Virus record (IMG/VR): IMGVR_UViG_3300025598_001943
Location: 1-33,042 of that record
Direction: 5' to 3' (one strand)
DNA length: 33,042 nt
DNA from: a virus
In this document: piece after piece, positions 1 through 33,042 of the stretch
Position numbering within the stretch: the stretch's first letter is position 1
Layout: each line of letters opens with the position of its first letter
Made by a program: the position numbers and the translations under genes
Notes under the pieces: model-generated
What the model was told of the DNA's origin: nothing
The model's database searches: none
Seen by the model: only the letters and a program-made list of their open reading frames with translations

Positions 1-443
1 TCACTACTGCAAACAATCGCGCGTCGATCGAAGCCGCGATCGATCTAACGTTCCGTTCGTTCGTGATCCCCTACGCCAGAAGGCGGGCTCGGCAGCTTAC
101 AAGCAACCTGATTCCTGAGCTTGGCAAAAACGGCCAAGTGATCATGTACGACGAGTCCAAGATCGAGGCCCTCAAGGACATCTTGCTCAAGGAAATCGCA
201 GTGCTCTGCGGTGTGCCTCCCCTTACCCCCGACGAGGGACGCGCAAGGATCGGCATGGGCAAGGTCGACGGCGGAGACCAGATTCAGGTGCCAAAGGGAA
301 CGCGCCCCATGGGCCAAGCGGAAGGCACTCAGCGGCAAGCAGCAGAAGCGCCAAAGGATCCGACCACGGCGATGGTCGACAACGGCGATGGCAATCAACT
401 GGCCGGTCCAGGCGAGGGAGTGCTCGCGGACCAAGACGACTAA
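1..443 (+). CDS. Phage portal protein, C-terminal part (5' end outside window)
   Basis: This frame is open from base 3, so the gene begins before the window; about 146 codons are visible before TAA. The portal dodecamer forms the DNA entry vertex and docks terminase and the connector. The visible start reads TTANNRASIEAAIDLTFRSF, then IPYARRRARQL. This resembles the C-terminal third of HK97-family (PF04860-type) portals, where an N-rich segment is followed by a helix and an 'I-P-x-A-R' stretch. A segment near bases 190-260 with CGVPP fits the usual 'g-VPp-lLG' motif. The last 50 residues are Gly/Gln/Asp-rich and look disordered. Location upstream of a prohead protease and capsid gene supports the call. 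The first in-frame start, GTG at 63, is internal and not a real start. Confidence 0.8.
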   Translation, partial: TTANNRASIEAAIDLTFRSFVIPYARRRARQLTSNLIPELGKNGQVIMYDESKIEALKDILLKEIAVLCGVPPLTPDEGRARIGMGKVDGGDQIQVPKGTRPMGQAEGTQRQAAEAPKDPTTAMVDNGDGNQLAGPGEGVLADQDD

Positions 444-509
444 CTTGTCCCTCACAAGGGACCTGACCCAAAGAGCGGCGAGTACTTCCTCGCTCTTTCC
501 CGATAAACC

Positions 510-1478
510 ATGAGCGAAAACCAAGCATCTGTCGGCAACGGCGTAACGCCTTCAACGAGTGGACTTGAGATCCAAGTAGTGCGCGAAACTGAGAAGTTTG
601 AAGCGGTTCAAATTCCGGCGCACGACTTAATCACGCCTGAATTCCTTCAAAGTTTGTTTGACTGGTCGAAGCGCCAGTTGGAATATGTTGTTGAAGCGGC
701 TTTTGATGGTCAAGGGCGTTTTCTCAGGATTTGCGGGACCAACTACCAGGGCAAGCCAGGCGACTATCTTTTGCTGATGCGAGGGCACTATCGCCCGTTG
801 TCAGTGCTGACTGAGGACCAGTTCCTCAAATGCTATGAGAGTGTCAGCCCCACGCAACCCGCTGGATATATTTCGGACATCGCTGCGCAAGTAGGTGTTC
901 ATAAGCTTAAACCAGACCCCAACTCGCCGTACAGCTACATCCGGTGTGAATACAGCATCATCGCAGATGAATTGGCCAGGGTCTTTGTATCTGGGCTTAA
1001 ACACTCAAAGATCACCGGTTTCGAACTCAATGCGGACCTACGGATCACCGGCGCAGATCAGATCCGCAAGTTCTGCCAGGAAAATAAAGGCCCGGGCGCT
1101 GCTGGACGCGAGGAGATGAAAGTTGTCGCAGATTTGGTTGAACTAGCGGTACTTGCAGCGCAGACAAAACTAGCAAAACTGGGCAAGCCTGTTGTTTCAA
1201 CTGGCGAGAGCTCTGACCAAAAACCGAAGTTTGAGTTGGACGACCTGGGCGACAGGGTCAGGGTGTATTGCCATGGAGTTTCGGACTCAGGCGTGTGGTT
1301 CGTGGAGTTTGCTAAGACGCTGCTAGCCTCACTCTCGGGAGCCGAGCGACATAGTCTGCTGTGCAAGCATCTGAAAGAGCACGGAATTTCGCTCACTCTA
1401 AACTGGACGCCAATCATTGACTTGCTTCATTCCGCAGTCCCTGAGCCTTCACGTTCAGGCTTCGTTCAGAGCAACTGA
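510..1478 (+). CDS. Hypothetical protein, 322 aa, between portal and protease
   Basis: I do not recognise this protein. It is soluble-looking, with no signal peptide or membrane segment. The N-terminal 20 residues are Ser/Thr/Gly/Asn-rich, the middle (residues 30-200) is mixed alpha/beta with aromatic residues, and the last 90 residues look like a compact helical domain. The start has no clear Shine-Dalgarno sequence; ATG at 510 lies 67 bases after the portal stop. Its TGA overlaps the next ATG by one base, so translation is probably coupled. Base composition seems slightly less GC-rich than the neighbouring capsid genes, and portal and protease genes are usually adjacent, so this may be the first gene of an inserted cassette (inference). 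It could also be a minor capsid protein. Confidence 0.6.
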   Translation: MSENQASVGNGVTPSTSGLEIQVVRETEKFEAVQIPAHDLITPEFLQSLFDWSKRQLEYVVEAAFDGQGRFLRICGTNYQGKPGDYLLLMRGHYRPLSVLTEDQFLKCYESVSPTQPAGYISDIAAQVGVHKLKPDPNSPYSYIRCEYSIIADELARVFVSGLKHSKITGFELNADLRITGADQIRKFCQENKGPGAAGREEMKVVADLVELAVLAAQTKLAKLGKPVVSTGESSDQKPKFELDDLGDRVRVYCHGVSDSGVWFVEFAKTLLASLSGAERHSLLCKHLKEHGISLTLNWTPIIDLLHSAVPEPSRSGFVQSN

Positions 1479-1924
1479 TGGCCAGTACAATCCACGTCAA
1501 TCGCGCGTACACCTGTTCGCGCATCCCAATTGGCGCGTTTTCGGTCAGGTCTCGTATTTGTCGGTTTGACCCGCACCAAAAGCATCTGACCTATGAAGAC
1601 GGCGGATGGCGCTGGCTTCCGATTGCGGTGAGCAGAGAGCTAGAGGGCCAAGGCATTGTTCCACACGCTTTCGTAAAAGTTCCACTTCCAGCAAACGTAA
1701 GTGCCTGTTCGCGGCTGCTCTTGTGCAACTCGATCTATTGCGAGGGCAATCTCAATGCGTTGCGGCTTTCGGTCTGGCTCACCCTTGTTTGGTGCGCCAG
1801 TTTCTTATGGGTTGGGCTATTCGCTTGGTTTACCAAAGTCGGCGTCCTTGACCACGACTACCGTTGCGTACATGGGTTGTGGCAGGTTGCCTACACCCTG
1901 AAAAAACGGAAGGCGCGGGCCTGA
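1478..1924 (+). CDS. Hypothetical membrane protein, 148 aa
   Basis: Unrecognised. ATG at 1478 overlaps the preceding TGA (TGATG), and its own TGA overlaps the next ATG the same way; that chaining is the main argument that it is real. A single hydrophobic segment rich in Leu, Trp, Val and Phe spans about residues 95-118, followed by a basic C-terminus (KKRKARA). This predicts one membrane helix with about 90 residues before it. The N-terminal part has several Arg and Cys residues but no CxxC pair. No ribosome site is seen. Two other frames are also open for part of this stretch, so a misassigned frame cannot be fully excluded, but neither has start/stop overlaps with the neighbours. Confidence 0.5.
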   Translation: MASTIHVNRAYTCSRIPIGAFSVRSRICRFDPHQKHLTYEDGGWRWLPIAVSRELEGQGIVPHAFVKVPLPANVSACSRLLLCNSIYCEGNLNALRLSVWLTLVWCASFLWVGLFAWFTKVGVLDHDYRCVHGLWQVAYTLKKRKARA

Positions 1925-2163
1925 TGCCCTGCACCATTCGCTACTGGGACAACGACCCACCGCAGCTTGAAGAAGGCGATCCGCCTCTCACTCCCTTGAT
2001 GGTCCTAGAGGACTGGCCGACAAAGCACACCAGGGAAGGCGAGCGCTGTTTTGTCAACGACGTTTGGTCCTGGGTCATGAAGATCGAAGACCACGGCGAC
2101 AGCCAAGACGTCTACGTCCGTGACGTGGTGATGGGCCAGACGGCCAGAGGAAAAGTTTACTGA
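1924..2163 (+). CDS. Hypothetical protein, 79 aa
   Basis: Unrecognised small acidic protein beginning MPCTIRYWDNDPP. I chose ATG 1924 rather than the upstream in-frame ATG at 1864, because 1924 makes the same one-base TGATG overlap as its neighbours, while 1864 would overlap the previous gene by 60 bases. The protein has a Pro-rich start, then residues with a regular strand-like pattern (DVWSWVMKIEDHGDSQDVYV), so a small beta-rich fold is plausible. It ends with a TGATG overlap into the next gene, so it belongs to the same translationally coupled set. The function is unknown. Confidence 0.55.
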   Translation: MPCTIRYWDNDPPQLEEGDPPLTPLMVLEDWPTKHTREGERCFVNDVWSWVMKIEDHGDSQDVYVRDVVMGQTARGKVY

Positions 2164-2414
2164 TGCTTGTACCGCACGAACACCTATCGCCAAAGAACCG
2201 GGTTAGCGACGTCAAGATCCTGGTCCTTACGGCCAGCGACCACAACGTCCACGTAGTTGTCGAGTGGGACGACCAGAAGCTCGACATCCCGATCTCTCCG
2301 TCCTCTGCTGAGGCGCTGGCGACCACTCTGATTGCCGCGTCGATGATGGTGAAGGGCGACAAGTCTGGAAGCGGAAGCATTCCTCTTGCCCCAGGTCCGG
2401 TTACGACCGGCTGA
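2163..2414 (+). CDS. Hypothetical protein, 83 aa
   Basis: Unrecognised small protein. ATG 2163 overlaps the TGA of the gene before. Residues 15-45 alternate hydrophobic and polar residues, as in a beta hairpin (VKILVLTASDHNVHVVVEW). Residues 48-65 look like an amphipathic helix, and the tail is Gly/Ser/Pro-rich. It is the last gene before a strong hairpin terminator 28 bases downstream, so genes 510-2414 may form one transcriptional end unit together with the portal gene. No function is assigned. Confidence 0.55.
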   Translation: MLVPHEHLSPKNRVSDVKILVLTASDHNVHVVVEWDDQKLDIPISPSSAEALATTLIAASMMVKGDKSGSGSIPLAPGPVTTG

Positions 2415-2441
2415 CCCAAAGCTTAGCTCTGATCACACCCC

Positions 2442-2475
2442 CAGGGGTCCGAAGCAATACCGCTTCGGACCCCTG
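2442..2475 (+). terminator. Hairpin terminator after the portal-side cassette
   Basis: A perfect 14-bp inverted repeat (2442-2455 with 2462-2475) encloses a six-base loop. A short TTTT run follows at 2479-2482, three bases after the stem. It lies 28 bases after one gene and 23 bases before the next ATG. The weak T-run means efficiency is uncertain, and it may instead cap or stabilise RNA ends. Confidence 0.7.
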
Positions 2476-2497
2476 CTCATTTTGCTCCCTCACGATC

Positions 2498-2974
2498 ATG
2501 ATCACCCCCGAACAAAGCGCATTGCTAAGGCGACAAGCCGAAATCGAGATGCGGGCCCATTCGCTTGGCCTCGCACTGTCCCTGTGGGCAAAAACCGAAG
2601 AGTGGCAAGGCTCCCACAAGTGGCTTGGTCGGTTTTCCAAGGAATGCCGCAAGCACGTCAAGGGAGTCTGCAAGTTCATTGCCGACTACGCTGCTATGCC
2701 CGTATCGGTGCCTGGCGTAGCCGACTGCCCCTGCACCGCGACCAGCCTTGAGGACTGCTACCAGCAGATCATGTCTGCCGTTCAAGAGGCCCAAGAAGGC
2801 TGGCAAAGCGTTTCCGCCTCTGCCGGTCCGACTAAAGCACTTGAGGAGTTTTGCGACCGGTACCTCGATGAAAACATCGTCCTCATCAAGACGCTGAACA
2901 GGCACCTGAAGCGGCTAAGCCAAATCGGTGGCGATCAGGCGGCCCTTCTGATTTGGGACAGGGACAGGGAGTAA
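2498..2974 (+). CDS. Ferritin-like four-helix protein, 158 aa
   Basis: The protein resembles ferritin by eye. Helix A includes residues 13-32 with E17 in the place of the ferroxidase Glu27 of human H-ferritin. Residues 47-61 carry S-K-E49-C50-R-K-H53, which lines up with the ferritin S-H-E-E-R-E-H motif. The C-terminal stretch 118-145 (F-C-D-R-Y-L-D-E125-N126, then a helix ending in I-G-G) matches the ferritin 'YLNEQ' helix. Length is close to the usual 160-180. In this alignment E49 and H53 are kept, the Glu62 equivalent is Cys50, the Gln141 equivalent is Asn126, and the Glu107 equivalent appears to be Ala. Iron oxidation may therefore be weak or absent. Cys residues are numerous (50, 58, 77, 79, 87, 119). 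It starts right after a terminator hairpin with no clear ribosome site. Its role in a head gene cluster is unknown. Confidence 0.6.
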   Translation: MITPEQSALLRRQAEIEMRAHSLGLALSLWAKTEEWQGSHKWLGRFSKECRKHVKGVCKFIADYAAMPVSVPGVADCPCTATSLEDCYQQIMSAVQEAQEGWQSVSASAGPTKALEEFCDRYLDENIVLIKTLNRHLKRLSQIGGDQAALLIWDRDRE

Positions 2975-2977
2975 GCC

Positions 2978-4447
2978 ATGCCAAGCCAGGCGATCAACGC
3001 ACTAAGACAGGGCGCGTCAAGCGCTGTGAAGTCACAGGAAGTTTCTGTGACCGAAATTGCCTTCTCGACCGCTGAAATCAAGGTCGACGCAAAAGATCCC
3101 TTCAAGGGCGGTTGTTACCTGGTCCTCTTCTCGACTCAGGACGATCCCGACCTTGCCAAGGAGTTCTTCACTTCCGAGACCGATTTCGGATCTCACAAGA
3201 CATCCCCGGTGTACTGGCACCACGGACTAGATCCCGACGTTCGCAAAGAAGAGATCGGGACATGCACGCTCAAGGCTGACGCCAAGGGCGTGTGGATGGA
3301 CTACCAGCTTGACAAAGCGAACAGCTACGCCAAGCAGATTGCCGACCTCTCCAAGAAGGACCGTAAGAAGATCGGGGCCAGCTCTGGCACCGCATCGCAC
3401 CTCGTGGAAAGAGAGCCCGTAAAGGCGGCTGACGGAACGGTGATCGCCACGAAGATCACCAAGTGGCCTCTCGGCATCGACGCGTCTTTGACTCCGACTC
3501 CGTGCGAACCCCGCACAAGGCAAGACATTATGCCGCTCAAGTCATACGACTTCGGATCCGCTCCTTCTTTGAAGTCACTCACGGAAGGCATGCAGGTTGA
3601 GGCTGAAGGGTCTTCGGTTCTCACCGACCCTAAGGTTGGCGACTACGTGTATCCGGTGAAGCCCATGGTTGGGCATTCGATGTGCGCCAAGATGGCAGCC
3701 GAGCACGATGGGCTCGTCAAGTCGCTTTTCCGCAATCGGACGATCAGCCCAGCCGAGTACAAGGACATCTCCACAAAGTGGGGCGATACGGTCTATCAGT
3801 ACCACACAGGCCTAAATGACGATGTCTCGCAGCGCAACCTCGATGAGTGGGACGCGTACGACCTCGACTACAAGGGCCTCGGAGAGCACCTCAAGACTGT
3901 TGGCGACGCGCTTCATGCCGTCCTGACCCGCTGCCACAATGCCGGCGCAGATCACATGCTCACGCACGGAATCGTAAACCGAGCAGAGCACGGTGAACTC
4001 AAGTCTCATTTTGAGAATCACCTCAAGAGCTATTTGGACTCCCTCGACGAGGGGCTGATGTCCAGAGACCTTCATTCGTGCGGATCCAAGTATTTGCACC
4101 TGAAAGGATTGCAGACGCCTGATGCCCGTGGGCTTCGGACGTCTGAGCAGGTTGCGAGGGTCTTGACCCTTGCTGACGACCTGCAGACCGAGTGCGATTT
4201 GACTCACGCCAGATTCAAGGCGATCAAAGCACTTAGACAAGAGGGGGGCGCGGACCTTGGTGCTGTTGCCATTGACCTCCTGAACCAGGCAGCTAACGCA
4301 TGCAAGACGTCTATGGACGCTCTGCAGGCTCTCATTCCCCCAACCGTGGATCAGTCCGCGGCAAAGGCGGTTGAGGAGAGTCTCGCAAGCGCCAAGCAGA
4401 TGCTTGCCTCCCTGAAAGAGGGACAGGCTGCTACGACCACCACTTAG
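2978..4447 (+). CDS. Prohead protease with long C-terminal extension
   Basis: This enzyme should cleave capsid and scaffold proteins during head maturation. Residues 40-185 match the caudoviral prohead protease fold (U35/S78-like, herpes-assemblin relatives). They include a G-C-Y-L-V-L-F strand, YWHHG (H81/H82, candidate catalytic His), then IGASSGTASH (S136 of the SSG motif, likely nucleophile), and the family-typical end 'ITKWP...DASLTPTPCEPR' near residues 160-180. Usual family members are about 200 residues; this one has about 300 more. That extension is mostly helical, with His/Asp-rich stretches, and ends in an Ala/Gln/Thr tail, so a fused scaffold domain is likely (inference). It starts three bases after the ferritin-like gene and stops 12 bases before the capsid GTG. 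Confidence 0.85.
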   Translation: MPSQAINALRQGASSAVKSQEVSVTEIAFSTAEIKVDAKDPFKGGCYLVLFSTQDDPDLAKEFFTSETDFGSHKTSPVYWHHGLDPDVRKEEIGTCTLKADAKGVWMDYQLDKANSYAKQIADLSKKDRKKIGASSGTASHLVEREPVKAADGTVIATKITKWPLGIDASLTPTPCEPRTRQDIMPLKSYDFGSAPSLKSLTEGMQVEAEGSSVLTDPKVGDYVYPVKPMVGHSMCAKMAAEHDGLVKSLFRNRTISPAEYKDISTKWGDTVYQYHTGLNDDVSQRNLDEWDAYDLDYKGLGEHLKTVGDALHAVLTRCHNAGADHMLTHGIVNRAEHGELKSHFENHLKSYLDSLDEGLMSRDLHSCGSKYLHLKGLQTPDARGLRTSEQVARVLTLADDLQTECDLTHARFKAIKALRQEGGADLGAVAIDLLNQAANACKTSMDALQALIPPTVDQSAAKAVEESLASAKQMLASLKEGQAATTTT

Positions 4448-4459
4448 CGAGGTATTTCA

Positions 4460-5917
4460 GTGGCAACAGCATATCAAGAGAATGCGCTGATCAAGGCGCA
4501 GCGTGATGCCTTCGAGGGCATCGTGTCGGAGTGCGAGACGCTTCAGGCCAAGGGCAATTGGTCCCCCGACGAGTTGAAACTTCTGAGGGAGTATCCCCAA
4601 AGACTCAAGGAGGCTGAGGCCAACCTTCAGTCCGCAATCGAGCTTGAGAAGAGCATGCAGTCCGCAAAGGGACTTATGGGCAACGCGAATCTCATGCCGA
4701 TCGGTGCGGTTGCTAAGGCAGAACTTGCAGCCATCCAGAATGCAGCTCAAAAGGCCATGGGCCAGCGCACGACATGGGAAGGCAAGAGCGGTCACGAGAC
4801 CTATGGCGTCGATCCCATCACGGGCAAGATGGTGCCGATCGAGGGCGACGGTGCGGTTCTCTCCGACCGAACCCTGAAGGCAATCCAGGAGCCCACCTAC
4901 ATGCGGGCGTTCGAGATCTACGCTCGAAAGGGACAAGACGCGCTCGACAAGGCCGACTTCCAAGTCCTGATGGACGCGAAAACCCTTTCTGAGGGCGCGG
5001 ACAGCGGCGGAGGCTTCTTCGTTCCTCCGCAGTACATTGCTCAGCTCATTCAGCGCAAGCCTCACCCGACACGGCTCATGAGCTATGTCGAGACGGTTCC
5101 GTGCTCGGCTGACCAGGTGATCTGGCCCCGAATCAACAACGACTCGGATACGGCCGACATCTACGTGGCAAACAGCCCGCGAATCCAGTGGATTGGCGAA
5201 AAGGGCCCCACGCCAAGTCAGGCTGACCCGAACTTCGGCAACGTGACGGTTGAGATCCACACCGGCCAGTTCTTCATCGAGTGCTCGCGCAACCTCCTGG
5301 AGGACTCTCAGATTCCTCTTTCGATGGTGATCGGCAAGCTCGGTGGCCAGGCCTACGATCTCGGTCTCGACAACGCTCTGGTGTCGGGTACCGGCATCAA
5401 CCAGCCCGTCGGACTTCTGACCAACGCGGGCGGCGCGGGCGACTACTGCCCAGTGGTCAACTGCGGTAACCCGGTCACGGCTGCAGGCCTTATCAACCTT
5501 GTTGAGGGCATGCCTCCGCAGTACACCGATTCTGACACGACTGTGGCGCTGATGAACAAGATCAACGCCTGGGCGACGTTCTCGCAGATCACTGACGGTT
5601 CTGGCCAGCTCATCTTTGGTCTGGCTCGATCGCAGGGTCCTGAGGGTCTGGCAAGCAAGCGCGTTCACAAGCTTCTTGGCTTTGACGTGATCTTCTCGCC
5701 GTTCATGCCCAACACCGGCGCAGGAAACAATGTCGTCGCTTTCGGTGATCCGAAGGATGCGTACATCTTCTGCCAGCGCGTTGGCATGACCATCGAGACC
5801 TACGGTACTCAAGACCGCTCGATGATCCAGAAGAACGCCCTCGGTTGGAACTTCCGATTCCGCTGCGGTGGACAGACCGTTCAGAGCCGCGCCGTCCACA
5901 TCGGACAGCAGAGCTAA
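4460..5917 (+). CDS. Major capsid protein, HK97 fold
   Basis: This is the shell-forming capsid subunit. A GTG start at 4460 is set by GAGG at 4449-4452. Residues 1-115 are helical with heptad-like Leu/Glu/Lys spacing and resemble the HK97 delta (scaffold) domain. After about residue 176 comes L-S-E-G-A-D-S-G-G-G-F-F-V-P, the usual start of the mature shell domain. Further HK97-family hallmarks follow: a V-P-C-S-A-D-Q-V-I-W-P strand, then the G-L-D-N-A-L-V-S-G-T-G and N-Q-P-V-G-L-L block, and a C-terminal half rich in beta strands. Length (485) fits an unprocessed HK97-type protein. The protease gene just upstream is the expected partner, probably cutting near residues 120-180 (inference). A long minus-strand open frame lies opposite and is a composition shadow. 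Confidence 0.92.
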   Translation: MATAYQENALIKAQRDAFEGIVSECETLQAKGNWSPDELKLLREYPQRLKEAEANLQSAIELEKSMQSAKGLMGNANLMPIGAVAKAELAAIQNAAQKAMGQRTTWEGKSGHETYGVDPITGKMVPIEGDGAVLSDRTLKAIQEPTYMRAFEIYARKGQDALDKADFQVLMDAKTLSEGADSGGGFFVPPQYIAQLIQRKPHPTRLMSYVETVPCSADQVIWPRINNDSDTADIYVANSPRIQWIGEKGPTPSQADPNFGNVTVEIHTGQFFIECSRNLLEDSQIPLSMVIGKLGGQAYDLGLDNALVSGTGINQPVGLLTNAGGAGDYCPVVNCGNPVTAAGLINLVEGMPPQYTDSDTTVALMNKINAWATFSQITDGSGQLIFGLARSQGPEGLASKRVHKLLGFDVIFSPFMPNTGAGNNVVAFGDPKDAYIFCQRVGMTIETYGTQDRSMIQKNALGWNFRFRCGGQTVQSRAVHIGQQS

Positions 5918-5940
5918 GGCGCTTTCGTAGCGCGGGTCAC

Positions 5941-5963
5941 GGGCTTCGGGTCTTCCGGAGCCC
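5941..5963 (+). terminator. Hairpin after the capsid gene
   Basis: A nine-bp stem (5941-5949 with 5955-5963, one G-T wobble) with a five-base loop. There is no T-run, so it is more likely an RNA-stability or partial-termination element than a full terminator. It lies 20 bases before the next ATG. Confidence 0.4.
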
Positions 5964-5983
5964 ACTTCACACGAGGTTAAACA

Positions 5984-6487
5984 ATGTTCTTCCACCAACC
6001 GACAACCGACCTTGACCCAATCCTCGCGCTTGGCGCGGTGGCTGCGGGTACAACCGACACTCAAACCTTCACCGAGGTTTCGATGAGTCAGCAGTACAAC
6101 GGAGTTTTCTTCCTTGCGCTGATTGGCACGATCACCGCAACCGGCACGGCGACTCTGCAGGCGAAGGGCTCCAACACGTCCGGCACATATGGCGCTGGCA
6201 CCATTGGACTCTTCCAGCACGTCGATTCCGGCAACACGGTTCAGGCTCAGGCCACGACCGGAGACTCCGCAACGCTTCTGTTCATTGACATCTTCAAGCC
6301 CCTGGTGAGCTATGTCAGAGGACAGATCGTTCGCGCTACGGCCAACGTGGTCATCACGGGCGCTGTGGCATTCCGCTACGCCTCGATCGTTGGCGCGGTC
6401 GTTCCAAGCGGCGTCGCTACCCACTCGACTCTCACGTCGACTCCAGGCTACGACAGAGCGAGCAACCCAAGTCTGTCGACTTCGTAA
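5984..6487 (+). CDS. Probable head decoration or minor structural protein, 167 aa
   Basis: Unrecognised by family. It follows the capsid gene directly, where decoration or head-fibre genes often sit. The sequence is rich in Gly, Ala, Thr, Val and Ser with long beta-type alternation (ALIGTITATGTATLQAKG, and residues 110-150), and has no Cys or membrane segment. This composition is common in virion surface proteins. The start at 5984 is supported by GAGG at 5974-5977. The C-terminal 30 residues are Ser/Thr-rich and probably flexible. The structural role is inferred from position and composition only. Confidence 0.6.
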   Translation: MFFHQPTTDLDPILALGAVAAGTTDTQTFTEVSMSQQYNGVFFLALIGTITATGTATLQAKGSNTSGTYGAGTIGLFQHVDSGNTVQAQATTGDSATLLFIDIFKPLVSYVRGQIVRATANVVITGAVAFRYASIVGAVVPSGVATHSTLTSTPGYDRASNPSLSTS

Positions 6488-6498
6488 GGATCGCTTAC

Positions 6499-6520
6499 GG
6501 CCCGGGGGATCCCCCGGGCC
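6499..6520 (+). terminator. Perfect 22-base palindromic hairpin
   Basis: Bases 6499-6508 and 6511-6520 are exact reverse complements around AT, all G or C apart from the centre. It lies 12 bases after a stop and 12 bases before the next ATG, with no T-run. It may slow polymerase or protect RNA ends; full termination is uncertain. Confidence 0.45.
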
Positions 6521-6532
6521 ACTTTCAACATC

Positions 6533-6757
6533 ATGCCTGCTCAACCATTTCGAACTCTCGGGCGCGAGAACGGGCAGAACCTCGTCGGCATCGATTCACA
6601 AGACGCCAACGGCAACACCCTCTCCACCCAAACCTTCTTTGTGCCCGACGCTAAGCTGCCAAACCTCAAGACTGGGCAATACACCATCGCCAAAGTGAGC
6701 AAAGCCTTAGAAAAGGTCACGACGAAGGCCTCTCACACGTTCACGCCCACTGCCTGA
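6533..6757 (+). CDS. Hypothetical small head-region protein, 74 aa
   Basis: Unrecognised. The protein starts MPAQPFRTLG and contains a hydrophilic, strand-rich middle and a Lys/Thr-rich end. The start is 12 bases after a palindromic hairpin and no clear ribosome site is seen. It is followed 15 bases later by the next gene on the same strand. Small genes of this kind between capsid and connector genes often encode minor head proteins, but nothing in the sequence fixes a role. Confidence 0.5.
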   Translation: MPAQPFRTLGRENGQNLVGIDSQDANGNTLSTQTFFVPDAKLPNLKTGQYTIAKVSKALEKVTTKASHTFTPTA

Positions 6758-6772
6758 ACGCCCTTCAAACCC

Positions 6773-7123
6773 ATGATTACAGAACATAAATTCCAGGTTC
6801 TTGGCCGCGACCAGGGAAAGCACAACGTGCTCCTTGCCACGGGCGAGACTGTACGTTTGGATGATGCTGGACTGGATAGGCTCCGAAGCGACGAAGAGTT
6901 CGTGCTTGCCGAGCTGAGTCTGCGCGAGAAGTCCTCGAGCAAAGCATCCCACTCCCTTCAATTTAAGGCTGACATCCCTGCGACCGAAGAGGTCGCCGAG
7001 GTCGCCGAAGACCCAGACGGACGCGAGCACGCTGAATCTGAGGCTCGCAACACACCCGTATCTGAGGCCGCAGCAGAGCCTGCAGCTGAAGAGACTCCTG
7101 AGAGCACAGAGGCTAGATCATGA
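6773..7123 (+). CDS. Hypothetical protein with acidic, low-complexity tail, 116 aa
   Basis: Unrecognised. Residues 1-45 form a compact basic/mixed segment (HKFQVLGRDQGKHNVLLATG), and residues 65-116 are dominated by Glu, Ala, Asp and Pro, a disordered acidic tail. The last four bases overlap the next start (ATGA). The first ~45 residues share a layout with the first ~55 of the following protein: 'K...V.L..G....L.D..L..L..D..FV'. The two genes may therefore be related head proteins (inference by eye). Confidence 0.55.
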   Translation: MITEHKFQVLGRDQGKHNVLLATGETVRLDDAGLDRLRSDEEFVLAELSLREKSSSKASHSLQFKADIPATEEVAEVAEDPDGREHAESEARNTPVSEAAAEPAAEETPESTEARS

Positions 7124-7548
7124 ACGCACAGCTCGCAATTGCAGAAGGCAAGAAGGTCGCCGTAAAGCTGGACCGGTTCCAGGACCGAACAGGCGTCTGT
7201 TTCAGCGACGGCACCAGGCAGGTGCTTACTGACCGGGAACTCGCAATCCTTCAGAAAGACACCAACGTGATGTTCGTGACCACCAACGAGTGGTTCGAGC
7301 TCAAGAAGCAGTCCGAGCCCGTTGTTGCAGGCAAACCAACTGCCGGAAGCGCCGACTTTGCTCCTCTAGCGGACATGATCCGCCAACTGGTGATTAGCAA
7401 CCAGCAAGTGGTAAGTGCGCTGACCCAGACGAGCGCAAGCCAAGCATCCGAACTCAAAGAGCTTCGCGACGAAATCGCGGCCCTCAAGAGTGAGCTTGGA
7501 GTTGCACCGGCTGCACAGCCTACGCTGGCCGCCGCAAAGAGCAAGTAA
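7120..7548 (+). CDS. Hypothetical coiled-coil head-region protein, 142 aa
   Basis: Unrecognised. Residues 1-65 form a compact domain ending in 'NVMFVTTNEWFEL'. Residues 85-130 are a predicted helix or coiled coil (ISNQQVVSALTQTSASQASE, then LKELRDEIAALKSEL). The tail is Ala/Pro/Lys-rich. The start overlaps the previous stop by four bases, with AGAGG upstream. TAA is followed immediately by ATG of the connector gene. It could be a minor head or scaffold-like protein; position is the only support. Confidence 0.55.
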   Translation: MNAQLAIAEGKKVAVKLDRFQDRTGVCFSDGTRQVLTDRELAILQKDTNVMFVTTNEWFELKKQSEPVVAGKPTAGSADFAPLADMIRQLVISNQQVVSALTQTSASQASELKELRDEIAALKSELGVAPAAQPTLAAAKSK

Positions 7549-8235
7549 ATGAGCCACGGTAGCCTGCCCACGGTATCAGATGTGACCAGTTATCTGGCCA
7601 ATCTGCCCACTCCCATCAGCGTTCCTGGAGGCTTTGACGTCGCGTCGAGGCTTTCAGCAGCGATTGATGACTGGAACCAGCGGACAGGCTACCGGCCCTT
7701 CTTTCAGACAAGCAGTACTGCTCAGTCAATTCCATTCAACCCACCGGGGCCAGATAGGCTTGGCGGCTTTGTGGGTGGAGACTGCCAACTTCTGCTCACC
7801 AACGGACTGCTTTCGTGCACGTCGGTCGTGACTGGCGTCGACCCCTCGACGGGCCTAGGTGGAAGCACTCTCATTCAGGGAGCCGATTACTGGCTTGAAC
7901 CGGCCCTCGACCCCAATGTGGTGCCAGCCCCACCCTACACCTCAATCATGTTTGCCTACGTCCAGCGCGGGCAACCTCAGTCGATCATTGTGACAGGCGT
8001 CTGGGGCTACTGCACTGGCACGATCCCCGATGGCGCGTGGGAGGGAATCCTCCTTCTCGCTGTGGCCAACACGCTTGCGGCAGTTCGAGAGGGGCTGATG
8101 GCCGGGCTGATCAAGATCACCGACATCGACCAATCCGACGAGTACGACCCTGCCCTGCTGCTTCGCATGGGCCGAGGCGTTCGGGGCCAAGCAGAGCGTT
8201 ACCTATACAGGTACAGGCTCGAGCACTCCTACTGA
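7549..8235 (+). CDS. Head-tail connector (gp6-like adaptor), 228 aa
   Basis: Adaptor proteins bind under the portal and extend the neck. The N-terminus has the typical layout: 'PTVSDVTSYL' followed by a helix with A-A-I-D-D-W-N-Q-R-T-G-Y-R-P, like the 'A...ie..TGr.F' signature of gp6/gp15-type connectors. A strand-rich middle (residues 55-165) has 'GADYWLEP' near the position of the usual 'dY.l' turn and a 'VTGVWGYC' strand. It ends with a C-terminal helix (GILLLAVANTLAAVREGL). Length is somewhat above the 100-200 residues common for the family. The start follows the previous TAA directly, and the end overlaps the next start as TGATG. Confidence 0.7.
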   Translation: MSHGSLPTVSDVTSYLANLPTPISVPGGFDVASRLSAAIDDWNQRTGYRPFFQTSSTAQSIPFNPPGPDRLGGFVGGDCQLLLTNGLLSCTSVVTGVDPSTGLGGSTLIQGADYWLEPALDPNVVPAPPYTSIMFAYVQRGQPQSIIVTGVWGYCTGTIPDGAWEGILLLAVANTLAAVREGLMAGLIKITDIDQSDEYDPALLLRMGRGVRGQAERYLYRYRLEHSY

Positions 8236-8648
8236 TGGCACTTCCACCACTGACCCCGCGCGAGATCCGAAGGTATTTGGACTCGATGACGGTCTATATG
8301 CCCGTCTACAAGTCCGGGACGCTCACGGTCATTGGCTACACGATTCGCCCATTGTCGCCCGATGACCCTACGCCTCTAGAGAACGTCCCTTGCAACCTGC
8401 ACCGGACGCCCAACTACAACACGGGAATGGCCGACTCGTTCATCGCGAAGGAAAACACCCTCCTCACCGCCAACAAGACGGACTGCCAGTATGTGATCCC
8501 TGTAAAGAGCGGAGATTTGGTGCACTACACAACCCGTAACGGCGACACGGAGTGGGGTGCACCGCAAGGCGAGCCCAAGCGCCCAGTGAAGTTGCCTCAT
8601 GCGTTCTTCTACACCGTGCCCGTCGAGCCACCCAAGACCCTGATCTGA
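8235..8648 (+). CDS. Probable head-closure (stopper) protein, 137 aa
   Basis: I chose ATG 8235, which overlaps the preceding TGA by one base; a longer in-frame extension to 8037 would run through the connector gene. The protein is small and strand-rich, beginning with MALPPLTPREIRRYL and containing 'YVIPVKSGDLVHY', reminiscent of head-closure proteins in which a beta barrel plugs the portal-adaptor channel. Its place just after the adaptor and before the tail-terminator candidate matches the usual neck order. No diagnostic motif was seen, so the function is inferred. Confidence 0.5.
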   Translation: MALPPLTPREIRRYLDSMTVYMPVYKSGTLTVIGYTIRPLSPDDPTPLENVPCNLHRTPNYNTGMADSFIAKENTLLTANKTDCQYVIPVKSGDLVHYTTRNGDTEWGAPQGEPKRPVKLPHAFFYTVPVEPPKTLI

Positions 8649-8649
8649 T

Positions 8650-9177
8650 ATGCCTTTTGTTCCCACCACAAACTTTGCCGACATGCGGGCGGAACTTACC
8701 GCGGTGCTTTCGGCGGCTGTCAGCTTGCCTGAACCACCTTCGGGAAGAGTCAACGTCTTCACGAACACCGAGGGTGCCAAAGAGTCGCTTATTGAGCAAC
8801 TTCGCTCGTCGGATCCAAACCTTTCGTTCCCCTGCATTCTCCTCGAGATCGGGGAGGCTGTTCCATCGGCAGATGGCGAGTTGCTCATGTCCGCTGTCGG
8901 ACTATGCCGCAGGCCTTTCAAAGCCTACTACCTCGAAGAGTGGGGCCAATCTTCAACCGTTGGCACTCAGGAGTCCAACGACAACTTTGGCAACCTGATG
9001 AGGGCGGCCATGGACAGCCCCAGCGCAGTTTTCAATACCTTCACCGTGTGGGAGCAGGGAGTGGTCAACAGCACGCTTTCTGACCCACTGATTCACGCGA
9101 TCTTTAGCGTCTCACAGACCAACGTGTACGGCTGCTCACTCAAATACAGCCCAGGCCTCCTCACCCAGATGTACTGA
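8650..9177 (+). CDS. Possible tail terminator / neck protein, 175 aa
   Basis: Unrecognised at family level. It starts one base after the previous stop and ends with a TGATG overlap into the next gene. The arrangement 'VNVFTNTEG', then helix, then 'FPCILLEIGE', resembles tail-terminator or tail-completion proteins, in which an N-terminal helix is followed by a strand carrying 'P'. The expected length (130-200) fits. These proteins cap the tail tube and join it to the head. The alternative is a second head-closure component. The assignment rests mainly on gene order before the tail tube gene. Confidence 0.45.
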   Translation: MPFVPTTNFADMRAELTAVLSAAVSLPEPPSGRVNVFTNTEGAKESLIEQLRSSDPNLSFPCILLEIGEAVPSADGELLMSAVGLCRRPFKAYYLEEWGQSSTVGTQESNDNFGNLMRAAMDSPSAVFNTFTVWEQGVVNSTLSDPLIHAIFSVSQTNVYGCSLKYSPGLLTQMY

Positions 9178-9668
9178 TGGACATTGATCTTGGCGACGAG
9201 CTAGAGACCGCCTTCAAACTCGGTCTGTCCTCCGGGATGGACGAGATGAAGCAGGTAGCCGTAGGGCTATCGAGCGGAGGATACAGCCTTGCTCAGCTTG
9301 CGGCGATGGGTCACCCGTACGCGACGCGTCATGTGAGCGGGGCGAGCGTTTGGAAACTTCGGATGCCAAACGAGTACGTGAACCCAAGCGTTCCGATGCT
9401 CGATCCCGCGATTATCAACACCCATAGCCCTAGCGGGTTCATTTCGTTTTGGAAGGTCGATCCCATGATCACGACCTCTGAAGGAATCACGGCAAGCCTT
9501 ATCAACGCTTCGCCCGTGGCTGATTACCTGGCAGGCAAAAACCGGCCTCGTAGCAAAATGGTGCGCCGTCCCATAGACGACGAGCTTGAAGCTCTCGGCG
9601 AACCACTGATTGAGTCGCATATCGAAAGCGCCCTAGCCGCATTCGAGAGACGCGACATCGTCCTCTGA
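9177..9668 (+). CDS. Probable neck/tail component (HK97 gp10-like), 163 aa
   Basis: The middle of the protein has 'LAAMGHPYA' and a segment leading to 'PAIINTHSPSGF', patterns I associate with gp10-like neck proteins in siphoviruses. The C-terminus is a helix with R-R-P-I-D-D-E-L-E-A-L-G, like the 'RPf...a' end of those proteins. The start overlaps the previous TGA (TGATG). Eleven bases separate its stop from the tail tube gene. The role would be in head-tail joining, in the assembled virion. The similarity is by eye only. Confidence 0.5.
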   Translation: MDIDLGDELETAFKLGLSSGMDEMKQVAVGLSSGGYSLAQLAAMGHPYATRHVSGASVWKLRMPNEYVNPSVPMLDPAIINTHSPSGFISFWKVDPMITTSEGITASLINASPVADYLAGKNRPRSKMVRRPIDDELEALGEPLIESHIESALAAFERRDIVL

Positions 9669-9678
9669 GGGTCTCTAA

Positions 9679-10191
9679 ATGTCAAAAATCCCAATGCCGA
9701 TGTTTGGTCGGCATACAACGTCGTGCCTGATCTATCCGGGCACCGTCGCTGGCGATGGCACCGTAACTTGGGGCACAGGCGTAAGCCTTGCTGCAGTTAC
9801 CGGGGGCGTACCCGTGGGAGAGCTGATGGGTATTCAGTTCTCGATCGACGTCGAAGCGCCAGAAGTCAACGCGATGCACACCACGCGTCACAACGAGGTG
9901 CCAATCGCCGATGGTTGGTCTGCCGAGATCACCATCTACAAAGTCAACAACGGTTCTGATCCCAACCCGCTTTACACCGTGTTCCAAGGTGTAGCCGGAG
10001 CAACCACCTACGACTACATCAAGGTCGTTTGGGTGACCGGCACCAACGCTGGATCGATCCAGACACACACGTTCCTAGGACACCGAGGAGCCTTCCGCGA
10101 TGGCGGCCAGGGCCGAGGCGCTCAGGAATCCACTCTCAGTCTCGGGCCTGCCGATTTCGGCACGCTCCAATACTCCGTTGCGTACACCTAA
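9679..10191 (+). CDS. Major tail (tube) protein, 170 aa
   Basis: This gene directly precedes the tail-chaperone pair, the normal place of the tail tube gene. The sequence is almost entirely beta-type, rich in Gly, Thr and Val, with 'GELMGIQFSIDVEAPEVNAM' and 'GWSAEITIYKVNNG' strands and no Cys-rich or helical segments except a short loop. Length matches small siphoviral tube proteins (about 150-220). A GAGGG ribosome site sits at 9667-9671. The protein should stack as hexameric rings around the tape measure. The stop TAA overlaps the next ATG by one base. Confidence 0.65.
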   Translation: MSKIPMPMFGRHTTSCLIYPGTVAGDGTVTWGTGVSLAAVTGGVPVGELMGIQFSIDVEAPEVNAMHTTRHNEVPIADGWSAEITIYKVNNGSDPNPLYTVFQGVAGATTYDYIKVVWVTGTNAGSIQTHTFLGHRGAFRDGGQGRGAQESTLSLGPADFGTLQYSVAYT

Positions 10192-10640
10192 TGCCGAAAG
10201 TTACTCCACAGTCGCTGACCGCGCGAGAGCGCACGTTCGTCACCCCCGACCCTGTCTTCACTTCTGAAGACGGGTCGGTCACTTTTTCGATGCATGTGCG
10301 GCACCTCACGCCGACCGAGTACCTAAACGTCAAAGACATGAGGGAGCAAAAGCTAGCCGAGTACAGCACGGGCGTTGGCATCAAAGGAAGCCCAGATTAT
10401 CAGCCACCTCAGACGCTGATGCTGAACGCTGAGCCCGTACTCGTGTCGCGAGATGCCGCTGAAATCGCTGCGGCTCTGTACAGAGCGCAAAGCTGCCCAG
10501 ATGAAGACCGGTACACATGGGAAGAGATTGTGCTGTTCATGACTGACCCGCTCATCCTGGCCCAGATGATGGCGCTCTACAACGAGCTCCCCCAGAAGGC
10601 GCTTAAAAAGGACCCAAAAGAGATTTCCGGACAGGGGTAA
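10191..10640 (+). CDS. Tail assembly chaperone, short form (G-like), 149 aa
   Basis: Tail chaperones coat the tape measure and recruit tube subunits. I start at 10191 (TAATG overlap); a longer frame back to 10029 lies inside the tube gene. The protein has a strand-rich N-terminus, then helical segments (AAEIAAALYRAQSC, and 'EEIVLFMTDPLILAQMMALYNELP'), like lambda G relatives. Near its end, in frame, lies a canonical slippery heptamer at 10613-10619, followed by TAA at 10638. The -1 frame is open from 10607 through 10906. A longer G-T-like product is therefore expected. Position between tube and tape measure supports the role. Confidence 0.72.
   Translation: MPKVTPQSLTARERTFVTPDPVFTSEDGSVTFSMHVRHLTPTEYLNVKDMREQKLAEYSTGVGIKGSPDYQPPQTLMLNAEPVLVSRDAAEIAAALYRAQSCPDEDRYTWEEIVLFMTDPLILAQMMALYNELPQKALKKDPKEISGQG
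10613..10619 (+). promoter_or_regulatory. -1 ribosomal frameshift slippery site
   Basis: The heptamer CCCAAAA fits X-XXY-YYZ exactly and is read as CCA-AAA in the zero frame; after a one-base backward slip it is read CCC-AAA. The zero frame then stops at 10638-10640, whereas the -1 frame continues to 10906. A weak six-bp hairpin lies at 10648-10664, rather far for a stimulator. Confidence 0.65.
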
Positions 10641-10906
10641 TTGCCTATTTCCTTTATAAGGGAATGGGCCACCCCTCTGTCCTAGCGTATCAACTGGATG
10701 CTCTTTACTCCATAAACGCACGGCTCGGATCCCTCTGTGAAAAGCTTGGCTCTGAGCCCTGCGGTATTGATCTTGATCAGTGCTCTGTGAGCGAATTGCT
10801 CGAAGATGCTCTCGAACTGGCAGAGCAGGAATTCCCCGAGAACGGTCGCCGTACGACACGGCCCATTCAGCAACCCGAACCTGAGCTTCCAGAAGGAATG
10901 AACTAG
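10619..10906 (+). CDS. Tail chaperone frameshift extension (T-like domain)
   Basis: Slipping at CCCAAAA joins 143 codons of the upstream gene to 95 codons of this frame, giving a fusion of about 238 residues. After the junction the protein reads R-D-F-R-T-G-V-I-A-Y-F-L-Y-K-G-M-G-H-P, then a helical segment and an acidic, Pro/Arg-containing tail. It carries on from the upstream helical part without a stop. ATG at 10664 is the first Met in this frame, but the AAGGGA before it is only one base away, too close for initiation. The 24 codons before it are open and protein-like. In lambda and many siphoviruses the G-T fusion binds the tape measure; this gene ends three bases before the tape-measure start. 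Confidence 0.65.
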   Translation, partial: RDFRTGVIAYFLYKGMGHPSVLAYQLDALYSINARLGSLCEKLGSEPCGIDLDQCSVSELLEDALELAEQEFPENGRRTTRPIQQPEPELPEGMN

Positions 10907-10908
10907 CG

Positions 10909-12570
10909 ATGGCGATTATTGTCGATGCAAAAATCAAGGATCAAACCGCCTTTGCGGCGATTCGAAGCCTTCAATCCAGTATGGAGGCGGTCAAGAAGTC
11001 GACGAGTGATGTGAACGCTGGAATTCACAAGCTGAACATCTCCCTTGCGAACACAAAGTTCCTGGCCAATGAGGTCGCGACTGCCTTTCAAAAAATGGTC
11101 GCCTCGATCGGCGGCATGCAGGGAATCAAAATCCCGAAGATTTCCTCTGGAGGATCCTCAGGGGGGAGTGGCGGAGGTAGGAGAGGCTCGGGTGGTGGTT
11201 CAGGCTACAATGGCCCACTTAACCTGCCGATTTATTCCAACCTTCGAAAGGCTTACGGGGCACTACATGACGCTCGTGTTGCGGGAGATCCTTATGCGAC
11301 GAAGATTGCGCAGCAGCAGGTGAACACTGCCTACAACAATCTGATCAAAAAGTCTTCTCCCAAAGCTCCGCCAGTAGTGGACCCAATCAGGAAGCTGATC
11401 AACAACAGCAGGGCCGCAATCGGTCCCAACGGGAAATTGCAACTCATGCCTATATTTGGGCACATGCTTTCGATGGGCATGAACCCAACCATCGGCGGCA
11501 TTCTGAACCTGGCGGGATCCGCGAGTGCTGCCGGGGGAACTGCTGGTCTGGCGGGAACTGCTGCTGGGGTTGCAGCGCCGTTTGCTGCTGCTGCTGCACA
11601 ATCCCTGGCGCTTGCAATGGCCATGAAATCAACGGTCAGCACGTTGAATGAAGTGCGCACGTCGCTTGTACGGGGCGGAGGCACTGTTGGCGAAGCTCGG
11701 TCGGCAAACCTATTTGGGGCAGCTCTAGGAATTGATGTCGCGGGGCTTGGTAGCAACTTGCTAAGTGGATTTGGGCCGATCGCTGCTGCCGGTGCAGGCG
11801 TCAATCCGCTCGGCGGCCCGTTCGGTGACAACAACTACAACACCAAGGGACTCAAGGTTCTCGACTGGATCCGCAACTCAAAAGACTTGAACCAGTCAAG
11901 AAAGCGCGCAGAGATGGCTGGTTCGCCCGATGCGGCCGGTGCCTACTTCTTGTCTCAACCGGTCTACGACGTGATGCGCAATCAGAGACAAGGATCAGGC
12001 TCCTTTGAAAACATGAGGGCTGCAGCAGATTTCTCTGCGAGCATGGCCGTGGCCGCTCAAGGCATCAAGGACTTCATTGTCATCCTGTTTGGCAACGACA
12101 TGAAGCAGTTCGCGTACTTCATTAGCACGCTAAACACCGCTATTAAGACCACGTCGGAGTGGTTGAGCGATACATTCGGGCCAACGCTGAAAACGGTTGG
12201 CAGGATGTTCCAGACGCTTGGCGATGCCATTCAGAAGTTTGTGATTGGAGGCTACGACCTTCTTGTCAAGCCGATCATTGACCCGTTCATTCAGGCCGGA
12301 CAGCTCATTCTGTCCTTTGTTTCTCGGATCTATGGCAACATCCTAAGTGCGGTCAACAATATCGTTGACAACATCAGGACGGCGCTTCACCTACCGCTCG
12401 ACAGCCATAAGGAAGCAGTCGAAAAGAACACTGATGCAGTGAACCGCCTGAACAATGCCGTGCGAGAAGGACAATTCGGAGGAGGGCCGCGAGCAAGTAG
12501 TTCAATGCCAGGGAAGGTAATTCCTGGGCTGACGCCAGGATGGCAGTCGGCAAGCTGGGGGATCCTCTAA
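10909..12570 (+). CDS. Tail tape measure protein, 553 aa
   Basis: This protein sets tail length and is carried inside the tube. It starts two bases after the chaperone stop. The N-terminus (residues 1-70) is helical with coiled-coil-like spacing. A Gly/Ser linker spans about residues 78-105, and a very hydrophobic Ala/Gly/Leu segment about 197-240, typical of the membrane-inserting part of tape measures. More helices follow to the end. At roughly 1.5 angstrom per residue the tail would be near 80 nm, a short siphovirus tail (rule of thumb). The C-terminus overlaps by four bases a gene on the opposite strand, the edge of the accessory island. Lysozyme or peptidase motifs were not seen. Confidence 0.75.
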   Translation: MAIIVDAKIKDQTAFAAIRSLQSSMEAVKKSTSDVNAGIHKLNISLANTKFLANEVATAFQKMVASIGGMQGIKIPKISSGGSSGGSGGGRRGSGGGSGYNGPLNLPIYSNLRKAYGALHDARVAGDPYATKIAQQQVNTAYNNLIKKSSPKAPPVVDPIRKLINNSRAAIGPNGKLQLMPIFGHMLSMGMNPTIGGILNLAGSASAAGGTAGLAGTAAGVAAPFAAAAAQSLALAMAMKSTVSTLNEVRTSLVRGGGTVGEARSANLFGAALGIDVAGLGSNLLSGFGPIAAAGAGVNPLGGPFGDNNYNTKGLKVLDWIRNSKDLNQSRKRAEMAGSPDAAGAYFLSQPVYDVMRNQRQGSGSFENMRAAADFSASMAVAAQGIKDFIVILFGNDMKQFAYFISTLNTAIKTTSEWLSDTFGPTLKTVGRMFQTLGDAIQKFVIGGYDLLVKPIIDPFIQAGQLILSFVSRIYGNILSAVNNIVDNIRTALHLPLDSHKEAVEKNTDAVNRLNNAVREGQFGGGPRASSSMPGKVIPGLTPGWQSASWGIL

Positions 12571-13358
12571 AAGACTCGTTCGACGGTAGGCATATTTGAG
12601 CCGTCAGTAAAGGTGCAAACCGACTCTGAAACAAGACGCCCTTGAGAAAACACAAACATGGCAGTCTTCTTCGACGATAGGTCAGCCGCGATCGACTCGT
12701 CTCCAGTTCCAACAAACACGCCGTAGGTTTCGATCTGGCTGTTTGGAGGATACGAGCGAGGCGTGAGCGACTGATCTGGAAATGCCCTCATCACTTCTTG
12801 TTCGGACATTCCCTGTTTGAATCCTTGACCATCAGAGGAAGGGGTAAGGCCTCCAAGGGTGTGGGTCAGCAGGCCGTCTCCAACAACAAACACAAAGAGC
12901 GCAAAAGCGTAGCCGCAGAAAGCGTTCTTCCACTCCGAATAATAAGGCGCTTCATAGACGTAGAGTCGCCTTAGGCGCGTGCCTATGAAGGTGACAGCCG
13001 CGCATGAGACCACGAAACCAAGCGCTGCGATCCAAGCCATTCTTGAGATGAACCAGTCAGCAAACGAATTGCTGACACCGGTCGATCGCTCAGCGTAGAA
13101 CGCCTGAAAAGTCCCGCAGACGTACTGAAGTGTCACGATAGCCGCAAGAGTGGCAATCGTGAGAAAGATCCAGTGCCACACGACAGACAACCTCCACTCG
13201 ACCGGATCTTTGGTCGTTCGTGGAATCGCTGCTGCAGGCTGGACCGGCGCATAGGTCGGTTGCGCAACCGCGAAAGGTTGCCCGCACTGAGGACAAAAAG
13301 CCATTGATGGATGGCATGCAGAACGGCAACGAGCGCAGTACTTTGCTTGTTGAAGCAC
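12567..13358 (-). CDS. Zinc-ribbon membrane protein with BamE-like C-terminus, 263 aa
   Basis: Oriented against the tail genes. The N-terminus has C8-x2-C11 and C22-x2-C25, a zinc ribbon. A Pro/Ala linker follows, then three hydrophobic segments at about residues 61-80, 107-126 and 147-166. The last 85 residues, starting F-K-Q-G-M-S-E-Q-E-V-M and ending with strands and 'MFVFSQGRLVSESVCTF', resemble the SmpA/OmlA (BamE) small domain, where 'G-M-t-...-v' opens a helix. So: cytoplasmic ribbon, membrane anchor, folded end domain. The start is GTG at 13358, with no clear ribosome site. It may be a lysogeny-expressed (moron) protein affecting the host envelope, but that is inference. Confidence 0.6.
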   Translation of the reverse strand: MLQQAKYCARCRSACHPSMAFCPQCGQPFAVAQPTYAPVQPAAAIPRTTKDPVEWRLSVVWHWIFLTIATLAAIVTLQYVCGTFQAFYAERSTGVSNSFADWFISRMAWIAALGFVVSCAAVTFIGTRLRRLYVYEAPYYSEWKNAFCGYAFALFVFVVGDGLLTHTLGGLTPSSDGQGFKQGMSEQEVMRAFPDQSLTPRSYPPNSQIETYGVFVGTGDESIAADLSSKKTAMFVFSQGRLVSESVCTFTDGSNMPTVERVF

Positions 13359-13379
13359 GACGGCATTTTACGCCACGAG

Positions 13380-13601
13380 TCAGTCTTCCGCAGGCTGGCG
13401 CAGTTTAGAAGGGTCCTTTTCGATCTCTTTGGCGTACCACAAGCCGGCTCGTTCAAGGAACAGACTCAAGCTATACCCGTATTCGGAGGCGACAAATTCA
13501 AGCTTGGTTCTTGTGTCCGTGTCTAGGGTGACAGTGACTGGCTTTCGCTTGATTCCCGTGGCCTTCCGAGGCATGGATGATTTTAGCGTCATATCGCTCA
13601 T
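13380..13601 (-). CDS. Ribbon-helix-helix-like DNA-binding protein, ~73 aa
   Basis: Small basic protein with a central 'KRKPVTVTLDTDTRTKLEFV' stretch, which fits the strand followed by helix of an RHH (Arc/CopG-like) domain; a second helix (YSLSLFLERAGLWYAKEIEK) follows. Such proteins bind operators as dimers and repress. The start is ambiguous. The frame is open to ATG 13616, but that codon lies inside the -10 of its own likely promoter, so I favour 13601; 13592 and 13574 are alternatives. The inverted repeat just upstream (13608-13645) is a plausible operator, giving autorepression and control of the divergent gene at 13725 (inference). Confidence 0.6.
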   Translation of the reverse strand: MSDMTLKSSMPRKATGIKRKPVTVTLDTDTRTKLEFVASEYGYSLSLFLERAGLWYAKEIEKDPSKLRQPAED

Positions 13602-13607
13602 AAAAGC

Positions 13608-13645
13608 ATTATACACGCATGAATACGTTTATATACGTGTATAAT
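13608..13645. promoter_or_regulatory. Divergent promoters with 10-bp inverted-repeat operator
   Basis: ATTATACACG (13608-13617) and CGTGTATAAT (13636-13645) are exact reverse complements. Each arm carries a perfect -10 TATAAT reading outward: 13640-13645 on plus, 13613-13608 on minus. ATACGT also repeats at 13623 and 13633, one helical turn apart. No good -35 is visible on either strand, which suggests dependence on a regulator or an atypical promoter. Confidence 0.6.
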
Positions 13646-13667
13646 ACGATCAGTCAGGCAAAGAAAA

Positions 13668-13696
13668 GCCCCGGCGATGCTCGACCATCCCGAGGC
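13668..13696 (+). other. Leader hairpin upstream of the first paralogous gene
   Basis: GCCCCGG pairs with CCGAGGC (one C-A mismatch), extended inward by GATG with CATC around a CTCGAC loop, with a bulge. It lies between the divergent promoter and the ATG at 13725, so it would be in the untranslated leader. No T-run follows. The role is unknown. Confidence 0.4.
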
Positions 13697-13724
13697 GCGA
13701 TGCCTGCGAACTGAGCGCAAGCAC

Positions 13725-14174
13725 ATGAAGAGTGTAACAGCCAAGGCAAAGAGTATTAGTCCTTTCGTCAAAATCGGACGCCCGGTCACGGTCGGAGAAA
13801 TTGACCTTGCCCATTATCCAGAGGCACAAGCATCGCTAAAGCGAATCTTGGAAAAGACCTACGGATTCAATCTTGACGATTTGAAGATCAGCGGGATCGT
13901 CAACCCTGGCGAAACCGAAGCCGATCTTGAAGTCTGGTTTGGAGAAAGAAGAGTCCACTACTGGAACCTAAAGGACCTCGCTTACGGTGGCGACTTTGTC
14001 GTGATCGCTCGCCCCGGAAGGTCGCTAGATGCAAGCGCAAAGCGCAATCTGCCAGACCGATTCGCCAATGAGTGGCTAGAAGTGTCGGGATATCCCGCAG
14101 GTTATCCCTGCCGAATCGACGTGTCTGTAGACGCCAAGAACGGCATGTCGATCGACGTAGCTCCCTTCAACTAG
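13725..14174 (+). CDS. Unrecognised protein, family member A (149 aa)
   Basis: I do not recognise this family. It is a gap-free homologue of the product of 15586-16035: same length, about 67 identical positions of 149 by hand count. Shared blocks are E-I-D-L near residue 25, P-E-x-Q-A-S-L near 32-38, T-E-A-x-L-E-V-W-F near 64-72, R-x-V-H-x-W-x-L-x-D-L-x-Y-G-G near 75-89, and W-L-x-V-x-G-Y-P-x-G-Y-P-C-R-x-D-V near 117-133. There is no membrane segment or signal. I use ATG 13725, since the homologue's start aligns with it; the longer frame from 13677 begins inside the leader hairpin. It lies downstream of the divergent promoter and may be controlled by the RHH-like protein. Confidence 0.65.
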   Translation: MKSVTAKAKSISPFVKIGRPVTVGEIDLAHYPEAQASLKRILEKTYGFNLDDLKISGIVNPGETEADLEVWFGERRVHYWNLKDLAYGGDFVVIARPGRSLDASAKRNLPDRFANEWLEVSGYPAGYPCRIDVSVDAKNGMSIDVAPFN

Positions 14175-14224
14175 CGCTGACGACGATGAACACACACGCG
14201 AAAGACTTGGTCATCGAGGATGGC

Positions 14225-14254
14225 GATCATCTTGCTGACACCAGCAAGATGATC
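14225..14254 (+). repeat. Hairpin with GATCAT...ATGATC arms (first of a pair)
   Basis: A perfect 13-bp inverted repeat (14225-14237 with 14242-14254) around a four-base loop, extended by GGC/GCC with one bulge. It shares GATCATYTT / AARATGATC outer ends with the larger palindrome 24 bases downstream. It lies 51 bases after gene A. This could be tandem terminators or a structured RNA. Confidence 0.6.
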
Positions 14255-14277
14255 CGCCACGGACAGGCTCGGCGACT

Positions 14278-14321
14278 GGCACCAGATCATTTTCCCGGCG
14301 CCGGGAAAATGATCTGGTGCC
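14278..14321 (+). terminator. 44-base perfect palindrome, likely terminator
   Basis: Bases 14278-14299 and 14300-14321 are exact reverse complements (22 bp), then CCCTTTTGGGCATTTTTG follows, with T-runs at 14324-14327 and 14334-14338. It could end transcription from gene A. The perfect long stem without a loop could also form a cruciform, and the symmetric sequence would form the same hairpin in minus-strand RNA. Confidence 0.6.
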
Positions 14322-14464
14322 CCTTTTGGGCATTTTTGTCGTTCTATTTGCGAGGACAATTTTGAGCAATCACATCTTAAACTCGGCAATCGTTCGCCAC
14401 GAGATCGGTTCCATCAATACGGTTTTGTGGACGGCGCTGGCTATGCGACATATGAGGACACCGC

Positions 14465-14491
14465 TCCCCAAAATCGGGGAGCGGGAAATCG
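14465..14491 (+). repeat. Hairpin repeat, copy 1
   Basis: This copy matches 14541-14567 at 23 of 27 positions. In it CCGCTCCCC (14461-14469) pairs perfectly with GGGGAGCGG (14476-14484). The hairpin is stronger than copy 2. Confidence 0.55.
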
Positions 14492-14540
14492 AGGAGTCAG
14501 AACCGAGTACGTCCTGAGCGTCGACTATGAAGATTTGAGG

Positions 14541-14567
14541 TCCCCAATATCGGGGAGCACGAAATTG
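14541..14567 (+). repeat. Hairpin repeat, copy 2
   Basis: Direct repeat of 14465-14491, offset 76 bases, with only a five-bp stem left (TCCCC / GGGGA). It runs straight into the gene remnant at 14567. Confidence 0.55.
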
Positions 14568-14607
14568 CATGTCGATCGACGTAGCGCCTTTTAACGAGCA
14601 CTCATGA
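14567..14607 (+). pseudogene. 3'-end remnant of a third family-A gene copy
   Basis: Nineteen bases (14567-14585) are identical to the end of gene A (14143-14161), and similarity continues for ten more bases. Translated, both give M-S-I-D-V-A-P-F-N, in frame; here the frame then reads E-H-S and stops at 14605-14607. Upstream bases show no further similarity. The simplest reading is an old duplication of the gene end, or of a whole gene mostly deleted. At DNA level it matches gene A, not gene B. Confidence 0.6.
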
Positions 14608-14700
14608 TTTGGGCCTAGGCTCGGCCCTGGTTCTAGAACAAAGCGGGCGGTGTCGTTACCACCGCCCGTGAGCCAATACCCGTACGAGGGGGTAACAGCC

Positions 14701-15531
14701 ATGAACACAAAAGAAACCTATCTTGCCACAGGAGGTCAATCCTCCGCCATTACGTCTCCGTTTGACTTGATTCGGAAAGTGCGAGAAGACGGCTCCGAGT
14801 ATTGGAGCGCTCGAGACTTGATGCCCATTCTTGGGTACGACCGGTGGGAAAACTTCTCCGAGAGCATCGACCGCGCAAGGGCAGCCGCCTCGAACGTTGG
14901 ACAAGATGTAGTTCTAGCTTTTCGTGACGCCACGAAAATCAAGGACAGTCGCAATCGACACGGCGGGATACAGATACCCGTAGCCGATTTCCACCTGACC
15001 CGCTACGCTGCTTACCTCGTGGCGATGAACGGCGATCCTCGCAAGCCCGAGATTGCAGCCGCTCAAACCTACTTCGCGATTAAGACCCGTGAGGCGGAGC
15101 TCAAGACCGATCTGCCGAAGTCTCTGCCTGAGGCGCTGCGAGCTTATGCCGCCGAACTGGAGGCCAAAGAGGCGCTAGAGATGAAGATGAAGGCGCTTGC
15201 TCCTGTCGTGGAGTTCCATGACCACGTAGCGGGCGCAGTCGAGGCTCAGGTGGTTAACGAGGTTGCCAAGGTGCTGAAGACCGGCGAGCAGCGGTTGTGG
15301 AAGTTCCTTCAGGCGCAAGGCATCGTGATGATGGAAGGGCGCTCTTGGGTGCCGAAGCAAGAGTATGTGGAGCGTGGCTACTTCCGGGTTGTGGAAAAGT
15401 CCTACAAGCACGCTAAGACAGGTGAAACGCACGTTTACTGCCGAACCCTTGTTACGGGCAAGGGCCTCATCTGGCTGCAGAAGAAGTGGTCAGAGAAAGA
15501 CGCCGTTGAAATCGGACTCCAAAACAAGTAG
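14701..15531 (+). CDS. BRO/KilAC-type phage antirepressor, 276 aa
   Basis: Antirepressors relieve phage repressors during induction. GAGGGGG at 14686-14692 sets ATG 14701; an in-frame ATG at 14650 is less likely. Residues 22-125 match the BRO-N/DinD-like domain: F-D-L-I-R-K-V near the start, Y-W-S-A-R-D-L-M-P-I-L-G-Y, then the hallmark L-T-R-Y-A-A-Y-L-V-A-M-N-G-D and K-P-E-I-A-A-A-Q-T-Y-F-A. A helical linker (residues 130-175) precedes a KilAC (PF03374) domain, with L-A-P-V-V-E-F, then L-W-K-F-L-Q-A-Q-G-I and a 'T-G-K-G-L-I-W-L' end. It lies between the two homologous unknown genes, so the set may form one regulatory module (inference). Confidence 0.85.
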   Translation: MNTKETYLATGGQSSAITSPFDLIRKVREDGSEYWSARDLMPILGYDRWENFSESIDRARAAASNVGQDVVLAFRDATKIKDSRNRHGGIQIPVADFHLTRYAAYLVAMNGDPRKPEIAAAQTYFAIKTREAELKTDLPKSLPEALRAYAAELEAKEALEMKMKALAPVVEFHDHVAGAVEAQVVNEVAKVLKTGEQRLWKFLQAQGIVMMEGRSWVPKQEYVERGYFRVVEKSYKHAKTGETHVYCRTLVTGKGLIWLQKKWSEKDAVEIGLQNK

Positions 15532-15552
15532 AAGTTTGTATACTAATCTCAC

Positions 15553-15572
15553 CAACAGGAAGGTACCTGTTG
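15553..15572 (+). promoter_or_regulatory. Small hairpin just upstream of a ribosome site
   Basis: CAACAGG (15553-15559) pairs with CCTGTTG (15566-15572) around a six-base loop. AGGAG (15574-15578) begins two bases later, seven bases before GTG 15586. The hairpin could affect ribosome access. A TATACT -10-like hexamer lies at 15539-15544 without a matching -35. Confidence 0.4.
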
Positions 15573-15585
15573 AAGGAGATATTAC

Positions 15586-16035
15586 GTGAGCGAGAAAAAG
15601 CCGAGAAAGAAAATCTCGAGCCCATATGTGAATTGTCATCGCCCCGCACGGGGCAACGAGATCGACCTCGTGCGGTTCCCTGAAGTCCAGGCATCGCTGA
15701 GTCGAGTTCTTGACCGAACCTACAGATTCGACCAGTCGAAGATCAGACTCGAAGGGCATGTCGACGTAAGCCAGACAGAAGCGACCCTTGAGGTTTGGTT
15801 TGACGACCGGAAGGTCCACAACTGGACGCTGCGCGATCTGTCGTACGGTGGACATTTCACCCTCACGGCTCGCAAGGGCTACTTGCTCGAAGAGTGCATC
15901 GGGGCTGACATCCCTGGACAACTTGTCGAAGGCTGGCTTTCAGTCGCCGGGTATCCGCCTGGCTACCCGTGCAGGGTGGACGTAGCCACGGACGCGCGGA
16001 ACGCGCTCGAAGTCGAAGTTTTGCCCTTCTCGTAG
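15586..16035 (+). CDS. Unrecognised protein, family member B (149 aa)
   Basis: Homologue of the product of 13725-14174, aligned end to end without gaps at about 45% identity by hand count. The GTG start is set by AGGAG at 15574-15578. The N-terminal 12 residues are Lys/Arg/Ser-rich and differ most between the copies. The W-F-x-x-R-x-V-H, Y-G-G and G-Y-P-x-G-Y-P-C-R-x-D-V blocks are identical or conserved. Several acidic and aromatic residues in these blocks suggest a conserved binding or active site, but no known family comes to mind. It follows the antirepressor by 54 bases and is followed by a strong hairpin. The two copies have diverged greatly at DNA level, so the duplication is old. Confidence 0.65.
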   Translation: MSEKKPRKKISSPYVNCHRPARGNEIDLVRFPEVQASLSRVLDRTYRFDQSKIRLEGHVDVSQTEATLEVWFDDRKVHNWTLRDLSYGGHFTLTARKGYLLEECIGADIPGQLVEGWLSVAGYPPGYPCRVDVATDARNALEVEVLPFS

Positions 16036-16044
16036 TCTGCTAGA

Positions 16045-16077
16045 CGCCCTTCACTTCTGGACTAGAAGTGAAGGGCG
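16045..16077 (+). terminator. 14-bp perfect hairpin after gene B
   Basis: CGCCCTTCACTTCT (16045-16058) pairs exactly with 16064-16077 around a five-base loop. No T-run follows, so it is a termination candidate of uncertain strength. A GCCCTTTAGGGC palindrome lies about 30 bases downstream. Confidence 0.5.
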
Positions 16078-16156
16078 GCAAAGCCAATCCTCAGATTTCA
16101 GCCCTTTAGGGCGACCGCGCGAAGCGCACGAAAACGCTTGGCGCATGGAGACTCCT

Positions 16157-16357
16157 ATGAACTGGTTAAAAGCGGTGTTTCATAACGTTTGCTTATCGTG
16201 CGGAGCGAAGAAAGGGTGCGCCGTCGATAAGGTCGTCACAAGTCCTCAAGAAGGCGCGGGAACCTTTCCGATAAGCCTTTTTTATGATAACAGCGCGGCC
16301 AGCGAGCAGGGAGAGACGATGGACGGGATAAGCAACGGGATGCGATTAGTATGCTAA
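16157..16357 (+). CDS. Hypothetical small protein, 66 aa
   Basis: Unrecognised. I use ATG 16157, preceded by GGAG at 16147-16150; an in-frame ATG at 16145 is possible. The N-terminus (M-N-W-L-K-A-V-F-H-N-V-C-L-S-C-G-A-K-K-G-C) has an amphipathic helix and three closely spaced Cys residues. That could bind a metal, but there is no second Cys pair. The rest is polar. It overlaps the next gene by seven bases in another frame. This stretch is visibly more AT-rich than the tail genes, consistent with separate acquisition. Confidence 0.45.
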   Translation: MNWLKAVFHNVCLSCGAKKGCAVDKVVTSPQEGAGTFPISLFYDNSAASEQGETMDGISNGMRLVC

Positions 16358-16872
16358 GAATCAACTACCATGACACTCAGTTCAACCGTCGCCAATTTAG
16401 GAGCTTGGACGAAGAAGCTTCTTTTGTGTTTGCGAGCTACTCCGGAAAAATCCCTAAATCTGAATACACAACAATCAAATCTGCAGTCCTTGAATACTGG
16501 ACTAGCCCAAGTCTTTATCGTCGACTTCACAGGTTACAAGATTCTTTGTGGCGTCGATTTCACAGCTTAGAATCCTTACCAAACCCCGAGAAAATCGCAT
16601 TATGGATCCGATTGGCGGGATACAGCGAAACTAATGAAAAGTGTGAGACGATTCCAGCCAGAGAGGTGGAAGGAGTCGCCACAGGCGAAGCTGATGGGTC
16701 AAATATCGCTCGGGACATCATGTTTGATCTTGATAGTTCGCACGCGCTTTATCTCGACGTCATAAAAGAAAACAACCGCTTGGCAGATCGAATTAGCGAA
16801 CTTACCGAGGAAAACCGGAAGCTTAGAAAGTCTGTTAACGCGGCGAGGATCTACGTTATCAAGAATTCATAG
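16351..16872 (+). CDS. Hypothetical protein with C-terminal coiled coil, 173 aa
   Basis: Unrecognised. It begins M-L-R-I-N-Y-H-D-T-Q, with a basic, aromatic-rich N-terminal half (residues 1-95) suggesting a compact helical domain. The C-terminal 35 residues form a leucine-zipper-like coiled coil (IKENNRLADRISELTEEN). Such a layout is common in small DNA-binding or oligomeric regulators, but no helix-turn-helix is clear. It overlaps the upstream gene by seven bases. The composition is AT-richer than the flanking structural genes. In an island with an antirepressor and RHH-like protein, a regulatory role is possible but unsupported. Confidence 0.5.
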   Translation: MLRINYHDTQFNRRQFRSLDEEASFVFASYSGKIPKSEYTTIKSAVLEYWTSPSLYRRLHRLQDSLWRRFHSLESLPNPEKIALWIRLAGYSETNEKCETIPAREVEGVATGEADGSNIARDIMFDLDSSHALYLDVIKENNRLADRISELTEENRKLRKSVNAARIYVIKNS

Positions 16873-16911
16873 ATCCTAATCGGACGATCAAAAGACCCTG
16901 ACGAGACCCCG

Positions 16912-17091
16912 ATGAACAGTATTAGTTTGGAGCCGATGTCCGAAGCCGCATATCAGGATGCTTGCCAAAAGCTCAAAAGCAATCCCCGTATGGTGGCGCT
17001 CATGAGAGAAGCGCAGCGACGGGCCACGAACCCGGACACTCCGCTCATCCTGAAAGGGATAGCCGCTCTGGCATCCGAAATTCTTGACTAG
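16912..17091 (+). CDS. Small protein, 59 aa
   Basis: A short frame starting at ATG 16912 and ending with TAG at 17089-17091, 39 bases after the previous gene. The protein is helical and soluble: M-N-S-I-S-L-E-P-M-S-E-A-A-Y-Q-D-A-C, then a basic middle (LMREAQRRATN) and a hydrophobic C-terminal helix (ILKGIAALASEIL). GC use at third positions looks more like the phage genes than random sequence. A terminator begins 28 bases later, as expected for a last gene in a unit. The ribosome site is weak (GAGA at 16903). Function unknown. Confidence 0.45.
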   Translation: MNSISLEPMSEAAYQDACQKLKSNPRMVALMREAQRRATNPDTPLILKGIAALASEILD

Positions 17092-17118
17092 AGTCCACTA
17101 GCCCGCACATCTATCGAC

Positions 17119-17151
17119 AAGGCCCATGCCCTAAACGGCGTGGGCCTTTTT
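17119..17151 (+). terminator. Rho-independent terminator closing the accessory island
   Basis: AAGGCCCATGCC (17119-17130) pairs with GGCGTGGGCCTT (17137-17148) with one wobble; TTTTT at 17147-17151 follows the stem. It lies 14 bases before ATG 17165 of the tail-hub gene, which means tail-tip genes need readthrough or a promoter of their own. Confidence 0.8.
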
Positions 17152-17164
17152 CATTTCGACCGCC

Positions 17165-19189
17165 ATGCCAACGCCTCTTGTGTCCCCCATTGGCACCTTT
17201 GCCGATCGCACGACCTACGTCGTGTTTGGTGACTACCTTCCGGGCACTCTACAGCCGTGGGTGAGCATTCAGCGCGATGCGGACCAGATGTGCCACTCGA
17301 ATGCCGCAGTCATCAGTGACGCGATTCTGGCTCCTCGAATTGGCTGGCAAATTGCTTCCTACCAGCTTGACCCAGGATCCGCGACGTGGCTGACTGCTGC
17401 TCAGTCAGGCGTGCTCACTCCCGCTGCGGGCAACGCGTCGGCTGGGAGCTACATGTTCGAAGCTCCGGCATTCACGCAGGAGACGATCCCTGGGATGTCG
17501 TACGGCTCGGGCGTACAGACAACGGGCGCACCGTACCTCACGGCACGCTACCCGACGTCTGAGACCAACTGGGGCAACAATGCGATGTCGAGCGACCAGG
17601 CGGCGTTTCCTGGCCCTAACCCTTCAGAGGACCTTGTCCCGCTTGACCGAGTGTTGGTTTCCTCAACGTCCGCGGTGAACCCGTGGGACGATATCACGTT
17701 CCTGTTTATCGCTCCTGGATCGGCGATCTCGCCTAGGTCCACACTAGCGAACCTTTACTTTATGGGTCCTGCGGGATCCGATCAGGCAGCGGTCAACGAT
17801 TCTGGCCTTCTTGGCACGGGCGACTACTGCGCCAAGATTCGAGGCGACGGAAAGGCCTACGTTTACGAGCTGCTCAACAACCAAACGTGGAAGAAGCGGT
17901 TTAGCTTCCCCTGGCGCTATAACGCCAACGCTGTCTCATGGGGAGTTGAACGAATCTGCGTCAAGTCGCGAATGTGGCAGGACGCCCACGAGAACTACCA
18001 GGGTGACCGTATCACGTTCAACCAGGCGGGTTGGACGGTCACTCCCGGCCATTACGGCACCATCGACGCCATGGTGGGCCTAGCTCACGCGGCGATCAAG
18101 ACTGCGACTGGAGACGTGCCGACCTACAACGTTCCGCGCCTCTCGGACCAGCCGACGACCAAGGTTCCGATTCGAGTAGATCTTGCTCGCGACTGCAGAG
18201 CATCTATCCAGGTTTCGCGCCATATCTATTACGCAAGCGCGACCATTCGCGACGACTACCTGTGCTTCCAGCACGCGATCACGACCGACGAGCCGATCTA
18301 TGTGTACCTTTCGGGCGTCCTTCCATCCGGTACGTCTTGGAACGTCAAAGCCTACGACGAGAACGGCACAATGCTCGCCGTCAATTCGGGACTGACGACG
18401 ACCAACACAAAGACAGGCCAGGTCGCAACGATCTCCTTTGTGCCCACGACGATCTCCGGAGTCGGCCAGCGATACATTCAACTGGAGTTCACGCTTAATT
18501 CGAACTCCGACTTCTCTCAAACTCCGACGATCACGGGCTACGAAGTCGATCGCACGGTTGTTTACGCCGGCGCGAGTCCGGTTACCCCCGTCACGATTCC
18601 TTCTGCCCGGGGCAGCCTGCCAGCACTTCTCAAAAACGCTGTCGAGTCGATTACGATCACCCCTCAGCAAGCCGATCCTGGTGCCGAGAGCGCCACGGTG
18701 GTGGTGGCTGACTACCTGAACGAACTCCAGTACATCCAGGAAGTCAACCGCCTGCCAATCGCAATCTGGACGACGTACGACTCGCATGGCAACGTTGCGT
18801 GCCTGTTCCGTGGCTACATCCGTACAGCTTCGCGCAAGATCCACCGCTCAAGCCCGTTCCAGGTGTACCCGGCGACCGACTGGAGCGAATACACCCTTCA
18901 ATGCGACGGCGAGTGGTCAAGGGCTGCACAGGTGCGAGTGCCGAACTTCAGGACGTGGACCAATCCGGTCACGGGCCAGCCATTCAAGGCGACCGACGTC
19001 ATTCGGATCTGCGCTTCGACGATCTACCCCTCATGGATGGTCGATGTGCCAGACCTCGACGTTCAACTGTTCTCGGCAGACGGCGACGCATACGTCGCTG
19101 AGTTCGGCACCCAGATGATCGACATCATGTCTGAGATGTGCGCCGACTTCACGGGCGGCTACATGCTTTTTGACGAGGCGGCAAGCTAA
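17165..19189 (+). CDS. Tail hub/distal tail protein, 674 aa
   Basis: First gene after the island, on the tail strand, at the place of distal-tail and hub (Dit/Tal) proteins. It is almost entirely beta-type with no membrane segment. Residues 1-330 look like a large N-terminal jelly-roll or carbohydrate-binding-like region. Residues 340-470 form another beta domain. Residues 480-674 carry a hub-like segment: 'VESITITPQQADPG', then 'WTTYDSHGNVACLFRGYI', then 'YTLQCDGEW' and 'DIMSEMCADFTGGYM', consistent with baseplate hub domains. The next gene's product starts where this one ends and looks like a continuation. The start ATG has no ribosome site and is 14 bases from a terminator. The family is uncertain. 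Confidence 0.6.
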   Translation: MPTPLVSPIGTFADRTTYVVFGDYLPGTLQPWVSIQRDADQMCHSNAAVISDAILAPRIGWQIASYQLDPGSATWLTAAQSGVLTPAAGNASAGSYMFEAPAFTQETIPGMSYGSGVQTTGAPYLTARYPTSETNWGNNAMSSDQAAFPGPNPSEDLVPLDRVLVSSTSAVNPWDDITFLFIAPGSAISPRSTLANLYFMGPAGSDQAAVNDSGLLGTGDYCAKIRGDGKAYVYELLNNQTWKKRFSFPWRYNANAVSWGVERICVKSRMWQDAHENYQGDRITFNQAGWTVTPGHYGTIDAMVGLAHAAIKTATGDVPTYNVPRLSDQPTTKVPIRVDLARDCRASIQVSRHIYYASATIRDDYLCFQHAITTDEPIYVYLSGVLPSGTSWNVKAYDENGTMLAVNSGLTTTNTKTGQVATISFVPTTISGVGQRYIQLEFTLNSNSDFSQTPTITGYEVDRTVVYAGASPVTPVTIPSARGSLPALLKNAVESITITPQQADPGAESATVVVADYLNELQYIQEVNRLPIAIWTTYDSHGNVACLFRGYIRTASRKIHRSSPFQVYPATDWSEYTLQCDGEWSRAAQVRVPNFRTWTNPVTGQPFKATDVIRICASTIYPSWMVDVPDLDVQLFSADGDAYVAEFGTQMIDIMSEMCADFTGGYMLFDEAAS

Positions 19190-20169
19190 TGCCTACTCCC
19201 ACCGGCGTACTGCGGATGCTTGAGCAAAAGCGTCCACCCTACAACAACCTGGCCATCTTCGAGATTGATCACCCCACCTTGCTCGCGATGGATGGGCAGG
19301 AAAGGGTGCCTCAGTGGTGCGCTGCCTACGGAACGACGAAGGTCGGCGACCAGGTCATCCAGCATGGATTTGTACAAGCTGGCACGGTCGTAACTGCTCG
19401 CGACGCGGCAGAAGGCAACGTTGTCATCGTCACAGGTGGGGCTGTCGCGGAGAACGCTTCGAAGGCTGGCTTCCAGGATGCCGGACTCATCACACGGACC
19501 ATCTACAAAGTCGATTCGTGCAACTTCTTCAACCTTCCAGACACGAATCCTCACTTCCCGGACGGCAGTTCCCCCGAATACTTTGGCCATGCGGTGCCGA
19601 TCGAGGTCGTCGACTTTAAGCTTCAGACACAAGAGGCTGTAGACGTACGCGCTCGCAGGATCTACGACAAGGCTTGCTGGTCGCGGTTCTACTTCAACTT
19701 CACTGGGCCGATGATGCTGGTCACAGACGTGACGGACGGAAGACAGGTGGCACCTCGAAGGCTTCGGTTTTACGACCCGGTGCAGCTTCGGATGCCCAAC
19801 GGGGATCTCAGCCAGTTCCTCGTGCTTTCGTGCAGCCCTGCCTACACGAAGGACTCGTTGCAGATGGCCAACTACTCGCTCGTCACTCAGTCGAACATCA
19901 ACTCGATTGCTGCGCTACGGGATCCTCACTCGATGCTTGCCCGCATGAAGAAAGCACTTGAGAGACTTATGGGCGGTTCCATCGGGCCCTACAACCCGGG
20001 CACATCGGCGGCGCACAACCAGGCACGGCCAAGCCTTTCGAGGGCAATGCCCCTCCCTGTGGCCTATGCGGATCCAATCCAGGACTTAGACCCTTCGAGT
20101 TCAGGTTTTGGGCAGTTTTACTACCAGCCTGGCTACGACGGACTCGGCATGGCCCCTCTCGGACGGTAG
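19189..20169 (+). CDS. Tail hub/tip protein, second part, 326 aa
   Basis: Starts with a TAATG overlap from the previous gene, so the two are translationally coupled. The first residues (PTPTGVLRMLEQKRPPYNN) resume the 'GGYM-LFD' end of the upstream protein in a natural domain order. I suspect the pair encodes two pieces of what is one hub protein in other phages. The middle is beta-rich with Asp/Tyr/Phe-lined strands, and a likely loop region spans residues 265-326 (Ser/Pro/Gly/Ala-rich). No catalytic motif seen. The alternative is two separate tail-tip proteins. Confidence 0.55.
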   Translation: MPTPTGVLRMLEQKRPPYNNLAIFEIDHPTLLAMDGQERVPQWCAAYGTTKVGDQVIQHGFVQAGTVVTARDAAEGNVVIVTGGAVAENASKAGFQDAGLITRTIYKVDSCNFFNLPDTNPHFPDGSSPEYFGHAVPIEVVDFKLQTQEAVDVRARRIYDKACWSRFYFNFTGPMMLVTDVTDGRQVAPRRLRFYDPVQLRMPNGDLSQFLVLSCSPAYTKDSLQMANYSLVTQSNINSIAALRDPHSMLARMKKALERLMGGSIGPYNPGTSAAHNQARPSLSRAMPLPVAYADPIQDLDPSSSGFGQFYYQPGYDGLGMAPLGR

Positions 20170-20171
20170 GT

Positions 20172-20408
20172 ATGGAAACACGAACCATCAGCGTCGACCT
20201 TGGCGTTGCGAATCCTGGCCAAGAGGTCGGAACGCTCACCATCACCATTACTGGATGCACTTGCCGCATGCAGGACGCTCAAACGCTTATCGCGGCGGAG
20301 CTTGCTCGGTACATCAAAGGTCTGCCCAAAGCTAGCACTCAGACAATTCTCCCCAATCAGCCCTGCTCGGGCTGTGGTGGAACTGTGGCCGCAACCCCGA
20401 ACGCCTAG
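20172..20408 (+). CDS. Hypothetical small tail-tip protein, 78 aa
   Basis: Unrecognised. It starts two bases after the preceding stop. The first 25 residues are strand-like (TISVDLGVANPGQEVGTLTI), then C-T-C, a helical middle, and a C-x2-C near the end (Q-P-C-S-G-C-G-G). Four Cys in two pairs could bind metal or form disulphides. It lies inside the tail-tip cluster and is probably structural. It is followed after seven bases by the 1208-residue gene. Confidence 0.5.
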   Translation: METRTISVDLGVANPGQEVGTLTITITGCTCRMQDAQTLIAAELARYIKGLPKASTQTILPNQPCSGCGGTVAATPNA

Positions 20409-20415
20409 GTGATCC

Positions 20416-23400
20416 ATGCCCATCAACGGGAAAATCTTTGACTCGGCGTCGTATCACTTCGATATCCAGTCGAGCGCGTCCGGGTCGCACAGCGGCATCG
20501 GCACCGGGGAGTACTCTCACTCGGCATCGATCCAGACCAACTGGACGCCTGATGCGATCGGTACGGCCTGGTCAGAGCTGCTTACGTTCGTGTCGCTTCA
20601 GGTGTCAGCCACGACCGTCAGCGGCGGATCACAGACGCTGACCTACAACGGTCCCAGTGCACCGTTCGGAGGGTACAGCCACACGATCAGCGGCTATTCG
20701 AGCGCGGTCAGTGGCAGGGTGCAGTTCAACGGCACAAAGGTGTACTGCAAGCTCACGGGAGGGCTATTGCGGTTTGTGGTGTCGTCGATCGGCATCTACA
20801 TGAACGGAACCCTGCTCGTAACCCTCAGCGGGTTTGACGTGGTTTCGAACGGCTGCGGGCCGTCTTACATCAACTATTGCGGCATTCCAGGGCTCGTCTC
20901 GGGCTCTTGCGGAGCGTCCACGGACGGGCTGCCCGGCACGATGCCCACGACCTACGACTATTCGAGCTCGATTTCGCAGTCGATTGTCGGAGGCTGGGGA
21001 TTCAGTGACGCGTTTGGCGATCAGTCACTGCCCATGACCATCCTAGGCGTCTCGCTGCCTTCCGGCTCGGGCTGCCCTTACGGACTGGGCCTTGGCTACG
21101 TTTCTTCGAGCGGCACGGATGGCGTGAGCATCAGCCAGTACAGCTATTCCGAGTCCAAACGAGAGTATGTGACCGAGCAGACCGGACAAACGCAGTACGA
21201 GGTCCTCTGCGGAACGACTCCGATCTACGGGCCGGTGACAGTCACCTCGTACTGCACCAACCTCGACGGATCTTCAGGTGTCGCAAAGCGCAAGGTGTAC
21301 AAGGACACCACGATCTCGGAAAGCTACGGCGGGTCAGCTTATGCGATGCCCGATCTCCCTCGTGGTGTGGCCCGCATGCAAAGCGGCTACCGTTCGATCT
21401 GGTACCGGATCGGGTTTCCCAAAACCACGAGTTCGGGCAGCCGGACATGCACCATCAACGGCGTCACAACCTCGGCAAGCCTCACGTCGACGGTTCACCC
21501 AACCGGCTCGGCGTTCCTCGCATCAGTCACGGACAGTACGCACACAATTGAGCAGCCGCTCGGACTGAACTGCTACGCTCCGATGACTCAGGGGCACAGC
21601 AAGAGCCAGTCTCAGGGCTACGAGTATGTGTACGAGTACGCGTTCTGTGCCTGCCCGCCTCCTGGGCAGCCTGGGCCTGGCTCATTCACATGTCCCGACC
21701 CTGACCTACCGCCAACCGCAAACTGTATCCTGACTTGGCCGGGCCTTGCCGATCTTGTGAACCAAAGCGAGAGCGTCTCGTTCAGCTTCCCGGCAACAGT
21801 TGAGGACTCCACGTCCAACCCGCAGATGTCCGGCTGGCAATACCATCAGGACCCGATCGCGCGGTACTGGAACTACTGGGGCAATCCGCTCTGGCAGTAC
21901 GCGCACTGGTTTCCACCCAACGATGGAAGCGGCGAGCAGACGCAGTGGCCACTCGATGACGGTTCAGTCGACAACGCCTATTGGAAGGGCATCAGGGACC
22001 AAAAGAGCCAGCAGGCAAGCCTCCCAAGCGGAGAGAACACGCACACGCGGGTCTCGAACATCGCCTCGATCTGGGACGAGGGCGGCCTCACGCCCCTTCT
22101 TGATGCCGAGTTCGGTTCGTTCAGGCTGATCGGCGTCCATCGCTGGATCACGGAGAACGTTAGCCCTCTATCGAGCTACACGTACACCTCGGCGTCGGCA
22201 TCCCTTTTCTCCGGGACAAACTGCACGCTCTCGTACATCAGTGGCGGCATCGTGATCACTCCGACAGGCTCGGGGCCGTGCACGGTGACCTTGAACTGCG
22301 CAAGTTGGACGGTGATGCCCTACCTCTACCCGCATCTGTGCAACCAGATCACGGTAGGTTGGGAGCCTGGCAACGTGGCTTCGGCATCCGTGGCCATGGT
22401 GGGCGTCGATGGGACAAGTCAGCAGATTGCGACCGCTGCGGGCACTTACTCGCGGCCAACGGTCACAGCGTCGGCCTACGCGGGATCGTGGGGTATCGAC
22501 AACGGTGACGGCTACACGGGAGGCGATCAAGGCACGGACGTTCCATCAGGTGGACTCTCGGCGGCAACAATGGCCGATCCAACGCGCTGTTTTGCATTTG
22601 AGCTCCTTCCAGGAAAGACTTGCGCGAAGCTGACGTTCACCCTAACGCCAACCGATCACACGCACACGATGACGCTGCACTACCCGCAGTGGATTGGCCC
22701 AAGCGAGCCACCCACGCAGGTGTGGGAATCTGGGCAGTGCGTGGACTGGCTTTACCCGTCAGGGCCTGGAGTTCGCTGGGGCAACTGGATCTTCTACGAT
22801 CCAATGCTAGGGTTCCAGCAGCCGCCTGAAGTGATCGGGCTCGGATACAAATCTACGATTGTCGACGCGCTATGTACCAAGCGGGCAGTGTTCCTTGCGG
22901 CTGATCCTCTCACGGGCGGAGGGCCGACCGGAGCGCCTTCTCTGACCACGGAGATCGCAAGTTTGTACGATGCTTACGAAGGACAGTCAATCGCTCAGTG
23001 CGACGAAGACGGAATCTCGTTTGTTCTGCCGAACGGTAGCGTCTCGGGCGACAAGACCGTTCGGTTCGCGCTATGCAACTCGTTCGCGGAGATTCCGCCT
23101 ATCGGGGCTTTCCCGTTTCGTGGGCGCTCTCCCGCTGACTGGTCGCCGAGCGATCCGTACACGGGTGTGGTCTGGGATTGGTCACAGGAAGCCCGGTACC
23201 TCGTGGCCCAGGGTGCCAACGTTCCCTCGATTTCTCCTCCTTCCAGTTCTCCTTGGAGTTCATCCGACACAGCTCCTGCGGGATGGGCAATTGCCAAGTA
23301 CATCCACTCGGTTACAGACTCCGAGGACTCGACTTTCAACCTCAAGACGGGATCAACAACCTGGGCGCACGTTGCCCCGTGGCATGGCTATTTTGGGATC

Positions 23401-24042
23401 CTCTCGAAGCACGTCGTCAGCCATAGCCCGTGGCACATTCAGGACCAGTACGGCCGCATTCACGTCGCTTCGGTGAACTCGGACGGTGACGTGCTCTACC
23501 AGCGTGCCGACACAGTCAATGCCCGCACAGGGTGGGCGGTTAGCGGAGTGGTTACGAGCTTCGGCGACGTCCAGTATGCGCGAATGTTCCTCGACGGATC
23601 CATGCGGATCTACCTCCTCGTGCTTCGGCTGAGCCACACCGGCACCTACAGCATCTATGAACTGTATTCGGACGACGACGGAAACAACTTTGACTCGGGG
23701 ACTCTGCTTATGAGCAACGCTATCGCTCCGGACGGCTGGCACGAAGCCATTGGAGGCTCTGCCGGCGTCACATGGTTTGAATACGACTCCGGCACCTCAG
23801 GGCGCGGAGTGCAGAAAGCCATCTACCGCGATGGAGACGGCAATACGAGTTGGAGCAGCCCTTTCACTTTTGTGAACAACTCGGGCAACCCGATTCACGT
23901 CGCTGACGGCGGGTGGTCTGACGTTGAAGCTGCAGCCAACTCACCGAGGTATCTGACGTGGACGCCAGTGATAGACGGCGAGACTGCTCCTTCGATTTGG
24001 CATTCGATCGACAACGCTCGATCTTGGATCCGGGACTACTGA
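20416..24042 (+). CDS. Large tail-tip protein with sialidase-like C-terminus, 1208 aa
   Basis: AGGTGA at 20407-20412 supports the start. It is beta-rich throughout. Residues 1-400 are Ser/Gly/Thr/Tyr-rich with a repetitive 'Y.H..SG...S' texture. A short Pro/Cys linker follows (about 410-440: C-A-C-P-P-P-G-Q-P-G-P-G), then a middle domain (450-850) with many Trp. The last 170 residues resemble a sialidase/BNR beta-propeller: Asp-box-like motifs S-D-D-D-G-N-N-F (1085-1092), R-D-G-D-G-N-T-S-W (1138-1146) and S-I-D-N-A-R-S-W (1197-1204) recur at 50-60 residue spacing. It is probably the receptor-contacting tip or fibre (inference). The sialidase active-site arginines were not identified, so it may only bind glycans. 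Confidence 0.65.
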   Translation: MPINGKIFDSASYHFDIQSSASGSHSGIGTGEYSHSASIQTNWTPDAIGTAWSELLTFVSLQVSATTVSGGSQTLTYNGPSAPFGGYSHTISGYSSAVSGRVQFNGTKVYCKLTGGLLRFVVSSIGIYMNGTLLVTLSGFDVVSNGCGPSYINYCGIPGLVSGSCGASTDGLPGTMPTTYDYSSSISQSIVGGWGFSDAFGDQSLPMTILGVSLPSGSGCPYGLGLGYVSSSGTDGVSISQYSYSESKREYVTEQTGQTQYEVLCGTTPIYGPVTVTSYCTNLDGSSGVAKRKVYKDTTISESYGGSAYAMPDLPRGVARMQSGYRSIWYRIGFPKTTSSGSRTCTINGVTTSASLTSTVHPTGSAFLASVTDSTHTIEQPLGLNCYAPMTQGHSKSQSQGYEYVYEYAFCACPPPGQPGPGSFTCPDPDLPPTANCILTWPGLADLVNQSESVSFSFPATVEDSTSNPQMSGWQYHQDPIARYWNYWGNPLWQYAHWFPPNDGSGEQTQWPLDDGSVDNAYWKGIRDQKSQQASLPSGENTHTRVSNIASIWDEGGLTPLLDAEFGSFRLIGVHRWITENVSPLSSYTYTSASASLFSGTNCTLSYISGGIVITPTGSGPCTVTLNCASWTVMPYLYPHLCNQITVGWEPGNVASASVAMVGVDGTSQQIATAAGTYSRPTVTASAYAGSWGIDNGDGYTGGDQGTDVPSGGLSAATMADPTRCFAFELLPGKTCAKLTFTLTPTDHTHTMTLHYPQWIGPSEPPTQVWESGQCVDWLYPSGPGVRWGNWIFYDPMLGFQQPPEVIGLGYKSTIVDALCTKRAVFLAADPLTGGGPTGAPSLTTEIASLYDAYEGQSIAQCDEDGISFVLPNGSVSGDKTVRFALCNSFAEIPPIGAFPFRGRSPADWSPSDPYTGVVWDWSQEARYLVAQGANVPSISPPSSSPWSSSDTAPAGWAIAKYIHSVTDSEDSTFNLKTGSTTWAHVAPWHGYFGILSKHVVSHSPWHIQDQYGRIHVASVNSDGDVLYQRADTVNARTGWAVSGVVTSFGDVQYARMFLDGSMRIYLLVLRLSHTGTYSIYELYSDDDGNNFDSGTLLMSNAIAPDGWHEAIGGSAGVTWFEYDSGTSGRGVQKAIYRDGDGNTSWSSPFTFVNNSGNPIHVADGGWSDVEAAANSPRYLTWTPVIDGETAPSIWHSIDNARSWIRDY

Positions 24043-24043
24043 T

Positions 24044-24817
24044 ATGAGCTACCTTTTCACCGCTGCGCAGGTTCCTGTGCCATCTCCTGTTGGAGCATTG
24101 CCGTCCGTCGCAGGATGCACGGCCACGTTTTCCACAGCACCTAGCCCTCCGTACTCAAGCTTTGCGACGAACATGACGAGTGGGGTTCCAACCCTTCTCA
24201 ATCAAGTCCTCTCGCAGGCGTCGATCGCGTCGGCGATCGGTGGCAACGGTGTTGGGCTGAACTATGGCGACTGTCTGCTCTCGGTGCCTGGCAGCGGTCT
24301 AAGCTTGCCCATTGCAGCCGGTCACGGCTCGTCTCTTGGTCCTATCGAGTATGCCGGAGGCACTGTCGTAGTGCCAAACAACACGGCGAACACCTACGTT
24401 TGGCTGCTGAGGAATCAGACGATTACCCTGACGGCTACGACCGCTTCGCCTGCAACAGGCGCGATCTACCTCGGGCAGTGCGCTACTTCGGGCGGCAACA
24501 TCACCTCGGTGGACATGAGCGGGGTCACGTACCTCATTGGTGGCATCGCGGTCAGATTTACGGCTGACCAGGGCATGCCCGGAGATTCCCCTTCAGCATC
24601 GACGGCGTTTATCACCGATTGCCCTTCGGGCGTGTGGCTTTGGGATGGCTCCCGGTACTCGCTTCTCGGCGGGACGATCATGCCGGACAAAGTCTCACTG
24701 GTCTCCGGAGACCGAGTGTTCATCCCCGCAGGCTACTCCAAAGAGGTCATCGGGCCTCTAAGTTCTCCCCCTGGTTCGGTTGTCGTGGCAACTGGGCTCC
24801 TACGTGTCAAATCCTAA
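24044..24817 (+). CDS. Tail fibre/baseplate protein, 257 aa
   Basis: Starts one base after the previous stop. The middle, with 'GGTVVVPNNTANTYVWLLRN' followed by 'ATGAIYLGQC' and 'GGNITSVDMS', fits the recurrent tail-fibre layout: a V-V-V-P-x-N-x-x-N-T-Y-V strand pair leading to a small domain where the chain says 'x-L-x-x-x-x-T-x-x-G-x-I-T-x-V-D'. This is common in fibre and tail-spike attachment proteins. The C-terminus is beta-rich. No catalytic motif. Four bases separate it from the next gene. A structural, host-contact role is likely but not proven. Confidence 0.55.
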   Translation: MSYLFTAAQVPVPSPVGALPSVAGCTATFSTAPSPPYSSFATNMTSGVPTLLNQVLSQASIASAIGGNGVGLNYGDCLLSVPGSGLSLPIAAGHGSSLGPIEYAGGTVVVPNNTANTYVWLLRNQTITLTATTASPATGAIYLGQCATSGGNITSVDMSGVTYLIGGIAVRFTADQGMPGDSPSASTAFITDCPSGVWLWDGSRYSLLGGTIMPDKVSLVSGDRVFIPAGYSKEVIGPLSSPPGSVVVATGLLRVKS

Positions 24818-24821
24818 GATC

Positions 24822-25139
24822 ATGATTCAAACCGACTCCCTTAACGGCAACCCTGGCGCTTCGGTGCCTCTCGCGTTCGGCTTCCTGTCAATCGCGATGA
24901 CTGACGCCAACCTCGTCCTTTCTGCGGCTCAGTTTGTCTATCCGACGATCAAGCTCACAGGAGCTTTGACGGCTGACCGAAACATCACCCTGCCTCTCGT
25001 GGCAGGCGCACACTTTACGGTCATCAACGCGACCACTGGTGGGCACAACCTCGTTGTCGGTGGTGCTACCGGCGCAACGGTCACGGTCGCAAACGGCGCA
25101 AAAGGCGTCGTCGATTCGGACGGAACCAACTACTACTAG
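24822..25139 (+). CDS. Small tail-fibre or decoration protein, 105 aa
   Basis: I use ATG 24822, four bases after the preceding stop, instead of an upstream in-frame ATG at 24780, which would overlap the previous gene by 38 bases. The protein is beta-helical in texture: 'LTGALTADRNITLPLVAGAH', then 'FTVINATTGGHNLVVGG', 'VTVANGAKGV', ending D-S-D-G-T-N-Y-Y. This is the fibre-tip type seen at the end of phage tail genes, where 'v.N.T.gg..' and 'sDG.n' repeat. It is followed by a strong terminator, so it closes this transcription unit. Confidence 0.6.
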   Translation: MIQTDSLNGNPGASVPLAFGFLSIAMTDANLVLSAAQFVYPTIKLTGALTADRNITLPLVAGAHFTVINATTGGHNLVVGGATGATVTVANGAKGVVDSDGTNYY

Positions 25140-25180
25140 GGTCCACCTGTCCAGCCCGCAGGATTCTGCCTGCCCGCCTC

Positions 25181-25207
25181 GCCCAGCTTTCTAAGCTGGG
25201 CCTTTTT
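25181..25207 (+). terminator. Rho-independent terminator
   Basis: GCCCAGCTT (25181-25189) pairs exactly with AAGCTGGGC (25193-25201) around three bases, followed by CTTTTT at 25202-25207. It lies 20 bases before the next ATG. Confidence 0.85.
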
Positions 25208-25227
25208 GTTTATCCGAGGCTCAACCC

Positions 25228-26553
25228 ATGAAACTCAAGACACAAATCCTCGCGGCCATCTTGGCGCTGGCTTTGCTGCCTATTTTGGCAAGCGCAAACT
25301 TTGCGAGGCAGATTCCCAAAATCGGATCGATCGACTACCAGTCGGCGCTTTCGACGACTCCTTACCAAGCTTTCTCGGGCTCGGTCGCTGGATCCAGTTC
25401 AAGAGTAGCCGCCGACATCGGCACGGCCACAACCAACACCGATGGCGTGTGGGTGCTCATCCTTCCGGCTGCAGCCACGCCACCGGCAAACCTTGCCGCG
25501 GTCACTTCCAATCCGCTGGCCTATTACCTGAACCCCGGCGACAAGATCATCGGCGGAGCAGAGACAGGGCAGACGAGCGTCATCTACCTCGCATCGAACT
25601 CTGGGACGCAGGCGGCCACCATTGTCGAAAAGACTGCTCCGGCGTCGGCTGGCACGAGGCTGCAGACCTATGCCAAATCGACAAGTGGCGCTTCGAACGT
25701 CTCAGTCATTTCCTCAGACCTGATCACGACTCTGACGGCAGGCGCGACCGGCACCGCCTCAAATTCACTGGTCGGTTACTACGGCGCGGGATGCTACCTC
25801 ACGGTGACCGGTTCCGAGACGATCACTCCTTACGTTTCATACGACGGCGGATCTCACTGGATTGCGACTAACTTCGTAACCCCCTCAGGTGCGATTCAGG
25901 CGGTGGCTACTTCCACGGGCGGCTACTCGATTGTGGCCATGGGCGGCGTTTCAAACGTCCAGCTTTCTTGGACTGGCAGCGGAAGCGTAAGTGGAACTCT
26001 GCGTTCTACGACAGCTCAAACGCTGAACGACCTGGTAACCCAATTGCAGGGTGGCAGCGCGGTCGGATCGGGCAACCCCCTTTACACCCAGTTCGCAAGT
26101 GCTCAACCTATTTCTGCCGCATCACTTCCGTTGCCATCGGGCGCTGCTCAAGAAGGCGGCAACCTCGCGACTCTGGCAGGCACGGTAGGTAGCGGAAAGC
26201 TCAAGGTTGGCAAGGCCATTACCCTCTTAGGTGCGGCTTTGGGTGCTACAAACGGACAGATTGCAAGCGGGGCTCACTTCCTCTCGAGGCTTATAGGTGA
26301 CAACGCCAGCAGTACGACTCTGTATCTCATGGTGTTCGATGCGTCAAGCCTCCCCGCAAACAACTCTGTGCCAATCGCTCAGGTGATGGTTCCGTTCGGA
26401 ATCTCGACGTCGCCCACAGAGAACGTGAGGCAGTTCGGCGAGGACTGGATTACGAACAGCACCGGGCTTTGGTATGCGTGGTCAACCACGAGCGGTGTGT
26501 TGACACTTGCGTCTTCGGGCACGGGTCTAGGAGTGGAGGCGTACGGTGGTTAG
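25228..26553 (+). CDS. Exported structural-type protein with signal peptide, 441 aa
   Basis: The N-terminus is a Sec signal: basic M-K-L-K, then a Leu/Ala core (residues 6-20), and a cut expected after A-S-A (23). GAGG at 25216-25219 supports ATG. The mature part is rich in Ser, Thr, Gly and Ala, beta-type, with no other membrane segment. Residues 180-260 include 'YVSYDGGSHWIATNFVTPSG', similar to virion-type strands, and residues 225-250 read like the phage 'v.lswTG.gsvsGtlr' domain. The gene lies right after the tail-tip unit and overlaps the next start by eight bases. Virion proteins normally lack signal peptides, so this could be a secreted or surface-displayed product. Confidence 0.65.
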   Translation: MKLKTQILAAILALALLPILASANFARQIPKIGSIDYQSALSTTPYQAFSGSVAGSSSRVAADIGTATTNTDGVWVLILPAAATPPANLAAVTSNPLAYYLNPGDKIIGGAETGQTSVIYLASNSGTQAATIVEKTAPASAGTRLQTYAKSTSGASNVSVISSDLITTLTAGATGTASNSLVGYYGAGCYLTVTGSETITPYVSYDGGSHWIATNFVTPSGAIQAVATSTGGYSIVAMGGVSNVQLSWTGSGSVSGTLRSTTAQTLNDLVTQLQGGSAVGSGNPLYTQFASAQPISAASLPLPSGAAQEGGNLATLAGTVGSGKLKVGKAITLLGAALGATNGQIASGAHFLSRLIGDNASSTTLYLMVFDASSLPANNSVPIAQVMVPFGISTSPTENVRQFGEDWITNSTGLWYAWSTTSGVLTLASSGTGLGVEAYGG

Positions 26554-28432
26554 GCGTTTCGTTGTTCTTTTTGCTTTGCTGCTTTCATGTCTCGATATGG
26601 CGCAAAGCGGCTTAACCTACGGCGCGGGGGATTCCCGGTATACGAGCTTATCTTCGCCCGCCGACGTGCTCAGATCAAGCCCTGCGCCAAAGGGCACGAC
26701 TTGGCTGTGGTATGACCCAAACACGACGATATCGGCTGATCCGCACTACAAAACGAATCATGTTCTTTGCCAGTTTGGGCCAGGGTTGTATCAGGATTTC
26801 TGGTTTCGGGATGGGCTTGGTAACGGTGTGCAGTGGTGTACCGGCCAGGGTGTCGCGAAGATCGCAAAGCTTCAAAACCAGTCCACTGCGACTAAGAGCG
26901 GTACGTGGACAAGCTATACGACCAGCGGTCTATTCGTCCGCGGAGGCGCTGTCTCCGCGGGTGGCTCGATTGCTGGCGGCACTGCGACCTATTCCACATC
27001 GTCAAGTGCAACCCTAACATTCACAAGTTACGGGACTGACTTCGCCATTGACGGTGTGTGCCGGTCGGGCGGTGGGTTTGCAATCGTCACAGTGGACGGC
27101 AACCCAGCTCCGGGTCTTCCGGTGGTCACCAGCGCGATGGTTTCGTCTGGTTGGTTTTCCTCCGGGCAGATCGGCTCATCGTTCATTGAGTTGTACGACC
27201 CTGGGTTTGCAAACGGGTCCAATCAGTATTACCTTGGCAACTTTGGAACCACGGGCGCAAATCACACGATTGTCATCGCGCCCACAGGAACCAACGAGTC
27301 GGGATCGTCAAGCAGTCAAGTCACGATTAACGGGATCTATTGCTCGTATCCTGGTCTTCAGCCTGGGCCTAACGCTTATCCCATGTACATCGGGGTCGAG
27401 AACGACTGGTGGAGCGACGGATCGGCTATCGTCTCGGCAATCAACTGCACCCCGTCAGGTGGAACTTGGACTTTCCTTTCTAACGTCCATGGCTACCAGG
27501 CTCCGATTTCCAACACGGTCTTAATTGACGGGTCAGCCTACACGCCAGTCGCTGGGCAGTGGCAACCTTGCCAAGAGTTTGACTGGGCCAACGTCGAGGC
27601 TCTAGTTCACCCGTCGCTTACGAGCACGACCACAACGTCAACGGTCACGGCTTCAACGTCGGTTCCGATTGGCAACTGTGCTCTGTTTCCGTTGCAGCCT
27701 GACGGTACGTACCCTTATCTCGTTGTGGAGTCTGGAACGGGCAACACCGCGACCAGAACGGCCTACGCTGTGACTGCTACGTCGGCCACAAGCGGGGCGG
27801 GAACGCTGACGATCAGCTCTTCGGCGACCATTGCAAATGGCGCAACCATTCGGGCTTCCGTGTGCAAATTGACGACCAAATTGTCGTTTCGCTCGGATCG
27901 AACGAGCGTGATGCAAGCCACGGTGTCCCCTTTGTGGCAACAAGCGATGCAGACGGGCGAGGACTACGCGGGGATGCTGGCGCTTGGTGTTTCAAGCACC
28001 CTGCCGCCTACCAACCAGCACATCCTTATGGCGACCTATTTCGATCAGGTGGCTACGGGAAACACCGGCTGGCTGACGGCAACGCTGGCACAGTCGCCAC
28101 CCTACAATTCTGCGGACACGCTGTACTACGGTGGTGCCTCAACCTGGGGCGCGGCTTATAGCTCTAAATCGTGGCTAGCTGGCGTGTTCATTGGAATAGC
28201 CATTCCTAGTGTTCAGGACAATCTTTATAACTTGCAATACAACGTGAACGGTCCTCGGTGGTCGTTTCGCGCGGATGGTTCCTTCAAATGGTATCCAGAA
28301 CCTGCGAACCAAAGCTATCCCGTGTCGGTCAACATCGGTGATTCGACGGCCAGAAGTTTTGCCTATTGCGCTGTGTACAACCCCACGGCTCAAAAGGTTT
28401 TGAACACCCTGGTCAACGCTCACGCTCAGTAA
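26546..28432 (+). CDS. Exported protein with CBM-like domain, 628 aa
   Basis: GTG start at 26546 inside the end of the previous gene, with GGAGTGGAGG just upstream. A signal peptide is clear: M-V-R-R-F-V-V-L-F-A-L-L-L-S-C. The Cys at 15 follows L-L-S, near a lipobox, so lipoprotein processing is possible; alternatively cut after A-Q-S (21). Residues 140-260 have the pattern of a carbohydrate-binding-like domain ('ATLTFTSYGTDFAIDG', later 'GGFAIVTVDG' and 'HTIVIAPTG'). The rest is Ser/Thr/Gly-rich and beta-type; the C-terminal 200 residues contain long Tyr/Trp strands. It ends before tandem hairpins. No catalytic motif was seen. Function unknown; a role in surface attachment is a guess. Confidence 0.6.
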   Translation: MVRRFVVLFALLLSCLDMAQSGLTYGAGDSRYTSLSSPADVLRSSPAPKGTTWLWYDPNTTISADPHYKTNHVLCQFGPGLYQDFWFRDGLGNGVQWCTGQGVAKIAKLQNQSTATKSGTWTSYTTSGLFVRGGAVSAGGSIAGGTATYSTSSSATLTFTSYGTDFAIDGVCRSGGGFAIVTVDGNPAPGLPVVTSAMVSSGWFSSGQIGSSFIELYDPGFANGSNQYYLGNFGTTGANHTIVIAPTGTNESGSSSSQVTINGIYCSYPGLQPGPNAYPMYIGVENDWWSDGSAIVSAINCTPSGGTWTFLSNVHGYQAPISNTVLIDGSAYTPVAGQWQPCQEFDWANVEALVHPSLTSTTTTSTVTASTSVPIGNCALFPLQPDGTYPYLVVESGTGNTATRTAYAVTATSATSGAGTLTISSSATIANGATIRASVCKLTTKLSFRSDRTSVMQATVSPLWQQAMQTGEDYAGMLALGVSSTLPPTNQHILMATYFDQVATGNTGWLTATLAQSPPYNSADTLYYGGASTWGAAYSSKSWLAGVFIGIAIPSVQDNLYNLQYNVNGPRWSFRADGSFKWYPEPANQSYPVSVNIGDSTARSFAYCAVYNPTAQKVLNTLVNAHAQ

Positions 28433-28450
28433 CGACACCCTAAAACACTT

Positions 28451-28486
28451 GCCCCCAACTGTTCGAATTTTCCGAATACTTGGGGC
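28451..28486 (+). terminator. Imperfect hairpin after the exported-protein genes
   Basis: GCCCCC...GGGGC arms (28451-28456 with 28482-28486), continued inward with T-G-T-T-C-G / C-G-A-A-T-A and bulges; no T-run. Sequence resembles the terminator at 30285-30321. A second terminator follows 60 bases later. Confidence 0.45.
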
Positions 28487-28545
28487 TCGTCCAAGGGCCG
28501 ACTGCCCCTCCTTCACTAGCAATCAAGGAATCCTTGACTACTGCT

Positions 28546-28587
28546 CCTCGAACCTGTAAGAGACTCTTACAAGTTCGAGGCCTTTTT
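28546..28587 (+). terminator. Rho-independent terminator
   Basis: A 17-bp near-perfect stem (28546-28562 with 28564-28580, one C-A mismatch) with CCTTTTT following to 28587. The gene start at 28602 is 14 bases later, with AGGAGG at 28592-28597. Confidence 0.8.
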
Positions 28588-28601
28588 GACTAGGAGGCCG
28601 A

Positions 28602-30017
28602 ATGGGTCCGAACTATTCAGAAGCAGAGATAAGGCGACTGCGCCTTTTGCGCCCGTGCGCCAACATTAAAGGAAAGAAGGCTGCTGCGGATCGGCTGCAC
28701 GCGCTTTTCCCTGGTCGGTCGCTCGATTCGATTGCCCAGAACCTAAACCGTATTGACCGGCGCGAAGGCTTTCAATGCTTGTACAGCCTAAAAAGGTCGT
28801 TCAGCCTAGAAGAGGAGGCCGAGTTCGAGCGACTGGCCAAAGAAGCGGAATCGTTGGCGCTCAGCGAGCAGGACGATCAGCCCAAAGAGTGGCGCAACGA
28901 AACATTCTCGGAAGACGAGTGGAAGTTCTCGGCGGTTGTCAACAAGCGTATCCGAACTCTTGAGGAGCTTCTTGAGTACTGCGAGGCAGACCTTACCGTC
29001 TGGGAGGTCAAGACTTGGAAGTGCGGCCAGTGGGAACAGGCGTCCAAGAACGCGCAACACGACGTTCAAATCACGCCTCAATGGAAGATCGAGGCGACCT
29101 TTGTCTATCGCAAACAGGCAGCCAGCGACCGTGAAGACTTCCAATGGCTGATTGACGAGTGCAAAGCCCACGCGCCTGTCTATTTCGATCTGCAGCGCGA
29201 ACCCTTTGAGGATGAAGGGCACCTGGCGATCCTCAACCTGACTGACATTCACCTAGGCAAGCTCTGCTGGGCCGAAGAGGTGGGTAACGACTACGATCTA
29301 GCGATAGCCGAGCAGATATGGATGCTGGCCGTCGAGGACCTTCTGCGCAAGATCAACGTCTATCCGATCTCGCTCATGCATCTCATCATCGGTCACGATT
29401 TTTTCAACTCAGACAACATTATTGGCACGACGACGGCCGGCACTCCGCAAGACAACGACGGGCGGTTCCACAAGATCTACCGGCGCGGGATCCAGCTTCT
29501 CATCGCGACCATCGACCGAGCGCTCAGCGTGGCTCCTGTCTCAGTCATGTTTCTGCCTGGCAACCACGACACCTTGAGTTGCTTCACCGCTGGCGTGGCG
29601 ATCGAGTGTCACTACCACAAGGCAAACGAGGTCGAAATCATCAATTCACCTAACCTCCGGCAGTACTTCGAGTGGCACAAGAACATGTTTTGCCACGTCC
29701 ACGGGAATAAGATCAACGTCGAGAAACTGCCCTTAGTGATGGCGACCGAGCAGCCCGAAATGTTGGGCAGGACGATCTACAGGGAAGCGCAGACCGGCGA
29801 CAAGCATCACTACACGGCCAAAGACGTGATGGGAACGCAGGTTCTCAAACTGCCATCGCTCGCAGGAGTCGACGCCTACCACCACAACAACCTTTACGTG
29901 GGATCCCGGCGCAGCGGAATCGCCCGTGTGTTCCATCCGACTGAGGGGCCGGTTGCACAGCTTATGTTCAACCTCAACCAGGCGAGGGTCAAAGTTTTGA
30001 AGAAAGGAGCGGCATGA
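28602..30017 (+). CDS. Calcineurin-like metallophosphoesterase with N-terminal DNA-binding-like segment, 471 aa
   Basis: A perfect AGGAGG at 28592-28597 sets the start. Residues 5-57 (helices, L-R-L-L-R-P..., 'GRSLDSIAQNLNR') resemble an SANT/HTH-like DNA-binding unit. The catalytic domain starts near 210: D215-x-H217 (D-I-H-L-G-K), G-H-D266-F-F-N269, G-N-H322-D323, then H365-V-H367-G and a further H402/H403 near the metal site. These fit the five-motif metallophosphoesterase core (D-x-H, G-D/N, G-N-H-D/E, H, H-x-H), with the second motif G-H-D-F-F-N rather than the standard G-G-D. Relatives include SbcD/Mre11-type nucleases and many phage proteins of unknown substrate. Four bases overlap the next gene (ATGA). 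Confidence 0.82.
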   Translation: MGPNYSEAEIRRLRLLRPCANIKGKKAAADRLHALFPGRSLDSIAQNLNRIDRREGFQCLYSLKRSFSLEEEAEFERLAKEAESLALSEQDDQPKEWRNETFSEDEWKFSAVVNKRIRTLEELLEYCEADLTVWEVKTWKCGQWEQASKNAQHDVQITPQWKIEATFVYRKQAASDREDFQWLIDECKAHAPVYFDLQREPFEDEGHLAILNLTDIHLGKLCWAEEVGNDYDLAIAEQIWMLAVEDLLRKINVYPISLMHLIIGHDFFNSDNIIGTTTAGTPQDNDGRFHKIYRRGIQLLIATIDRALSVAPVSVMFLPGNHDTLSCFTAGVAIECHYHKANEVEIINSPNLRQYFEWHKNMFCHVHGNKINVEKLPLVMATEQPEMLGRTIYREAQTGDKHHYTAKDVMGTQVLKLPSLAGVDAYHHNNLYVGSRRSGIARVFHPTEGPVAQLMFNLNQARVKVLKKGAA

Positions 30018-30271
30018 CATTTCTGGAACAAGCAAACGAACTCATTGACGGGCCAAGGGCCAAAGACTACGGCTCGGCGTCCGAGAACCATCAGCGCATC
30101 GCGACCATTTGGTCGGTGATCTTAGGGATTGACGTGTCGCCCGAGAAGGTGGCCATGTGCATGGTCGGGGTCAAGCTGGCAAGGCTTTGCAACACGCCCG
30201 GCCACAAGGATTCTTGGATTGACATCGCGGGTTACGTCGGGGTGGCTGACAAGATCCAGCGCGGCGAATGA
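30014..30271 (+). CDS. DUF6378 domain protein, 85 aa
   Basis: ATG 30014 overlaps the previous stop by four bases. The whole protein fits the small phage family called DUF6378: R-A-K-D-Y-G near residue 15-20, E-N-H-Q-R-I-A, then the middle with W-S-V-I-L-G-I and V-S-P-E-K-V-A-M, and the end K-D-S-W-I-D-I-A-G-Y-V-G. Length is typical (about 80-100). The function is unknown; the conserved Asp, Glu, His and Tyr suggest a small ligand or metal-binding fold. It is the last gene before a strong terminator. Confidence 0.75.
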   Translation: MTFLEQANELIDGPRAKDYGSASENHQRIATIWSVILGIDVSPEKVAMCMVGVKLARLCNTPGHKDSWIDIAGYVGVADKIQRGE

Positions 30272-30284
30272 CTCAAAGCAAAGC

Positions 30285-30327
30285 GCCCTCAACTATCCGG
30301 AATTTCCGGATAGCTGAGGGCCTTTTT
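30285..30327 (+). terminator. Strong terminator between convergent transcripts
   Basis: GCCCTCA and TGAGGGC form the base, then CTATCCGGAA / TTCCGGATAG the upper stem, with one mismatch between; TTTTT at 30323-30327 follows. The stem is symmetric enough to act on minus-strand transcripts from the genes at 30374-33042, whose RNA would have only weak T-rich bases after it. Confidence 0.85.
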
Positions 30328-30373
30328 GCGTTTATGGGTCTTTAATTTTCGGTGGAGAGTTACAACCTTAGGT

Positions 30374-30553
30374 TCATTCTTTCGCTGCCATCGCGCGTTT
30401 GATGAGAATGCGGATGGCTTCGCTCTGCGATGGGTGAATGGTCCGAAGAAACTCGGCGTAGGAGGCTGGCATCGAGCACACTCGCCTCACGGTCGGTTCA
30501 TTCTCGCTGAGGAATTTACGGCCCCCGCCTGGCGCTCGCTTGCGCTCTTTCAT
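30374..30553 (-). CDS. Small ribbon-helix-helix-like protein, 59 aa
   Basis: I use ATG 30553, which overlaps the previous gene's stop by four bases (ATGA); the longer frame to 30604 would lie inside that gene. The protein is basic: M-K-E-R-K-R-A-P-G-G-G-R-K-F, then a strand-like V-R-R-V, and a C-terminal pair of helices with S-Q-S-E-A-I-R-I-L-I-K-R-A, matching the 'N.SE.iR.li' end of RHH proteins. Such proteins may bind DNA. It is the last gene of the minus-strand operon, about 46 bases from the convergent terminator. Confidence 0.5.
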   Translation of the reverse strand: MKERKRAPGGGRKFLSENEPTVRRVCSMPASYAEFLRTIHPSQSEAIRILIKRAMAAKE

Positions 30554-30972
30554 GGCAGTTTCCACTCTTTGAGACAGGGTATCTTGCCGCGCCGGTAGAA
30601 GCACGGCAGTTCGCCAAGCTCGGTTGGCCCAGGTCCATAAAGCACGATCTTGCGCTCTGTCCGGTCATCGCCTGGTGGGAGTCTGTCCACCTGCGATGTG
30701 CCGATGTGAAACGCGAACGGGCTTTCGGATCCATCATCGAACAGGATCTCGACGGCGTCCAGCACTCCACGTTCGCGCCATATGCCGCGAGTGATGGCCA
30801 CGCCTTCAGCCGCGAGCAGTTCGGTCAGCGAATCAAACGCTGTCGGAAGCATGAGCCTCCATGTACCTGCATTCACGCTGAGATAGACCGCGCCTTTCTT
30901 GTCATAGTCGCTACCCCAGTAGGTGCTGCTGACGATCCTCGGTCCGTTATTGCTGGTGCTTATTGCGCTCAT
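30550..30972 (-). CDS. Hypothetical phage protein, 140 aa
   Basis: Unrecognised. ATG 30972 overlaps the stop of the IbrB-like gene (ATGA), and its own stop overlaps the next ATG likewise. Residues 1-70 carry 'YWGSDYDKKGAVYLSVNAGT' and 'WRLMLPTAFDSLTELL', a mixed alpha/beta pattern common in small phage proteins of unknown role. The C-terminal third (D-R-T-E-R-K-I-V-L-Y-G-P) is charged. It has one Cys pair region near the end ('LPCFYRRGKIPCLKE'), where two Cys are eight residues apart. No function can be assigned. Confidence 0.55.
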   Translation of the reverse strand: MSAISTSNNGPRIVSSTYWGSDYDKKGAVYLSVNAGTWRLMLPTAFDSLTELLAAEGVAITRGIWRERGVLDAVEILFDDGSESPFAFHIGTSQVDRLPPGDDRTERKIVLYGPGPTELGELPCFYRRGKIPCLKEWKLP

Positions 30973-31535
30973 TTGTTTCCTTCGTAAAAGTCCGCCTCTT
31001 CCATGTTTGGAACCCAGGCGCTTGCAAAGTCCCGATCAGCAAACAGTGCGGCAAGGCCTGTGATTTGCTTCAAGCGAAGCAGTTCGTCTGCATCCATCCC
31101 GATGTGCCTCATGATCCACGCGTCGCCCATGCCGGACTCCACGAGTTCTGCCACGATCTTCTGCATGAGCTCAATCGAGTGCGATCCTCTTGCCCTGTTG
31201 TGCCGGATCGTGGAGCCCATTCTCTCACTGATAGGCTTGTCTATCACCACGATCGGGGCCATGCCATTCTCACGCTCGTAGATGCGCTTACTTGTCTTGA
31301 GCACCGTGTACCTGTGGTACCCGTCCACGATCTCGTAGGCATCCTCTTCGGGGAGCTTGTAGCAAACGATGGGCATCGTGAACCCGTCCTCCCAGATCGA
31401 GAGTTCGAGGAGCTTCATCTCCGGAGGCGCGACAGAGTTAGGGTTGTACGCGTTCGCCCGAAGCTTCTCCACTGGCACGGCTTGAACCGCGTATACAGGG
31501 CTCACAAAGTTCGAGTTGAATAAGTTCTGTTGCAT
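30969..31535 (-). CDS. IbrB-like ParB/sulfiredoxin-fold protein, 188 aa
   Basis: ParB-like domain: V-P-V-E-K-L-R-A-N-A-Y-N-P-N (residues 20-33), W-E-D-G-F (48-52), the box V-D-G-Y-H-R (70-75), and the hallmark R-H-N-R-A-R-G-S-H (111-119), followed by a helical C-terminus (H-I-G-M-D-A-D-E-L-L-R-L near 144-155). The D-G-x-H-R and N-R-A-R-G motifs are typical of the ParB/Srx fold, and the pair is typical of IbrB relatives. In E. coli, IbrA and IbrB were described as activators of eib expression; their biochemistry is not settled in my knowledge. One base lies between the GNAT stop and this ATG. It overlaps the next gene by four bases. Confidence 0.78.
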   Translation of the reverse strand: MQQNLFNSNFVSPVYAVQAVPVEKLRANAYNPNSVAPPEMKLLELSIWEDGFTMPIVCYKLPEEDAYEIVDGYHRYTVLKTSKRIYERENGMAPIVVIDKPISERMGSTIRHNRARGSHSIELMQKIVAELVESGMGDAWIMRHIGMDADELLRLKQITGLAALFADRDFASAWVPNMEEADFYEGNK

Positions 31536-31536
31536 G

Positions 31537-31899
31537 TTAGTTCTTCGTCATAAAGGCGATGCCGTGCTTGTTCTCGATGACGGCCGTAAATCCTGCACGC
31601 TCGAAGAGCCCCCTCGAGTCTTGTGTGGAGAACGCTGAGAATCTCGTTCCGCCTGCCATCGCGTGAGCCAAAAGTGCGCTCGAAAGCCCCCGGCGCCGGT
31701 GAGCCGGAAGTGTGGCCATGGCCTTGATGCGCGTCGACGATTTGAGGGCAGCGACTCCAAGGATCGAGACAAGCATGTCCTCTTCGCGCACTCCGTAGAA
31801 CTGACCCGCAGTCGGCACTGCGACATGAGGAAACGCCCGCCGATTAGCCCGAATGAACGCCTGCGCTTCCTCAAGCTTTACGGTCTCAATCTGAGGCAT
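31537..31899 (-). CDS. GNAT-family N-acetyltransferase, 120 aa
   Basis: I use ATG 31899, preceded by an AGGGTGG ribosome site; the longer frame reaches 31932. The core matches GNAT: strand 'MLVSILGVAAL', then motif A as A-T-L-P-A-H-R-R-R-G-L-S-S-A-L-L with the acetyl-CoA loop R-R-x-G-L-S, then the strand 'FSAFST', a helix with G-L-F-E-R-A-G-F, and the end 'GIAFMTK'. At 120 residues it is short for the family (140-180) but holds the whole core. The substrate is unknown. Its start overlaps the upstream small gene by 14 bases. It lies between IbrA-like and IbrB-like genes, so it probably acts in the same pathway (inference). Confidence 0.78.
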   Translation of the reverse strand: MPQIETVKLEEAQAFIRANRRAFPHVAVPTAGQFYGVREEDMLVSILGVAALKSSTRIKAMATLPAHRRRGLSSALLAHAMAGGTRFSAFSTQDSRGLFERAGFTAVIENKHGIAFMTKN

Positions 31900-32143
31900 G
31901 GCCACCCTGGTTGTATTCCCGCGCCTCGTCACTCAAGAGGTAATCCATCGCGCCCTGGGCGGTGGAGCAGGGCTCCCAGAGGAAACCCTTGTCGTTTACC
32001 ACCCAGAACTCCGAGCCATCGAAGAACGGCTCCGAGAACCGAACCACTCTAAATCTGCCTTCGGTGTGAATGACCTCGTACGGCGCTCGTATCTGCGCGA
32101 GGTTGCGGATAACTTCCGACGCGCTGGCATAGTTCGTGTTCAT
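31886..32143 (-). CDS. Hypothetical small operon protein, 85 aa
   Basis: Unrecognised. ATG 32143 overlaps the IbrA-like stop by four bases (ATGA). The protein has a helical N-terminus (N-Y-A-S-A-S-E-V-I-R-N-L-A-Q-I), a strand-rich middle (Y-E-V-I-H-T-E-G-R-F-R-V-V-R-F, then 'EFWVVNDKGFLWEP'), and a helical C-terminus (M-D-Y-L-L-S-D-E-A-R-E-Y). This suggests a small alpha-beta-beta-alpha fold. The strict overlap with both neighbours suggests it works with the IbrA-like and GNAT proteins, but there is no direct evidence. Confidence 0.55.
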   Translation of the reverse strand: MNTNYASASEVIRNLAQIRAPYEVIHTEGRFRVVRFSEPFFDGSEFWVVNDKGFLWEPCSTAQGAMDYLLSDEAREYNQGGHASD

Positions 32144-33042
32144 AGATTCGCGTACTTCTCCATGATCGCTTTCTTCCGCTCAACCTCCCTCTTGGTCTGA
32201 GCGAAGCCCATGTATTTGCAAAGATGGTCGTTTTTGAGGATGCAAATCACAAGGCGCTTCCATGTCGGAACAAGTCGAAAATCGTCGACGCCCGTGTCAT
32301 CCAGGTAGTCATCAAACCGGATCACCTCGTGTGCGCCTTTACCGCGGTTGTTGGTTTCTCCCGTGCGGATGACAGGCGCTCCCTCGGCAATCAGTTGCTC
32401 GATTAGTTCAGGACTTCGAGCTCCACCTACCTTCCAAGACTTCTTGCTGGCCTCGATCTTCGATAGGTAAGTGTTTCGCGTGTCCTCCGGCAGTGTCGAC
32501 AAAAGAAACTCGGCGTAGGTCTTCCACGTGTGGCCCGGTGGAAGCTTGATGTTCTTCCACGCGACAGCATCTGTACCGCCATAGATGGCCGTGAAGTTCG
32601 CTCCGTTGACTCTGCCCACCATTCGCGCCCAGATGTTGGGCTCCAGGACGCGGTACAGCTTCAAGGTGCTGATTGCCCAGTCGTGGAAAGGAGAGGCAAC
32701 GCGCATCTCGTGAACGCTCAGCCCTGCGGCATGCATGAGGTCGTAGAGTTTGTTGTAGTCGTAGCCGAATTTGGCGTTGGCTGTCCAGATGTCCTCAACT
32801 GGCCAGTCGTACAGTGGGTAGCCGCACCACACGTTCTCGGAGATCCCTGATGTCCAGTTCGCGCCAAGGTATGAAGATTCGCGCTCCGTCGAAGCAGCTC
32901 TCCACCGGTTCAGTGACTCATCTGAACGGATTCCGATGAGCCCGATCGTGCGCCCTTTGGATCCGCAAACTACCCTGTGATACCAGGGGCCGAACTCCCG
33001 ATAGACGTCCTCCTGCATCATGCCAAAGATGAAGAAGTCGAA
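32140..33042 (-). CDS. IbrA-like PAPS-reductase-family protein (DUF3440), N-terminus beyond window
   Basis: The frame is open past ATG 33021 to the window edge, reading F-D-F-F-I-F-G-M before it, so I treat the gene as cut at its 5' end; the PP-loop (SGGKDS-like) part would lie outside. Visible: G-L-I-G-I-R-S-D-E-S-L-N-R-W, the hallmark after the nucleotide-binding domain in IbrA relatives, then P-L-Y-D-W-P-V-E-D-I-W, the PAPS-reductase 'Pi.dW...dvW' signature, and a C-terminal DUF3440-like stretch with R-V-A-S-P-F-H and G-H-T-W-K-T-Y. PP-loop proteins activate a substrate with ATP. With the IbrB-like and GNAT genes it forms a compact operon. Its promoter and start lie outside. Confidence 0.78.
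   Translation of the reverse strand, partial: FDFFIFGMMQEDVYREFGPWYHRVVCGSKGRTIGLIGIRSDESLNRWRAASTERESSYLGANWTSGISENVWCGYPLYDWPVEDIWTANAKFGYDYNKLYDLMHAAGLSVHEMRVASPFHDWAISTLKLYRVLEPNIWARMVGRVNGANFTAIYGGTDAVAWKNIKLPPGHTWKTYAEFLLSTLPEDTRNTYLSKIEASKKSWKVGGARSPELIEQLIAEGAPVIRTGETNNRGKGAHEVIRFDDYLDDTGVDDFRLVPTWKRLVICILKNDHLCKYMGFAQTKREVERKKAIMEKYANL

Follow-up and report, generated by a model that had tools for sequence, protein, structure and literature searches.

A putative lysogeny-control cassette laid out like P22 immI, carrying two paralogous orphan genes and set among the tail genes of a temperate phage

Results

The window, that is the whole stretch of 33,042 nucleotides analysed (IMG/VR record IMGVR_UViG_3300025598_001943), contains a rightward series of genes on the plus strand. 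It begins with gene A (13725-14174, 149 aa, ATG start), continues with an antirepressor gene (14701-15531, 276 aa) and then with gene B (15586-16035, 149 aa), whose GTG start is preceded by GAAGGAG. B is a paralogue of A, as a BLASTP alignment free of gaps finds 67 of 149 residues identical (45%, E=2e-53). The nucleotide differences between the two genes number 56, 52 and 102 at codon positions 1, 2 and 3, respectively, and this preponderance of third-position changes indicates that both are genuine genes under purifying selection; for synonymous change, NG86 returned -1, as at saturation. A and B are old, constrained paralogues. The product of the gene between them has a KilAC/ANT domain (PF03374, E=1.7e-25, 89.9 bits, gathering cut-off 25.3) and a Bro-N domain (PF02498, E=1.3e-8, 35.8 bits, gathering cut-off 25.6), and its translation likely starts at the ATG at 14701 rather than at the GTG at 14650. 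The first-pass annotation had described two 149-residue proteins with about 45% ungapped identity and conserved blocks such as TEAxLEVWF and GYPxGYPCR, flanking a BRO/KilAC antirepressor, and on each of these points it agrees with the present analysis.

The two intact copies named there are accompanied by a relic of a third, which had escaped notice. Between A and the antirepressor gene, at 14557-14595 on the plus strand, lie the last 13 codons of a further copy (ARNCMSIDVAPFN), the stop codon having been lost. This relic is part of a 41-nt repeat with 34 of 41 positions identical in DNA, the changes being mostly synonymous or at third positions, and none of 2000 shuffles reached this value (best shuffle, 24/41). 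A third member of the A/B family once existed at this locus. Ahead of the relic, a 25-nt repeat (88%; 14465-14489 and 14541-14565) comprises two CCCC/GGGG hairpins. The same intergenic region contains two strong palindromes on the plus strand (14225-14321, fold z = -9.3), one with 13-nt arms and a 4-nt loop and the other with 22-nt arms and no loop, which from their sequence could act as a terminator or an attenuator. The two palindromes, 14225-14254 and 14278-14321, have GATCAT...ATGATC in common, and the 22-nt arms of the loopless one are perfect. No further copy was found in the window or in the parts read of the sister contig described below, and they are possibly the remains of a mobile element. 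A leftward terminator-like hairpin (14644-14668, minus strand) lies just before the antirepressor start.

Downstream of B, a perfect 14-bp hairpin without a T run (16045-16077, plus strand) is a possible end of a transcript covering A, the antirepressor gene and B. It is followed, on the same strand, by a gene for a 173-aa protein with a possible C-terminal coiled coil (16351-16872), by a 59-aa ORF (16912-17091) and by an intrinsic terminator (17119-17148) that closes the cassette. An Rfam search gave no match.

Two genes point leftward. The first encodes an RHH-like regulator (13380-13574, minus strand) of 64 aa when read from its ATG, within a longer ORF extending to 13616. Its assignment as an RHH protein is made through protein P0004 of Synechococcus phage Sc-Yong805-2, to which it aligns ungapped with 27% identity (E=1e-4 in a single comparison) and which itself matches PF12651 RHH_3 (E=6e-11); the 64-aa protein gave no direct Pfam match, a result that we count against the interpretation of the block given below. 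The second gene encodes a predicted membrane protein of 263 aa (12567-13358, minus strand) with a zinc-ribbon-like N-terminus and about three transmembrane segments: the cysteines are zinc-ribbon-like, the corresponding profile matches are weak and under the cut-off (E=0.007), and hydropathy peaks at residues 57-84, 103-129 and 146-169. An inverted repeat at 13608-13645 (ATTATACACGCAT / ATACGTGTATAAT) holds in its arms the TATAAT -10 box of each of two divergent promoters, one TATAAT per strand. Judged by sequence alone, the promoters overlap with an operator-like repeat between them, and this repeat is a candidate operator for the RHH-like protein. The divergent promoter was already part of the first-pass annotation, to which the symmetric repeat is an addition.

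All these features belong to a block of 4.6 kb (12571-17164) that separates a tail gene (10909-12570) from further tail genes (17165-20169). In three relatives from IMG/VR (L057, L058 and L059), with capsids 44-50% identical, the two flanking tail genes have homologues that share a 4-nt overlap (CTCAATGAG). The block is therefore extra at this junction and most simply an insertion, which the first-pass annotation had missed. It is a variable insertion inside the operon of late virion genes, the site being empty in the three relatives, and phage Mae-JY24 has a different, single leftward gene in the same tail gap. The G+C content of the cassette is 53%, compared with 57-58% on either side. The position of A and B on the same strand as the tail genes and inside the tail module could mean that they are associated with the tail and are made late, from the surrounding operon; however, the absence of the whole block from the relatives at the empty site, together with the candidate divergent promoter and closing terminator that the cassette has of its own, makes this improbable.

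The presence of an integrase gene (L017:1148-2524) indicates that the phage is temperate. The C-terminal stretch of the integrase (about residues 400-457) weakly matches HNH-endonuclease profiles. Elsewhere, the window carries a phosphoadenosine phosphosulfate reductase-like gene (32140-33021, minus strand; phrog_2302, E=6e-57). The same phage also encodes a full-length deoxyribonuclease II (L015:6899-7954, minus strand, equivalent to 43898-44953 of the sister contig G001; PF03265, E=6.5e-71), for which tblastn against 50,697 phage records found no relative. Enzymes of the deoxyribonuclease II type are for the most part eukaryotic and lysosomal, and a few are bacterial.

The claim that A and B form an unrecognised family holds in every library and collection searched. 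Profile searches of both proteins against Pfam, PHROGs, NCBIfam, PADLOC and PDB gave no significant match, nor did tblastn when A was compared with 50,697 phage records and B with 72,556 plasmid records. By pattern scan, the only other IMG/VR record holding A and B is IMGVR_UViG_3300004807_000018, an 82-kb contig. This sister contig contains the window and is 100% identical to it where compared, with a single mismatch within the final 1110 bases, and so represents the same phage. A scan of GTDB with the A/B pair found none; the 34 loci returned by the GYPxGYPCR pattern were dismissed as chance matches, having nothing in common with A and B beyond the motif itself. Such pattern scans are insensitive to remote homologues. 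A profile built from A and B, which as a control recovers the two genes from the window as well as from the sister contig, found none in about 1,000 genomes from three phyla and a set of single genomes, cyanobacteria lying outside this sample. The A/B family is accordingly an orphan within the collections searched, which is a narrower statement than uniqueness.

Structure prediction with AlphaFold2 from two-sequence alignments was run for both monomers and yielded no usable fold; the pLDDT values of 46.7 (A) and 39.5 (B) were too poor for a fold search with the models. Weak matches to homeodomain chains around TEAxLEVWF (E=0.3-1.6) and, for A only, to the Arn DNA mimic DM_Arn (PF22134, E=0.23) might suggest homeodomain-like DNA-binding proteins or Arn-like DNA mimics, but neither match is significant and both identities were rejected. 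The Arn match reaches 12.2 bits against a gathering cut-off of 26, the proteins are not strongly acidic (predicted pI 6.1 for A and 6.5 for B), and the low-confidence models place TEAxLEVWF in what would be strands, not a helix. We consider either identity very improbable.

Discussion

We propose that the block at 12571-17164 is a self-contained lysogeny-control cassette, following the plan of the immI region of phage P22 with unrelated parts and inserted into a temperate phage's tail operon, a reading to which we assign a probability of roughly 55%. It is supported by the empty site in the three relatives, the BRO-N and KilAC domains, the RHH match to P0004, the operator-like repeat, the map of P22 immI, the similar block of Sc-Yong805-2, the integrase and the purifying selection acting on A and B. 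The suggestion made in the first-pass annotation, of a regulatory module comprising the divergent promoter and an RHH-like gene, is retained, and it is supported by the order of the genes, by the inverted repeat that covers both -10 boxes and by the likeness to Sc-Yong805-2.

By analogy with P22, the RHH-like protein would bind the inverted repeat in the prophage state and repress a co-transcribed A-antirepressor-B unit, while the leftward transcript would also yield the membrane protein found in the place of SieA. Upon derepression, in a fresh infection or upon induction, the BRO/KilAC antirepressor would be made and would disable the repressor of this phage or of a competing one. A 264-aa HTH-like protein encoded on the sister contig (G001 65260-66054) is a candidate for the repressor of the prophage. 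The strong palindromes that separate gene A from that of the antirepressor suggest that the amounts of the two products may be unequal; they may uncouple A from the antirepressor, which we count against the reading as a switch cassette.

Every biochemical role considered here for A and B is one that we infer. The most likely, and admittedly a guess, is that they are accessory switch proteins that would adjust the amount or the target of the antirepressor; that they have a specific role of this kind in the lysogeny switch is proposed tentatively, the odds being somewhat against it. A second hypothesis makes A and B "moron" proteins directed at the host, serving host takeover, counter-defence or phage exclusion, with nothing but the cassette and its promoter in common with the antirepressor. 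Their genes are orphans and occupy a site of variable insertion, where Mae-JY24 has a different gene, and P22 immI likewise carries sieA; duplicated and decaying copies would moreover suit genes under changing selection. Against this stands the lack of a PADLOC or PHROGs match, which is weak evidence for an orphan. Host-directed cargo, although unlikely when taken alone, is nearly as good an explanation of A and B as a role in tuning the switch. Control of the antirepressor by A or B, if it occurs, would add a component of a new type to a classical genetic switch, and the cassette in any case provides a context in which these two paralogous orphans can be tested.

As regards known systems, the antirepressor resembles other BRO-N/KilAC antirepressors (PHROG 63/130, PF02498, PF03374) in having both domains above cut-off, and its BRO-N part best matches the DinD-like model of NCBIfam, under the cut-off of that model. 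A similar arrangement is that of Sc-Yong805-2, whose capsid is 36% identical to that of this phage. There, RHH_3 and membrane genes diverge from genes for a 132-aa orphan and a Bro-N protein (OR075997, 25184-27509), again within the tail operon. However, that cassette occupies another site in the operon, just before the homologue of the window gene at 20416-24042, its BRO protein is different and has no KilAC match, and its orphan has no second paralogue. Homology between A and the 132-aa orphan was not established (hhalign probability 0.2%); in shuffling comparisons with A the result is marginal (z=3.4-3.7 with BLOSUM45, mostly null with BLOSUM62), and B is weaker. As the orphan is not demonstrably related to A, this counts against the cassette reading. 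A bolder proposition, that A and B found a new family of lysogeny-switch proteins replacing Arc in immI-like cassettes, with the 132-aa orphan as a distant relative and with such cassettes, their regulators being interchangeable, recurring in the tail operons of related phages, appears to us decidedly doubtful.

In P22 immI, sieA, orf59a and mnt are transcribed leftward and arc and ant rightward, from overlapping divergent promoters that enclose the operators of Arc and Mnt, and the region adjoins the tailspike gene 9; it lies within the late operon, yet is largely not expressed from it (PMC8022706). The cassette likewise has virion genes of the late operon on both sides, encodes a small regulator and a membrane protein leftward and an antirepressor rightward, and has putative divergent promoters that overlap around a candidate operator; the 263-aa protein stands in the place of sieA. 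The parts themselves differ. BLAST found no match between the RHH-like protein and P22 Mnt or Arc, nor between the antirepressor, of the BRO-N/KilAC family, and P22 Ant, which is of another family. Protein A (149 aa) occupies the place of Arc, a 53-aa RHH protein that is the second RHH repressor and first in its operon; RHH searches of A in Pfam and PHROGs gave no match, so that the position of Arc is held by something else. All these differences are counted against the cassette reading. The paralogue B downstream of the antirepressor is an extra element unlike P22. In P22, the sar antisense RNA ends at the start of ant, and the hairpin at 14668-14644 could, speculatively, stand in the place of the sar terminator; a leftward promoter-like site at 14739-14711 is no better than chance, and a sar-like RNA is at best a conjecture. 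The cassette looks as if it functioned in the manner of immI, a likeness of arrangement rather than a demonstrated homology, and the earlier description of an undescribed system was too strong, since the plan is the classical one of P22 although its parts are without sequence homology. It may be surmised that the secondary-immunity plan of P22, a self-regulated antirepressor block set among virion genes, arose or persisted without detectable relation to P22, and that the regulators within this immI-like plan have been swapped out.
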